64,000 bases of DNA from Rhodospirillales bacterium BBD 1991-14 (GTDB lineage Bacteria > Pseudomonadota > Alphaproteobacteria > Kiloniellales > Kiloniellaceae): assembly GCA_001657395.1 (NCBI GenBank), contig LYSY01000001.1, positions 558,001 through 622,000 of the forward strand, written 5' to 3'. The notes below the pieces were generated by a model that worked only from the letters and a program-made list of their open reading frames with translations, searched no databases and was not told the DNA's origin. Shown piece by piece: positions 1 to 64,000 of the stretch (its first letter is position 1; the number at the start of each line of letters is the position of its first letter). The position numbers were made by a program, and so were the translations under genes.

Positions 1-952
1 CAAAGGGTGAGACCTGGTGGGCGGAATCACCGATGAAGAAGATGCGGCCGTGACGGAAGCGCTCCAGCCGGCGGCACTGGAAGGTGTAGACGGAGACCCA
101 GTCGATCTCGAAGTCGACGTCTTCGCCCAGCATGGCCTTCAGGCGCGGGATCACGCGCTCCGGACGCTTTTCCTCTTCCGGATCGGCGTCCCAGCCGAGC
201 TGCAGGTCGATCCGCCAGACGTTGTCCGGCTGGCGGTGCAGCAGCGCCGACTGGCCGGGGTGAAAGGGCGGGTCGAACCAGAACCAGCGTTCGCTGGGAA
301 AGTCCGCTTTCATGACCACGTCGCAGATCAGGAAGCGGTCGCGGAAGACCTGGCCGGTGAAGTCGAGGCCCAAGGCCCGGCGCACCGTGCTCCTGGCCCC
401 GTCGGCCGCCAGCAGGTAGTCGCAGGTCAGCCTGTAGGGTCCATCGGGCGTTTCAATCTCCAGCGCCGCTCCGGTTTCGCTCCGGTCCACGGCGACGACG
501 CGGTTCTTCCAGCGCAGATCCACAAGCCCCGTCGCCATGGCCCGCTCCACAAGCCACTCTTCCGCGTAGTACTGCTGCAAATTGATGAAGGCGGGCCAGC
601 GGTGGCCGCCTTCCGGCAGCAGATCGAAGTCGTAGATCATGCTTTCGCGCCAGAAGACCTTCCCCTTGTTCCAGGTCACGCCCTTGGCCTGGAGTTGCGC
701 GCCCAGGCCCAGACGGTCGAGGATTTCCAGGCTACGTTTGGCAAAGCAGATGGCGCGGGAGCCGAAACTGACGGTGTCGTCGTCGTCCAGGACCACCGTG
801 GCGATCCCCTGCTGTGCCAGATCCACTGCCGCCGCGAGGCCCACGAGGCCGGCGCCGACAATGACCACGGGGTGGCGGGCGGCGCCCGCACCGGCGTCCT
901 GATCGGCACTGCGGCGATAGGGATAGTGTGGGTTCTTGTAGGTCTTCGGCAT
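1..952 (-). CDS. FAD-dependent monooxygenase (phenol/3-hydroxyphenylpropionate hydroxylase-like), 3' end outside window
   Basis: Reverse-strand reading from CAT at 950-952: MPKTYKNPHYPYRRSADQDAGAGAARHPVVIVGAGLVGLAAAVDLAQQGIATVVLDDDDTVSFGSRAICFAKRSLEILDRLGLG; Rossmann GxGxxG motif. Frame open to the window edge. Confidence 0.85.
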   Translation of the reverse strand, partial: MPKTYKNPHYPYRRSADQDAGAGAARHPVVIVGAGLVGLAAAVDLAQQGIATVVLDDDDTVSFGSRAICFAKRSLEILDRLGLGAQLQAKGVTWNKGKVFWRESMIYDFDLLPEGGHRWPAFINLQQYYAEEWLVERAMATGLVDLRWKNRVVAVDRSETGAALEIETPDGPYRLTCDYLLAADGARSTVRRALGLDFTGQVFRDRFLICDVVMKADFPSERWFWFDPPFHPGQSALLHRQPDNVWRIDLQLGWDADPEEEKRPERVIPRLKAMLGEDVDFEIDWVSVYTFQCRRLERFRHGRIFFIGDSAHQVSPF

Positions 953-974
953 GCCCGCGGCGTTTCGTCTTCGA

Positions 975-1931
975 CTAGTCCTGTTCCAGGGCGCGCCACA
1001 TCTCCACGTCGCGCTCGGCAGTCCAGATCCGGGGGTCGGCGATGCCGGAGGCTTCGTCATAGGCCCGGGTGACGTCAAACGGCATGCAGTGCTCGAAGAT
1101 CACCCAGCCGCCGAACTTGGGTTCCAGCCGCTCGAAGGTCTCGCCGTAGATGTCCTTCAGCGCCTTACCCTCCGCCACGCCTTTGGCCACCGACTGATAC
1201 ATCTCGGTCAGGAAAGCCTGGGTGCCGGCGATGCCGTCCTCCACGGCTTCAGGAGTCTTCAGGGCGGCGCCACGCCCGGGCACCAGCTTCTCGGCCCCGA
1301 GGTCGCGCAGGCGGCCCAGCGTCTCGGGCCAGTCCTTCAGATAGGCATCGCCGGTATAGGGCGTCGCGCCGAACTCCACCAGATCGCCGGCGAAGAGCAC
1401 CTTCTCCTTCGGCAGCCAGACCACGGTGTCACCCTTGGTATGGCCGCGGCCGAGCTGCAGGATCTGCACCTCGCGCCGGCCCAGATGAAGGGTGAGGGAC
1501 TTCTCGAAGATCACATTCGGCCAGGTGAGGCCGGGCACCGTTTCCACCGACTGGAAGAGCCGCGGAAAGCGCCCGACCTCGGAGTCGTAGTCCTGCTGGC
1601 CACGCTCGACGATCAGGTCGTGGGTATCGCGGCTGGCAATGATCTGTCGGGCGCCGTAGGCCGAAGCGCCGAGCACGCGCACGGCGTGATAGTGACTGAG
1701 TACGACATAGTCGATGGGCTTGTCGGTCACCTCGCGGATGCGGTCGATTACGCCCTGGGCCATGACCGGCGTCGCCTGGGTGTCGACCACCATGACCGAG
1801 TCATCGCCGATGATGATGCCCGAATTGGGGTCGCCCTCCGCCGTGTAGGCATAGAGCCCCTCGGCCAGTTCCTCGAAGGTGATCGTCTTTTCCTCCAGGT
1901 CGCCCTGGGATGCGAAGGCCTTGCCCGCCAT
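975..1931 (-). CDS. MBL-fold metallo-hydrolase with atypical metal motif (HYHAVR)
   Basis: 318 aa; MBL architecture (LSHYHAVR, GHTKGDT, FAGDLVEFG); upstream of and co-directional with the FAD monooxygenase. Confidence 0.85.
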   Translation of the reverse strand: MAGKAFASQGDLEEKTITFEELAEGLYAYTAEGDPNSGIIIGDDSVMVVDTQATPVMAQGVIDRIREVTDKPIDYVVLSHYHAVRVLGASAYGARQIIASRDTHDLIVERGQQDYDSEVGRFPRLFQSVETVPGLTWPNVIFEKSLTLHLGRREVQILQLGRGHTKGDTVVWLPKEKVLFAGDLVEFGATPYTGDAYLKDWPETLGRLRDLGAEKLVPGRGAALKTPEAVEDGIAGTQAFLTEMYQSVAKGVAEGKALKDIYGETFERLEPKFGGWVIFEHCMPFDVTRAYDEASGIADPRIWTAERDVEMWRALEQD

Positions 1932-2290
1932 CCTGCCGTCCTCTCCTCACTGTCTGCCGGGCCCGCTCTGTGGCGTTGCCCGGCGTGTTTACCCTGCCGG
2001 TTTGCGCTGTTTGTGGGCAAACTTCTGTCCCAGGATGTAACCGTCAAGTCCCGGGTCTGCGCAAGCGTCAGCCGAAGCGCCGGGAAGCTGCACTACTCCC
2101 GGTAAGCGCTGACGGTGGCCCTATTGACCGTCTGACGCGGCATGCGATCTAATGCCGGGAGTATCGCAAAACGCGAAAGACGGCGCGACCCACCTCTTGC
2201 GGCCGGCGATCAGCCGGCCAATCCCGGATCACGCGCCGCATTCTGCGGCCAAGCCGCACCCGGCCCTGCCGGCAACGAGAGGGGGTAGCG

Positions 2291-3301
2291 ATGAAAGTTT
2301 TGAGAACCTGTATGTCCGCTTTGCTGGGGGCTGTGCTGGCCGTCGGCGCCGGACTCTCCGCCGCGCAGGCGGCCGAGGAGTGGCGGATGGCGCACAAGAT
2401 GCCGCCCGACAGCCCGGAAGGAAAAGTCTTCCAGCGCTTTGCCGATCTGACCGAGGAGTACAGCGGCGGTAAGCTGAAGATCAAGATGTACCCGAACGAG
2501 CAGCTCGGCAAAACCAACGCGGTGATGGAGCAGCTCAAGCTGGGCACGGTGCATCTTTATGCCGAGGGCTCCACCTACATGAAGAAGTGGGTGCCCGAAA
2601 TCACCTGGATCAGCGCAGCCTTTCTGTTCGAGGACCGCGACCACTGGGTGCGGTTCATGAACAGCGACATGGCCAAGGGCTGGTTCGCTGAAGCGTCGAA
2701 ACAGGCCGGTGTCGGCGTTCTGGGCGACCCCACGGCGATCATCCGCGGCCCCTACCGGGTGATGGTCAGCAACGAAGATGTCCGCAGCTATGACGATATG
2801 AAGGGCCTGAAGCTGCGCATGCATCCCAACAAGACGGCGATTGCCACCTGGACCCATCTGGGGGCGGAAGTGAAGACCCTGGCCTGGACCGATGTCTACC
2901 AGGCCATCGACAAGAAGATCGTTGGTGCGGTGAACAGCCCCATCGCTCTGGTCGAGGCCATGCGATTCTACGAGGTGGCGCCCCACGTGGTCCGTCATGA
3001 CGAGTACTACCAATCGATCGGCTTCATGACGAACCAGGCGGCTTACGACAAGCTCGCCCCGGAACTGCAAGATGCCGTCAACCGCGCTTACGTCGATGCG
3101 GGCGCCTACAGCCATGACATCATGGGTACGGCAGCGGAGGAGTCGATCGCCCGCATGAAGGAACAGGGCGTGACCTTCGTAAACATCGATCGTAAGCCCT
3201 TCGTCGAGTCCATGGCGCAGTTCTATCAGGACCTCGAGTCCCAGGGGGAACTGCCCGAGGGCTTCCTGGCGATGGTCGAGGCGACACGGACGCCGCAGTA
3301 A
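2291..3301 (+). CDS. dctP: TRAP transporter substrate-binding protein DctP
   Basis: Signal peptide; DctP-family sequence (EEWRMAHKMPPDSPEGKVFQRFADLTEEYSGGKLKIKMYPNEQLG); followed by Q and M subunits. Confidence 0.93.
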   Translation: MKVLRTCMSALLGAVLAVGAGLSAAQAAEEWRMAHKMPPDSPEGKVFQRFADLTEEYSGGKLKIKMYPNEQLGKTNAVMEQLKLGTVHLYAEGSTYMKKWVPEITWISAAFLFEDRDHWVRFMNSDMAKGWFAEASKQAGVGVLGDPTAIIRGPYRVMVSNEDVRSYDDMKGLKLRMHPNKTAIATWTHLGAEVKTLAWTDVYQAIDKKIVGAVNSPIALVEAMRFYEVAPHVVRHDEYYQSIGFMTNQAAYDKLAPELQDAVNRAYVDAGAYSHDIMGTAAEESIARMKEQGVTFVNIDRKPFVESMAQFYQDLESQGELPEGFLAMVEATRTPQ

Positions 3302-3304
3302 GCG

Positions 3305-3865
3305 GTGTCGGGGGGACAACACCTTGAAGGCGGGCCGCTGGCGCGGCTCGCCTTCCGCCTCGACGGTCTGCTGGAGGCCTTGGGCCGGGTCTTTCTGGTG
3401 ATCGCCAATCTCTGTCTTCTGCTGATGCTGATCGGCACGGCGGCGACCATACTGCTGCGCCCGCTGAATCTCTCGTTCTATTGGATCTGGCCCTGGACGA
3501 TGCAGTTCTTCGTCTGGATGTCGTTTTTCGGCTTCTATGCGGTCTACCGCTTCCGCAAGGACATTGCCGTCGACTTCGTGGTGCTGCGCCTTGGGGACGG
3601 GGCGATGCGCGGGACCCGCTACTTCGTCGCCCTGGTGGTGATGACCGTGACGGGCGTGATCCTGCTGCAGATGCCGACCATCATCGCATCCCAGGTCGGG
3701 GTAATCGATGCGGTGGTGACGCCCTGGGGCGAACTCGAGCGCTACACGCTTTCGATCCCGCTGGGAATCTCGTGCCTTCTGATCTTCATGAATGCTCTGC
3801 TGGACTTCATGAAGGCGTGGTTCGACTGGCCGGAGCCGCACACGCTCCCCGCCGTGGACAGCTAG
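3305..3865 (+). CDS. dctQ: TRAP transporter small permease DctQ
   Basis: GTG start; 186 aa with four hydrophobic segments between dctP and dctM. Confidence 0.88.
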   Translation: MSGGQHLEGGPLARLAFRLDGLLEALGRVFLVIANLCLLLMLIGTAATILLRPLNLSFYWIWPWTMQFFVWMSFFGFYAVYRFRKDIAVDFVVLRLGDGAMRGTRYFVALVVMTVTGVILLQMPTIIASQVGVIDAVVTPWGELERYTLSIPLGISCLLIFMNALLDFMKAWFDWPEPHTLPAVDS

Positions 3866-3883
3866 GAGGGAGGCAGCGAAAGC

Positions 3884-5185
3884 ATGGCGGCCGTCCTCTT
3901 CATCGCCTTCATCGCGCTGATCCTGCTGCGGGTGCCGGTGTCCATGGCCATCGGCGCAGCGGTTCTCCTGGCCTTCGCGACCTCTGAGTTTTCCGATGCC
4001 CTTTACATCGTCCCGCAGCAGATCCTGGAGGGGGTGAACAAACCCTCCCTGGCGGCCGTGCCCTTTTTCATCATGGCCGGCAACCTGATGAACGTGGTCG
4101 GGATGACCGACCGCATCTTCAATTTCGCCAATGCCCTGGTGGGGCACTTCAAGGCCGGGCTGGCGCAGGTCAACGTTCTCTCGTCGATGATCTTCGCCGG
4201 GGTTTCGGGCGCCGCCGTGGCGGACTGCGCCGGACTCGGTACCATCGAGATCAAAGCGATGAAGGAGCGCGGCTACAAGGCGGAGTTCGCTGCGGCCGTT
4301 ACGGTCTGCTCGGCCGTGGTCGGGCCGATCATCCCGCCCTCCATCGGCCTTGTCGTCTATGCTTTTCTGGCCCAGCAGTCGATCGAGCGGATGTTCCTGG
4401 CCGGCGTCGTGCCCGGCCTGATTGTGGGCCTCTCGCTGATGACCTTCAACCGCATCCTGGCCATTCGCCACAACTTCCCCACGCAGGAAAGAGCCGGCCA
4501 CCGGGAAGTGGTGAGCACCGGTATTGATGGCGTCCTGGCCCTGGTTGCACCGGGAATCATTCTCGGTTCGATCCTCGGCGGCATCGTGACCGCGACCGAA
4601 GCCGGAGTGCTGGCCTGTCTCTACTGCCTGGTGCTCGGCGTCGTCTACCGCTCCCTGACCTGGGCGCGGCTGTGGAAGGCTCTTACCGATACCATGCTGA
4701 TGACCTCGGTGATCATGATCATCATCGGCTTTTCCATCGCCATGGGCTGGCTGCTGGCCATCGAGCAGGTGCCGCAGAAGCTGGGGGACGCCATCTTCGC
4801 GCTGACCGAAAGCCGCGCCGTCTTCCTGGCGCTGATGATCGTCTTCGTCCTGCTCATCGGCTGCGTCGTGGAGGGGGTGCCGGCGAAGCTCATGCTTGTG
4901 CCCATGCTGCTGCCCGTGATCGACAGCTTCGGCGTCGACCGCGTTCACTTCGGCATCGTCCTTCAGTTGGCGCTGCTCATCGGCATCGCCACGCCGCCCA
5001 TGGGGATCGGCCTCTACATCATGGTGGAGGTGGGGAAGGTACCCTTCGAGAAGGTGACCATGGCGGTCATCCCCTTCCTGGTCCCGCTGATCGTGGTGCT
5101 GATCCTCATCACCTACGTACCGGCGCTGACCCTCTGGCTGCCGAACCTCGTGCTCGGCCCGGACACGGCGGTCATCTTCAACTGA
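3884..5185 (+). CDS. dctM: TRAP transporter large permease DctM
   Basis: 433 aa polytopic protein; GVSGAAVADCAGLGTIEIKAMKERGY and IIPPSIGLVVYA motifs of DctM. Confidence 0.95.
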   Translation: MAAVLFIAFIALILLRVPVSMAIGAAVLLAFATSEFSDALYIVPQQILEGVNKPSLAAVPFFIMAGNLMNVVGMTDRIFNFANALVGHFKAGLAQVNVLSSMIFAGVSGAAVADCAGLGTIEIKAMKERGYKAEFAAAVTVCSAVVGPIIPPSIGLVVYAFLAQQSIERMFLAGVVPGLIVGLSLMTFNRILAIRHNFPTQERAGHREVVSTGIDGVLALVAPGIILGSILGGIVTATEAGVLACLYCLVLGVVYRSLTWARLWKALTDTMLMTSVIMIIIGFSIAMGWLLAIEQVPQKLGDAIFALTESRAVFLALMIVFVLLIGCVVEGVPAKLMLVPMLLPVIDSFGVDRVHFGIVLQLALLIGIATPPMGIGLYIMVEVGKVPFEKVTMAVIPFLVPLIVVLILITYVPALTLWLPNLVLGPDTAVIFN

Positions 5186-5286
5186 CACTGCCCGCCGGGT
5201 GACTCCGCCCTTCAGGCCGGGTTGAAAAGCCGCCGGATCTCTGGTCTCTTGTGCTTTCTCGCTGCCTGCCGCTGAAGGGGCCTCCG

Positions 5287-5898
5287 ATGTCCGCCGAATA
5301 CCTGCTGACCTCCATCGTGGTCATTCTGCTGCCCGGAACCGGGGTCATCTACACCCTGGCCTATGGGCTCAGCAAGGGCTGGCAGGCCAGTGTTCTGGCG
5401 GCTTTCGGCTGCACCCTGGGTATTCTTCCGCATATCGCGGCCAGCATCGCCGGCCTGGCGGCTCTGCTGCACACCTCCGCCCTGGCGTTCCAGGTCGTGA
5501 AGTATCTCGGCGTCGCCTATCTGCTCTACATGGCCTGGAGCATTCTGCGGGAGGGCGGGAGTCTGGAGGTTTCGGAGCGCAGCGCGTCGGTCTCCGGTCT
5601 CAAGGTCATCGTCAACGGCTTCCTGCTGAACATTCTGAACCCGAAACTGTCGCTGTTCTTCCTGGCGTTCCTGCCTCAGTTCGTGCCTGCGGCAACACCC
5701 AATGCGACGGCCTCCATGCTGGTGCTGGCAGCCACCTTCATGGCGCTGACCTTCATCGTCTTCGTCGGCTATGGCGCGTTCGCGTCGGCGACCCGGCGCT
5801 ACGTGATCTCCAAGCCAAAAGTGATGCTGTGGCTGAGGCGCAGCTTTGCCGGGGCCTTTGGCCTGCTCGGCCTGCGCCTCGCTCTCGCCGAGCGTTGA
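5287..5898 (+). CDS. LysE/RhtB family amino-acid exporter
   Basis: MSAEYLLTSIVVILLPGTGVIYTLAYGLSKGWQASVLAAFGCTLGILPH; LysE family; ORF opens at 5251 but the M at 5287 fits best. Confidence 0.88.
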   Translation: MSAEYLLTSIVVILLPGTGVIYTLAYGLSKGWQASVLAAFGCTLGILPHIAASIAGLAALLHTSALAFQVVKYLGVAYLLYMAWSILREGGSLEVSERSASVSGLKVIVNGFLLNILNPKLSLFFLAFLPQFVPAATPNATASMLVLAATFMALTFIVFVGYGAFASATRRYVISKPKVMLWLRRSFAGAFGLLGLRLALAER

Positions 5899-5934
5899 TC
5901 CCTACAAACCCAGAAGTCTCAGCCCCGCGCGGGT

Positions 5935-6426
5935 TCAGCGCCGGGCGCGGCGCCCTTCGGTCTCGGGGAGCCCGCTCAAAGCATCGCGCTCCGTAAGCTG
6001 GCGGATGGCCTCCAGAAGCGCGCGGCGCTGCGCGGCACTGAGACCCGCGAAGAGCTTGTCCTCCGCCAGGTCGATCTGGGGACGAATGCCCCTGAACCAG
6101 GTTTCTCCTTTGGCGGAAAGCCGGTAACCGATGGACCGGCCGTCGCCGGCCTTGCGCTCGCGCAGCAGGACACCGCCGCGGATCAGCGGCTTCAGCGAAG
6201 TGGTCATGACCGAGGGGGCGGAGGCCATGGCGGCACAGATGTCCTTGTGGCTGACCCCCGGGTTCAGCATCACCAGTTCCAGTGTCATGAACTGCAGCGG
6301 GGTGATGGCCTGATCGGCAAAGACTTCCGAGAACACCTGCTGTCCGCGCAGGAAGGCATGGCGGAAGAGGTGCCCGCCCAGGCCGTTCAGAAGGCCGTAG
6401 TCCAGGTGTTGCGGTGGGCGCGTCAT
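5935..6426 (-). CDS. MarR family transcriptional regulator
   Basis: 163 aa winged-helix MarR sequence (VSHKDICAAMASAPSVMTTSLKPLIRGGVLLRERKAGDGRSIGYRLSAKGETW). Confidence 0.88.
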   Translation of the reverse strand: MTRPPQHLDYGLLNGLGGHLFRHAFLRGQQVFSEVFADQAITPLQFMTLELVMLNPGVSHKDICAAMASAPSVMTTSLKPLIRGGVLLRERKAGDGRSIGYRLSAKGETWFRGIRPQIDLAEDKLFAGLSAAQRRALLEAIRQLTERDALSGLPETEGRRARR

Positions 6427-6427
6427 C

Positions 6428-7750
6428 TCAGAACATCGCCCGCATCAGCCACAGCGTGATCCCGGGAAAAGCGGCCAGAACAACGATGCGCAGGATGTCG
6501 CTGAGCACGAAGGGTGCCACGCCCCGGTAGGTGACGCTCAAAGGAATGTCGCGTGCCAGGGAATGAATAATGAAGAGATTCAGTCCTACGGGGGGCGTGA
6601 TCAGGCCGATCTCCACCACCATCAGCGCCAGGATGCCGAACCAGATGGCCGTCTCCTCCGGCGTCAGGCCGAAGTCCAGGGCCATGACGATGGGGAAGAA
6701 GATCGGGATGGTGAGCAGGATCATGGAAAGCGAGTCCATGACGCAGCCGAAGACCAGATAGCAGGCCAGGATCAGGGTCAGCACCACCCAGGGCGAGAGC
6801 CCGGAAGCCGTGACCCAGTCGGCGGCGGCCTGGGGCGTCTGGGTGAGGGCGAGAAAGGTGTTCAGCGCCTGTGCGCCGAGCACGATGAAGAAGATCATGG
6901 CGGTGGCCGAGGCCGCCCCCAGCACGCAGTCGACGAAATCCCGGCGGCTGAGGCGCCCGACCGCCAGCGCATAGGCGCCGGTCGCCACGGCGCCGATGGC
7001 CGCCGCCTCGGTCGGGGTGAACCAGCCGAGATAGATGCCGCCGATGACAAGGGCGAAGATGAAGACCACCGGCCAGATGGCGGCCAGGGCCCGGAAGCGC
7101 TCGCGATAGGGCACGCGGGGGGCGGTCTGGGCCGCCTCCGGTCGCACGCGGGCGTAGATCGCGACTGTGGCCATATAGCCCAGCGCCGCGAGGATGCCGG
7201 GGACCAGGGCGGCGACGAACATCTTGATGATGTTCTGCTCTGTGAGGATGGCGTAGATCACCAGGATGACGGACGGAGGGATCAGGATCCCGAGCGTGCC
7301 GCCGGCCGCCAGCACGCCGGTGGAGAGCGCATCGGAGAAGCGCAGGCGGCGCATCTCCGGCAGGGCGACCTGGCCCATGGTGGCGGCGGTGGCCAGCGAG
7401 GAGCCGCAGACCGCACCGAAGCCGCCGCAGGCCCCGACGGCGGCCATGGCGACGCCGCCGCGGCGGTGGCCCAGCCAATCGGCGGCGGCACGGAACAGGC
7501 TTTCCGACATCCCGGACTTGGCCGCGAACTGGCCCATCAGCAGGAACAGCGGCACGATGGAGAGCGAATAGCTGGAGAAGGTGTCGTAGGTCAGCGACTT
7601 CATCTGGGCCAGGACCGGCACCGGCGTGCCGGTCACGATCCAGGTGCCGGCGAGGCCGGTCAGCAGCATGGCCGCGCCGATGGGCATGCGCAGGAAGATC
7701 AGCCCCAGCATCACCGCAAAGGCGAGGGCGGAGAGGGCAAGGCCGCTCAT
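6428..7750 (-). CDS. dctM: TRAP transporter large permease DctM
   Basis: 440 aa polytopic; GACGGFGAVCGSSLATAATMGQVALPEMRR and ILIPPSVILVIYAILTEQ motifs. Confidence 0.93.
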   Translation of the reverse strand: MSGLALSALAFAVMLGLIFLRMPIGAAMLLTGLAGTWIVTGTPVPVLAQMKSLTYDTFSSYSLSIVPLFLLMGQFAAKSGMSESLFRAAADWLGHRRGGVAMAAVGACGGFGAVCGSSLATAATMGQVALPEMRRLRFSDALSTGVLAAGGTLGILIPPSVILVIYAILTEQNIIKMFVAALVPGILAALGYMATVAIYARVRPEAAQTAPRVPYRERFRALAAIWPVVFIFALVIGGIYLGWFTPTEAAAIGAVATGAYALAVGRLSRRDFVDCVLGAASATAMIFFIVLGAQALNTFLALTQTPQAAADWVTASGLSPWVVLTLILACYLVFGCVMDSLSMILLTIPIFFPIVMALDFGLTPEETAIWFGILALMVVEIGLITPPVGLNLFIIHSLARDIPLSVTYRGVAPFVLSDILRIVVLAAFPGITLWLMRAMF

Positions 7751-8295
7751 CGTGTTTCCTGCCTGCGGATCGCCTCATTGAGGCTGCGCCAGACGGTGTA
7801 GAGGCAGACGAGCGCGAAGAAGACCGCGCCGGGAAAGGCGGCCGCGTAGGCATAGCCCAGCTTGAACCCCAGAATCATGGTGGTTTCGCCGTAGGAGAAC
7901 TTGTCGAGCATGCCGAACCAGAGACGCCAGGCGATCAGCCCGGCGGCGGCGGTGAGCGCGATGTTGCCGATCATCGCCAGCGAAGCCTGGGCCCGCACCG
8001 GCAGGCGGGAGATGAAGATATCCACGGTGACGTGGCCGCGGCGGTACTGACACCAGGGCAGAAAGGCAAAGACCGCGATGGCGCAGCCCGCCTCCACCAG
8101 CTCGAAGTCGCCGGGTACGGGTCCCAGTCCGGCAAAGGAGAAGCCGCGTCCGATGATCGAGACCACGGTCATCAGCGCGATGGCGGTCAGCACCACGCCG
8201 CCGGCCAGGGCGAGGATACGGCAGACCGCTCCGAGCGCGCGCCCGACGCGGGCTTCCAGGTGGGGGGCGACCCCCGTTGCCTCTGGGCTGGTCAC
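7747..8295 (-). CDS. dctQ: TRAP transporter small permease DctQ
   Basis: 182 aa, four hydrophobic segments; start/stop overlap with dctM. Confidence 0.87.
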   Translation of the reverse strand: MTSPEATGVAPHLEARVGRALGAVCRILALAGGVVLTAIALMTVVSIIGRGFSFAGLGPVPGDFELVEAGCAIAVFAFLPWCQYRRGHVTVDIFISRLPVRAQASLAMIGNIALTAAAGLIAWRLWFGMLDKFSYGETTMILGFKLGYAYAAAFPGAVFFALVCLYTVWRSLNEAIRRQETR

Positions 8296-8298
8296 GGA

Positions 8299-9564
8299 TC
8301 AGACGGCGACGATCGACGGGCGGGCGTTCAGCGTGTCCACATCGAAGCCGGCGATGTGCTTATAGGATTTCGCGGTGCGATCCAGCTCTTCATGGCTGAG
8401 CACGTCCTCAATCTTCTCGAATCCCCCCGGTGCCCGCTCCTCGACGATGTCGAGGATCCTGTCTGGCCCGTCGCCGCGGTTGGCCGTGACGATCTTCGCC
8501 GTGGCCGGTCGGCGCTCATCATCGTAGGCGGAGAGCGCCTCCGCCGAAAGCCCCCTTTGAAGCAGTTCGCGGGTCAGCACCCGTGCATCGATGATGGCCT
8601 GGGTCGCCCCGTTGGAGCCGATGGGATACATGGCATGGGCTGCATCGCCCAGCAGGGTCATCCGGCCGTGAGTCCAACGGGGCAGGGGGTCGCGGTCCAC
8701 CATGGGATACTCGTAGACGCTTTCGGCTTGGCGGATGATCGCCGGGACGTCCAGCCAGTCGAAGTGCCAGTCGGCAAAGCGCGGCAGGAAGTCGTCGAGC
8801 GCGCCCTTGCGGTTCCAGTCCTCCCGCTTCCAGAGGGTATCCGGTGGCATCGCCAGATCAGCGATCCAGTTGATGACAGCCCCACCCCCATCTTGGCCCT
8901 CTCCCTCCTCGGAAAGGGGATAGCAGACAAACTTGCGTGCCTTGCAGCCGGCCATGGCCATTGTGGCCCCGTCCAGGAAGCGGGGGCCGCGGGTGACGCC
9001 GCGCCACATCATGATCCCGCCCCAGACCGGAAGGCCCTCGTCGGGGTAGAGCCTTGCCCTGGCCGTCGAATGGATGCCGTCGGCGGCAACGACGAGGCTG
9101 CCGCGTTCGGTTCCAAGAGACCTGCCGGTCTCCCGCTCGGAAAGGTCGACCTCTACGCCCTCGGCCGTCTCACGCCAGGCCTCGACGGCCGTGCCGCTGC
9201 GGATCGCCTCCGGCCCCAGCCGCGCCCGCGCCGTCTCCAGCAGCATCATCTGCAGCTTGCCGCGGTGGATCGAGAACTGCGGCCAGGCGTAGCCGGCGCG
9301 CTGGCCCCGCGGCTCCTTCCAGATCAGCTTGCCGCCGGTGGAGAAGTAGGCCACCTCGCGGGTCCGGAGCGCGATCCGGTCGAGATCCTCCAGCAGGCCG
9401 AGTTCGGTCAGCTCGCGCACCGCATGGGGCTGCAGGTTGATGCCGACGCCCAGCGGCTTCAATTCCCGGACCGCTTCGAAGACCCGTACGGGAATGCCTG
9501 CCTGATGGAGGCTGAGCGCCAGGGTGAGGCCGCCGATGCCGGCCCCGGAAACAAGAACGGTCAT
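8299..9564 (-). CDS. PhzS-like flavin-dependent monooxygenase
   Basis: 421 aa; GAGIGGLTLALSLHQAG, SIHRGKLQMMLL, YPMVDRDPLPRWTHGRMTLLGDAAHAMYPIGSNGATQAI, resembling PhzS/flavin-dependent oxidoreductases. Confidence 0.88.
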   Translation of the reverse strand: MTVLVSGAGIGGLTLALSLHQAGIPVRVFEAVRELKPLGVGINLQPHAVRELTELGLLEDLDRIALRTREVAYFSTGGKLIWKEPRGQRAGYAWPQFSIHRGKLQMMLLETARARLGPEAIRSGTAVEAWRETAEGVEVDLSERETGRSLGTERGSLVVAADGIHSTARARLYPDEGLPVWGGIMMWRGVTRGPRFLDGATMAMAGCKARKFVCYPLSEEGEGQDGGGAVINWIADLAMPPDTLWKREDWNRKGALDDFLPRFADWHFDWLDVPAIIRQAESVYEYPMVDRDPLPRWTHGRMTLLGDAAHAMYPIGSNGATQAIIDARVLTRELLQRGLSAEALSAYDDERRPATAKIVTANRGDGPDRILDIVEERAPGGFEKIEDVLSHEELDRTAKSYKHIAGFDVDTLNARPSIVAV

Positions 9565-9656
9565 GACAAAGTCTCCTCACGTGAGTGCTGGCAGCCTGTT
9601 GCCGCACCACGAGCTTCAGGGCTCTATTCCAAAACGCAGCGGCGGAGACCGGTGCA

Positions 9657-9768
9657 GCATGCTTCGAGACGGGCCTTTCGGCCCTCCTCAGCATGAGGTC
9701 GTGTCTTGAGATCCAAGACCAACCTCATCCTGAGGTGCGGAGCGCAGCGAAGCCTCGAAGGATGCGCC
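9657..9768. repeat. REP/BIME-like inverted pair of short palindromic elements
   Basis: GCATGCTTCGAGACGGGCCTTTCGGCCCTCCTCAGCATGAGGT ... GTCTTGagatcCAAGAC ... ACCTCATCCTGAGGTGCGGAGCGCAGCGAAGCCTCGAAGGATGCGCC; two diverged copies in inverted orientation around a small hairpin. Confidence 0.8.
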
Positions 9769-9795
9769 ATGGAGCTGTGACGATGCGTCTCGGCC

Positions 9796-10845
9796 TCACT
9801 CTTCCCCGGCGTACTTGGCAATCAAGGCCTTGGCATCGGCCACCATGGCTGCGCCGTCGTATCCTTGGCCGTTCATCTCCGCGATCCAGGCCTCGGCAAG
9901 AGGCGCCGCGGCGGCCTTCCAGCGCTCGACCTCTTCCGGCGCCAGTTTGCGGATGGCGTTGCCTGCCGCCTCGGCCGCCCTGATACCCGGCGCGTCGCCT
10001 TCGTCCATGACACGGCCGACCCAGGCCGAGGTGTCGCGGCCCGAGTTGGCGTCGATAATCGCCCTCAGGTCGTCCGGCAACCCCTCGTAGCGCGCCTTGT
10101 TCATCACGAAGACGAAGAAGGCGGTGTAGAAGCCGCGCGCGGAGTCGAAGTCGGTGTGGCTGTTGACCAGTTCCGCCACCTTCAGCGGCGTGGTGACCTC
10201 CCAGGGAATGACGGTTCCGTCGATGACGCCCTTGGAAAGCGCCTCCGGCATCGCCGGCACCGGCATGCCCACCGGTGTGGCGCCGAGGGCGGAGAGCAGG
10301 GCGTTTACTTGGCGCGTCGGTCCGCGCAGCTTCAGGCCGTCCATGTCCTCCAGCCTGGAGACGCCGTCGCCCTTGACGTGCAGAAGGCCGGGGCTGTGGA
10401 CGTGGACCGCCAGGACCTGCACGGTGGAGAACTCCGGCTTCAGGTACTTCTCGAAGAAGTCCCAGGCCGCCTTGCTGGTGTTCTCGGCGGAGGCGGGCAT
10501 GAACGGCAGTTCGAAGGCCTCGGTACCGGGGAAGCGGCCGGAGGTGTAGCCGGGCAGGGTCCAGACAATGTCGACCACGCCGTCCTTGGCCTGATCGAAA
10601 AGGGCCGGCGGCTTGCCGCCCAGCTGCATGGCGGGATAGACCTCCACCTTGATGCGGCCGCCGGACTCCGCCTCGACCTTTTCGGCCCAGGGGGTAATGA
10701 AATTCTTCGGTACAGGTGCCGGCGCCGGCAGGAAGTGGTGAACCCTCAGGGTCACCTCCTGCGCTGTGGCTGCGCCGGGCGCGGCCGCCGTTATCACGGC
10801 GGTCAGGGCCGCGGCCGCGAAGGCAAGGATGGTCAATCGCTTCAT
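9796..10845 (-). CDS. dctP: TRAP transporter substrate-binding protein DctP
   Basis: MKRLTILAFAAAALTAVITAAAPGAATAQEVTLRVHHFLPAPAPVPKNFITPWAEKVEAESGGRIKVEVYPAMQLGG; typical DctP; start internal to the tracked ORF. Confidence 0.92.
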   Translation of the reverse strand: MKRLTILAFAAAALTAVITAAAPGAATAQEVTLRVHHFLPAPAPVPKNFITPWAEKVEAESGGRIKVEVYPAMQLGGKPPALFDQAKDGVVDIVWTLPGYTSGRFPGTEAFELPFMPASAENTSKAAWDFFEKYLKPEFSTVQVLAVHVHSPGLLHVKGDGVSRLEDMDGLKLRGPTRQVNALLSALGATPVGMPVPAMPEALSKGVIDGTVIPWEVTTPLKVAELVNSHTDFDSARGFYTAFFVFVMNKARYEGLPDDLRAIIDANSGRDTSAWVGRVMDEGDAPGIRAAEAAGNAIRKLAPEEVERWKAAAAPLAEAWIAEMNGQGYDGAAMVADAKALIAKYAGEE

Positions 10846-10913
10846 CGGGTCCTCCCAGTCTGGGCGACCGCTGGTTCGGTCGCTTGGTTTTCGGTCCGCC
10901 GCGGCGGCCAAGA

Positions 10914-10932
10914 TTGTTTATGACATAAACAA
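10914..10932. promoter_or_regulatory. Perfect 19-bp palindrome, candidate MarR operator
   Basis: TTGTTTATG-A-CATAAACAA, about 70 bp upstream of the dctP start at 10845. Confidence 0.65.
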
Positions 10933-10968
10933 ATATCGCAGGATGTGCTTCGGTTCAACCCCGCTCCC

Positions 10969-11973
10969 TCAACCTTTCCGTCGCCGGTCTTCCTCCACCG
11001 GGTAGGGGCCTTGCTCGAAGATCTCGGCATGGTAACCCTTGGACCCGACCAACCGGGCGAGGGGGCTGCGCGGGTCCTGCCCGGATTGAAGCGCCGTGAC
11101 AGCCCGGGCGAAGTCGTACTGCGGGCGCCACCCGAGGTCCTGGCGCGCCCGCGCATTGACGTAGACCCGGTCGACCGTGTCGGGCAGCCGCCAGCCAAGC
11201 TGCCGGTAGACTGCCTCGGCCTCAGGGTAAAGACGGCGAACCACAGCGGCGGCGTCGCCGCGCAACCGGGGAAGGTCCCCGGGCGCGAAAGGCGCGGTTG
11301 CCGAGATGATGTAGCGGGCGAAGCCGATCTCAGATGCGCGTGCGGCTGCTGCAAGGTGCGCGCCGACCATGTCCGCCAGATCGGCGCGGCGATAGAGCAG
11401 CTCGTTGGTCTTGGCGTTTTCGTCCGCAAAGGCGGCCCGGACCGCCGCGTTGTCGTCTTCTTCCGGAAAGAAGCGCGACGTCCTCAGCACCAGGCAGGCC
11501 AGGCCCTGGTTGCGGTGGAAGAGCTGGCAGAGATCCTCCGCCGCGGTCTTGGTGACGCCGTAGATGTTCTTGGGCCGGGGAGCGACGTCTTCGGTGATCC
11601 AGGCCGCCGGCTCTCCCGCCGCAGGCACCAGCGCGTCGCCGAAGACACTGGTCGTGCTGGTGAAGATGAAGGCCTTCACGCCGGCAGCCACAGCTGCTTC
11701 CAACAGTGTCAGAGTGCCCGTGACGTTGGTGTCGACGAAGTCCTGCCGGCTGTGTGTGACGACATGAGGTTTGTGCAGCGTGGCGGCGTGAAAGACGACC
11801 TCCACGCCGGCCATGCTTTGGTTGACGGCTGCGCGATCGGTGATGGAGGCCACACGGTCCGTAAAGGGCGATGGCAGAATGTCGAGACCCAGGACCGGAT
11901 GTCCTGCGTCTCTGAGCGTACGGACCAGAGCTTCGCCCAGATGGCCGCTGCTGCCGGTGACCAGGGCCTTCAT
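10969..11973 (-). CDS. NAD-dependent epimerase/dehydratase (SDR family)
   Basis: MKALVTGSSGHLGEALVRTLRDAGH ... FTSTTSVFG ... YGVTKTAAE; extended SDR motifs. Confidence 0.87.
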   Translation of the reverse strand: MKALVTGSSGHLGEALVRTLRDAGHPVLGLDILPSPFTDRVASITDRAAVNQSMAGVEVVFHAATLHKPHVVTHSRQDFVDTNVTGTLTLLEAAVAAGVKAFIFTSTTSVFGDALVPAAGEPAAWITEDVAPRPKNIYGVTKTAAEDLCQLFHRNQGLACLVLRTSRFFPEEDDNAAVRAAFADENAKTNELLYRRADLADMVGAHLAAAARASEIGFARYIISATAPFAPGDLPRLRGDAAAVVRRLYPEAEAVYRQLGWRLPDTVDRVYVNARARQDLGWRPQYDFARAVTALQSGQDPRSPLARLVGSKGYHAEIFEQGPYPVEEDRRRKG

Positions 11974-12021
11974 CGCCTGCTGCGTATCTTCAAGTCCCAA
12001 TCCATGTCCCCAATCCGTCAT

Positions 12022-12924
12022 CTATGCGAGTTCGGCTTCCAGCCAGGACAGCAACGCCTTCATTTCGGGCCGCAGCTGGCGTTTGTGGTGGCGGTAGACC
12101 GCGATTTCCTCGCTCCGCATCACGCTCTGATCGAAGGGTCTCACCAACTGGCCGGACTGCAACAGCTTACCCACGGCGCGCCGCCAGCCAAGCCCGATTC
12201 CATGACCTTCCACCGCGGCCTGAATCATGACCGGGTAGCTGTCGAAAACGCTGCCGTCATGACCGACGCGGTGATTGCTGCCAACCGCCTGCAGCCAGTC
12301 GTCCCACTCGATCCAGTCCTGCGGATCGACAGAGTGGTGGAGCAGGCGCTGTGCCGACAGGTCTGACAGCGGTAGCGGCGCCGTCTTGCCTTCCAGATAA
12401 TCAGGACTGCAGACCGGGAAGACCTCGTCGGCTGCCGTAAAGACCAGCCGGTGCGGACCGCAGGCCCGCTCGGCGGTCTGAATGGCCACGTCGAAATCGT
12501 CCTCCGCCAGCGCGACCGGCCGCGTCGAGGCGGTGATGCGGACGTCGATCCGCGGATGCTGTTGGTGAAAGGCGGAGATGTGCGGCATCAGCCAGTAAAA
12601 GGCGTAGCAGAGCTCGGCGAAGAGAACGACCTCGCCGTCGCGCCGCTTGCCGCGCAGTTCGCCGGCACCGGCCGCCAAGCTCTCCAGGCTCTCCGAGACG
12701 ATGCGGCTGAGATCCTGGCCCGCCGGGGTGAGGAAAACGGCCCGATGCCGGCGCTCGAAAAGCCGCACCCCGAGGTCTTCCTCCAAGGCGCGGATCTGCC
12801 GGCTCACGGCGGCCTGGGTCAGATGCAGTTCCTCGGCGGCACGGGTGAAGCTCTCCAGCCGGGCCGCCGCCTCGAAGGGCAGAAGGCTGGCGAGCGGAGG
12901 AAGGGCTTTTCCGAGCTTATTCAT
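12022..12924 (-). CDS. LysR family transcriptional regulator (GcvA-like)
   Basis: LPPLASLLPFEAAARLESFTRAAEELHLTQAAVSRQIRALEEDLGVRLFERRHRAVFLTPAG N-terminal HTH. Confidence 0.93.
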   Translation of the reverse strand: MNKLGKALPPLASLLPFEAAARLESFTRAAEELHLTQAAVSRQIRALEEDLGVRLFERRHRAVFLTPAGQDLSRIVSESLESLAAGAGELRGKRRDGEVVLFAELCYAFYWLMPHISAFHQQHPRIDVRITASTRPVALAEDDFDVAIQTAERACGPHRLVFTAADEVFPVCSPDYLEGKTAPLPLSDLSAQRLLHHSVDPQDWIEWDDWLQAVGSNHRVGHDGSVFDSYPVMIQAAVEGHGIGLGWRRAVGKLLQSGQLVRPFDQSVMRSEEIAVYRHHKRQLRPEMKALLSWLEAELA

Positions 12925-13026
12925 AATCGTGAGTAATGTGAAAAACCTCAGAACTCATTTGAAAGAACAGGATAGCAGAACTCATTCTTTACCAGAACTG
13001 ATAATTCCACTGTATTCCGGAGCAGA

Positions 13027-14007
13027 ATGATGGCGCCCAGCCCTGCCAGCCGCCCCGATGCGACCCTTGTCGGCGTGACCATGATCGTTGCCTCTGTGCT
13101 GATGCTCTCTTTCGGCGATGCCGTTGTGAAATGGATCAGCGGCGACCTGTCGCTCTGGCAGATCTTCGTCATCCGTTCCCTTCTGGCGGTCCCTCTCTGC
13201 CTGCTTGTGCTGCGGGGGCTTGGCCAGCCTGTTGCGATCGGTCCGGGAAACGGCGGTTGGGTCTTCCTGCGTTGCCTGCTGCAGATGACCATGTGGGTGA
13301 CGTTCTACGTTTCCCTGCCGCTTCTCAGTCTGCCGGTCGCCGCAGCGGCGATGTATACGGCGCCGTTGTTCATTGCCTTCTTCTCGGCCTTGCTGATCGG
13401 GGAGCCTGTGGGCCCCAGACGCGGCTGTGCCATTGCCCTGGGCTTCGTCGGCGTCCTGATCATCATAAAGCCCGGCAGTGATGCGTTCTCCTATGCCACC
13501 CTGCTGCCGCTCCTCTCGGCGATCTGCTACGCGCTGGCGATGATCATCACCCGCGGCAGATGCCAGAACGAAGACCCCTTTGTGCTGGCGCTTTGTCTCA
13601 GCGTCATGCTCCTGGTCTCCGGAGTGGCCGCGAGCGCCGGCCTTGCGCTACTGGACTTGGGTCCCCGAGCCGTCGCGGCGAACCCTTTCGTACTCGGGCC
13701 CTGGGGGCATCTGAGCGGGCATGACTGGGCGCTCATGGCCGTCCTGGCTGTCCTGATCGTCGGGGCGGCCGCCGCGGCGGCCAAGGCCTATCAGTCCGGG
13801 CCGCCGGTCATCGTTGCGACCTTCGACTACTCCTACCTGGTCTTCGCCATCCTCTGGAGTGCGCTGCTTTTCTCCGAACTCCCGGACGTGGAAACGCTGG
13901 CCGGCATGGCTGTGATCTTCACTGCCGGGCTCCTGGTCCTGCCAAAGCCGAAACAGGACGAGGCGCTTGGAGCGCACAGCGGCGAACAGCGAAGAGCGCG
14001 GCCCTAA
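13027..14007 (+). CDS. DMT family transporter (EamA)
   Basis: 326 aa, about ten hydrophobic segments, EamA-type sequence; divergent from the LysR gene. Confidence 0.9.
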   Translation: MMAPSPASRPDATLVGVTMIVASVLMLSFGDAVVKWISGDLSLWQIFVIRSLLAVPLCLLVLRGLGQPVAIGPGNGGWVFLRCLLQMTMWVTFYVSLPLLSLPVAAAAMYTAPLFIAFFSALLIGEPVGPRRGCAIALGFVGVLIIIKPGSDAFSYATLLPLLSAICYALAMIITRGRCQNEDPFVLALCLSVMLLVSGVAASAGLALLDLGPRAVAANPFVLGPWGHLSGHDWALMAVLAVLIVGAAAAAAKAYQSGPPVIVATFDYSYLVFAILWSALLFSELPDVETLAGMAVIFTAGLLVLPKPKQDEALGAHSGEQRRARP

Positions 14008-14690
14008 AGCCCGTGCTTTGCCTGCACCATGGCACTGGCGCCGGTCCGCTCGCCGAGCTTTTCTCCCGCCAGCAGGCGCTTGTGCCCGTCCAGTTCCCCC
14101 GCCTGCTTGCCGAGCGCCCAGTCGATGTCAGCCTCGGCCTCTGCAGGCGGCAGGATCAGCACGCCGGAGAAGTCGGCGATGACGAGGTCGCCGGGGTTGA
14201 CCACGGCACCGCCGCAGCAAACGGGCACATTGAAGCTGCCGCCGATATCGTAGAGCCGGGTCGTGATCGGCGCCACGCCCCGGGACCAGACCGGCAGGCC
14301 CAGGTCTTCAATTTCCGGCAGGTCGGTACAGGGACCGTCGATAACGACACCCGCACAGCCGGTCGCCTTGATGGCCGCGGCCACGCCGCCGCCCAGGCAG
14401 GCGTGCTTGTAGTCGCCCAGGCGGTCGATGACCAGAACGTCGCCCAGCCGCAGAAACTGGATCACGTGATGCAGCAATGTTGAGTCCTGACCCGGCAAGG
14501 CCAGGGTGACCGCGGTGCCGGCGATGCGCTGGGCGGCAAAGGCGCTTTCGGAGAGCACGCCCTGGATGGCCCCGTCGGCGAAGCCCATATGGCGGCGGTG
14601 GCCGATGGTGGCGGTTTCCGCCTGCGCGGCCTTGGCCAGCAATCCCGCGTTCACCTGCGGTGGCATCTCTCTGATATCATAGCTCATCAA
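14004..14690 (-). CDS. RraA family protein (HMG/CHA aldolase-like)
   Basis: 228 aa; GDVLVIDRLGDYKHACLGGGVAAAIKATGCAGVVIDGPCTD matches RraA/HMG aldolase fold. Confidence 0.88.
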   Translation of the reverse strand: MMSYDIREMPPQVNAGLLAKAAQAETATIGHRRHMGFADGAIQGVLSESAFAAQRIAGTAVTLALPGQDSTLLHHVIQFLRLGDVLVIDRLGDYKHACLGGGVAAAIKATGCAGVVIDGPCTDLPEIEDLGLPVWSRGVAPITTRLYDIGGSFNVPVCCGGAVVNPGDLVIADFSGVLILPPAEAEADIDWALGKQAGELDGHKRLLAGEKLGERTGASAMVQAKHGL

Positions 14691-14761
14691 CTCATCTCCC
14701 CCGGCACCGCCGAACCCGCAACGAAAAGACCCGCAACGACAGAATAGGGAGCTTAGCCCCC

Positions 14762-16366
14762 GTGAACGAAAACGTCGAACAGTGGCAGGTCCGCAAGCCG
14801 GCGGTCTCCTCGCCTGAGGGCACCGTCGCCGCCCAGCACTGGCAGGCCGCGCGCGCCGGTGCCGCCATGCTGGCGCAGGGCGGCAACGCCGTGGATGCCG
14901 CGGTGGCCTGCGCCATGGCGCTCAACGTGGTCGAGCCCTGGATGTGCGGGCTCGGCGGCAGCGGCTTCCTGGTTGTCTGGCTGGCGGAGGACAAGGCGGC
15001 CCGGGTGTTCAATTTCCAGGGGACCCTGGCCGAGGCCATCGACCCGGCGGACTATCCGCTCGATCCGGATGAGCCGGCGTCCCTCATGGGCTATCCGGGG
15101 GTCCGGGACCAGGCGAACGTGCGCGGTTATGGGGCGATCACGCTGCCGGGAGCCGTTGCGGGCCTGTCGACGGCGCTGGCTGCCCACGGCCGGCTGCCCT
15201 GGGCCGAGGTGCTGGCGCCGAGCATCACCCTGGCGGAGCGGGGGCTGCCGGTGGACTGGCATACGACCCTGCAGGTAGCCCTGGCGATGGACCTGATCCG
15301 TCGGGATCCCGCTGCCTCCGAGATCTATCTGCCGGACGGCGTTCCGCCACTGCCGGAAACCTACCGGCCCCTGCCGGCCTTGACCGCCACCCTCAAGACC
15401 CTGGCAGAGGAGGGGCCGCAGAGCTTCTACCGGGGTTCGCTCGCCGAGAAGATTGCGGCCGACCTCCAGGCCGGGGGCTCGCGCATCACGGCGGAAGACC
15501 TTGCCGGCTACACGGTCGAACAGCATGCACCGCTCAGCGGCAGCCACCGTGGAGCCACGGTGCATACCGCCGGGGAAACCTCCGGCGGGGCGCGGCTGCT
15601 CGACATGTTGGGCTACCTGGAAGCCGCGTTCACGCCGGGCGCGCTAGTCGGACCGGAAACCTGGATCGCTTATGCCCGCGGACTCGATGAGGCTTTCGCG
15701 ACCCACAAGCGCAAGGTCGGCCTCGCCGCCGCGGGGGCGGAGGAGGGGGGCTGTACCTCCCACATGTCCGCCGTCGATGCGCAGGGCAACATGGTGGCGC
15801 TCACCTATACGCTGCTGAACCGTTTCGGCAGCGGCGTGGTGCTGCCGCAGACCGGTATCCTGATGAACAACTCGGTCTCGTATTTTGACCCGCGCCCCGG
15901 CAACCCGGTCTCAATGGCCGGTGGCAAGCGGATCAACTCGTCGAACATGTGCCCGACCATCGCCACCCGCGACGGCGAGGCGCTCTTTGCCGTCGGGGCT
16001 TCCGGCGCGAATCACATCGTGCCCTGCACCGCCCAGATCACCGCGCTGCTGTTGGACTACGGGATAAGCCTGGAGGAGGCCTTCCACAGCCCGCGCATCG
16101 ACGCTTCGGCCCGCGGCTCGGTGCGCGCCAACCCGGCTATGGGCAAGGCCGCGCTGGCGGAGCTGGCCAAGGTCTTCGACCTGGAGGTGGCGCAACTGAT
16201 GGTCTTTCCGAAACTCTACTCCTGCCCCTCCGGCGTCCTGCGCGATCCCGCGACCGGCACCTGCTGGGGTGCGGCCGATCCTTCGGCGCCTGCCGCCGGC
16301 GGCGCCACCCCGGCCCCTTTCAGTCTGGCGTCGGAAGGCGCGGGGACGACGGCTCCGCGGGCATAG
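14762..16366 (+). CDS. Gamma-glutamyltransferase family protein
   Basis: 534 aa; GTG start; nucleophile region GCTSHMSAVDAQGNMVALTYTLLNRFGSGVVLPQTGILMNN typical of GGT. Confidence 0.92.
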   Translation: MNENVEQWQVRKPAVSSPEGTVAAQHWQAARAGAAMLAQGGNAVDAAVACAMALNVVEPWMCGLGGSGFLVVWLAEDKAARVFNFQGTLAEAIDPADYPLDPDEPASLMGYPGVRDQANVRGYGAITLPGAVAGLSTALAAHGRLPWAEVLAPSITLAERGLPVDWHTTLQVALAMDLIRRDPAASEIYLPDGVPPLPETYRPLPALTATLKTLAEEGPQSFYRGSLAEKIAADLQAGGSRITAEDLAGYTVEQHAPLSGSHRGATVHTAGETSGGARLLDMLGYLEAAFTPGALVGPETWIAYARGLDEAFATHKRKVGLAAAGAEEGGCTSHMSAVDAQGNMVALTYTLLNRFGSGVVLPQTGILMNNSVSYFDPRPGNPVSMAGGKRINSSNMCPTIATRDGEALFAVGASGANHIVPCTAQITALLLDYGISLEEAFHSPRIDASARGSVRANPAMGKAALAELAKVFDLEVAQLMVFPKLYSCPSGVLRDPATGTCWGAADPSAPAAGGATPAPFSLASEGAGTTAPRA

Positions 16367-16392
16367 AGGTGTGACGCCCCACGGGAAAGAAC

Positions 16393-17622
16393 ATGGCTAG
16401 AGCCGGGGGGCTTTCGGCGGCTGCCGCGCATCCGGGCCTGCCGCGTCTTTTGGGCGCGCAGGTGCCGGCGGACTTTGCCGACTGGCTCGACTTCGTCGCC
16501 GTCGGCGCTCTGCTGGCCTTCACCTGGCAGCAGGGGCCCACGGCCTTTGCTCTGCTGGCGGCGGCCATGGGGCTGCCCTACGTGCTGATCGGCCCGCTCG
16601 CCGGCGCTCTCACCGACCGGGCTGACCTGAAGCGGGTTCTGGTGTTCAGCAATCTTGGCCGCGCGGCAGCCACCTTCGCCGCAGCCTTCGCACCCGATGC
16701 CACGGTGCTTTTGCTGATCATCTTTGCCCGCGGCTGCGCCGACGCCTTTTACACGCCGGCCAAACAGGCGGCGATCCAGGCGCTGGTGCCGGCGCGGGAC
16801 CTGATGGCCGCCAACGGCATCAGCCATGCCATCAACCAGACCTCCAAGGTTGCGGGGCCGGCCCTGGGCGGTCTGTTGCTGCTGTTCCTGATGCCCCAGG
16901 AGATCCTGTTGGCAAACGCTGCCGTGTCACTGCTTGCCGCGGCCATGCTGCTGGGGCTGGGCCGGCGGCTACGCTCCGCCGCGCCGTCGCGTGAGCGCCG
17001 CCCGCTGTTCGCAGACATCCGCGAAGGCCTGGCGGAGTTCAGCGCCAAGCCCGCATTGCTCGCCGGCCTGGTGCTGATGGCCATGGGCTACTTCTTTCTC
17101 TTTCTTTATGACGCGCTGATCCCCCTGCTGACCCTGGCGCTGCGCTACGACGAGAGCGTCTTCGGCCTCGCCGTTGCGGCGGCGGGCGGCGGTGGGGTTC
17201 TCGCCTCTCTGGCCGTCGGCGCCTGGGGTGCGCGGCGCAACCCCTTCGCGCTCATGGGTCTCGGCTACTTGATTTCCGGTCCTCTGGCCATCCTTCTCGG
17301 CTTCGCGCCGGGCGCGGCCTTCGACCTGCCCTGGGCCGCCTACATCGGCGTCTTCGCGGTCCTCGGCGCAGCAACAGCGGCGGTCGTCGTGCCGTTCCGG
17401 ACCATTATCCAGCGGGAGGCCGGGGCGGAGCGGATTGCCCGGGTTTCCGCGACCTGCGAGGCGGTGACGGTGAGCGTGATGCTGGTGGCACCCTTCATCG
17501 GCGCGGCCATTGCAGAGCTTTACTCGGTCGGCGCCGCCTTTATCGCCGGCGGCCTCGCCTTGACTCTGCTGGCGGTGGCCGCTTTCTTGGCCGAACGTCG
17601 CCGGGGAGAACTGAATCCATGA
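16393..17622 (+). CDS. MFS transporter
   Basis: 409 aa, twelve-segment hydrophobic pattern, MFS_3-like. Confidence 0.87.
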   Translation: MARAGGLSAAAAHPGLPRLLGAQVPADFADWLDFVAVGALLAFTWQQGPTAFALLAAAMGLPYVLIGPLAGALTDRADLKRVLVFSNLGRAAATFAAAFAPDATVLLLIIFARGCADAFYTPAKQAAIQALVPARDLMAANGISHAINQTSKVAGPALGGLLLLFLMPQEILLANAAVSLLAAAMLLGLGRRLRSAAPSRERRPLFADIREGLAEFSAKPALLAGLVLMAMGYFFLFLYDALIPLLTLALRYDESVFGLAVAAAGGGGVLASLAVGAWGARRNPFALMGLGYLISGPLAILLGFAPGAAFDLPWAAYIGVFAVLGAATAAVVVPFRTIIQREAGAERIARVSATCEAVTVSVMLVAPFIGAAIAELYSVGAAFIAGGLALTLLAVAAFLAERRRGELNP

Positions 17623-18104
17623 CCGTCACAATCCGCGACGCCACCGCCGATGACCTGCCGCTGCTCGCCGATCTCAACGACGAGATCCAGCGCCAGCATG
17701 CATCCGCTTATCCGGAAGACTTCGTCTACCCGGCAGACAAAGGCAAGGTGGAGAAGTTCTTCGCGGCCCTGATGCGCAACAAGGACAACCGCATCGTTCT
17801 TGCGGAACTCGACGGTGCCGCCGCCGGCTATCTCTGGTACGAGGCTCAGCGCCGCCGCGCCAGCGCTCTGAAGCCCAGGCTGGCGCGGTTGCTGGTTCAC
17901 CATGTCTTCGTGCGCCCGGAGTTCCGCCGGCAGGGCGTGGCGGTGGTCCTGATGGCGGAGGTGCAGAGCGCGGCGCAGTCGGGCGACTTCCAGGAGATCG
18001 CGCTCGATACCTGGGCCAGCAACGAGCGGGCGCAGGCCTTCTTTGCGGCGTACGGCTTCGAAGTCTATCGCCTGGCGCTCAGAAAGCCTGCCGGCGGCCC
18101 CTGA
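17619..18104 (+). CDS. GNAT family N-acetyltransferase
   Basis: 161 aa; HHVFVRPEFRRQGVAVVLMAEVQSAAQSGDFQEIALDTWASNERAQAFFAAYGF; ATGA overlap with the MFS gene. Confidence 0.9.
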   Translation: MTVTIRDATADDLPLLADLNDEIQRQHASAYPEDFVYPADKGKVEKFFAALMRNKDNRIVLAELDGAAAGYLWYEAQRRRASALKPRLARLLVHHVFVRPEFRRQGVAVVLMAEVQSAAQSGDFQEIALDTWASNERAQAFFAAYGFEVYRLALRKPAGGP

Positions 18105-18124
18105 GCCGTAAAGCTGCCGAAGCG

Positions 18125-18604
18125 TCATCGTCCAACAGGCAGCGGCGGCCGACGGCGCGGGACAGGCGTGGCCTTGACGATGGCGGTGTTGGTCTCCGCC
18201 CGGTCGGCGACCGCATCCAGCAGGCCGTCCAGGCTGTCGATGTCAGCGACGCAGAGCCGGGCGATGAAGCAGTCCTCGCCGGTGACCTTGTCGCATTCCA
18301 CGCACTGGGGAATCTTGCGGATCAGTTCTTCGACCTTGTGAAGCTGGCCGGGCAGGGGCTTGATGCGGACGATTGCCTGGAGGCCATAACCCAGCGCCTT
18401 GCTGTCCAGGTCGACGGTGAAACCGCGCAGCACGCCGACGTCCTCCAGCCGGCGCACGCGCTCGGTCACGCTGGGCGCCGACATGCCGACCCGTCCCGCC
18501 AGATCGCGCATGGAAAGCCGCGCGTTTTCCGTCAGCGCCTCGATCAGCGCGACGTCCACGGCATCCAGCGCGGCCGCTTTCATTTGCAAGGTCTTCATCG
18601 CCAT
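18125..18604 (-). CDS. Lrp/AsnC family transcriptional regulator
   Basis: LDAVDVALIEALTENARLSMRDLAGRVGMSAPSVTERVRRLEDVGVLRGF. Confidence 0.93.
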   Translation of the reverse strand: MAMKTLQMKAAALDAVDVALIEALTENARLSMRDLAGRVGMSAPSVTERVRRLEDVGVLRGFTVDLDSKALGYGLQAIVRIKPLPGQLHKVEELIRKIPQCVECDKVTGEDCFIARLCVADIDSLDGLLDAVADRAETNTAIVKATPVPRRRPPLPVGR

Positions 18605-18755
18605 AGCCTTTCAGATCGATGATGAATGTACCAAATCACCTTCGAAATCTTCTGTAAAGGCGCTGTATTCGGGACTAGGGTTTGGCCTCTCTTCCTGAGG
18701 CCGCGAGGCCCCTCCGGGCCCGTCACCCAGAACCCATTTCGTAAGGACCGCAGCC

Positions 18756-19586
18756 ATGGACGTGCTCCGCATCGCCGCTTTCTCCCAGGGGGCCGAGGGC
18801 GGAAACCCGGCCGGCGTCGCCATCGGTGACGCCTTGCCCGAGGCCGCCGAGATGCAGCGCATCGCCGCCGAGGTCGGCTTCTCCGAGACCGCCTTTGCGG
18901 CCCCCGACGGCGAGGGCTGGCGCGTGCGCTACTTCTCGCCGGAATCCGAGGTGCCGTTCTGCGGCCATGCGACCATCGCCCTCGGCGCGGCGCTTGCGAT
19001 GCAGCAGGGCGACGGCATCTTTCCGCTGACCCTGAACGAGGCGGAGATCACGGTCGAAGGCCGGCAGGACGGCGGTGCGGTCTCCGGCGCCCTGCAGTCG
19101 CCGCCGACCCGCAGCCGGCCGCTCGACGAGGATCTTCTGGGGCGCACCCTGGCGCTTTTCGGCCTGAGCCACGATGACCTGGATCCGCGCATCCCGCCGA
19201 CCTTTGCCGAGGCCGGTGCGACCCATATCGTGCTCGGGCTGAAGGAGCGGGCGACGCTGGCCGCCATGTCCTACGATCTGGACGCCGGGCGCGAGCTGAT
19301 GAACGATGCCGGCCTTGTCACCATCGCGCTGGTCCATGCCGAGGGCGATCGGCGCTTCCATGCGCGCAACGCCTTTGCCTCCGGCGGCGTGCTGGAGGAC
19401 CCGGCGACAGGCGCGGCCGCGGCGGCCCTGGCGGGCACCCTGCGCGACATCGGCTGGCCTCACGGCGGACGGATCGAGATCTTTCAGGGGGAGGATATGG
19501 GCGCGCCCTCGCACCTGATCGTGGAGATCCCGCCGGAGCGCGGCAGTTCCATCCGGGTGTCCGGCAGCGCGCGCGTCATGACCTGA
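18756..19586 (+). CDS. PhzF family isomerase-like protein
   Basis: GGNPAGVAIGDALPEAAEMQRIAAEVGFSETAF ... RYFSPESEVPFCGHATIALG: PhzF-fold signature. Confidence 0.92.
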   Translation: MDVLRIAAFSQGAEGGNPAGVAIGDALPEAAEMQRIAAEVGFSETAFAAPDGEGWRVRYFSPESEVPFCGHATIALGAALAMQQGDGIFPLTLNEAEITVEGRQDGGAVSGALQSPPTRSRPLDEDLLGRTLALFGLSHDDLDPRIPPTFAEAGATHIVLGLKERATLAAMSYDLDAGRELMNDAGLVTIALVHAEGDRRFHARNAFASGGVLEDPATGAAAAALAGTLRDIGWPHGGRIEIFQGEDMGAPSHLIVEIPPERGSSIRVSGSARVMT

Positions 19587-19670
19587 CAGCCCTGGCGCGC
19601 GCCAAGATCTTGCCGCGCCGCCCGCGGATCGGGCTATAGTTGCCGTCTCACCGCAAAGGAGACAGCACCG

Positions 19671-20114
19671 ATGAGCCTGCCGCGCCTCTTCACTTTTGCC
19701 TTTTTGCCCGCCGTGCTCCTGGCGGTCGCCGTTGTCGTTGCACCCGCGCCCAGCGTGGCCCAGGTCGCCATGCCCGCCTGCCAGACAGACTACCTCTCCA
19801 TGGCGCGGCTGGAACTCTACTTCGGCACCACGAAGAAGGACGGCTCGACCGTGAGCGACGCGGCCTGGGGCAACTTCCTGGACGAGGAGGTGACGCCGCG
19901 CTTCCCCGACGGCCTGACGGTGCTGCGCGGCTACGGCCAGTGGCGCAACAGCCAGGGCGTCATCGCCAAGGAGGGTTCCATCGTTCTGGTGATCCTCTAC
20001 TTCCCGTCGGAGGAAAGCGAGACCAAGATCGAGGACATCCGCGCTGCCTACAAGGACCGCTTCGACCAGGAAAGCGTCATGCGTGTCGACAGCGCCAACT
20101 GCGTGTCGTTTTAG
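19671..20114 (+). CDS. DUF3574 domain-containing secreted protein
   Basis: Signal peptide, then LELYFGTTKKDGSTVSDAAWGNFLDEEVTPRFPDGLTVLRGYGQWRN. Confidence 0.78.
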   Translation: MSLPRLFTFAFLPAVLLAVAVVVAPAPSVAQVAMPACQTDYLSMARLELYFGTTKKDGSTVSDAAWGNFLDEEVTPRFPDGLTVLRGYGQWRNSQGVIAKEGSIVLVILYFPSEESETKIEDIRAAYKDRFDQESVMRVDSANCVSF

Positions 20115-20132
20115 CTCTCCTGCGGTGACGTC

Positions 20133-20765
20133 TCAGGGCGCAAGGCGGACGTCGAGCAGGAAGTCGGCGGCCTGCGGCACGGCGTGGTCGACCGTGACTT
20201 CCAGAATGCGGTCGGAGCGACCCCTGAGCCTGCGCCACTCCGGATAGCTGTAGTCCTTGGCGCGGGAAAAGGTGGCAAGGCCGCGGCGGGCCGCCCGGCG
20301 CAGGGTGGCACCAGAGTTGATGGGGCTGAGGCAGAGGCTGTCGATGTGGGCTTCGGCAAGGCGGCGCGTGTCGAAGACCAGCACTTCCCGCTGTCGCCCC
20401 CGGTTCATCCTGGCGCCCAGCAGCCGCTGGAGTCCCGCCTCGTCGGCCCAGAAGAAAACCTTGGCATTCAGAATGCTCAGCCAGTCGGCGGGCGTCAGCC
20501 CGTCGTCGAGGCAGGTCCGCAACGCCTTTTCGGAGAGCGGCAGGTTGTCGTTCAGAACGGCGGTGCCGTGTTCGGGGTGATGCAGCGGGACGGCCTCCGG
20601 CCGCCGCGCTTTCAGCAGCCGCTCCTGCTCTGCTCCCGGGACTTCGAAGCGATCGAGCAACGCGAGGGTGGACAGCAGACCGTGCCGTCTGATGCCCTCG
20701 TGGGCACCGGGCTCCGTCACATGGAAAAGGCGCGGATGCCGCTCCGCCAGCTCTTCTGGAGTCAT
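20133..20765 (-). CDS. Conserved protein, DUF7002-like
   Basis: MTPEELAERHPRLFHVTEPGAHEGIRRHGLLSTLALLDRFEV; frame of ORF 20133..21320, but only the part after the acetyltransferase gene is plausibly coding (alternative start 20819). Confidence 0.65.
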   Translation of the reverse strand: MTPEELAERHPRLFHVTEPGAHEGIRRHGLLSTLALLDRFEVPGAEQERLLKARRPEAVPLHHPEHGTAVLNDNLPLSEKALRTCLDDGLTPADWLSILNAKVFFWADEAGLQRLLGARMNRGRQREVLVFDTRRLAEAHIDSLCLSPINSGATLRRAARRGLATFSRAKDYSYPEWRRLRGRSDRILEVTVDHAVPQAADFLLDVRLAP

Positions 20766-20787
20766 CGACTCGGCAGCCTCCGAAGCC

Positions 20788-21375
20788 TCAATCCCCCGCC
20801 GCAGGGCGCGCCTGACCATCAAGGCGGCGCACCACCCGGGCCGGGTTGCCGACCACGACGGTGTTGGCCGGCACGTCCCTGACCACGACCGATCCGGCGC
20901 CAACGACCGCGTTCTCGCCGACGGTGACACCGGGCAGCAGGACGGCGGCGCCGCCGATCCAGACGTTGGCCCCCAGAGTGACCGCCGCCGTGGTCTCGAC
21001 GCCGGTCGCCCGCTCGACCGGGTCGATCGGGTGGATCGCCGTGTAGATCTGCACCGCCGGGCCCAGCATGGTCTTGGCCCCGATCTCCACGCGGCCGCAG
21101 TCGAGGATTGCGCAGCCTGCGTTAATGTAAACATCGTCATCGAGGAAGAGGTTGACGCCGTAGGCACAGTGAAAGGGTGTTTCGACAAAGACGTTCCGGC
21201 CGACGCCGCCCAGCGCCTCCCGCAGGGCCGGCGCCAGGCCCGCGTCTTCGTCGGGCACCGCGTGATTGTGGGCGTGGAGCGCCTTGCGGACCGTTGCGCG
21301 CAGATCGCGCAGTTCCGCATCGAAGATGCTGTAGGGCTGGCCGGCCAGCGCCTTTTCGCGTTCGCTCATGGTCAT
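20788..21375 (-). CDS. Sugar O-acetyltransferase (maltose/galactoside acetyltransferase family)
   Basis: Left-handed beta-helix hexapeptide repeats; DDDVYINAGCAILDCGRVEIGAKTMLGPAVQIYTAIHP. Confidence 0.93.
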   Translation of the reverse strand: MTMSEREKALAGQPYSIFDAELRDLRATVRKALHAHNHAVPDEDAGLAPALREALGGVGRNVFVETPFHCAYGVNLFLDDDVYINAGCAILDCGRVEIGAKTMLGPAVQIYTAIHPIDPVERATGVETTAAVTLGANVWIGGAAVLLPGVTVGENAVVGAGSVVVRDVPANTVVVGNPARVVRRLDGQARPAAGD

Positions 21376-21406
21376 GGCGGCATGCTCGCCGATCGGGGCG
21401 TCCTGC

Positions 21407-22180
21407 TCAACTGCTGATCAGCCGTACCGCCTCCGGAATCTTCGCGGCCTCGTCGTGCAGGCCGGAGAGCAGAGCGCCGACGTCTGAAACGCCCATGACC
21501 AGGCTGTATCCCTGGTCGAAGAGGGCCTGCACGCCGGCATCCGCCCGCGGCACGGAGCCGAGGGCGAGGCCCCTGGCCTTGGCGGCGGCTTCGATCTTCG
21601 CGATGGCGGCCAGCACCTCGGGCCCGTCGGTCTCGCCCAGGCGGCCGACGGCGCCGGAGAGGTCGTAGGGACCGATGAAGAGCATGTCGATGCCCTCCAC
21701 GGCGGCGATGGCCTCCAGGTTCGCCATCGCGGCCCGGGTCTCGATCTGCACCATGATGGTGAGCCGCTCGTGCGCCCAGTCGGCGTAGCCCGCGCGCTGG
21801 CCGTAACGCGAGGCGCGCACCGTGCGCGCGAAGCCGCGGCGCCCGTGGGGCGGGTAGCGGCAGGCAGCGACGGCGGCTTCGGCTTCCTCGGCGGTGTTGA
21901 TCTGCGGGATCAAGAGGCCGCTCGGTCCCAGTTCCATAATGCGCTTCAGGTAGATCGGATCGCCCGAAGGCACGCGGATGATCACCTCGCCGCCGCCCGC
22001 CTCGATGGCCCGGATCATGGCGAGTGTCGTCTCCAGGTCCGCGCCCGCATGCTCGTTGTCGATCAGCGCAACGGCGAAGCCCGCGTTCACCAGGGCTTCG
22101 GCCACGTTGGCCGAGGCGAACTGCAGCCAGGCCCCGTAGGTGGGCGTCTTGGACAGCATGCGCTTCTTCAGTGCGCTCAT
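21407..22180 (-). CDS. HpcH/HpaI aldolase/citrate lyase family protein
   Basis: 257 aa; GAWLQFASANVAEALVNAGFAVALIDNEHAGADLET ... MVQIETRAAMANLEAIAAVEGIDMLFIGPYDLS. Confidence 0.93.
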   Translation of the reverse strand: MSALKKRMLSKTPTYGAWLQFASANVAEALVNAGFAVALIDNEHAGADLETTLAMIRAIEAGGGEVIIRVPSGDPIYLKRIMELGPSGLLIPQINTAEEAEAAVAACRYPPHGRRGFARTVRASRYGQRAGYADWAHERLTIMVQIETRAAMANLEAIAAVEGIDMLFIGPYDLSGAVGRLGETDGPEVLAAIAKIEAAAKARGLALGSVPRADAGVQALFDQGYSLVMGVSDVGALLSGLHDEAAKIPEAVRLISS

Positions 22181-23703
22181 GAGGGTGTCTCGCTTTCGCT
22201 ATGATTTGGTTTGCTTTTGTTCCGCGCCGCCCGGATCAGGGGGGCGAGGCAGAGGTAGAGCCAGAGCGCCACGGTCACGGCGCCCAGGCCGGCGGCGATG
22301 GGACGGCTGAAGAAGCCCAGCAGGTCGCCCTCGGTCTTGATCATGGTGATGAGGAAGTTCTTCTCGATCACCTTGCCCAGCACGATGCCGAGGATCGCCG
22401 GGGCGATGGGGATGTCGTTGCTCTCCATGAAGTAGGCCAGGAGGCCCAGCACCAGCATGATGCCGATGGAGAAGGTGGTGTTGTCGACGGCAAAGGCGCC
22501 GAGAATGGAAAACACCAGGATCAGCGGCATAAGCACGCGCTTCGGAATGGTCAGCACGTGGCGGGCCAGGCGGATTGCCAGGCTGCCGAGCGGCAGCAGC
22601 AGCAGGTTCGCGATGATGAAGGCGAGAAAGATCGCGTAGATCAGGTCGCCGTCGGTCTGAAAGACACGCGGGCTCGGCGTGATGCCTTTCAGCATGAGCA
22701 CGCCGATGGCGATGGCGGTGACGGAATCGCCGGGGATGCCGAAGACCAGGGCCGGCGTCCAGGCCCCGGCGACGGCGGAGTTGTTGGCGGAGCCGGCATC
22801 GACGATGCCTTCCTCGTAACCCTTGCCGAACTTCTCGGGCTTCTTGGAGAAACGCTTGGAGATACTGTAGGCGATCCAGGCGGCGATGTCGGCACCGGCC
22901 CCGGGCAGCGCGCCCAGGACGTTGCCCAGCAGGCTGGAGCGGATGATGTTCAGCCAGTAGCGCCGGACCGTGCCGACCATGTAGCCGAAGAGGGAGCCGA
23001 TGGGGGCGACACGGCTTTGCGTCTGCAGGTCGGTGGTCACGGTGCGCAGGACCTGGCTCAGGGCGAACATGCCGATCATGGCGGGAATGAAGGAGACGCC
23101 GTCCAGCAGATCGATCGCGCCGAAGGTGAAGCGCGGATGGCCGGTGGCGATGTCGATCCCCACGGTGGAGATCATCAGCCCGATGAGCAGAGAGAGGGCG
23201 GAGCGGACCACCGATCCGCCCGAGACCATGACCGCCGAGGTGAGCCCCAGGCAGCCGAGCCAGAAGTACTCCATGGAAGAGAACCGCACCGCGACCCCGG
23301 CGAGCTGATTGGCGAAAAGCGTCAGCAGAAGCACGCCGATGATCCCGCCGATGGCCGCTGTCACCAGGCTCGCCCCCAGCGCCTTCTCGCTTTCGCCGCG
23401 CTGGGTCAGGGTGAAGGCCTCGTCCACGTAGGCGGCGGAGGCCGGGGTGCCCGGAATGCGCAGCAGGGCGCCGGGGATGTCACCGGCGAAGATGGCCGTC
23501 GCCGTGGTGGTGACGATGGCGGCGACCGCGGGCACGGGGTCGAGGAAGAAGGTGATGGGCACCAGCAGGGCCACCGACATGGTGGCGGTGAGTCCGGGAA
23601 TGGAGCCGACGAAGAGCCCGTAGAGCGCCGACAGGAAGATCGTCAGCAAGACCTCGAACGTGAAAACCGACGTGAGGGCGGCAGCCAGGGCTTCGGGCAT
23701 CAT
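22177..23703 (-). CDS. tctA: Tripartite tricarboxylate transporter permease TctA
   Basis: 508 aa; GLFVGSIPGLTATMSVALLVPITFFLDPVPAVAAI and PGAGADIAAWIAYSISKRFSK motifs. Confidence 0.95.
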   Translation of the reverse strand: MMPEALAAALTSVFTFEVLLTIFLSALYGLFVGSIPGLTATMSVALLVPITFFLDPVPAVAAIVTTTATAIFAGDIPGALLRIPGTPASAAYVDEAFTLTQRGESEKALGASLVTAAIGGIIGVLLLTLFANQLAGVAVRFSSMEYFWLGCLGLTSAVMVSGGSVVRSALSLLIGLMISTVGIDIATGHPRFTFGAIDLLDGVSFIPAMIGMFALSQVLRTVTTDLQTQSRVAPIGSLFGYMVGTVRRYWLNIIRSSLLGNVLGALPGAGADIAAWIAYSISKRFSKKPEKFGKGYEEGIVDAGSANNSAVAGAWTPALVFGIPGDSVTAIAIGVLMLKGITPSPRVFQTDGDLIYAIFLAFIIANLLLLPLGSLAIRLARHVLTIPKRVLMPLILVFSILGAFAVDNTTFSIGIMLVLGLLAYFMESNDIPIAPAILGIVLGKVIEKNFLITMIKTEGDLLGFFSRPIAAGLGAVTVALWLYLCLAPLIRAARNKSKPNHSESETPS

Positions 23704-23709
23704 CGCCGC

Positions 23710-24192
23710 CTAGAACAGCAGGGTTTCGACAAGGCCGCGCGGCAGCGGCACCCGCAGCAGCCAGGTGAAGCCGAAGTGCAGGGCAAAGGGCAGGCCGAGC
23801 GCCAGCGCCAGCGTGATCACCCAGCCCGCCGCCAGCACCCGCAGCAGGAAGACCAGCAGCAGCGCCAGCGTGAGCAGAAAGCCCAGCGGCTTCACGAGGG
23901 CGATGAAAGCGACAATGCCGAGGAGGACGGCGCCGGCCCGCAGCAGGGCTTTGCGCCGCCGCAGGGCCGGTTCGACGGTGATGGCCGGGGCAGCCGTCCC
24001 CGCCAGCCGCGCGCGAAGATCGGCGGCGATCAGCACGAGCCCGCAGAGACAGAATCCGATGCCGATGATGATCGGAAAGAACTCCGGCCCGTAGGCCATG
24101 CCGGCCATGACCGGGAAGCTTGCGGCTTCCAGGATGATGGCGAGGCCGACAACCCCGGCCAGCAGCCCAAGCGGCAGGTCCCCCAGTTTCAT
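23710..24192 (-). CDS. tctB: Tripartite tricarboxylate transporter TctB family protein
   Basis: 160 aa, four hydrophobic segments, directly upstream of tctA. Confidence 0.88.
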   Translation of the reverse strand: MKLGDLPLGLLAGVVGLAIILEAASFPVMAGMAYGPEFFPIIIGIGFCLCGLVLIAADLRARLAGTAAPAITVEPALRRRKALLRAGAVLLGIVAFIALVKPLGFLLTLALLLVFLLRVLAAGWVITLALALGLPFALHFGFTWLLRVPLPRGLVETLLF

Positions 24193-24288
24193 GCGCCGGC
24201 GTCCTCTGTCATTGCAGGGGTCATTGCAGGTTTGCGTTCCGGGCCCTCAGTCCCGCTGGCCCGCCCGGATTGGAGACAGAAAGGAGAG

Positions 24289-24321
24289 GCGGCCGCCGGA
24301 GCTTTCGCCCGCGGCGGCCGC
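24289..24321 (-). terminator. GC-rich stem-loop between tctC and tctB
   Basis: GCGGCCGCC...GGCGGCCGC 9-bp perfect stem, no U-tract; intercistronic. Confidence 0.4.
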
Positions 24322-24338
24322 GTTCTCGCGGTGGTCCG

Positions 24339-25337
24339 CTACTGCGTCAGCCCGATTGCCTTCATGGTGGCACCCAGGTTGTCGGACGTCGCCGCCATCA
24401 TGGTGGTCAGATCGGCGCTGCCCATCTTCACCACTTCCGCCCCGCGGGAGGCCTTAAAGTCTGCCCAGTCCTGCGTGTCGAAGGCTTCCAGGGCCGCCTT
24501 CTCGTAGCTGCAGGCGATTTCTTCCGGCAGGCCCTTGGGACCGCTGATGCTGATGAAGGCGGCCAGAGTCCAGCCGGACTTCAGCAGTTCCTTGGTGGTG
24601 GGAACCTCCGGCAGGGCGCCCATGCGGCTGTCGTGCATGTAGGCCAGCGCCTTCAACTCGCCGGATTCGATCAGCGCCTTGCCCTCGGAAAGGGCGGGGG
24701 TGGCGACGTCGACGCCGCCGGCAATCAGCTCCTGCATGGCCGCGGCCGCACCGTTGGAGGGCACCCAGCGGATCGCCGCGGGGTCCATGCCTTCGGAGTT
24801 CAGCATGCCGGCCAGGGCGAGGTGCCAGATACCGCCCTGGGCGGTGCCGGAACCGGTGAGCTTGCCCGGATTGGCCTTGGCGTAGGTCAGGAGGTCGTTG
24901 AGGCTGTTGAACTCCGAATCCTTGGCCACCAGCACGCTGGAGGGCACGATGTCGACCAGGGCGATGGGCGTGATGTCGGTGTGGTTCAACTCGGTCAGGC
25001 CCGCGTGGTGCATGGTGGTGATCTCCACCGTGGCCGCGCCGATGGTGTAGCCGTCCGGCTCCGCCGTGGCGATGGCGCTGTGGCCGACGACGCCGTTGCC
25101 GCCGGTGCGGTTGACCACGTTGAAGGGCACGCCGAAGTGGTTCTCCAGCATGCTGGCCAGCATGCGCGAGTTGGCATCGGTACCGCCGCCGGCACCCCAG
25201 GGCACGACGTAGGTGACCGGCCGCTCCGGCTTCCAGTCGCAGGCCGCCAGGGCCGCGCCCGCCGACAGCAGCGCCGCCGCGGCCGTTGCCATGATCACAC
25301 CGGTGGTTCGAAGCATCCGCATGGTTTCCTCCCGCAT
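24339..25337 (-). CDS. tctC: Tripartite tricarboxylate transporter substrate-binding protein TctC
   Basis: ACDWKPERPVTYVVPWGAGGGTDANSRMLASMLENHFGVPFNVVNRTGGNGVVGHSAIATAEPDGYTIG. Confidence 0.94.
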   Translation of the reverse strand: MREETMRMLRTTGVIMATAAAALLSAGAALAACDWKPERPVTYVVPWGAGGGTDANSRMLASMLENHFGVPFNVVNRTGGNGVVGHSAIATAEPDGYTIGAATVEITTMHHAGLTELNHTDITPIALVDIVPSSVLVAKDSEFNSLNDLLTYAKANPGKLTGSGTAQGGIWHLALAGMLNSEGMDPAAIRWVPSNGAAAAMQELIAGGVDVATPALSEGKALIESGELKALAYMHDSRMGALPEVPTTKELLKSGWTLAAFISISGPKGLPEEIACSYEKAALEAFDTQDWADFKASRGAEVVKMGSADLTTMMAATSDNLGATMKAIGLTQ

Positions 25338-25524
25338 TTTGGATTGGATCTTGAAAGGGAACTGGGGGTGGCCGGCCGGACGATTCTTCGGGGCGCCGTC
25401 CTAAGTGCTTGGCACACCAAGGACCAATGCTAGTGGCGGCACAGAGCTTTGGCAATTGCCGCGACGTTCACGCCGCGACGTTCACAAGGAGAGGCAGAAG
25501 AAAGGTGCGATCAACACGCGCGCG

Positions 25525-26733
25525 TCAGCGCCAGAGCGTGTCAGGATTGTTCAGCAGCTTGGGCGGGACCGCCAGGCAGTAGTGGCCGAGGCTCCAGAGG
25601 TGCTTGCAGGCTTCGCCGGCGTCGCGCTGGTTCAGGTCGACCAGCAGGGCGGTGTAGAGCTGCGGGTCGTGGCGCAGCTTGGCGATCACCGCCGGGCGTC
25701 CGCGCCGCGTGACCTCCTTCAGGGACTGACGGTGGCCCTTGATCACCGCGTTGGCCTGGGCCTTGCTGGCGAACGAGCCGAGCACCAGGCCCCAGCCCGG
25801 CAGCTTGCCGTCGCTGGGGGCGGTGCCGACCGCCGGGGCCACCGCGCACTGCCCGCCGGGAAGGACGTAGGGAACCGCCGTGGTCGGCGTGCCGGGCAGG
25901 GAACCGAGGGTCCCGGCATCGGCGCCCGGCGAAGGCGCGGCGAAGGCCGCGTTCATCAGCTTGGTCATGCGGGCGTTGCGCACGCCGCTGGTCTTGCCGC
26001 CCAGAACGACCGCGATCACCCGCCGCCCGTCCCGCTCCGCCGTGCCGATCAGGTTGTAGCCGGAGCCGCAGGTGAAGCCGGTCTTGAAGCCGTCGGCGCC
26101 GGGATAGCCGACCATCCAGCCGTTGGTGGTGGGCCGTGCGCGGCGGTTCAGCATGAACTGGGTTTTGGAGAAGCGGGCGAAATGTTGCGGAAAGATCTGC
26201 AGCTGCGCACGCGCCAGGATCGCCATGTCCTTGGCGGTGGTGACCTGCATCGGGTCCGGCAGGCCGGAGGCATTCTTGAACACCGTGCGCCGCATGCCGA
26301 GCGCGCGAGCCTTGCGGGTCATGGCGGTGGCGAAGGCCTCCTCGCTGCCGCTCACCGCCTCGGCCAAAGCCACCGCCGCGTCGTTGGCGGAGCGCACGAT
26401 CATGGCGTCCAGCAGCAGGTCCACGCGCACCTGCTTGCCGGCGCCGAGGCCGAGCTTGGTCGGCGACTGGCCGGCGGCGTGCTTGGAAATCGGGATCCTT
26501 TGATCGAGCGCCAGGCGGCCGTCCGCCAGCGCCTCGAAAACCATGTAGGCGGTCATGACCTTGGTGAGGGAAGCGGGATACCAGAGGTGCGTCGCGTTCT
26601 CGGCCTGCAGGACCGCGGCGCTCTCCGCCTCGATCACCAGAACGGCACCCTTAGGCGTCTCGGCGCGGGAAAGACCCGGGAATACGCAGACAAACGCAGC
26701 GAACAGCAGCGCCCATCGCCTCCATCCCGACAT
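25525..26733 (-). CDS. D-alanyl-D-alanine carboxypeptidase with C-terminal SPOR-like domain
   Basis: S11 motifs: WYPASLTKVMTAYMVFEAL, RSANDAAVALAEAVSG, GFKTGFTCGSGYNL; C-terminal SPOR-like repeat region. Confidence 0.9.
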   Translation of the reverse strand: MSGWRRWALLFAAFVCVFPGLSRAETPKGAVLVIEAESAAVLQAENATHLWYPASLTKVMTAYMVFEALADGRLALDQRIPISKHAAGQSPTKLGLGAGKQVRVDLLLDAMIVRSANDAAVALAEAVSGSEEAFATAMTRKARALGMRRTVFKNASGLPDPMQVTTAKDMAILARAQLQIFPQHFARFSKTQFMLNRRARPTTNGWMVGYPGADGFKTGFTCGSGYNLIGTAERDGRRVIAVVLGGKTSGVRNARMTKLMNAAFAAPSPGADAGTLGSLPGTPTTAVPYVLPGGQCAVAPAVGTAPSDGKLPGWGLVLGSFASKAQANAVIKGHRQSLKEVTRRGRPAVIAKLRHDPQLYTALLVDLNQRDAGEACKHLWSLGHYCLAVPPKLLNNPDTLWR

Positions 26734-26906
26734 GTCTTCCCCCGATCCGGCCGTGTCTTGTCTCAGATAAGATAGTACGTCGCCGGATCAACGAGAAGGT
26801 TCACCAAAGGTCTACTCTGTTCGGCGTAGAGAGTCGCGTTGCGAACCAAAAATTCTATTCTATCTCAATGGGATGAGATCGTAATTTAGGATTATACTTT
26901 AGTTCG

Positions 26907-27836
26907 CTAATAACCCTGTTCCAGGTCGACCAGATCGGGGACCGCTTCGCCTGCGCGGAAACGGCGGATGTTCTCGGCGATCACCTTGGCACCGGCCTCC
27001 GGGTCGATAAGGCTGGCGATATGGGGTGTCAGCAGCACCTTGGGATGGGTCCAGAAGGGGTGGTTCTCCGGCGGCGGTTCCTGGCGCAGGACATCCAGCG
27101 TGGCCCCCGAAAGCTGCCCGCTGTCGAGGGCGGGGATCAGGTCTTCTTCCGCGAGATGCCCGCCGCGTCCGACGTTGATGACCGCAGCGCTTTCGGGCAG
27201 TTGCGCGAAGATGTCCTTGTTCAGGATGCCCTCGGTCGCCGGGGTCAGGGGCAGCAGGCAGACGAGGATCTCGGCCAGTGGCAGCAGTTCGGCGAGTCCG
27301 GCTTCGCCATGATGGCAGACAATCCCGTCCAGGTCTTTCGGGCGCCGCGACCATCCATGCACGGCGAACCCGATCCCCGCCAGGGTGCGGGCCACCTCGG
27401 CGCCCATGTTGCCGAGGCCCAGCACCGCGACATGGCGCTCCGGCGCCGGCGGCGTGATGATCTGGTCCCAGGCCTTGCGCTGCTGCGCGGCCTGGATGTC
27501 CGGCAGGCGGCGGTGGTGGCGCAGCACGTGGAGCGCGACGTATTCGCGCATGCGCTGGCGCAGGTCGTCGCCCACCGTGCGGATGATGGGCAGGTGCTGG
27601 GGCAGTTCCGGGTCCACCAGCACGTGGTCGATGCCGGCGCCCATGGAGACGACACACTTCAGATTGGGGAAGGTCCTGAGGCCGCCGGGCGGCGGCTTCC
27701 AGACCACGGCGTACTCCACATCGGCCTTGTCGCCGGGCGTCTCCCAGTCGCGGCAGTCGATGTCTGGCAGCAGGCCCTGCAGTTTCTCCCGCCACCACTC
27801 GGCACGGGCATTGCCGACGCGCACCACCAGAGCCAT
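26907..27836 (-). CDS. Glyoxylate/hydroxypyruvate reductase A family 2-hydroxyacid dehydrogenase
   Basis: GLGNMGAEVARTLAGIGFAVHGWSRRPKDLDGI ... NVGRGGHLAEEDLIPALDSGQLSGATLDVLRQEPPPENHPFWTHPKVLLTPHIA. Confidence 0.92.
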   Translation of the reverse strand: MALVVRVGNARAEWWREKLQGLLPDIDCRDWETPGDKADVEYAVVWKPPPGGLRTFPNLKCVVSMGAGIDHVLVDPELPQHLPIIRTVGDDLRQRMREYVALHVLRHHRRLPDIQAAQQRKAWDQIITPPAPERHVAVLGLGNMGAEVARTLAGIGFAVHGWSRRPKDLDGIVCHHGEAGLAELLPLAEILVCLLPLTPATEGILNKDIFAQLPESAAVINVGRGGHLAEEDLIPALDSGQLSGATLDVLRQEPPPENHPFWTHPKVLLTPHIASLIDPEAGAKVIAENIRRFRAGEAVPDLVDLEQGY

Positions 27837-27840
27837 CAGA

Positions 27841-28164
27841 TCATCCCTCTGCAGGGAAGGGTGGCTCGAAGGGGTGCTCGCGCACCACGAAACGCTTGCG
27901 CAGCTTCACATGGGCCAGGGAGTCGGCGGCCACGGCCTTGCCCAGGTCGGTACCGTACGCGCTCAACATGGCGTCTTCGCTGTCGAACCACAGCTCGCTG
28001 AAGCCGTCGAAGTCGTCTTCCGGGTCGGCGGCGATGTTGGCCTGATAGCGGCGCAGCCCCGGCAGCTTCAGCACCATGGGCAGATGCTCCTTCAACAGCC
28101 AGTCGGCGAAGGCCTGCGCCGAGAGTTCGTCCTTGCGCTTCAGCAGCACCACCGCCTTGATCAT
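27841..28164 (-). CDS. EthD domain-containing protein
   Basis: MIKAVVLLKRKDELSAQAFADWLLKEHLPMVLKLPGLRRYQANI; EthD-like; ATGA overlap with the TetR gene. Confidence 0.85.
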   Translation of the reverse strand: MIKAVVLLKRKDELSAQAFADWLLKEHLPMVLKLPGLRRYQANIAADPEDDFDGFSELWFDSEDAMLSAYGTDLGKAVAADSLAHVKLRKRFVVREHPFEPPFPAEG

Positions 28165-28844
28165 TCCGCTGCACCCCGATAGCTGAGGCCGCAGCCGCGC
28201 AGCACCATGCGGACAACCGTTTCTGCGGCTGTGTCGTAGTCCCTGGCGGCGAGTTGGCGGCGGCCAACCAGGGCGCTCACCTGCACCTCGAAATCGGCGT
28301 AGTGCTGGGTTGCCGCCCAGATCACCGAGAACAGATGGACGGGGTCCACCGGCTCGATCTTGCCCTGGCGCACCCAGCTTTCCAGCACCTTCGACTTCTC
28401 GGCCACCAGACTCTTCAGGTCGCTCTTCAGAAAGTCGCCGGTGTGCTTGGCGCCGCGGATCATCTCGTTAGCGTAGACCCGCGAGGCGAGGGGGCGCTCC
28501 CGCGAGTGACGGATCTTGGCGCGGATGTAGTCCGCCAGCGCATCGGCGGGATCGCTGTCTTCCGTCAGCCGGTCGAGCTCGCCCAGCCAGAGCGTCAGGA
28601 TGTCGTCGAGCACGGCGCGGTAGAGCGCTTCCTTGGTGCCGAAGTAGTAATGCACGTTGGCCTTGGGCAGGCTGGCGCGCTCGGCGATGGCTGCCGTGGT
28701 GGCACCGCGGTAGCCCTGCTCGGCGAAGATCTCCTCCGCGGCCTCAAGAATCAGCGCCCGGTTGCGCAGCCGGATGTGGCCGGGGGCGGTTTCCTCTTTT
28801 TCGGCCTCATTCACCGGGCCTTGTTTTGCTGCCGTTTCGCTCAT
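28161..28844 (-). CDS. rutR: TetR/AcrR family regulator, RutR-like
   Basis: NRALILEAAEEIFAEQGYRGATTAAIAERASLPKANVHYYFGTKEALYRAVLDDIL; RutR-type C-terminus; divergent from preTA; start trimmed to 28844. Confidence 0.85.
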   Translation of the reverse strand: MSETAAKQGPVNEAEKEETAPGHIRLRNRALILEAAEEIFAEQGYRGATTAAIAERASLPKANVHYYFGTKEALYRAVLDDILTLWLGELDRLTEDSDPADALADYIRAKIRHSRERPLASRVYANEMIRGAKHTGDFLKSDLKSLVAEKSKVLESWVRQGKIEPVDPVHLFSVIWAATQHYADFEVQVSALVGRRQLAARDYDTAAETVVRMVLRGCGLSYRGAAE

Positions 28845-28912
28845 CGGCTTTCTTTGTTTTCCTATCGCGTCTTTCGAACCGACCGTTCGCACGCACCAGG
28901 ATAGCGCAAAAC

Positions 28913-28928
28913 CTGACCAACTGGTCAA
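28913..28928. promoter_or_regulatory. RutR-like operator box 1
   Basis: CTGACCAACTGGTCAA; inner TGACCA-N2-TGGTCA dyad; resembles E. coli RutR consensus TTGACCAnnTGGTCAA. Confidence 0.85.
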
Positions 28929-28934
28929 AATTAA

Positions 28935-28950
28935 TTGACCGCTTGGTCAA
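28935..28950. promoter_or_regulatory. RutR-like operator box 2
   Basis: TTGACCGCTTGGTCAA; 22 bp centre-to-centre from box 1. Confidence 0.85.
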
Positions 28951-29010
28951 GGCAAGGCTACAGTCATCCTCAACAAAGAAGCAATACGCCGGAAGTGCGT
29001 AAGCAGGCAA

Positions 29011-30378
29011 ATGATCGGGGAGATCAGGATGGGTAACCAACCGGACATCGCGGCCGGGCGCTTGACCGATTCCGATTACGCGGAGAACTTCAGCGACGTG
29101 CATCCGCCGCTGGACCGCAAGGCGGCGCTGATCGAGTCGAGCCGCTGCTATTTCTGTTACGACGCGCCCTGCATCGAGGCCTGCCCCACCGGCATCGATA
29201 TTCCGAGCTTCATCCGCAAGATCTCGACCGACAACGTGCGCGGCGCCGCGCAGGACATTCTGGACGAGAACATCATGGGCGGTGCCTGCGCACGGGTCTG
29301 CCCGACGGAAGTGCTCTGCCAGGAAGCCTGCGTGCGCAACACGCAGGAGCACAAGCCGGTGCAGATCGGACTGCTGCAGCGCTACGCCACCGATGCGGTG
29401 ATGGACGCCGCCGCGCACCCCTTCCAGCGTGCCGAAACGACGGGCAAGCGGGTCGCCGTGGTGGGCGCAGGGCCGGCGGGGCTTTCCTGCGCGCATCGTC
29501 TGGCGATGCACGGCCACGACGTCGTGGTCTTCGAGGCCAAGGCCAAGGCCGGCGGCCTGAATGAATACGGCATTGCCGCCTACAAGGTGCCGGAGGACTT
29601 CGCTCACCGCGAGGTGGACTTCATCCTGGAGATCGGCGGCATCGAGATCCGCAACGACCAGGCGCTCGGACGCGATATCTCCCTGGCCGACCTCAGGCGC
29701 GATTACGACGCGGTCTTTCTCGGAATGGGTCTTGGCGGCGTGCGGGCGCTGGGGCTGGAGGGTGAGGATCTGGATGGCGTTTACAACGCTGTCGATTTCA
29801 TCGCCGATCTGCGCCAGAGCGAGAACCTGGCCAGCCTGCCGGTGGGCCGCAAGGTGGTGGTGATCGGCGGCGGCAACACCGCCATCGACATTGCCGTCCA
29901 GACCAAGCGCCTGGGGGCGGAGGACGTGACCCTGGTCTACCGCCGCGGGCCGGAGGCCATGTCGGCGACCGGGCACGAACAGGAGTTCGCCCAGGTCAAC
30001 GGCGTGAAGATCAAGCACTGGGCCCAGCCGCGCGAGATTCGCGGCGCCCATGGGCATGTGACCGATGTGGTCTTCGAGTACACGCAGCTTGACGGTAACG
30101 GGCGCCTCAGCGGCACCGGCGATGCCTTCAGCGTGCCCGCCGACATGGTGTTCAAGGCCATCGGCCAGGAGATGCTGCCGCTGCCCCAGGCGAATGGGAG
30201 CAGCGCGCTTCTGGAGATGGACGGCGCCTGCATCGCGGTCAACGACGACCGCCAGACCTCGCTGCCGGATGTCTGGGCCGGCGGCGACTGCGTGGCCGTC
30301 AGTGAAGACCTGACGGTCGCCGCCGTGCAGGACGGCAAGCTGGCGGCGGAGTCCATCAATCGTTTTCTGCGGTCCTGA
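29011..30378 (+). CDS. preT: NAD-dependent dihydropyrimidine dehydrogenase subunit PreT
   Basis: Fe-S Cys motifs (CYFCYDAPCIEACPTGID; CARVCPTEVLCQEAC) plus FAD/NAD GxGxxG; GVDxx glutamate synthase-like; adjacent to preA (start may be 29029). Confidence 0.94.
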   Translation: MIGEIRMGNQPDIAAGRLTDSDYAENFSDVHPPLDRKAALIESSRCYFCYDAPCIEACPTGIDIPSFIRKISTDNVRGAAQDILDENIMGGACARVCPTEVLCQEACVRNTQEHKPVQIGLLQRYATDAVMDAAAHPFQRAETTGKRVAVVGAGPAGLSCAHRLAMHGHDVVVFEAKAKAGGLNEYGIAAYKVPEDFAHREVDFILEIGGIEIRNDQALGRDISLADLRRDYDAVFLGMGLGGVRALGLEGEDLDGVYNAVDFIADLRQSENLASLPVGRKVVVIGGGNTAIDIAVQTKRLGAEDVTLVYRRGPEAMSATGHEQEFAQVNGVKIKHWAQPREIRGAHGHVTDVVFEYTQLDGNGRLSGTGDAFSVPADMVFKAIGQEMLPLPQANGSSALLEMDGACIAVNDDRQTSLPDVWAGGDCVAVSEDLTVAAVQDGKLAAESINRFLRS

Positions 30379-30421
30379 GACGGCCGCAAGCAGGAAGGGC
30401 TGCGGCCCGGGAGGCAAGGAC

Positions 30422-31699
30422 ATGGCTGACATTCGTTGCGACATCGCCGGTGTAAAGTCCCCCAATCCCTTCTGGCTGGCCTCGGCGCCGCCGACGGACA
30501 AGGAGTACAACGTCGTCCGTGCCTTCAAGGCCGGCTGGGGCGGTGTGGTCTGGAAGACCCTGGGCGAGGACCCGCCGGTTGTGAACGTGTCCTCGCGCTA
30601 TGGCGCCATGACCTACAACGGCACCCGCATGGCCGGCTTCAACAACATCGAGCTGATCACCGACCGGCCCCTCGACGTGAACCTGCGCGAGATCAAGCAG
30701 GTGAAGCGCGACTGGCCGGACCGCGCCATGGTGGTCTCCCTGATGGTGCCCTGCGAGGAGGAGAACTGGCGCAACATCCTGAAACAGGTGGAGGAGACCG
30801 AGGCCGACGCAGTGGAACTGAACTTCGGCTGCCCCCACGGCATGTCGGAGCGCGGCATGGGCTCCGCCGTCGGCCAGGTGCCGGAGTACATCGAGATGGT
30901 GACCCGCTGGTGCAAGAAGCACAGCCGCATGCCGGTCTTCGTGAAGCTGACCCCAAACGTCACCAACGTGCTGGGGCCGGCGCGGGCGGCCAAGGCGGGC
31001 GGGGCCGATGCGGTCTCCCTGATCAACACCATCAACTCCATCATGTCGGTCGACCTCGACATCATGGCGCCGACGCCGACGGTGGGCGGCAAGGGCAGCC
31101 ACGGCGGCTACTGCGGCCCGGCGGTGAAGCCCATCGCCATGCACATGGTGGCCGAGATCGCCCGCGACCCTGAATGCGCCGGCCTGCCGATCTCTGGAAT
31201 CGGCGGCATCAGCGACTGGCGCGATGCGGCGGAGTTCATGAGCCTCGGCGCCGGCTCGGTGCAGGTCTGCACGGCGGCCATGCACAAGGGCTTCAAGATC
31301 GTCGAGGACATGATCGACGGCCTCGGCTACTGGATGGACGGCAAGGGCCATGGGACGCTGGAGGACTTCCGCGGCGCGGCGGTGCCCAACGTCACCGACT
31401 GGCAGTATCTGGACCTCAACTTCGAGACGGTCGCCAAGATCGACCAGGACCTCTGCATCCAGTGCGGCCTCTGCCACATCGCCTGCGAGGACACCTCGCA
31501 CCAGGCCATCGCGGCGCAGAAGGACAACGGGTCGCGGCGCTACGAGGTGATCGACGCCGAGTGTGTCGGCTGCAATCTCTGCATGCACGTCTGCCCGGTG
31601 GAGGGCTGCATCTCCATGGTCGAGGTGGAGAACGGCAAGGACTACATGAACTGGACCCAGGATCCGCGCAACCCGATGAACCAGAAGGCGGCGGAATAG
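30422..31699 (+). CDS. preA: NAD-dependent dihydropyrimidine dehydrogenase subunit PreA
   Basis: DHOD-like barrel (ELNFGCPHGMSERGMGSAVGQ) and C-terminal ferredoxin motifs CIQCGLCHIAC / CVGCNLCMHVCPVEGC. Confidence 0.96.
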   Translation: MADIRCDIAGVKSPNPFWLASAPPTDKEYNVVRAFKAGWGGVVWKTLGEDPPVVNVSSRYGAMTYNGTRMAGFNNIELITDRPLDVNLREIKQVKRDWPDRAMVVSLMVPCEEENWRNILKQVEETEADAVELNFGCPHGMSERGMGSAVGQVPEYIEMVTRWCKKHSRMPVFVKLTPNVTNVLGPARAAKAGGADAVSLINTINSIMSVDLDIMAPTPTVGGKGSHGGYCGPAVKPIAMHMVAEIARDPECAGLPISGIGGISDWRDAAEFMSLGAGSVQVCTAAMHKGFKIVEDMIDGLGYWMDGKGHGTLEDFRGAAVPNVTDWQYLDLNFETVAKIDQDLCIQCGLCHIACEDTSHQAIAAQKDNGSRRYEVIDAECVGCNLCMHVCPVEGCISMVEVENGKDYMNWTQDPRNPMNQKAAE

Positions 31700-31793
31700 G
31701 GCTGGGACAGTAAGCCTGGGGGCGAAGAGCACATCCGCCGGCCCGCCCGCCGGCGGCCGAACAGGGTGATGAGAGCAGGGGGGATAGACTGCG

Positions 31794-33032
31794 ATGACCT
31801 TGAAGAACCTCACGGTCAATCAGGACCGCTTGTGGGACTCCTTGATGGAGATGGCCCGGATCGGCCCCGGCGTGGCGGGCGGCAACTGCCGCCTGGCCCT
31901 GACCGACTTCGACCGCGAAGGACGCGACCTCTTCGTGCGCTGGTGCCAGGACGCGGGCTGCACCATCACTGTCGACAAGATGGGCAACATCTTTGCGCGG
32001 CGGCCGGGCAGCGACCCTTCGCTGCCGCCGGTCGCCACCGGCAGCCACCTGGACACCCAGCCGACCGGCGGCAAGTTCGACGGTGTCTTCGGGGTGCTGG
32101 CGGGCCTGGAGGTGATCCGCACCCTGAACGACAACGGCATCGAGACGGCGGCGCCTGTGGAGGTTTCGGTCTGGACCAACGAGGAAGGCTCCCGCTTCGC
32201 TCCGGCCATGGTCGCCTCCGGCGTCTTCGCCGGGGTCTTCGATCTGGACTACGGCCATTCCCGCGCCGACGTCGACGGCAAGACCATCGGCGCGGAGCTG
32301 GAGCGCATCGGCTACTTGGGCGAGGAGACGCCCGGCGAGCACCCGATGAAGGCCTTTTTCGAGGCCCACATCGAGCAGGGACCGATCCTGGAGGCGGAGG
32401 AAAAGACCATCGGTGTCGTCACCGGCGCCCAGGGCCAGCGCTGGTTCGAGGTGACGCTGACGGGGTCCGAATCGCACGCCGGGACCACGCCGATGAACCG
32501 CCGCAAGGATGCGCTGGTCGCCGCCTCCAAACTGGTGACGGCGATAAACGAGATCGCCCTGGCCCATCCGCCCCATGCCGTCACCACGGTCGGCATGATG
32601 CAGGTGAGCCCCAATTCGCGGAACACCATCCCCGGCTCGGTCTTCATGACGGTCGACCTGCGCCATCCCGATGACGAGACGCTCAGTCAAATGGAAAGCG
32701 AATTGCGCGCCGCCTGCGCCGGGATCTGCGATCCGGTGGGCGTCGAAGCGGAGATCGAGAACATCTGGTATTCGCCGCCGATCGCCTTCGACGCGGACTG
32801 TGTCGCGGCGGTGAAGAAGGCGGCGGGGGCGGCCGGCTACGGCAACATGGACATCATCTCCGGCGCCGGGCACGACGCTTGCTACATCAGCCGGGTGGCG
32901 CCCACCGCCATGATCTTCGTGCCCTGCGAGGACGGGGTCAGCCACAACGAGAGTGAATCGGCCACCCCGGAGGATCTGGCGGCGGGTTGCAACGTTCTGC
33001 TGCATGCCATGCTGGAGCGGGCTAGTGCTTGA
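31794..33032 (+). CDS. Zn-dependent M20-type hydantoinase/carbamoylase (beta-ureidopropionase candidate)
   Basis: ATGSHLDTQPTGGKFDGVFGVLAGLEVIRTLNDNGI, WTNEEGSRF, EAHIEQGPILE, SESHAGTTPMNRRKDAL. Confidence 0.93.
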   Translation: MTLKNLTVNQDRLWDSLMEMARIGPGVAGGNCRLALTDFDREGRDLFVRWCQDAGCTITVDKMGNIFARRPGSDPSLPPVATGSHLDTQPTGGKFDGVFGVLAGLEVIRTLNDNGIETAAPVEVSVWTNEEGSRFAPAMVASGVFAGVFDLDYGHSRADVDGKTIGAELERIGYLGEETPGEHPMKAFFEAHIEQGPILEAEEKTIGVVTGAQGQRWFEVTLTGSESHAGTTPMNRRKDALVAASKLVTAINEIALAHPPHAVTTVGMMQVSPNSRNTIPGSVFMTVDLRHPDDETLSQMESELRAACAGICDPVGVEAEIENIWYSPPIAFDADCVAAVKKAAGAAGYGNMDIISGAGHDACYISRVAPTAMIFVPCEDGVSHNESESATPEDLAAGCNVLLHAMLERASA

Positions 33033-33105
33033 CCTTTCCGGGCGAACAGGCCGGAATAGCGCAAAGCCCCCACAGGCAAGAGGGATGTGAGAGGGGCATG
33101 ACAGG

Positions 33106-33966
33106 ATGGCGCTAGAGGCGGCGATGCAGCAGGAAGCGGGGGCAGCGGCAAGGGAAGCGGGCGCGGAGCAGCGGGCAGAGGACCGGGTGCGGCCGGTCAT
33201 CGACGTCCAGAATCTCTCCCTGACCTTCGAGACCGCGGACGGGCCGGTCTACGCGCTTTCCGAAGTCGACCTCACCGTCAATGCCGGCGATTTCGTTTCC
33301 TTCATCGGGCCCTCCGGCTGCGGCAAGACCACCCTGCTGCGCGTGATCGCCGATCTGGAGCGCCAGACCGCGGGCACCATCAGCGTGAACGGTGTTGCGC
33401 CCCATGAGGCGCGCCAGGCCCGCGCCTACGGCTATGTTTTCCAGGCGCCCGCGCTCTATCCCTGGCGTACGGTGGAACGCAACGTCATGCTGCCGCTGGA
33501 GATCATGGGCATGAGCGGCGCCGAACGGCGCGAGCGGGCGGAGCGCTACCTGGATCTGGTGAATCTGAAGGGCTTTGAGAAGAAGTTTCCCTGGCAGCTT
33601 TCCGGCGGCATGCAGCAGCGGGTCTCCATCGCCCGGGCGTTGTCCTTCGAGCCCGACCTGCTGCTGATGGACGAGCCCTTCGGTGCCCTCGACGAGATCA
33701 CCCGCGATCACCTGAACGAGCAGTTGCTGCGCCTCTGGGAGCGCACCGGAAAGACGGTGATCTTCGTCACCCACTCGATCCCCGAGGCGGTCTTCCTGTC
33801 CTCGAAGATCGTCGTCATGTCGCCGCGCCCGGGGCGCATCATCGACGTGATCGACTGCAACCTGCCGCCGGACCGCACCCTCGACAGCCGCGAGAGCCAG
33901 GACTTCGCGGAGATCGCGCACCGGGTGCGCGAGGGGCTGCGGGCCGGGCACAGCTATGACGACTGA
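33106..33966 (+). CDS. ABC transporter ATP-binding protein (nitrate/sulfonate/pyrimidine type)
   Basis: Walker A GPSGCGKTT, signature LSGGMQQRVSIARAL, Walker B LLLMDEPF. Confidence 0.94.
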   Translation: MALEAAMQQEAGAAAREAGAEQRAEDRVRPVIDVQNLSLTFETADGPVYALSEVDLTVNAGDFVSFIGPSGCGKTTLLRVIADLERQTAGTISVNGVAPHEARQARAYGYVFQAPALYPWRTVERNVMLPLEIMGMSGAERRERAERYLDLVNLKGFEKKFPWQLSGGMQQRVSIARALSFEPDLLLMDEPFGALDEITRDHLNEQLLRLWERTGKTVIFVTHSIPEAVFLSSKIVVMSPRPGRIIDVIDCNLPPDRTLDSRESQDFAEIAHRVREGLRAGHSYDD

Positions 33967-34882
33967 GGCTCTCGGCGCTCCGCCACGACCGTCGCCCGGG
34001 CTTCTGTCCCGGATCTTCGCGGGACGCAGCGGCCCGCTGGCCGTGGTCTGCCTGGCGATCTTCGCGCTCTGGTACCTGGGAACCGTCTGGCTGAACGCAC
34101 CTCTTCTGATCGACCGCTATGAGCGGCAGGGGGAGGACTGGTCCATCACCCGCCTGGCTGAGGACGCCATGGCCATGGAGCGCCCGGTGCTGCCGGCGCC
34201 CCATCAGGTCGCGGTGGAGCTGAACAAGTCGATCTTCCAGCGCAACGTCACCTCCAAGCGCAGCCTCGTCTACCACGGCTGGGTGACCCTCTCCTCGACC
34301 CTGCTGGGCTTTGCCATGGGCACGCTGCTGGGCATCGCGCTTGCGGTCGGCATCGTCCATGTGAACACCCTGGACCGCAGCCTGCTGCCCTGGGTGATCG
34401 CCTCCCAGACCATCCCGATCCTCGCCATCGCGCCGATGATCATCGTTGTGCTTGGCAACATCGGCTTCACCGGGCTGGTGCCGAAGGCGCTTATCTCGAT
34501 GTATCTCTGCTTCTTTCCGGTGACCATCGGCATGGTGAAGGGCCTGCGCTCGCCGGACCCGCTGCAGATGGACCTGATGCGCACTTACAGCGCCAGCACG
34601 GGCCAGGTGTTCCGCAAGCTGCGCTGGCCGTCCTCGATCCCCTTCCTTTTCGCCAGCCTGAAGGTGGCCATCGCCATCTCCCTGGTCGGCGCCATCGTCG
34701 GCGAGCTTCCGACCGGCGCCTCGGCGGGCATCGGCGCGCGCCTGCTGGTGGGATCGTACTACGGCCAGACCGTGCAGATCTGGGCGGCGCTGCTCACCGC
34801 CGCGGCCATGGCGGGGCTGCTTGTCGCCGCCGTCGGCATGATCGAGCGGCTGGTGCTGCAGCGCACGGGGGCTCGGCCATGA
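33956..34882 (+). CDS. ABC transporter permease
   Basis: BPD-type inner membrane component; overlaps the ATPase gene. Confidence 0.92.
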   Translation: MTTEALGAPPRPSPGLLSRIFAGRSGPLAVVCLAIFALWYLGTVWLNAPLLIDRYERQGEDWSITRLAEDAMAMERPVLPAPHQVAVELNKSIFQRNVTSKRSLVYHGWVTLSSTLLGFAMGTLLGIALAVGIVHVNTLDRSLLPWVIASQTIPILAIAPMIIVVLGNIGFTGLVPKALISMYLCFFPVTIGMVKGLRSPDPLQMDLMRTYSASTGQVFRKLRWPSSIPFLFASLKVAIAISLVGAIVGELPTGASAGIGARLLVGSYYGQTVQIWAALLTAAAMAGLLVAAVGMIERLVLQRTGARP

Positions 34883-36039
34883 TGCGCCGGGCCTGGAAAG
34901 AAGAGGGCGCCTGTCTCCTGGCCCTTTTGTGTTTCGCCGTCTCCCTTCTTCTGCCGGTCGGTCAGGACGTGATCGGCAATGACGTATCCTGGCTTGCGGA
35001 GCCTGGACTTCTGCTTGGCCTCGGCATAACCGCCTTGGCCGCAGTGGGACAGGCGGCGCTCGCGCTGCGCGGCCTCGCCGTCGGCCTCATCTTGCTGGCT
35101 GTCTGTGTCGTCGGCGCCTGGGTGCCGCTTGCGGCCATCAGCCGCCAGTTCGCCGTTCTGGGCGCCGAAGCGCCTGTGGGTCTTCAAGGCCTCGGGGTCT
35201 GGGTCTTCGTCCTGGGGCTCGGCTTTCTGGTCTGGCGTACGCTCGGGTTGCTGTCGGAAGCCGCGGGCAAGGGGGACAGCAAAGGCTTCGCCGCGCTTCT
35301 GGTGCCCGGCCTCTTCGGCGCCTGGCTGATCTATCTCTGGCAGGTCGGTGTCACCGGCTTCGGCGTGCCGACGGTGCTGCTGCCCTCGCCGGAGCGCATC
35401 GCGGCCATCTTCATGGCCTCCACGGATACGCTGGTCGCCGACTTCTACCAGACCTTCATCAAGTCGGTACTGACCGGCTTCCTCATGGGCTGCGGCAGCG
35501 GCTTCCTGGTGGCGATCCTGGTCGACCGGGTGCCCTTCCTGCAGCGCGGCCTGCTGCCGCTCGGCAACTTCGTCTCGGCCCTGCCCATCGTGGGCGTGGC
35601 GCCGATCATGGTGATGTGGTTCGGCTTCGACTGGCAGTCCAAGGCGGCGGTCGTCGTCATCATGACCTTCTTCCCGATGCTGGTGAACACCATCACCGGT
35701 CTGCACGCCACCCAGGCGATGGAGCGCGACCTCATGCGCTCCTATGGGGCGAGCTACCTGCAGACCCTGGTTCGCGTGAGGCTGCCCAACGCCTTGCCCT
35801 TTATTTTCAACGCCCTCAAGATCAACTCCACGCTGGCGCTGATCGGCGCCATCGTGGCGGAATTCTTCGGCACGCCGATCGTCGGCATGGGCTTCCGGAT
35901 TTCCACCGAGATCGGCCGCATGAACGTGGAGATGGTCTGGGCCACCATCGCCGTGGCCGCCGTGGCCGGATCGCTGTTCTACGGGCTGCTGGCCCTGGCT
36001 GAGCGGGCCGCGACGTTCTGGCATCCCTCCTATCGATAA
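34879..36039 (+). CDS. ABC transporter permease
   Basis: 386 aa, BPD permease motif (ERDLMRSYGASYLQTLVRVRLPNALPFIFNALKI); ATGA overlap. Confidence 0.92.
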   Translation: MMRRAWKEEGACLLALLCFAVSLLLPVGQDVIGNDVSWLAEPGLLLGLGITALAAVGQAALALRGLAVGLILLAVCVVGAWVPLAAISRQFAVLGAEAPVGLQGLGVWVFVLGLGFLVWRTLGLLSEAAGKGDSKGFAALLVPGLFGAWLIYLWQVGVTGFGVPTVLLPSPERIAAIFMASTDTLVADFYQTFIKSVLTGFLMGCGSGFLVAILVDRVPFLQRGLLPLGNFVSALPIVGVAPIMVMWFGFDWQSKAAVVVIMTFFPMLVNTITGLHATQAMERDLMRSYGASYLQTLVRVRLPNALPFIFNALKINSTLALIGAIVAEFFGTPIVGMGFRISTEIGRMNVEMVWATIAVAAVAGSLFYGLLALAERAATFWHPSYR

Positions 36040-36124
36040 GGAAGGAAGACCAAGGGTTTGGGATGCGTTTAGGGAGAGAAACCTCAAGAGCAAGAAACGA
36101 GTCTCAGAGAAGAGGAGAGGCAAG

Positions 36125-37126
36125 ATGAGAAAGCTGATTTCACTGGCGGCAGGGGCGGGCCTGCTGCTGACGGCCGGTACGGCCGCAGCGGCCGACGAGG
36201 TGACGCTGCAGTTGAAGTGGGTGACCCAGGCGCAGTTCGCCGGCTACTTCGTCGCCCAGGACAAGGGCTTCTATGAAGAAGCCGGGCTCGACGTCACCAT
36301 CAAGCCGGGCGGGCCGGACATCGCCCCGCCGCAGGTGATTGCCGGCGGCGGCGCCGATGTGATCATCGACTGGATGCCCTCGGCCCTGGCGTCGCGGGAG
36401 AAGGGCGTGCCGCTGGTGAACATCGCCCAGGTCTTCAAGAAGTCGGGCATGATGCTGACCTGCCGCAAGGACAGCGGCATCACCTCGCCGGCGGACTTCA
36501 AGGGCCGCACCCTGGGGGTCTGGTTCTTCGGCAACGAGTACCCCTTCCTCTCCTGGATGGCGAAGCTCGGCCTGCCGACCGACGGCGGGCCTGAGGGCGT
36601 GACGGTCCTGAAGCAGGGCTTCAACGTCGACCCGATCCTGCAGAAGCAGGCCGATTGCGTCTCCACCATGACCTACAACGAGTACTGGCAGATCATCGAC
36701 GCCGGTCTCGGCGCCGACGACCTCATCGTCTACAAGTACGAGGACCAGGGCGTCGCAACCCTGGAGGACGGCCTCTACGTTCTGGAAGAGAACCTTCAGG
36801 ACCCGGCCTTCGTCGACAAGATGGCGCGTTTCGTGGCCGCCTCCCTGAAGGGCTGGGAGTACGCCAAGAACAATGTCGAGGAAGCCGCCGACATCGTGCT
36901 GGAGAACGACGAGACCGGCGCCCAGACCGAAAAGCACCAGCGGCGCATGATGGGCGAGATCGCCAAGCTGCTGGAAGGCTCGGCCAAGGGCCTTGGCTAT
37001 CTGGAGCCCGGCGACTACGACCGCACGGTGGACACCCTGTTGGCCAACGCCTCCACGCCGGTCATCACCAAGAAGCCGGAAGGCGCCTGGACCCATGCGG
37101 TCTGGGAAAAGGCCAACGGAATGTAA
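36125..37126 (+). CDS. ABC transporter substrate-binding protein (NMT1/THI5-like)
   Basis: Signal peptide; VTLQLKWVTQAQFAGYFVAQDKGFYEEAGLDVTIKPGGPD. Confidence 0.94.
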   Translation: MRKLISLAAGAGLLLTAGTAAAADEVTLQLKWVTQAQFAGYFVAQDKGFYEEAGLDVTIKPGGPDIAPPQVIAGGGADVIIDWMPSALASREKGVPLVNIAQVFKKSGMMLTCRKDSGITSPADFKGRTLGVWFFGNEYPFLSWMAKLGLPTDGGPEGVTVLKQGFNVDPILQKQADCVSTMTYNEYWQIIDAGLGADDLIVYKYEDQGVATLEDGLYVLEENLQDPAFVDKMARFVAASLKGWEYAKNNVEEAADIVLENDETGAQTEKHQRRMMGEIAKLLEGSAKGLGYLEPGDYDRTVDTLLANASTPVITKKPEGAWTHAVWEKANGM

Positions 37127-37151
37127 ATCCCGAAGTATAGAGGGCTGGGTT

Positions 37152-37183
37152 GGGGGAGCGCTTTGGCGCTCCCCCATTTTTCT
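37152..37183 (+). terminator. Rho-independent terminator
   Basis: GGGGGAGCGC-TTTG-GCGCTCCCCC followed by ATTTTTCT. Confidence 0.92.
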
Positions 37184-37207
37184 GCAAGAACGGTAACCGG
37201 GTCGTCG

Positions 37208-37609
37208 TCAGTCCTTCTTGACGCAGGTGACCACATCATTGACCACCTGGCAGTCCGCGGCGATCAGGCCGATCCCGCAGTTCAGGCCATCGGGTCCCGA
37301 GTTGCAGCCGGTACAGCCCCCCGGTTGACTGCAGTCGTCGCAGCAGGCGTCGAACTCCAGCTCGCCGCTCATGGGCGCCTTGAGGGACTGCGGAGCCTCG
37401 CCGCCGGGCGGCGAACGGCGCTTCAGAACGCGCTTCTTCGTGTTCTCCAACTCGGCCAGCACCGTAAACCCGGCAAGATCAACCGCGGTTGCTGCCGGTT
37501 CCAATTGCTGAAGGGAAACATCTGCGGAAACGGGTTCCGCCTGCGCGGTCACGGACAGCGCCAGAAAAAGGCACCCCAGGGCCGCGCAGATCAGGTTACG
37601 TAGGTTCAT
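37208..37609 (-). CDS. Small secreted cysteine-rich protein of unknown function
   Basis: MNLRNLICAALGCLFLALSVTAQA signal peptide; C-terminus FDACCDDCSQPGGCTGCNSGPDGLNCGIGLIAADCQVVNDVVTCVKKD (8 Cys). Confidence 0.65.
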   Translation of the reverse strand: MNLRNLICAALGCLFLALSVTAQAEPVSADVSLQQLEPAATAVDLAGFTVLAELENTKKRVLKRRSPPGGEAPQSLKAPMSGELEFDACCDDCSQPGGCTGCNSGPDGLNCGIGLIAADCQVVNDVVTCVKKD

Positions 37610-37745
37610 GGTTCGGATTCTCCTCAGTAGAGACGCCAAAGACAGGTGACGCCGCCGATGTGTCGGGAGTCCGAAACCGAAAGTTCAAGCGCCTTCAGAT
37701 CTGCGGAAGACGCGTCCGCGCATATGGCCAGGAGCGAGGCCGCCC

Positions 37746-38978
37746 TCAGAGCGCTTCGTCCAAGGCCTTGATCAGCCGCTCGATGTCTTCCGGGCTGGTG
37801 TAGTGGACGAAGGAGAGGCGCAGCACGCCGGGCTCGGGGTCGATGCCCATGGCCTGCACCAGGCGGTAGGCGTAGAAGTTGCTGACGCAGGCGGCGATCC
37901 TGTGGTGGCGCAGGCTCTCGATGACCTCCGGCGCCGGCTTGTTCTTGGGATGGATCGCCACCGTCGGCGCGCGCACGGCTGCGTCTGTCGGGCCCAGTAC
38001 CCGGATGTCGTTGCGCTGACGCAGGTGGTCGAGCAGCGGGGCCAGCAAGGCCTTTTCCTGAGCCTCCATGAGGCCGTGTACCCGCCGTCCGCGCTCCGCT
38101 TCATCGGTATCGTTGCCGTCGAAGTGATGGGCGTCGAGGGCGTCGAAGTAGTCGGCGATGCCGGCGGAGGCGGCGATCTGCGCGTGGTCGGGGCCGGCGG
38201 GCGTCAGCTTCTTCAGGATCTTGTCGGCATTGAAGAAGTGGCCCTGGTTGGGCAGGCGCTCGGCGAGGTCCCGCTTCACCGTCATCAGGCCCTGGTGCGG
38301 CCCGTAGGTTTTGTAGAGCGAGAAGAGATAGATGTCGGCGTCCAGGGCGGCCACGTCGGGAAAGCCATGCGGCGCGTAGGAGACGCCGTCCACCGCGACC
38401 ACCGCGCCGGCGGCATGGGCCTTGGCGGCGATCTCCGCCACCGGGTTCACGTGGCCGACGATGTTGGAGCAGTGGGGAAAGGCGACGAGGCGTGTCTTCT
38501 CGCTAAGGAGAGCATCCAGCGCTGCCGGATCGAGCTCGCCGCTCTCCGGGTCCACCTGCCACTCGCGCACCACGGTGCCGCTGTCCGCCAAGCGCCGCCA
38601 GGCCCCGGAGTTGGCCTCGTGGTCCTGATTGGTGACGACGATCTCGTCGCCCTCGTTCAGCATCTCGCGGAAGGCCTGGGCCAGGACGTAGGTGTTCTGG
38701 GTGGTCGAGGGGCCGAAGTGCAGCTCGTCCTCGGCGACATTCAGATAGCCGGCCAGCCGCCGTCGCGCCTCGTCCATCTCCGCCCCGGCGCGCTCGGAGG
38801 CCGGGAAGGGGCCGTAGGGTTGCACCTTGGTTTCCCGGTAGAAGCGGGTGAGACGCTCAATCACGGGAGCGCAGGCGTAGGAGCCGCCGGCGTTCTCGAA
38901 AAAGGCCCAGTCTTTCAGGGAGGGCTCGGCAAAGGCGGGAAACTGGGAGCGGACAAAGGCGAGGTCGAGCTGGGACAA
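37746..38978 (-). CDS. Class V PLP-dependent aminotransferase / cysteine desulfurase-like (VC1184-type subfamily)
   Basis: FFENAGGSYACAPV, HFGPSTTQNTYVLAQAF, VAVDGVSYAPHGFPDVAALDADIYLFSLYKTYGPHQGLM. Confidence 0.87.
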   Translation of the reverse strand: MSQLDLAFVRSQFPAFAEPSLKDWAFFENAGGSYACAPVIERLTRFYRETKVQPYGPFPASERAGAEMDEARRRLAGYLNVAEDELHFGPSTTQNTYVLAQAFREMLNEGDEIVVTNQDHEANSGAWRRLADSGTVVREWQVDPESGELDPAALDALLSEKTRLVAFPHCSNIVGHVNPVAEIAAKAHAAGAVVAVDGVSYAPHGFPDVAALDADIYLFSLYKTYGPHQGLMTVKRDLAERLPNQGHFFNADKILKKLTPAGPDHAQIAASAGIADYFDALDAHHFDGNDTDEAERGRRVHGLMEAQEKALLAPLLDHLRQRNDIRVLGPTDAAVRAPTVAIHPKNKPAPEVIESLRHHRIAACVSNFYAYRLVQAMGIDPEPGVLRLSFVHYTSPEDIERLIKALDEAL

Positions 38979-38998
38979 GGGATTTCCTCAATCAGGTA

Positions 38999-40270
38999 TC
39001 AGTGTTTCATAAAGTCGATAGCTTCATTCCCCAGCACCTTCAACCGCGTCTCTACCGGCGGGGTCTCCGCAACCACGCGGCCGCGGCGGATGACGGTGAG
39101 GCGGGCGGGCTTGAGGCGCAGAGCCTCCAGCACGTCTCCGGCCTGGAGGATCACCATGTCGGCATTGCAGCCGGGGGCGAGGCCGTAGCCTTCCAGCCCC
39201 AGGGTCCTGGCGCCGTTCTCTGTGACGGCGGCAAAGCAGTCCTTCTGTTCCTCGACGCCGGTCATGAGGCCGACGTGGAGGCCCATGTGGGCGACCTCGA
39301 TCATGTCGTGGCTGCCCAGGGGATACCAGGGGTCCATGACGCAGTCGTGGCCGAAGGAGACGTTGATGCCCTGGGCCAGCAGTTCCTTCACCCGGGTCAT
39401 GCCGCGGCGCTTGGGGTAGCTGTCGTGGCGGCCCTGGATGGTGATGTTGATCAGCGGGTTGGCCACTGCGTTCACCCCGGCCTCGGCCATCAGCGGCATC
39501 AGCTTGGAGACGTAGTAGTTGTCCATGGAGTGCATGGAGGTGAGGTGGGAGCCGGTCACCCGCTCCTGCAGGCCCAGGCGCTGGGTCTCGTAGGACAGGG
39601 TCTCGATATGGCGGGAGTTGGGGTCATCGGTCTCGTCGCAATGCATGTCGACCCGCAGCCCCCGCTCGGCGGCCAGTTCGCAGAGCAGGCGCACGGACTC
39701 GCCCCCCTCGGCCATGGTGCGCTCGAAATGGGGGATGCCGCCGACGATGTCGACGCCCTTGTCGAGGGCGCGGCGCATGTTCTCCCGGGCACTAGGTGAG
39801 CGCAGGTAGCCGTCCTGCGGGAAGGCGACGAGCTGCAGATCGATGACGTCCTTCACGGTATCCCGGACTTCCAGCAGCGCCTCGACGGCAAGCAGGCGGT
39901 CGTCGCAGATGTCGACATGGCTGCGGATCGCGAGCGTGCCCTTGGCGACCGACCAGCGGCAGAGCGCCAGCGCGCGCTCCTTCAGCGCCTCTACCGTGAG
40001 GTCAGGCTTCAACTCGCCCCAGAGAGCGATGCCCTCCAGCAGCGTGCCGCTCTGGTTCAGGCGCGGCAGGCCGAGGCTCAAGGTCGCATCCATGTGGAAG
40101 TGGCTGTCGACGAAAGGCGGCGTGACGAGGTGGCCCTGGGCGTCGATCTCCTGCGTCGCCTCCGCCGCGATGGCCGGCGCCACCTCGGCGATGACGCCGT
40201 TCTCTACGGCGATGTCCAGGCCGCTTGCGCCATCGGGCAGCGTGGCGTTGCGGACAATGAGATCGAGCAT
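38999..40270 (-). CDS. codA: Cytosine deaminase
   Basis: TPPFVDSHFHMDATLSLG, RSHVDICD, DMHCDETDDPNSRHIETL, VSFGHDCVMDPWYPLGSHDMIEVAHMGLHV. Confidence 0.93.
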   Translation of the reverse strand: MLDLIVRNATLPDGASGLDIAVENGVIAEVAPAIAAEATQEIDAQGHLVTPPFVDSHFHMDATLSLGLPRLNQSGTLLEGIALWGELKPDLTVEALKERALALCRWSVAKGTLAIRSHVDICDDRLLAVEALLEVRDTVKDVIDLQLVAFPQDGYLRSPSARENMRRALDKGVDIVGGIPHFERTMAEGGESVRLLCELAAERGLRVDMHCDETDDPNSRHIETLSYETQRLGLQERVTGSHLTSMHSMDNYYVSKLMPLMAEAGVNAVANPLINITIQGRHDSYPKRRGMTRVKELLAQGINVSFGHDCVMDPWYPLGSHDMIEVAHMGLHVGLMTGVEEQKDCFAAVTENGARTLGLEGYGLAPGCNADMVILQAGDVLEALRLKPARLTVIRRGRVVAETPPVETRLKVLGNEAIDFMKH

Positions 40271-40288
40271 GGGGCCTCTCTGTGGTCT

Positions 40289-41230
40289 CTAGCGCTCGCC
40301 CTTGCGGAAGGGCACCAGCAGGGCCTTGGGGTAGGCCGCGCGCCGCGACATGACGATCATCGCCAGGATGCTCAGAACATAGGGCATCATGAGGAAGAAC
40401 TGATAGGGGATAAAGGCCGATGCGGATTGCTGCACGCGGATCTGCAGTGCTTCGAAGGCGGCGAAGAGCAGCGCCCCGAGCAGGGCTTTGCCCGGCCGCC
40501 AGGAGGCGAAGATCACCAGGGCAACGCAGATCCAGCCGCGCCCGTTGATCATGCCGATGTAGAAGGCATCGAAGACGGAAATGGTGAGGAAGGCGCCGCC
40601 GACGGCCATGAAGGCACTGCCCAGCATCACGGCTGCGGTCCGCAGGCGGTGGACGTCGATCCCCTGGGCCTCCACCGCCATGGGGTTCTCGCCCACCATG
40701 CGCACGGCCAGTCCCAGTGGCGTGCGGTATAGGCCGTAGCCGACCAGGGGTACCAGGAGGAAAGCGAGGTAGGTGAGCGGGCTCTGGGTGAAGAGGACCT
40801 CGCCGAGGAAGGGAAGCTCGGACAGGCCCGGAACGGGGTAGGGCTGAAAGGGGTCGATCTTAGGCGGCGTGGTGACGTCCGGCAGCAGCATGCGGAAGGC
40901 GAAGTAGCTGAGCGCAGAGGCCAGCAGGGTGATGCCGATCCCGGTGACGTGCTGGGAGACGCCGAGATAGACGCTGAAGCCGGAGTGCAGCAGGCCGAAG
41001 AGGGCGCCAAAGGCCGCGGCCACCAGCACCGCCGACCACAGCCCGCCGCCCTGGTAGACCCACATCCAGGCGACCATGGCCCCCAGGGTCATGATGCCCT
41101 CGATGCCGAGATTGAGCACGCCCGCGCGCTCGCAGATGAGTTCGCCCAGGGTGCCGAAGATGAGCGGCGTTGCCATGCGCACCAGCGCGGCCCAGAAGCC
41201 CAGCGAGACGAAGATCTCCAGGATGTCCAT
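40289..41230 (-). CDS. ABC transporter permease (BMP/nucleoside type)
   Basis: TPLIFGTLGELICERAGVLNLGIEGIMTLGAMVAW typical of YufQ/NupQ-like permeases. Confidence 0.93.
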   Translation of the reverse strand: MDILEIFVSLGFWAALVRMATPLIFGTLGELICERAGVLNLGIEGIMTLGAMVAWMWVYQGGGLWSAVLVAAAFGALFGLLHSGFSVYLGVSQHVTGIGITLLASALSYFAFRMLLPDVTTPPKIDPFQPYPVPGLSELPFLGEVLFTQSPLTYLAFLLVPLVGYGLYRTPLGLAVRMVGENPMAVEAQGIDVHRLRTAAVMLGSAFMAVGGAFLTISVFDAFYIGMINGRGWICVALVIFASWRPGKALLGALLFAAFEALQIRVQQSASAFIPYQFFLMMPYVLSILAMIVMSRRAAYPKALLVPFRKGER

Positions 41231-41242
41231 GCCGTCCGGCCC

Positions 41243-42292
41243 CTAGCGCAGGCGGGGCCGGTAGCGCACGAAGAGCACGCTCGCCAGGACCAGCAGCAAG
41301 GCCGTCGCGGTCAGCACGTCGGCCAGGTAGTTGGAGATCGACATGGCCCGGCTCATGGCATCGGCGCCGTTGTAGATGGCGGCAACGAAGATCGCCGCCG
41401 CGATCACGCCCAGGGGATGCAGGCCCGCCAGCATGGCCACCGCGATGCCGGTGTAGCCAAAGCCGGGGGAGATATCGAGGGTGAGGTAGCCTTTCAGGCC
41501 CGCCAGCTCGCAGACCCCGGCCATGCCGGCGAGGCCGCCGGAGAGCAGCGCCGTCCGGAGCACGGTCGCGCCCATCGGGATGCCAGCGAAGCGCGCCGCC
41601 TCCGGGTTGTTGCCGACGGCCCGGATCTCGAAACCCCACTTGGAGTAGCGGATGAAGGCCCAGGCGGCGACCGCGAAGAAGACCGCCCAGAGCAGGCCCG
41701 AATGCAGGCGGGTGCGGGGGATCAGCGGTGAGAGCACGCCCTCGTCGATGACAGGTGCCGCCTGGGGCCAGCCCATGGCCAAGGGGTCCTTCCAGGGCCC
41801 GAAGAGCAGGTAGTTGGCGAAGAGCAGGACGACGAAGTTGAGGAGGAGTGTGGTTACCACCTCGTCGACCCTGAGCTTCAGCTTCAGGATCACGGGCAGC
41901 AGCAGCAGCAGCCCGCCGGCAAGGGCCCCGACCAGGAAAAGGAAGGGCACCATCAGCAGGGGCGGCAGGGTGACGAGCCCGGTGCCGACATAGGTCGCTG
42001 CCAGAGCGCCGGCATAGAGCTGGCCCTCGCCGCCGATGTTCCAGAGCTTGGCGCGGAAAGCAACAGCAGCGGCCAGCCCGGTGAAGATCAGCGGCGCCGC
42101 GCGGGTCAGGGTCTCGCTGAGGGCGAAGACCGAGCCCAGCGCGCCCTTCACCAGGGCGCCGTAGGCGGCCAGCACCGGCGCCCCCGCCCAGACGATGAGT
42201 AGCCCGCAGAGCAGGAAGGCCAGGGCGATGGCCGTCAGCGGGGCGGCCAGGTTCAGCCAGAGCGGCACATGGGCGCGGGGCTCAAGACGCAT
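41243..42292 (-). CDS. ABC transporter permease (BMP/nucleoside type)
   Basis: 349 aa; AFRAKLWNIGGEGQLYAGALAA and GFGYTGIAVAMLAGLHPLGV motifs of YufP/NupP-like permeases. Confidence 0.93.
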   Translation of the reverse strand: MRLEPRAHVPLWLNLAAPLTAIALAFLLCGLLIVWAGAPVLAAYGALVKGALGSVFALSETLTRAAPLIFTGLAAAVAFRAKLWNIGGEGQLYAGALAATYVGTGLVTLPPLLMVPFLFLVGALAGGLLLLLPVILKLKLRVDEVVTTLLLNFVVLLFANYLLFGPWKDPLAMGWPQAAPVIDEGVLSPLIPRTRLHSGLLWAVFFAVAAWAFIRYSKWGFEIRAVGNNPEAARFAGIPMGATVLRTALLSGGLAGMAGVCELAGLKGYLTLDISPGFGYTGIAVAMLAGLHPLGVIAAAIFVAAIYNGADAMSRAMSISNYLADVLTATALLLVLASVLFVRYRPRLR

Positions 42293-43859
42293 GGCGGCCC
42301 TCGTCGCGATGCCCTGCCGTACCGTGACCGGCCATCATCAGGCCGAGGGTTCTGAGATCTGCTTGTTCCACAGGGACAGGCTCGGAGAGACGCCCGTGGT
42401 AGAGCACGGCGATGCGGTCGGACATCTGCAGCAGCTCTTCCAGGTCCTCGGAGATCAGGACGATGCCGGCGCCTTCGGCCCGCGCCTGGAACAGCAGGGC
42501 CTGCACAGCCGCCGCGGCGCCGACGTCGAGCCCGCGGGTCGGCTGGTTGGCGAGGATGATGCGCGGCTTCTCATCCAGGACCCGGGCGAGGATCACCTTC
42601 TGCATGTTGCCGCCGGAAAGGCTGCGTGTGGCCGTGGTGGCGTCGGCGCCGCGAATGTCGAAGGCGGCGATCTTCTCTTCGGCATTTCGGCGCAGGGCCG
42701 CCCCCTTGACGAAGCCGAGGCGCGAGAAGCGGTCCCCGCCATAGGCTTCCAGAACCAGGTTCTCCTCCACCGTGAAGTCGCCGACGACGCCGGTGGCGTG
42801 GCGGTCCTCCGGCACCCGCCCGACGCCGCGCTTCAGCATGGCCGCCGGGGAGGCCGCCGTGATCGTGTCGCCGAGGATCTCGAAGCGTCCCGCCGTTGGT
42901 GCCTCGAGGCCGGAGATCAGGGCGGCGAGGGCGGCCTGACCGTTGCCGGAGACTCCGGCAATTCCGAAAACCTCTTTTCCACAGAGGGTTAGATCTAGAT
43001 TCTCAAGCGATATCTTGCCCTCTGCACCGCGCAGTCCGACGCCTTCCATCCGCAGCAGAGGCGCACCCGGCTCCAGGCGGCTGCGTTCGGGCAGGGCGAC
43101 CGCCCGGCCCACCATGGCCTCCGCAAGCCCTTCGCGGGAGGCTTCGGCGATGGGGAAGTCGGCCACCAGCCTGCCTTGACGCAGCACCGCAACGCGGTCG
43201 GCAATAGCCATCACCTCGTTCAGCTTATGAGAAATGAAAATGATGGAGAGCCCCTCGGCCGCCATGGTCTTCAAGGTGGCGAAGAAGCTTTCCACCTCCT
43301 GTGGCGTCAGCACCGCGGTCGGCTCGTCGAGGATCAGGACACGGGCGCCGCGGTAAAGCGCCTTAAGGATTTCCACCCGCTGACGCTCACCGACCGAGAG
43401 GTCGCGCACAAGGCGCCGGCTCTCCACCTGCAGGCCGAAGCGCGCCGCGAGGTCCTCGACACGGCGCCTGGCGGCCGCGCGGTTCTGCTTCAGACGCCAC
43501 AGCGGTTCCGTGCCCAGCACGATGTTGTCGAGCACGGTGAGGTTCTCGCCCAGGGTGAAATGCTGATGCACCATGCCGACCCCGGCGGCGATGGCAGCCT
43601 TGGGGGAGCCCGGCGGCAGGGCGTCCCCGAAAACCGCGATCTCGCCCTCGTCGGCCAGGTAGTGGCCGAAGAGAATGCTCATCAAGGTGGTCTTGCCGGC
43701 GCCGTTCTCTCCCAGGAGCGCCAGGATCTCCCCACGCCCCAGACCGAGGGAGATGGCATCGTTGGCGACCAGCGCACCAAATCGCTTGGTGATGCCGGAC
43801 AGCCGCAACACAGGCTCAGCGCCTGAGGCGGCAGCAGCGGACGCTTGCGCCTGCGCCAT
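42282..43859 (-). CDS. ABC transporter ATP-binding protein, duplicated ABC domains (BMP/nucleoside type)
   Basis: 525 aa; Walker A GENGAGKTT, signature LSVGERQRVEILKAL, second domain LSGGNMQKVILARVL. Confidence 0.94.
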   Translation of the reverse strand: MAQAQASAAAASGAEPVLRLSGITKRFGALVANDAISLGLGRGEILALLGENGAGKTTLMSILFGHYLADEGEIAVFGDALPPGSPKAAIAAGVGMVHQHFTLGENLTVLDNIVLGTEPLWRLKQNRAAARRRVEDLAARFGLQVESRRLVRDLSVGERQRVEILKALYRGARVLILDEPTAVLTPQEVESFFATLKTMAAEGLSIIFISHKLNEVMAIADRVAVLRQGRLVADFPIAEASREGLAEAMVGRAVALPERSRLEPGAPLLRMEGVGLRGAEGKISLENLDLTLCGKEVFGIAGVSGNGQAALAALISGLEAPTAGRFEILGDTITAASPAAMLKRGVGRVPEDRHATGVVGDFTVEENLVLEAYGGDRFSRLGFVKGAALRRNAEEKIAAFDIRGADATTATRSLSGGNMQKVILARVLDEKPRIILANQPTRGLDVGAAAAVQALLFQARAEGAGIVLISEDLEELLQMSDRIAVLYHGRLSEPVPVEQADLRTLGLMMAGHGTAGHRDEGRHAS

Positions 43860-43886
43860 CGTCAGATCCCCCGATGATCGATTGCT

Positions 43887-43927
43887 GCCGGGTCAGGGCA
43901 GGGCTAACACGACTGCCCCGACCCGGC
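43887..43927 (-). terminator. 15-bp stem-loop after the BMP solute-binding protein gene
   Basis: GCCGGGTCAGGGCAG ... CTGCCCCGACCCGGC; one mismatch in DNA that reads as a G-U pair on the minus-strand transcript; no U-tract. Confidence 0.55.
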
Positions 43928-43938
43928 GATACGTCCGG

Positions 43939-44991
43939 TCAGAACGTCGACTTGGGTTCGTCGTCGTTGGTCTGTACCACGAAGTCCCCGGCTTTGATCT
44001 CCTGGGCGAGAGTCTCGATCTTCGCCTTTGTTTCGGCCGGGATCTTGTCCTCGAACTCGTAGAACGGCGAGAGGGAGGCGCCGCCGGCCTTCATCATCGT
44101 CCACTCCTTGTAGTTCTCGGCCGTGAAGGTGCCGGCCTTCACCTGGGAAATGGCGTAGTCGATGGCCGGTTCCATGTGCCAGAGGGCCGAGGCGACCACC
44201 ACGTCTGTGCCGTTCTCAGCCTTGTTCATGTCGTTCACGTTGCCGAAGGCGATGATTCCCTTCTCACGGGCGGCGTCGACCACGCCGGCCCGCTCAGCGT
44301 AGAGCACGTCCACCCCGGCCTCGACCTGGGCAAAGGCGAATTCCTTGGCTTTCGGCGGGTCGTACCAGGAGCCGATGAAGGAGACCTTGAATTCGACGTC
44401 CGGGTTGACCGAGCGCGCGCCTTCCATGAAGGCATGGAACAGCCGGTTCACCTCCCCGATGGGAAAGCCGCCCACCATGCCGATCCTGTTGGTCTTGGTC
44501 ATGGTGCCGGCGACGATCCCCATGAGATAGCAGGGCTCGTGGATCCAGTTGTCGAAGACGGAGAAGTTCTTGCCGTGGGGCACACCCGGGTCGCCCATGA
44601 GGAAGGCGATTTCGGGATAGTCGTCGGCTACCTTGCGGGCCTCGCGGCTGATGCCGAAGGCCTCCCCGACGACCAGGTCGACGCCGCCCTCGGCGTACTC
44701 GCGCATCACCCGGACATAGTCGGTGTTGGGCACCTTCTCCGAGAAGCTGTACTCGATGTCGCCGCGTTCCTTGGCGGCGGTCAGCGCACGGTGTAGCGTG
44801 CCCACCCACTTCTGCTGGATCGGCACCGTGTAGATGCCGGCCACCTTCAGCTTTTCCGCCTGCGCCGCGCCGCCGGAAAGCCCAAAAACGGCTGCAGCCA
44901 CCAGTGCCGCCGCGCCGGCCTGCACGACCGTGCGGCGCCGCAGGCTGCGCTTTGCCAATACCGTACCGTTCCCCGAAATTCGAGAAGTCAT
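43939..44991 (-). CDS. BMP family ABC transporter substrate-binding protein
   Basis: Arg-rich leader SLRRRTVVQAGAAALVAAAVFG, then LKVAGIYTVPIQQKWVGTLHRAL ... FIGSWYDPPKAKEFAFAQVEAGVDVLYAERAGVVDAAREKG. Confidence 0.93.
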   Translation of the reverse strand: MTSRISGNGTVLAKRSLRRRTVVQAGAAALVAAAVFGLSGGAAQAEKLKVAGIYTVPIQQKWVGTLHRALTAAKERGDIEYSFSEKVPNTDYVRVMREYAEGGVDLVVGEAFGISREARKVADDYPEIAFLMGDPGVPHGKNFSVFDNWIHEPCYLMGIVAGTMTKTNRIGMVGGFPIGEVNRLFHAFMEGARSVNPDVEFKVSFIGSWYDPPKAKEFAFAQVEAGVDVLYAERAGVVDAAREKGIIAFGNVNDMNKAENGTDVVVASALWHMEPAIDYAISQVKAGTFTAENYKEWTMMKAGGASLSPFYEFEDKIPAETKAKIETLAQEIKAGDFVVQTNDDEPKSTF

Positions 44992-45072
44992 CCCCCTAGC
45001 TCCCTTGTTTGCGGTGTTTCGCCGCCTGTCTGTCGTTGTCCGGGCGGCGTCCGACCCGTTGCTACATCCGGG

Positions 45073-46705
<1,633 letters not shown>

Positions 46706-46768
46706 ATCTTCCGCAGGACAGATGGCGCCGCGGGAGAACCGCGGCGCATTGCAGAGGGAGAGCAAGCG

Positions 46769-47632
46769 ATGGCGACGGTGCGGGCGGGCCTTATTCAGAT
46801 GGCTCTGAAGGCGGATACGGGGGAAAGCCCGGAAACCATCCGTGACAGGATGAACGAAGCGCATCTGCCGCTGATCGACGAGGCCGGCGCCAAGGGCGTC
46901 CAGGTGTTGTGTTTGCAGGAAGTCTTCAACCAGCCCTACTTCTGTCCCAGCCAGGACGTGAAGTGGTACGGCGCTGCGGAAAAGGTGCCGGACGGGCCGA
47001 CGGTCAAACTGATGCAGGACTATGCCAAGAAGCACTCCATGGTGATCGTGGTGCCGATCTACGAGGAGGACATCACCGGCGTCTACTACAACACCGCTGC
47101 CGTCATCGACGCCGACGGCAGCTACCTCGGCAAATACCGCAAGTCTCACATCCCGCAGGTGGCGGGGTTCTACGAGAAGTTCTTCTTCAAGCCGGGCAAT
47201 TCCGGCTGGCCGATGTTCCAGACGGCTTACTGCAAGCTCGGCGTCTACATCTGCTACGACCGGCATTTTCCGGAGGGCTGGCGCGCCCTGGCCCTTAGCG
47301 GGGCCGAGTACATCGTCAATCCCTCGGCCACCGTGGCCGGCCTCAGCCAGTACCTCTGGAAACTGGAACAGCCGGCTTCCGCGGTCGCCAACGGCTGCTA
47401 CATCGGCGCGGTCAACCGCGTCGGCACGGAGGCGCCCTGGAACATCGGTAAGTTCTACGGCTCCAGCTATGTCGTCAATCCGCGCGGCGAGTTCCTTGTG
47501 GAGGCCAGTGAGGACAAGGACGAACTTGTGGTCGCCGATATGGACATGGATATGGTCCGCGAAGTGCGGAACCTCTGGCAGTTCTTCCGCGACCGGCGGC
47601 CGGAAGCCTACGAACCGCTCACAGCGATCTGA
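46769..47632 (+). CDS. Nitrilase-superfamily amidohydrolase (beta-ureidopropionase candidate)
   Basis: Catalytic Glu (CLQEVFNQPYF), Lys (GKYRKSHIP), Cys (GVYICYDRHFPEGWRALAL). Confidence 0.92.
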   Translation: MATVRAGLIQMALKADTGESPETIRDRMNEAHLPLIDEAGAKGVQVLCLQEVFNQPYFCPSQDVKWYGAAEKVPDGPTVKLMQDYAKKHSMVIVVPIYEEDITGVYYNTAAVIDADGSYLGKYRKSHIPQVAGFYEKFFFKPGNSGWPMFQTAYCKLGVYICYDRHFPEGWRALALSGAEYIVNPSATVAGLSQYLWKLEQPASAVANGCYIGAVNRVGTEAPWNIGKFYGSSYVVNPRGEFLVEASEDKDELVVADMDMDMVREVRNLWQFFRDRRPEAYEPLTAI

Positions 47633-47669
47633 TCCAACCCGATCCCCGCGGTGGGATCCGGCCTGCCGC

Positions 47670-48464
47670 TCAGGAGGCGGTGGTCCGAGAGGCTTGAGCG
47701 AGCGACGCGGAGAGGTCGCGGGCGGCCCGGTCCAGCAGAGCCTGCGGGACGTCGCCGATCACCAGGAAGGCAAAGCCCTCCGCGACCCAGGACACACCGG
47801 CGAGCCCCCTGAAACTCTGGGTCTCCATTGGTCGGTTGCCGGCCTCGGTCGGGGTCACGCAGAACGCCACCGGACGGTCCCGGCTGTCGAGATAGGCAAA
47901 CTGGGCGAGCGGCGCCGCCTCGTAGCCCAGGATCTGGGCCCGGCGGTAGCGCAGGCCGCTGACGTTGCGAAGCGTCGTGCCGGCAATGTCCAGGCCCAGT
48001 TGGGCGACAACCCTGGCCCGCTCGCTTTCGAGTCCTGCCGGGCTCGGGTCGAGGTGGGTCAGCGTCTCGCTGCGGTAGAGCAGCTGATACTCGGCGACGG
48101 CCATGCGCCAGTCTTCGGTCTGTGTCGGTGCGGTGATGCGGCCGCCCGCAAAGCCGATGGCGGCGACAGCGGCGAGGCTCGCGGCGATGGCCGCCCTGCG
48201 GCTGAGGCGGGGGCCCGTGGGGCGGGCTGAAGGTTGGGAAGGTTGTTGGTCTTCAAGGGCCGGTTCCGCTTGGCCGGGCGCCAAAGGAAGCAGGCTGTCG
48301 AAAGCGGCCTTTACGGCCTCGGTGTCGACAGTCAGATCATCCAGCCGGGCGCGCAACGCCGGATCGTCGCGCAGCACCTGCTCGACGGCCTTGGCCTGCT
48401 CGGGCGGGAGTTCCCTGTCCAGGTAGGCAACCAGATCTTCGTCGCTGATCGACCTGCTATCCAT
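47670..48464 (-). CDS. Anti-sigma factor family protein
   Basis: MDSRSISDEDLVAYLDRELPPEQAKAVEQVLRDDPALRARLDDL; one TM-like segment; co-directional with and downstream of an ECF sigma gene. Confidence 0.83.
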   Translation of the reverse strand: MDSRSISDEDLVAYLDRELPPEQAKAVEQVLRDDPALRARLDDLTVDTEAVKAAFDSLLPLAPGQAEPALEDQQPSQPSARPTGPRLSRRAAIAASLAAVAAIGFAGGRITAPTQTEDWRMAVAEYQLLYRSETLTHLDPSPAGLESERARVVAQLGLDIAGTTLRNVSGLRYRRAQILGYEAAPLAQFAYLDSRDRPVAFCVTPTEAGNRPMETQSFRGLAGVSWVAEGFAFLVIGDVPQALLDRAARDLSASLAQASRTTAS

Positions 48465-48470
48465 GGTCCG

Positions 48471-49001
48471 TTAAAGGGTCCGTTGTTTGACTGCGCCCGA
48501 GGTGGCCTTGAGGGCGGCAAGCTTGTTGCGGGCCGCGGCAAGCCGGCTCATGACGGTCCCGATCGGGATTTGCAGATGCTCGGCAGCTTCCTTGTAGGAG
48601 AAGCCCTCCACATAGACCAGGAACACCGTCACGCGCTGCGCCTCAGGCAGGTCCATCACTGCCTTTAACACCTCGGCATGGAAAAAATTCGCTTCGGCGT
48701 CTGGTCCAGGCGCCGGCAGCGCCAGTTCGTCGCTGGGCACCAGCCCGCCGCCCCGGCGCACGTTCTCGGCCCTCAGGGTGTTGTACCAGAGGTTCTTGGC
48801 AATGCTGAAAACCCACCGGTCTGCGTGTGTTCCAGCCTGGAACTGATGTGCACTCTCAAGTGCCTTCAGACAGGCTGCCTGGCACAGGTCCTCCGCTGCC
48901 GGGAGATCCCGCGTCAGGGCAAGGCAGTACCGCCAGAGCCGGGGATAGAAGCCCTGCAGCATCTCTTTCATGCGGTCTTGCGCCGATCTTTCGACTGCCA
49001 C
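48471..49001 (-). CDS. RNA polymerase sigma factor, ECF/sigma-70 family
   Basis: PRLWRYCLALTRDLPAAEDLCQAACLKAL ... LPEAQRVTVFLVYVEGFSYKEAAEHLQIPIGTVMSRLAAARNKL. Confidence 0.94.
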   Translation of the reverse strand: MAVERSAQDRMKEMLQGFYPRLWRYCLALTRDLPAAEDLCQAACLKALESAHQFQAGTHADRWVFSIAKNLWYNTLRAENVRRGGGLVPSDELALPAPGPDAEANFFHAEVLKAVMDLPEAQRVTVFLVYVEGFSYKEAAEHLQIPIGTVMSRLAAARNKLAALKATSGAVKQRTL

Positions 49002-49087
49002 GCGAATAAATTCCGGTCTTTGGGTGTTCTCGCTTCAGATCATGGCCACGCCGGTCATGAGCCTAAGACGAATAGGGAGGATATTCC

Positions 49088-49510
49088 ATGCGCATTCCCG
49101 TGATCGCTGCCGCCGTGACGCTGGCGGCCGGTTCCGCTCTTGCCGGCGAGACGCCGGCGCCGCCCGATGCCAAGGTCTACTTCATCGGTTTGCAGGACGG
49201 TCAGACGGTCTCCTCCCCGGTGACCATCCGCTTCGGCCTTTCCGGCATGGGCGTCGCGCCGGCGGGTGTGGATGACAAGAAGCACACCGGCCACCACCAT
49301 CTGATCATCAACGAGGTGATCGAGGGGGAAGAGCTGAACGAGCCGATCCCGGCGGATGACAGCCATATCCATTTCGGCGGCGGACAGACCGAGGCGACGG
49401 TCGAACTGCCCCCCGGCACCCACATGCTTCAGCTTGTGTTGGGCGATTGGAGCCACATCCCGCACAACCCGCCGGTGATGTCCGAGCGGATCAGCGTCAC
49501 GGTCAAGTAG
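49088..49510 (+). CDS. DUF4399 domain-containing secreted protein
   Basis: Signal peptide; KVYFIGLQDGQTVSSPVTIRFGLSGMGVAPAG...HTGHHHLIIN. Confidence 0.87.
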   Translation: MRIPVIAAAVTLAAGSALAGETPAPPDAKVYFIGLQDGQTVSSPVTIRFGLSGMGVAPAGVDDKKHTGHHHLIINEVIEGEELNEPIPADDSHIHFGGGQTEATVELPPGTHMLQLVLGDWSHIPHNPPVMSERISVTVK

Positions 49511-49532
49511 GCCGGCGCATATCTCGGTTGAT

Positions 49533-49557
49533 CCGCGCCGGCCGGCAGCCGGCGCGG
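49533..49557 (+). terminator. GC-only hairpin downstream of the DUF4399 gene
   Basis: CCGCGCCGGC-CGGCA-GCCGGCGCGG perfect 10-bp stem; no U-tract. Confidence 0.45.
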
Positions 49558-49745
49558 AGTCGCCCGATCCGTAGCAGGTTAGGCCCAAGCCGGCGGCCTT
49601 CTAACCCTTAATTGCCGTTGCGGCCGCTCTTTCCCGGCCTAGTGCGCCGGAAATGGTGCCGATCTCGCCAATGCTTCGCTTCATCCTGTATTTCGCGCCC
49701 GCAATAGGGTAATTCTGACTGGGCAAGTCGGACTTGGGGGGCGGC

Positions 49746-51542
49746 ATGACTGAGAGCGGTTCAATGCGGCGTTTCATCGTGGAGCTCATAAAGCCTTCGC
49801 ACTACGACGACGACGGCTATGTGATCCAGTGGGCCAAGGCCTGGGTGCCGTCCAACACCCTCTCCAGTCTCTACGGGCTGTCGCTTGACATCATGGACCG
49901 CAGGCTTCTCGGTCATGACGTCGAGGTCGAGTTGAACGCCTACGACGAGACCAACACCATCATACCGATCGAGCAGATCGTCGAACGCATGACGGCGCCC
50001 GGCGTCCGCGGGGTGGTCTGCCTCGTCGGCGTACAGTCGAATCAATTCCCCCGCGCCATGGACATCGCACGCCGGTTTCGCGCCGAGGGCCTTCAGGTGG
50101 CGATCGGCGGCTTCCATCCGAGCGGCTGCCTTTCCATGCTGCCCGAGCTTCCGCCGGACCTGCAGGAAGCCCTGGACCTGGGTATCACGCTCTATGCCGG
50201 GGAGGGCGAGGGACGGCTTCATCACTTCTACCGCGATGCGCTGAACGAAGAGCTGAAGCCGATCTACAACTACATGAACGACCTGCCGGGGATCGACAAC
50301 GAGCCCACGCCCTACCTGCCGGAGTCCCTGGTGCGCCGCTACGGCGGTTCAGTGGCCTGTTTCGATGCCGGGCGCGGCTGCCCCTTCCAATGCAGTTTCT
50401 GCACCATCATCAACGTCCAGGGCCGCAAGTCGCGCTTCCGCGAGGCGGACGATGTCGAACGCCTGGTGCGGGCGAACATCGAGCAGGGCATCACCCGTTT
50501 CTTCATCACCGACGACAACTTCGCCCGCAACAAGAACTGGGAGGCGATCTTCGACCGGCTGGGCGACCTGAAGGAGGAGACCGGCCTGCCGTTCTCCATC
50601 ATCATTCAGGTCGATACGCTCTGCCACAAGATCGAGAACTTCGTGGCGAAGGCCAAGCGGGCCGGCGTTGCGCGGGTTTTCATCGGCCTGGAGAACATCA
50701 ATCCGGACAACCTGATGGCAGCCAAGAAGCGCCAGAACCGGATCACCGAGTACCGGCTGATGCTGCAGGAGTGGCGCAATCACCAGATCCTGACCTATGC
50801 GGGCTACATTCTGGGCTTCCCCGCCGATACGCCGGAGAAGATCGCCCACGATATCGAGGTCATCAAACGCGAACTGCCCATCGACATCCTGGAGTTCTTC
50901 TGCCTGACGCCGCTGCCGGGCTCCGAGGATCACAAGAACCTCTACCTGAACGGGGTCCCCATGGACCCCGACATGAACATCTACGACCTGGAGCATGTCT
51001 GCACCGGGCATTCCCTGATGACCAAGGAGGAGTGGCAGGGCATCTACCACAAGGCCTGGGAACTCTACTATTCCGATGAGCACCTGGAGACGCTGATGCG
51101 GCGGATCATCGTCAGCGGCAACAAGCCGGAGCGTATCTGGGCCCACGCCCTGCAGTTCGCCGGCTGCATCCGCTACGAGAAGGTGCACCCGCTTCAGGGC
51201 GGATACTTCCGGCGCAAGGTGCGCACCCAGCGCCGTTCGGGACTGCCCCTGGAATCGCCCCTGGTGTTCTACCCGCGCCGGGTCTGGGAGGTTCTGCGCA
51301 CCTATGTTCCCTTCGCCGGCTTCGCGCTCAGGCTCTGGCTCAAGTGCCAGCAGATCAAGCGGGACCCGGCCAGCAAGGACTACACGGACCTGGCGTTAAC
51401 GCCGGTAACCGACCACGGCGAAGACGAGAGCCTGGAGATGTTCGCCCACACGGAAGCGGCCCAGGCGGCCGTTGCCAAGGCGCAGCGGGAATCCGCAGCC
51501 CGCGAGAAGCGCGCCAAGGAACCGATCGCGGCAGCGGAGTAG
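49746..51542 (+). CDS. B12-binding-type radical SAM protein
   Basis: Radical SAM CPFQCSFC (CxxxCxxC) after FDAGRG; N-terminal cobalamin-binding-like domain; ITRFFITDDNFARNKNW. Confidence 0.9.
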   Translation: MTESGSMRRFIVELIKPSHYDDDGYVIQWAKAWVPSNTLSSLYGLSLDIMDRRLLGHDVEVELNAYDETNTIIPIEQIVERMTAPGVRGVVCLVGVQSNQFPRAMDIARRFRAEGLQVAIGGFHPSGCLSMLPELPPDLQEALDLGITLYAGEGEGRLHHFYRDALNEELKPIYNYMNDLPGIDNEPTPYLPESLVRRYGGSVACFDAGRGCPFQCSFCTIINVQGRKSRFREADDVERLVRANIEQGITRFFITDDNFARNKNWEAIFDRLGDLKEETGLPFSIIIQVDTLCHKIENFVAKAKRAGVARVFIGLENINPDNLMAAKKRQNRITEYRLMLQEWRNHQILTYAGYILGFPADTPEKIAHDIEVIKRELPIDILEFFCLTPLPGSEDHKNLYLNGVPMDPDMNIYDLEHVCTGHSLMTKEEWQGIYHKAWELYYSDEHLETLMRRIIVSGNKPERIWAHALQFAGCIRYEKVHPLQGGYFRRKVRTQRRSGLPLESPLVFYPRRVWEVLRTYVPFAGFALRLWLKCQQIKRDPASKDYTDLALTPVTDHGEDESLEMFAHTEAAQAAVAKAQRESAAREKRAKEPIAAAE

Positions 51543-51545
51543 GCC

Positions 51546-52016
51546 CTAAAACAGCGGTCGGTCGGGCAGGTCGAACATCGAAGCACCGCCAAGGCTGTCC
51601 ACCGTCACGCCGTCTTCGGCGAACGGAAGCAGCAGGCGGCGATAGTGCAGCAGTCCGTCGGGCAGCCACTGCGCCGAGCGCTTTGCGTAGTGGGGCTGAC
51701 CGCTGTGGACCACAGTATCGAACTCCTGCCGGATCTCGGCGGCCCGATCCGGTGGATGGATCTCATCGAAGGTCTTGCCGCGCATCTCGAACCCGACCGT
51801 CGCGCAGAGCATCGATCCGGCCAGACGCATGCGGTAGTCGAGCGGGTCACGCTCAACGTCATACATGAATAGGTGCGGCACGATTTCAGCCGGGAGGGCC
51901 GCCGGGTCGAGCGCCCTGCGCGCCGGGAGCCGGCCGTCGACTTTCAGGCTCTGCCAGTAGCCCAGGAGTTCGATCAACTCCGGATCGTCGATTCCCGTCG
52001 CTTGTCCACCGCACAT
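51546..52016 (-). CDS. PAS domain-containing protein (PAS_5-like)
   Basis: DPELIELLGYWQSLKVDGRLPARRALDPAALPAEIVPHLFMYDVERDPLDYRMRLAGSMLCATVGFEMRGKTFDEI; ORF opens at 52094. Confidence 0.8.
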   Translation of the reverse strand: MCGGQATGIDDPELIELLGYWQSLKVDGRLPARRALDPAALPAEIVPHLFMYDVERDPLDYRMRLAGSMLCATVGFEMRGKTFDEIHPPDRAAEIRQEFDTVVHSGQPHYAKRSAQWLPDGLLHYRRLLLPFAEDGVTVDSLGGASMFDLPDRPLF

Positions 52017-52135
52017 CGCTCCCCCCAAGCAGAGTTGCCCGCCTCCCAGCGTGCCGTCACCGCCGGATGGAACGATGACGTCAACGGCGAACATTATAGG
52101 AAATAAAGCAACCTGACGGCAACGGGCGGAACACT

Positions 52136-52165
52136 GCCTATTGGTATAAGGCCTATTGGTACAAG
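52136..52165. repeat. 15-bp tandem duplication
   Basis: GCCTATTGGTATAAG GCCTATTGGTACAAG, with a related CTATTGGT nearby at about 52188. Confidence 0.8.
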
Positions 52166-52332
52166 GATGACTGGTGAGAGCGCGCAGCTATTGGTTTGCG
52201 AATCACTGAGGAGGTTCGCGCGCCCGTTTCCCGCGCTCCGAATTCACGCCCCTGTCATCCGAGCGTCATCGGCAATTCACGCTTCCCTGCGCCACTGGCG
52301 CCCTGTTGAATACGGGAAGATGGAGGCTGCAT

Positions 52333-53547
52333 ATGAAAGCGTTGAAAGTGACATGCCTGGTGCTGGGCACCGCCGCGGCGGTGAGCGCCGCGCAGGCTGA
52401 GACGGTCCAGTTGGGTCCGCGCCCCTTTTTCCTGATCGACCAGATGGACGACAGTGTTCTGAAGTCGAAGCTGCTGTCCTGCGCCGAGCGGGACTTTGAG
52501 CGCAAGCTCTTCTCGATCGGCCACCGCGGCGCACCGCTGATGTTCCCGGAGCATACGGTCGAATCCAACGTGGCGGCGGCACGCATGGGGGCGGGGATCC
52601 TGGAGTGCGATGTCACCTTTACCAAGGACAAGGAACTGGTTTGCCGCCATGCCCAGGACGATCTCCATACGACCACCAACATTCTGACTTCGCCACTGGC
52701 GCCCAAGTGCACGGCGGGCTTTACGCCGGCGGGGAACGGTGCTGATGCCAGTGCCGAGTGCCGGGCCAGCGACATTACCCTGGCAGAATTCAGGACGCTC
52801 GTCGGGAAGATGGATGCGGCGGACAAGAAGGCACAGACCGTCGAAGCCTACATGGGCGGCACCGCCGACTGGCGCACCGATCTCTACGCCGCGAGCACCG
52901 GGACCCTGATGACCCACGCGGAATCCATCGACCTGTTCCGCACGCTGGGCGCCAAGTTCACGCCGGAGCTGAAAGCGCCCGCCGTCGAGATGCCGTTCGA
53001 GGGTTTCTCCCAGGAAGACTATGCCCAGAAGCTGATCGACGAGTACAAAGCCGCCGGCGTTCCGCCCGAGGACGTCTGGGCCCAGTCGTTCAACCTGAAC
53101 GACGTGCTGTACTGGATCGAGAACGAGCCGGAGTTCGGCAGGCAGGCGGTCTACCTGGACGGCCGCTACAACGTCGAGGGCTTCGATCCCATGAAGCCGG
53201 AGACCTTCGAGCCAAGCATGCAGGCGCTCAAGGATATGGGGGTGAACTACCTTGCCCCGCCGACGTGGATGCTGGTGACGCTTGCGGAGGGTGAAATCGT
53301 TCCTTCCGCCTACGCAAAGGAAGCCCGCGCGGCCGGCCTGACCCTGATCACCTGGACGCTTGAACGCTCCGGGCCGCTTGGCGGCGGCGGGGGCTGGTAC
53401 TACCAGTCGATCAAAGAGGCGACCACCTCCGACGGTGTCATGTTCGAACTGCTGCACGTGCTGGCGCAGGACGTCGGCATCGTGGGGGTCTTCTCGGACT
53501 GGCCGGCGACCGTCACCTACTACGCGAACTGCATGGATCTCAACTGA
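52333..53547 (+). CDS. Glycerophosphodiester phosphodiesterase family protein (secreted)
   Basis: Signal peptide; [51 protein letters not shown]. Confidence 0.92.
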
Positions 53548-54850
53548 GGCCGGAGGCGGCCTGCTTCGCACCGAATCCCAGCCGGGCGAGGCGCGCGGTC
53601 CCATAAGCAGCCTCGGTCTCGGTGGCGGTATCGACCGGCACGCCCATCACACGCCCGCGGATCCGAGTCCAGGCATCGTTGGCGGCACCGCCGCCGACGG
53701 TCAGGACACGGGTGACCGGCGTTGCGCCGAGGCCCGCCAGGCGCGCATAGGCTTCCTGCTCGATCCGTGCCACCCCCTCCAGAAGACCCTGCAGGAAGAC
53801 CGCGTCGTCTTCGGGGCGGGGGGAGACCAGCGGCTGCATCTCCGGGTCTGCGAGAGGGAAGCGCTCCCCCGGGGCCGGAAGCGGATAGTAGGTAAGACCC
53901 GTCGGCACGTCCGGGCGCAGCCGCGGCGTGAGGCGCTGAAGGTCCTGCACGGAGAAGTGCTGGGCTATTGCGGCCCCGCCGGTGTTGCTGGCGCCGCCGG
54001 CCAGCCAATGACCGAGCAGACGATGGCTGTAGACGCCGTACTCCGGTGCGAAAACGGGATCGGCGGACACCAGCTTTACGGTCAGGGTGCTGCCCAGCGA
54101 GGTGACGGCCATTCCCGGCTCGAAGCTTCCGGCGGCCAGGAAGGCGGCATTGCCATCGGTGGTCCCGCGGACGACCAGGCAGCCGGCAGGAAGGCCGAAA
54201 CGCTCCGCCAGGTCCAGCCGCAAGGGCCCCAGCGGTTGCCCGGCGGCCTCCACCGCTGGCAGAAGCGAGAGATCGAAGCCGAGTTTGGCCATCCAGGTGG
54301 GCCAGCGCTGCGCAACGGCATCGAAGCCGAGCTTCAGGCAGTTGTTGAAGTCGCTCTGGCCGTAACGTCCTGTCAGCCTGCCCGCAATCCAATCTGCCTG
54401 GTGGAGGGCAAAGCGGGGCCGCTCCGTCCCTGTCTCCTCCAGGAGCCCCAGCAGCCGCGCCAGGGCGCCGCCGGTGCCCCGCGCCATGCTGTCGTCCGGC
54501 GCCACCGCATCGATGCGCCGGCCCGCTGCAACGGCACTGCGGTCGTTGTACATCCGGGCCGGCGCCAGCGGCTCGCCGGCCGCATCGCAGAGCAGGATGG
54601 TGCCGGAGGTACCGTCGACGGCGAGGGCCACAACCTGCGCCAGGTCCGCTTCAGCGGCGAGGCGCGTCATCAGTCCGTCGACCGCCTGCCACCAGAGGTC
54701 AGGGTCCTGCCGCACGCTCCCGCCGTTCTGGTCCGGCTGGGGCAGCGGGGCCTGAAGCTGGGTGAGGATCCGGTCGCGATCGTCGGTCAGGACCACGCGG
54801 ACGCCGCTGGTGCCCAGATCGATGCCGAGGTAGCGCGCGCCGTCTGACAC
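53540..54850 (-). CDS. FGGY-family carbohydrate kinase, D-ribulokinase-like (SePSK/AtXK-1 type)
   Basis: [94 protein letters not shown]. Confidence 0.88.
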
Positions 54851-54860
54851 CGGTGAATGC

Positions 54861-55322
54861 CTAGCGATCGAGGGCTTCGAGCTTTGCCACCTTGGGGGCC
54901 GAACGCCCGCCCTGGAACTCGTTGCTGAGATAGATGTCGGTCAGCATCCGAGCGACGGAGGTTCCGATGATCTGAGCCCCGAAGGTGATCACCTGCGCGT
55001 TGTTCGAGGCGATGGCCCGCTCCGCCGTGTAGGGGTCCATCACGCAGACCGCGCGGACACCAGGTACCTTGTTGGCCGCAATGGCCATGCCAGCGCCGGT
55101 GCCGCAGACCAGAATGCCCCGCTCGAACTCACCGTCGGCGAGGCGGCGTGCCAGTGCGGCGCCGATGTCCGGGTAGTCGACGGGGTCCTCACTGTCGACA
55201 CCGACATCCGTGACGCTGAGACCCTGGGATTCCAGATGAGCCTTCAGCGCGTTCTTCAGGTCCAGCCCCAGATGGTCGCAGCCAAGGCCGACGCTTTTTG
55301 CAAGGCTTTTAGCGGTCGTCAT
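54861..55322 (-). CDS. rpiB: RpiB/LacA/LacB family sugar-phosphate isomerase
   Basis: VGLGCDHLGLDLKNALKAHLESQGLSVTDVGVDSEDPVDYPDIGAALARRLADGEFERGILVCGTGAGMAIAANKVPGVRA. Confidence 0.94.
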   Translation of the reverse strand: MTTAKSLAKSVGLGCDHLGLDLKNALKAHLESQGLSVTDVGVDSEDPVDYPDIGAALARRLADGEFERGILVCGTGAGMAIAANKVPGVRAVCVMDPYTAERAIASNNAQVITFGAQIIGTSVARMLTDIYLSNEFQGGRSAPKVAKLEALDR

Positions 55323-55346
55323 CGATCTTCCTTTCCGGGCAGGGCG

Positions 55347-56405
55347 TCATGCGAAGCGGATGGCCGTGAAGTCCAGGGACAGCGGCCCGCCGTCGCGGAT
55401 GGTTGCAATCAGCGTACGGGTCAGCGGATAGTCCGAGGGATCGAGTTGCCCCTCCGCAAAGGCTTTCTCCAGAGGGGCGGCGAGGACCAGCGCCGTATCG
55501 GCGCCTTCGACCGTTTCTCCGGCCAGCGGACCGTCGAGCACCTCCTGCAAGGTCATGTCCTCGCCCAGGTGAAATCCCAGGCGGCTGTTGCGGCCGCCGC
55601 CGACCGTGACGTTCAGGTCGCCGAGCCCGGCCAGCCCGTAGGCAGTCTGGGGCTGTCCGCCGAACCACCGCGTCAGGGCCGCCATTTCCTGCACCGCCTG
55701 CGCAAAGGCAGCGGCGGCCGGGTTCATCGCCTTGGGCTTCGCGGGTTGGGGGTTGACCTCCGGATAGCGGGTCCACATGGCGCTGACCGCTATGGCGAGG
55801 AAGTTCTTCAAGGCGGCGCAGACCTCAACGCCCTCCAGGTCGGCGCTGAGGGCCACCCTGTAGTAGTCGGTCTGCATCATGCCGCGCAGCCCTTCCAGCA
55901 CCTGGCGGTCCAGTCCGGCGTAGACGACGGCGGTCGGTTGCCGGTCGGCCAGCTCCTTGGCGATACAGGGGCCGCCAATGCCGACCACCATGCCCGGCGT
56001 CATACCGATGTTGGCCAGTGCTTCGGCAAGCCCGGCGGCAAAGGATCGTAAGCCGCCGTTCCAGGGCTGCAGACCCTTGGTGACGAGCGCCAAGGGGCGC
56101 GGTGCGGTCATGTGCTGGCGCAGCTTCTCCGTCGCCCAGTCGATGCCGGGGCTTGAGACGCCGAGAATGATCGCGTCGGCTTCGCGCAGATGATCTTCGC
56201 TGAGGGCATCGATTTCCAGCGGTTGAACGGAGGGCGGCAGCGGCGCCTTCAGCTTCGGGTGGCCGTTGTGATCGTTCCTCAAAGCCTCGATGACCCTGCC
56301 GTCCAGATGGGTCCCGACCAAGGTCACCTGGTGGCCGTTGTCCAGCGCGGGCACAGCGATGGCACTTCCCATCACACCCGCGCCGAGGACCAGAACCCGC
56401 GCCAT
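55347..56405 (-). CDS. NAD(P)H-dependent glycerol-3-phosphate dehydrogenase-like (GpsA family)
   Basis: VLGAGVMGSAIAVPALDNGHQVTLVGTHLD ... GGPCIAKELADRQPTAVV ... EVCAALKNFLAIAVSAM ... GLAGLGDLNVT ... GRNSRLG. Confidence 0.87.
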   Translation of the reverse strand: MARVLVLGAGVMGSAIAVPALDNGHQVTLVGTHLDGRVIEALRNDHNGHPKLKAPLPPSVQPLEIDALSEDHLREADAIILGVSSPGIDWATEKLRQHMTAPRPLALVTKGLQPWNGGLRSFAAGLAEALANIGMTPGMVVGIGGPCIAKELADRQPTAVVYAGLDRQVLEGLRGMMQTDYYRVALSADLEGVEVCAALKNFLAIAVSAMWTRYPEVNPQPAKPKAMNPAAAAFAQAVQEMAALTRWFGGQPQTAYGLAGLGDLNVTVGGGRNSRLGFHLGEDMTLQEVLDGPLAGETVEGADTALVLAAPLEKAFAEGQLDPSDYPLTRTLIATIRDGGPLSLDFTAIRFA

Positions 56406-57472
56406 CAGCCGATCCGCTGCTCGTTTGTGGCATCGAAGAGATGGAGGGCCGCAGGGTTGATCTTGAGTGCGCAGACCTCGCCGGGCTTGGCCCGGTAGCG
56501 GCCCTGCACCACGGCGCGCAGTTCCTGCCCATCGACCGAAAGCAGAAGGTGGGATTCCGCGCCGGTGCTCTCCACCAGGATCACTTCCGCCTTTACATCG
56601 CCCTCGGCGGCGACGGAGACGTCCACAGGCCGGATACCGCAGATGACTGCCTGGCCCGGTGCCGCGCCGCTGTCGGCGGGGAGCGGCAGGGCCACGCTGC
56701 CGGACTGGAAGGCAGGAGCCCCGCCATCGCCGCGCACCTCGCCGCTCAGGAAGTTGATCGACGGCGAACCGATGAAATCGGCGACGAAGCAGTTGGCCGG
56801 CCGGTCGTAGATCTCCTCCGGCGTCCCGATCTGCTCGATGTTGCCGTCACGCATGACCACGATGTCGTCGGCCATGGTCATGGCCTCGATCTGGTCGTGG
56901 GTGACGTAGATTGTCGTCGTCTGCAGGCGGTCATGCAGGCGGCGGATCTCGTAGCGCATCTGGCCGCGCAGCTTGGCATCCAGGTTCGACAGCGGTTCGT
57001 CGAAGAGGAAGACCTGCGGATGGCGCACCAGGGCCCGCCCCATGGCGACGCGCTGGCGCTGACCGCCGGAGAGCTCCTTGGGATAGCGGTCGAGGTAGGG
57101 GCTGAGGTTCAGCAGCTCCGCCGCCCATTCGACCTGCTTGCGGATCTCCTCCTTCGAATGCTTGCGCACCTGCAGGCTGAAGGCGATGTTGTCGTAGACC
57201 TTGAGCGTCGGGTAGAGCGCATAGTTCTGGAACACCATGGCGATATCGCGGTCGCGCGGATGCACCTGGTTCATGCGCTTCCCGCCGATGCGGATCTCCC
57301 CTTCGGCGGTGCTTTCCAAGCCGGCAGTCATGCGCAGAAGAGTGGTCTTGCCGCAGCCCGAGGGCCCGAGCAGGACGACGAAGCGCTGGTCGGCGATGGT
57401 GAAGGAGATGTTCTCCATCACCCGGACCGGGCCGAAACTCTTGCCGACGTTCTCGTACTCAACCGATGCCAT
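56405..57472 (-). CDS. ABC transporter ATP-binding protein (MalK/UgpC family)
   Basis: Walker A GPSGCGKTT, LSGGQRQRVAMGRALVRHPQVFLFDEPLSNLDAKLR, TOBE-like C-terminus. Confidence 0.95.
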   Translation of the reverse strand: MASVEYENVGKSFGPVRVMENISFTIADQRFVVLLGPSGCGKTTLLRMTAGLESTAEGEIRIGGKRMNQVHPRDRDIAMVFQNYALYPTLKVYDNIAFSLQVRKHSKEEIRKQVEWAAELLNLSPYLDRYPKELSGGQRQRVAMGRALVRHPQVFLFDEPLSNLDAKLRGQMRYEIRRLHDRLQTTTIYVTHDQIEAMTMADDIVVMRDGNIEQIGTPEEIYDRPANCFVADFIGSPSINFLSGEVRGDGGAPAFQSGSVALPLPADSGAAPGQAVICGIRPVDVSVAAEGDVKAEVILVESTGAESHLLLSVDGQELRAVVQGRYRAKPGEVCALKINPAALHLFDATNEQRIG

Positions 57473-57502
57473 AATCTTCTTTCGCTATCCCCCGGCGCAC
57501 CT

Positions 57503-58834
57503 TCACGGATGCGCCGCCACGAAGGGCTCCAGGAGCCCGCTGTCCCCTGCGAGATCCAGTGCCGTGAAGCGGTCCCGCGTGAACCGTCCGTCCGCCAGGA
57601 TCTGCCGGTAGAAGGCCGGGTCCAGGCCCAGGTCTTCCGGCGTCTGCTGACAACCCGCCGCCGCCATGGCGGTCTGCAGGCGCTGCAGCGGCAGCATCAC
57701 CTGGCGCAGCGGTTCGACGAAGCCGTTCCAGTCCTCCGCAAAGCGCTCGTTGATGCGCTCTGCCATAGCAGCGTCGATCGCCTTCTTGCGGGTCTGTTCG
57801 ACCATGATGCCGGCCATCTCCGGCCCGTAGCGTCCAGTCAGAGTCTCTTCCGGAATGATCGTGGGCGCAATTTCCGGCGGGCTGTCGGCGCCCAGAATCT
57901 GGTTCTGGAGAGCGGAAAGGGTGAGGGTGGTGACGCCGACCTGCTCGCCGTGGGAGGTTCCGGGGTGTGCCTCGCCGGCGAACATGTCGATACAGTGGGA
58001 GATCATGTGCTCCGCCATGCTGCCGGAGTGGGTGGTCCCCGTAAAGGTCGTGCCCAGGCCCATGATCGTGGAAATGCGCGTCAGCATGGCCAGATAGTCG
58101 AGGTTACCGGAAGTCAGCTCGCCGGCGTGATCGAGCATGCCGTCCTCGTCATAGGCCAGGAGGATATAGGGGGAGGGCGAATAGGTGGTCTCGAAAAGCA
58201 GGTTCGACATCAGCCAGTCGACCTGGGCCGTGGTGCGGCAGATGACATCGGCGAAAGCGGCGCGCACCAGGCGCTTGGGGCAGTGGGCCAGCACCTCCAT
58301 GTCGATGAAGATCCCACGGGCCGAATGGCAGGTGATGGACTTCTTCATGCCCGATGAGGTGACCGAGGCTGTCGGCGTCGAATAGGCGTTCATCGGCGAA
58401 GTGGGGAAGACCGAGTAGTCGCGGCCATCCTGGAAGGTGGCATACTTCACGCTGTCGCTGACGGTGCCGGAGCCGACGGCAATCAGGGTTTCATAGCCGC
58501 GGGTTTCGGCCATCAGTTCGGCCACGCCCTCTTCGCTGCAGCGTGGGTTGGCCCAGATGTATTCGTCGACCTGGCCGAGGGGCTGCAGGGCGTCGTAGAC
58601 CCGCTTGCCCAGGACGTCGCGGGTGTTCTCGTCGCAGACGACAAGCAAAGGGCGTTTTGGGTGCAGACCGGCGATCAGGTCGGCCTCGTGGCCGTCGAGG
58701 GTGGACTCGATCACGATGCTGTCGATCGGCAGCTCGACCGGCGCGCCGGTTGTCGGATCGATCCACTCCCCGGCCACAAGCTGGTCGATAACGCCGCCGT
58801 AGGACTTGGCGTGATGGATGCTGGTTGCCGTCAT
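57503..58834 (-). CDS. AraM-like sn-glycerol-1-phosphate dehydrogenase family protein
   Basis: LIAVGSGTVSDSVKYATFQDGRDYSVFPTSPMNAYSTPTASVTSSGMKKSI; FADVICRTTAQVDW; HSGSMAEHMISH; GTSHGEQVGV. Confidence 0.87.
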   Translation of the reverse strand: MTATSIHHAKSYGGVIDQLVAGEWIDPTTGAPVELPIDSIVIESTLDGHEADLIAGLHPKRPLLVVCDENTRDVLGKRVYDALQPLGQVDEYIWANPRCSEEGVAELMAETRGYETLIAVGSGTVSDSVKYATFQDGRDYSVFPTSPMNAYSTPTASVTSSGMKKSITCHSARGIFIDMEVLAHCPKRLVRAAFADVICRTTAQVDWLMSNLLFETTYSPSPYILLAYDEDGMLDHAGELTSGNLDYLAMLTRISTIMGLGTTFTGTTHSGSMAEHMISHCIDMFAGEAHPGTSHGEQVGVTTLTLSALQNQILGADSPPEIAPTIIPEETLTGRYGPEMAGIMVEQTRKKAIDAAMAERINERFAEDWNGFVEPLRQVMLPLQRLQTAMAAAGCQQTPEDLGLDPAFYRQILADGRFTRDRFTALDLAGDSGLLEPFVAAHP

Positions 58835-60363
58835 GCAGCAGTTCCCCGTGAAGCGAAGGCGACCAGCTTCCGGCTGGTCGCCGCGGTTGCGTCATAGAGC
58901 CCGCTGTAGATTTCCAGCAGCTCCTCGTAGTCCCTCCGGTGATCCTCGTTCGGTTCGACGGCCGTTGTTCTCCCGGCCATGGCTTCGGCAGCCTCGACGA
59001 TGGAGCCGTACCACCCCGCGCCGTAGGCCGCGATCATGCCCGCGCCCAGCGCGGAGGCCTCCACGGTTTCGGAGATCCGCACCGTCTTTCCCGAGGCATC
59101 GGCCAGCATCCGACGCCACAGCGGACTCGCCGCGCCGCCGCCGATGGCCAGGTACTCGGTCACGTCGAGATCGGCACTTGCCTCCATCAGGCGGGTGCGC
59201 ATGACCTGATCCAGCGTCATGCCCTCCAGAAGGGCACGGTAGACGTGGGCGGGCCCGTGGCCGCCGCCGAAGCCGATGAGGCAGCCGCGCGCCGCCGTGT
59301 CCCAATGCGGGTCCATGACACCGGACCAGTAGGGCAGGGCCATCAGGCCTTCGCAGCCGCGCGGGATTGCCGCCGCCGCTTCCTCCAGGTCTTCGAAGAC
59401 ATTCGGGTCGCTGCGCCCCTGCGGGGTGAAGCGGTCGACGAACCAGTTGATGAGGAAGGCGCCGGAGCGCAGGCAGTTCTCCAGAATATAGCCTTCGCCC
59501 TGGGCGGCGATCTCCGTCCGCCAGGCCCGGTCGTAGGCATAGGTGGGGGACCAGACACCCGAGACCACCGCCGTGCCCAGATTGATGTAGGCGCGGCTCG
59601 GCGTCGTGCAGTTGGTGCCGAGCCCGGCAAGCTGGCCATCGCCGCCCGCGGCATAGACCGGTGTTCCGCTTCTGAGGCCGGTTGCCGCCGCGGCCTCCCC
59701 GGTCACCTCTCCAAGGGCCGTGCCCGGCGCAAAAGCCGGCACCATCTGGTCTTCGCGCAAGCCCAGAGCGGACAGGATCTCCGGCGACCAGCGCTTCTCC
59801 ACGAGATCGAACAGCCCCATGGGGTCGGCCGAGATCCAGCCGGTCTTGAGGGCGCCGCAGAGGCGTTGGACAAGAAAGGCCTGCACGTCGGCGAAGCAGA
59901 CGGCGCGGGCGAAGACCTCGGGCTCGTGTCGCTTGAGCCAGAGATAGCTGTAGACGCAGGGCGTGATATCCGGGAAACGCCCGGTGATGCGGTGGATCGT
60001 CTCGGCGCCGAGCTCGGTGCTCAGATCCTCGACTTCCTGGCGCGCGCGCTCGTCCAGCCAGAGAATGCCGGGGCGCAGCGCCGCGCCCGCTTCGTCAAGC
60101 GGGACGAAAGTCTCGCGTTGGTTGGAGATCGCGAGGGCGGCGATCCGTTCCGCTGCGACCTTGGACAGCAGGTCCTTAAGGGCGGTGACGCAGGCCCGCC
60201 ACCAATCCTCGCTGTCCTGCTCGAAGTGATAGAGCTGCGGGTTGGACAACGCCAGCGGCGCACGTCCCTCGGCCAGGGCCTCTCCCTCGCGGGTCCAGGC
60301 TATTGCCTTGGTGCTTTGCGTCGAGGAGTCGATCCCGATGACGAGGTCCCGAGAGGCGGCCAT
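58831..60363 (-). CDS. FGGY-family carbohydrate kinase (xylulokinase-like)
   Basis: LVIGIDSSTQSTKAIAW, ISNQRETFVPLDEAG, YAAGGDGQLAGLGTNC, LAIGGGAASPLWRRMLADASGK; overlaps the AraM-like gene start. Confidence 0.92.
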   Translation of the reverse strand: MAASRDLVIGIDSSTQSTKAIAWTREGEALAEGRAPLALSNPQLYHFEQDSEDWWRACVTALKDLLSKVAAERIAALAISNQRETFVPLDEAGAALRPGILWLDERARQEVEDLSTELGAETIHRITGRFPDITPCVYSYLWLKRHEPEVFARAVCFADVQAFLVQRLCGALKTGWISADPMGLFDLVEKRWSPEILSALGLREDQMVPAFAPGTALGEVTGEAAAATGLRSGTPVYAAGGDGQLAGLGTNCTTPSRAYINLGTAVVSGVWSPTYAYDRAWRTEIAAQGEGYILENCLRSGAFLINWFVDRFTPQGRSDPNVFEDLEEAAAAIPRGCEGLMALPYWSGVMDPHWDTAARGCLIGFGGGHGPAHVYRALLEGMTLDQVMRTRLMEASADLDVTEYLAIGGGAASPLWRRMLADASGKTVRISETVEASALGAGMIAAYGAGWYGSIVEAAEAMAGRTTAVEPNEDHRRDYEELLEIYSGLYDATAATSRKLVAFASRGTAA

Positions 60364-60400
60364 AGACCTTCAGCTTTGTTGTCCGACCACGGAAAATCCG

Positions 60401-60437
60401 AAAAAAGGAGGTGGGCTGCGATCGTCTGCAGCCCACC
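60401..60437 (-). terminator. Intrinsic terminator/attenuator between SBP and kinase genes
   Basis: Minus strand: GGTGGGCTGC-AGACGATC-GCAGCCCACC-TCC-TTTTTT. Confidence 0.85.
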
Positions 60438-60450
60438 GCCGCATCCCACT

Positions 60451-61959
60451 TTAACCGGATACGATCTTGTTGGTCTTCTCGGCAATGGAGTCCATTGCCG
60501 CCTTCGCGCTGTCGTATTCACCGGCAAAGAAACGGCCAAGTTCAACAGGGATAGTGTCGTTGGCAAGCTCCGCCCATTCCGGCAGGTCCGGTTCGGAGCC
60601 CATGTAGTTGTCGATGGTTTCGCGGACCACGTTCAGGTGGCGCGTGGTTCCCGGGATGCCGGGTTTGGCATTGGCCTTCACCCGGGCGTCGTCGTAGACG
60701 CTGGTGCGGGTCGGGCCGGTGCCGCCGCCCAGCGTGGTGATGAAGACCTGGGTGTCGGCGGAGGTCGCCCACTGGGCGAACAGCCAGGCCGCATCCGGGC
60801 TCTTCGAGTACTTGGAGACCGCCAGGGACGAGCCGCCCTGGTGGCCGACGCCGGGGATCTCGCCGAAGCCGGTCTGCTCCACCGTGCGCAGGGCCTTGGG
60901 AGCCGGCGGAATGGCCGCCTCCATCAGCCCGGAGACCTGCGATGCATCGGGGTTGTCCCAGGAGGGGAAGAACTCACCCCAGCTCAGGACCTGGCCGGCG
61001 ATGCCCTGGGCCACCGACTGACCCTGGCCGTCCCAGGTCCAGGAGGTCACGCCCGGAGGCATGTTCTCTTTCAGCCGCACCCAGTAGTCCATGGCCTCCA
61101 GGCCCTCGGCGTCGTTGCCGCTGAACTTCTGGTCTGGACCGAAGATCGATCCGCCATGGCCCCAGAGCCAGGCCGTCCAGTCGCACTCCAGGCTGTAGTG
61201 GCCGGACTTCATCTGGCCTGTCGTGCCGTAGATGTCCGGGCCCTTGGCCTTCTGGATCGCCTGGGCGTTGGCCAGGAACTCGTCCATGGTGGTCGCCACC
61301 TTCAGGCCGAGCTCGTCGTAGACGTCCTTGCGGTACATGTAGATAAAGATCGGAATGTCGTAGGGAACGCCGACCATGATGCCGTCGTACATCGAGATGC
61401 CGTCAACCAGCGGGCCGAGGAAGTCGTCGAAGTTGTAGTTCGGCATTGCCAGGGCCGGCTTGGCGGCATACTTCTCGCGCGGATCGAGCACGTCGCCGGA
61501 GAAGCTCGCCATCCAGCTCTGGTCCAGATAGTAGAGGTCGTAGGTACCGAGGCCGGAGGCGACATCCAGGGTCAGTTTCTGGAGCACCTGTTCCAGGGGC
61601 AGAACCTCGATCTCCACATTGATGCCCGTGGCTTCTTCGAAGAAGGGCTTCAGGTGCTCGTTGATGGCGTTCGACGGCGGCGTGGACTCGGTGGCGAGGC
61701 GGATCGTCTGTCCCGCGAAGGGCTTTGCCACGTCTTTCAGCCAGGCCATCATATCGGCATCGGGGACGATCTCCGCGGCGGCTGCAGTGTTGAAGACGCC
61801 GCCCCGGAACCCGAACGGCATGGTGGCGGTGAGGCCCAGCGCCCCGGCACCCAGGCCCAGCTTGCTCGCGGCGCGCAGGAACTTGCGCCGTGACAGGTCG
61901 CCGCGGATATAACGGTCCGTGACAGAGGCAAGGTACAACTTTCGATCAGACTCTCTCAT
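60451..61959 (-). CDS. Extracellular solute-binding protein (sugar ABC), Tat-type leader
   Basis: RYIRGDLSRRKFLRAASKLGLGAGALGL twin-arginine motif; DGISMYDGIMVGVPYDIPIFIYMYRKDVYDELGLKVATTMDEF. Confidence 0.92.
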   Translation of the reverse strand: MRESDRKLYLASVTDRYIRGDLSRRKFLRAASKLGLGAGALGLTATMPFGFRGGVFNTAAAAEIVPDADMMAWLKDVAKPFAGQTIRLATESTPPSNAINEHLKPFFEEATGINVEIEVLPLEQVLQKLTLDVASGLGTYDLYYLDQSWMASFSGDVLDPREKYAAKPALAMPNYNFDDFLGPLVDGISMYDGIMVGVPYDIPIFIYMYRKDVYDELGLKVATTMDEFLANAQAIQKAKGPDIYGTTGQMKSGHYSLECDWTAWLWGHGGSIFGPDQKFSGNDAEGLEAMDYWVRLKENMPPGVTSWTWDGQGQSVAQGIAGQVLSWGEFFPSWDNPDASQVSGLMEAAIPPAPKALRTVEQTGFGEIPGVGHQGGSSLAVSKYSKSPDAAWLFAQWATSADTQVFITTLGGGTGPTRTSVYDDARVKANAKPGIPGTTRHLNVVRETIDNYMGSEPDLPEWAELANDTIPVELGRFFAGEYDSAKAAMDSIAEKTNKIVSG

Positions 61960-62036
61960 CGCAATTCCTCCCTCAATCTAGGCCCAGGCGGGCCGTTCGC
62001 AGGTCAGCAGACAATCGTGGTGTCTCTTGCTCCACT

Positions 62037-62912
62037 TCACTGTTTCACTGATCCCAAAGTCAGCCCGCGCACCAAGTTCTTCTGCACGAGCAGGATGAAG
62101 ATGAAGGCCGGCAGGATGGCTGCGGTGCCGAGCGCCGCCATGTTGCCCCAGGCCGTGCCGGTCGAGGTGACGAAGGTCGAGGAAACCACCGGCACGGTCT
62201 TCAGGCCCGTCTGCGTCAGCGTCAGGACAAAGAGAAACTCCGTCCAGGAGAAGATAAAGCACAGCACCGCGGTCGCGGCGATCCCGCCCATGGCCATGGG
62301 TAAGACCAGTTTGCGAAACACCAGGAAGCGCGATGCTCCGTCGATCAGGGCGGCCTCGTCGATCTCCTTGGGAATGTCGTCGAAGAAGCTCTTCAGCAGC
62401 AGCACCGCCAACGGCATGTTCATCAGCGCGTGGATCAGGATGACGCCGTGGTAGGTATCCAGCAGGCCGAAGTCGCGATAGATGAAGAACATCGGAATGG
62501 CGACGGCCACCGGCGGCATCATGCGGGTCGAGAGGATCCAGAACACGAAGTGGTGCTGGCCGCGGAATCGCATGCGCGAGAGGGCATAGGCCGCCAGGGT
62601 GGCGATGACGATGGCCAGGGCCGTCGAGCAGACGGCGATGACGATGGAATCCCAGAGGCGGGGCGTCATGTAGAAGTCGCCGCCGCCCGGCAGCACCGAC
62701 AGGCCCTGCTCGAAGCCCAGGGAGATGCCGAAGACCTCCTCGTAAGACTTGGCGCTGGTCTCGAAAGAGAAGACCTTGGGCGGGATCGAGAAGATCTCCC
62801 GGTCCAGCTTGATGGAGACCGTTACCCAGTAGTAGATCGGGAACGCGAAGAGCATGACCACCGCCCAGGCGGCGAGGGCGCGGAGAATCCTCTGTCCGGG
62901 GCTCAGCAGCAT
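62037..62912 (-). CDS. Carbohydrate ABC transporter permease (MalG-like)
   Basis: EIDEAALIDGASRFLVFRKLVLPMAMGGIAATAVLCFIFSWTEFLFVLTLT EAA-loop motif. Confidence 0.94.
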   Translation of the reverse strand: MLLSPGQRILRALAAWAVVMLFAFPIYYWVTVSIKLDREIFSIPPKVFSFETSAKSYEEVFGISLGFEQGLSVLPGGGDFYMTPRLWDSIVIAVCSTALAIVIATLAAYALSRMRFRGQHHFVFWILSTRMMPPVAVAIPMFFIYRDFGLLDTYHGVILIHALMNMPLAVLLLKSFFDDIPKEIDEAALIDGASRFLVFRKLVLPMAMGGIAATAVLCFIFSWTEFLFVLTLTQTGLKTVPVVSSTFVTSTGTAWGNMAALGTAAILPAFIFILLVQKNLVRGLTLGSVKQ

Positions 62913-62915
62913 GGC

Positions 62916-63809
62916 CTACCACCTGACCTTGAAGACGGCGACGAAGAGGTTGGCCGCAATCAGGATGACGAAGAGCGCAAAGAGGCTGAGAGTGGCGCCG
63001 TAGCCCCACTTTATGAAGCTGAAGGTCTGCTCCCAGGCATAGAGGCTGAGGGTGTAGGTCGAGGTTCCCGGGCCGCCGGAGGTCATGACGAAGACGTAAT
63101 CGAACATGCGGAAGAGATCGATGCCGCGGATCAGCACGGCGATGGCGATGACCTTGCCCATCATGGGCAGGGTGAGCCGGCGAAAGACCTGCCAGGAACT
63201 GGCGCCGTCGATCATCGCGGATTCAAAGGGGTCGCGGGGCAGGGAGCGCAGGCCGGCAACGAAAATCAGCACCATGAAGGGGGTCCATTGCCAGACGTCG
63301 GCGACGATCACGCCCCAGAGTGCCAGCGAGGGGGTGGCCAGGATCGGCGTCGCCTGGCTTAGCAGCCCCAGGGACTGCAGCGTCCAGGTAATGATCCCGA
63401 ACTGGGCGTCCTGCATCAGCAGAAACATCATGCCGGTGATGGCCGGCGGAATGACCAGCGTCAGGGTGAGAACCCCGCGCAGAAAGCCGAAGCCCGGGTC
63501 GTCGGAATCGATCAGCAGGGCGATCGCCATCCCAAGCACGACCTGTATGACCAGACAGATTCCGGTGTACAGGAGCGTGACGGAGAAAGCGTTCCACATG
63601 CGCGGGTCGCCGAAGAGCTGGACCCAGTTGTCGAAGCCGACCGGCACCAGCTCGCGCTTGCGCGGCGCGAACTCATGAAAGGACAGGAAGATGTTGTAGA
63701 AAAAGGGGTAGAGGGCGAAGACCACCAGGATCACGATCAGCGGCAGCAGCCACGGCAAGGGGTGGTCGGCAATCATGAAGCGGGGCGCGCGGATCATGCT
63801 GCCCGTCAT
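62916..63809 (-). CDS. Sugar ABC transporter permease (MalF-like)
   Basis: PLIVILVVFALYPFFYNIFLSFHEF ... FESAMIDGASSWQVFRRLTLPMMGKVI; start trimmed to MTGSM at 63809. Confidence 0.92.
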   Translation of the reverse strand: MTGSMIRAPRFMIADHPLPWLLPLIVILVVFALYPFFYNIFLSFHEFAPRKRELVPVGFDNWVQLFGDPRMWNAFSVTLLYTGICLVIQVVLGMAIALLIDSDDPGFGFLRGVLTLTLVIPPAITGMMFLLMQDAQFGIITWTLQSLGLLSQATPILATPSLALWGVIVADVWQWTPFMVLIFVAGLRSLPRDPFESAMIDGASSWQVFRRLTLPMMGKVIAIAVLIRGIDLFRMFDYVFVMTSGGPGTSTYTLSLYAWEQTFSFIKWGYGATLSLFALFVILIAANLFVAVFKVRW

Positions 63810-64000
63810 GTCATGATGCCCGTCATGGTGCCCGCCGCCCTCTGCGCGGCGGCCCTGCTGATTCCGGATCGCGCCGTGACGACGGCCGTGGACGCACCTC
63901 AAACCTCCCCAATCGCCGGACCGCCGGGCAGCCCCGCGGCAGCGTTCCTTATGTTTCTTGGCCGTAAAGGTCGCATAACATTTTTTTCCGTGCAATATCA

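Follow-up and report, generated by a model that had tools for sequence, protein, structure and literature searches.

Paired dyads as probable operators of a predicted PydR-type repressor at the preT promoter of a Pelagibius pyrimidine-degradation cluster

Two described systems stand closest to the locus analysed here: RutR of Escherichia coli, with a RutR regulog that extends over 68 genomes of 13 proteobacterial groups and includes taxon-specific changes of the motif (Leyn et al. 2016; PMC5343134), and PydR of Pseudomonas putida (Hidese et al. 2012, J Biochem 152:341; reference 19 in PMC7332683). DNA binding by E. coli RutR is impaired by uracil; W77, Y97, W167, Q171 and Q179 are the uracil-contact residues, whilst K52 and K62 contact DNA (PMC10891134). 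As described in PMC7332683, P. putida PydR is RutR-like and controls the dihydropyrimidine dehydrogenase of the reductive pathway, as is predicted for the regulator reported here. The targets of E. coli RutR are, in contrast, the oxygenase pathway (rutA-G) and carAB.

The window, a stretch of 64,000 nucleotides from Rhodospirillales bacterium BBD 1991-14, contains a PydR/RutR-like regulator gene of the TetR family (pydR; 28161–28844, − strand, ATG at 28844), which is divergent from preT. The product matches Pfam TetR_C_3 (YcdC-like, PF08362) with 177.5 bits (cut-off 25) and TetR_N with 55.5 bits (cut-off 24), and its best PDB matches are all E. coli RutR, to which it is about 40% identical. 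The uracil- and DNA-contact residues named above are all identical in the two proteins, and the window system shares with E. coli RutR and its regulog the family, the 16-bp operator design, the DNA-contact lysines and the uracil-contact residues. TetR_N with PF08362, these contact residues and 16-bp TTGACCANNTGGTCAA-type operators place the regulator in the RutR/PydR superfamily in the broad sense. However, it scores below both curated RutR equivalogs (TIGR03613, 196.5 against a cut-off of 368; NF011584, 178.9 against 230), whilst E. coli RutR, run as a control, exceeds both (385.5 and 463.6, respectively). In our tree the regulator and its reductive-pathway relatives are split, with 100/99 support, from a clade of E. 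coli RutR and rutA-adjacent alphaproteobacterial RutR. Strict orthology to E. coli RutR is ruled out by these curated cut-offs and by the tree, and ‘PydR-type’ is therefore the better name. The first-pass annotation had called the divergent TetR gene RutR-like, a reading that is well supported in the broad sense. P. putida PydR, whose host belongs to a different class of Proteobacteria, is likened here by its description. A 109-residue frame (27839–28165, −) overlaps the end of the regulator gene; at E 0.001 it matches nothing in Pfam or NCBIfam.

On the + strand, preT (29029–30378), encoding the NAD(P)H/FAD subunit of dihydropyrimidine dehydrogenase (Pfam Fer4_20, dihydropyrimidine dehydrogenase domain II, and Pyr_redox_2), starts at an ATG at 29029 that is conserved in the alignment, with GGGGAG upstream. 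It is followed by preA (30422–31699, +; catalytic subunit, NF006183 PreA, 722 bits against a cut-off of 335), by a hydantoinase/carbamoylase-family amidase gene, the product of which is a probable N-carbamoyl-beta-alanine amidohydrolase (31794–33032, +; TIGR01879, 437 bits against 204), and by genes for an ABC transporter (33106–37126, +; ATPase, two permeases and substrate-binding protein), co-directional with preTA, whose position suggests a probable role in pyrimidine uptake. Further along, hydA (45073–46515, −; dihydropyrimidinase, TIGR02033, 595 bits against 393) is divergent from a CN-hydrolase gene (46769–47632, +; Pfam CN_hydrolase). The product of the latter is a probable beta-ureidopropionase; its closest NCBIfam model is N-carbamoylputrescine amidase, for which it scores below the cut-off. 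Downstream of hydA lie genes for a BMP-type ABC transporter (40289–44991, −; Bmp Pfam) and a cytosine deaminase (38999–40270, −; PRK07572, 775 bits against 438), and the genes at 38999–44991 (−) are likely to form a salvage and uptake operon. Together, the preTA and hydA regions are a full reductive pyrimidine-catabolism cluster.

Two 16-bp dyads, neither assigned to a strand, lie in the regulator/preT intergenic region: the predicted operators O1 (CTGACCAACTGGTCAA; 28913–28928) and O2 (TTGACCGCTTGGTCAA; 28935–28950), 22 bp apart centre-to-centre, exactly where the first-pass annotation had placed them. Each has a single specified-position mismatch to TTGACCANNTGGTCAA, which we take, as in that annotation, to be the E. 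coli RutR consensus. The E. coli rutA region, tried as a strict-consensus control, contains TGGACTAAACGGTCAA, which is itself three mismatches off the consensus. The description of the intergenic region as AT-rich is apt relative to the window (66% G+C) but not in absolute terms (50.5% G+C, 46.5% in its core). Conservation near preT in relatives, on which the proposal had been made to depend, is evident: in all eight genomes of our genus set (Pelagibius, Kiloniellaceae) both dyads and their 22-bp spacing are kept, with 14 of 16 columns invariant in O1, 15 of 16 in O2, and 1 of 61 in the regulator-proximal part of the intergenic region. One genus relative (L014) has an extra, partial copy of the dyad (CTGACCAACTGGCAAAA) immediately upstream of O1.

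The predicted preT promoter (28935–28964, +) comprises a −35 element, TTGACC (28935–28940), an 18-bp spacer and a −10 element, TACAGT (28959–28964). It is the sole promoter-like match in 28800–29060, where 0.1 would be expected, and its −10 block (GCTACAGT; 28957–28964) is invariant in 8/8 genus genomes. Because the −35 hexamer sits within O2, the model that best fits this promoter is steric repression that uracil relieves; such occlusion is proposed by analogy with E. coli RutR, the DNA binding of which is impaired by uracil (PMC10891134). In the proposed mechanism, a repressor dimer on each dyad would block access of RNA polymerase to the preT promoter when uracil is absent; binding of uracil (possibly also thymine) in the conserved pocket would release the repressor and switch on preT, preA and the genes co-directional with them. 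The regulator would also act 18 kb away, at two matching sites in the hydA/beta-ureidopropionase promoter, such that one regulon may embrace all the steps of reductive pyrimidine catabolism, uptake and cytosine deamination. We regard it as highly probable that a PydR-type repressor on the dyads occludes the preT promoter and is released by uracil, with the hydA promoter in the same regulon. Since neither the promoter scan of 28800–29060 nor the genus alignment revealed a conserved promoter that could serve the regulator gene, the case for autoregulation, which had also been predicted and is unsupported here, is one of position; it is nonetheless plausible.

Whether both dyads take part in repression of preT merits consideration. 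It is possible, though we think it rather unlikely, that O2 is the only functional repressor site for preT, with O1 being auxiliary or serving the regulator's own promoter; only O2 overlaps a promoter element, and one genus of the family (g2) has a single full dyad at the position corresponding to the preT promoter. Against this, O1 is conserved like O2 throughout the genus set at a fixed spacing, and two dyads also occur in other lineages, at distances of 23, 33, 34 or 40 bp in the class-wide loci. Joint occupancy of O1 and O2 by the repressor seems the better reading.

The ligand can be approached through the pocket. The first-pass annotation had predicted uracil/thymine-responsive control of the reductive pathway; control of that pathway, as a prediction, is well supported, whilst uracil as the effector is read from the pocket residues only. 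An alternative is that the regulator binds the dyads but responds to a different inducer, such as dihydrouracil, N-carbamoyl-beta-alanine, thymine only or a purine-derived ureide. Within the subclade, related regulators adjoin xanthine dehydrogenase or allantoicase genes, and ligand preference may have shifted among them; however, the window regulator has lost none of the five uracil-contact residues, nor has any regulator at the 42 loci that have pyd genes close by, and the substitution Y97F is confined to loci that have no pyd genes, the allantoicase-linked Marinobacter included. We therefore judge a different inducer to be improbable, and retain uracil as the predicted ligand. Some gammaproteobacterial members of the subclade have purine genes (xdh, allantoicase) alongside and no pyd genes there, so clade membership by itself does not reveal the ligand; the purine-gene neighbours and Y97F suggest a possible shift to purine-derived compounds. 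A PreA search of three gammaproteobacterial genomes, a set that included no positive control, was empty; the Pseudomonas-family loci retrieved derive from genomes without a PreA match. Within the window regulator's subclade, L125 lies beside xanthine dehydrogenase (xdh) and L077 beside allantoicase; the uracil pocket of L077, like that of L083, carries Y97F.

Two further sites, absent from the first-pass annotation, would extend the regulon beyond the preT promoter. Predicted operator O4 (CTGACCAAATGGTCAA; 46690–46705, no strand assigned) is upstream of the CN-hydrolase gene, and predicted operator O3 (CTGTCCGTTTGGTCAA; 46557–46572, likewise unstranded) is upstream of hydA; both sites of this divergent promoter are kept in 8/8 genus genomes. 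O3 is the weaker, with hybrid half-sites: its CTGTCC half is the half-site of the motif found in Burkholderiales relatives of the regulator (CTGTCCGATTGGACAG), combined here with an alphaproteobacterial half-site. The Burkholderiales motif is in line with the taxon-specific RutR motif changes of Leyn et al. (2016). One operator code would thus join two promoters 18 kb apart, and the likely regulon of a complete Pelagibius pyrimidine-degradation cluster can be fixed from sequence alone.

The sites are rare. With up to three mismatches, the window holds six matches where 1.18 are expected, a number reached in none of 100 shuffles. The genome-wide scan proposed in the first-pass annotation showed that exact YTGACCRNNTGGTCAA occurs at three sites only in the 5.5-Mb genome (28913, 28935 and 46690 in window coordinates), all in pyd-cluster promoters; the seven one-mismatch sites beyond the window all fall within long reading frames. 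In other Kiloniellaceae genera there is either one dyad or two, 32–33 bp apart. Across the class, an exact dyad is found upstream in 18/30 regulator loci and a reversed control pattern in 0/30, the remaining 12/30 having no exact dyad in the upstream stretch examined. Short inverted repeats are common and near-matches do occur elsewhere in the genome, but the confinement of exact dyads to pyd promoters and their conservation in genus, family and class, with the reversed control absent, rule out an origin as chance palindromes. Rarity, conservation and the identity of the regulator all give good support to the operator assignment, and the two dyads are very probably the operators of the adjacent PydR-type TetR repressor.

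The first-pass annotation correctly located the regulator with preTA rather than with the Rut pathway, but the surprise it implied is misplaced, as Alpha- and Betaproteobacteria usually show this arrangement. Amongst 289 genomes of the class, 42 have RutR-like regulators and 6 have RutA over the cut-off; at 80 named loci of close regulator relatives, no RutA match lies within about 6 kb, whilst preT, preA or the amidase is nearby at many, those of Burkholderiales amongst them. This survey and these loci indicate that pairing of a RutR-like regulator with the reductive pathway is common. A PydR-type role in controlling the reductive pathway accords with predicted operators at both pyd promoters and with the Kiloniellaceae genomes searched, none of which has RutA above the family cut-off. 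The arrangement is real, conserved and ordinary, the last because a RutR-like repressor of the reductive pathway is already on record for other bacteria. With RutA so rare in the class, PydR may be the better name for many alphaproteobacterial ‘RutR’ regulators.

In one alphaproteobacterium that has RutA (L142), a gene of the RutR clade lies next to RutA together with a TGGACCATATGGTCAA site (position 2674), which implies that the oxidative and reductive pathways share an operator type. A broader and tentative proposal, which we hold to be possible but on balance doubtful, is that PydR and RutR are sisters that have kept operator and pocket whilst swapping pathways (reductive or oxidative pyrimidine, or purine), that paired phased operators (22, 33 or 34 bp apart) tune cooperativity, and that tandem PydR–RutR pairs could share sites. 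In Kiloniella (L024/L033, L026/L039 and others), PydR-type and RutR-type regulator genes are found in tandem near preA and hydA, at loci with two dyads 32–33 bp apart; other families also have adjacent regulator pairs (G044, G139, G215 and G244).
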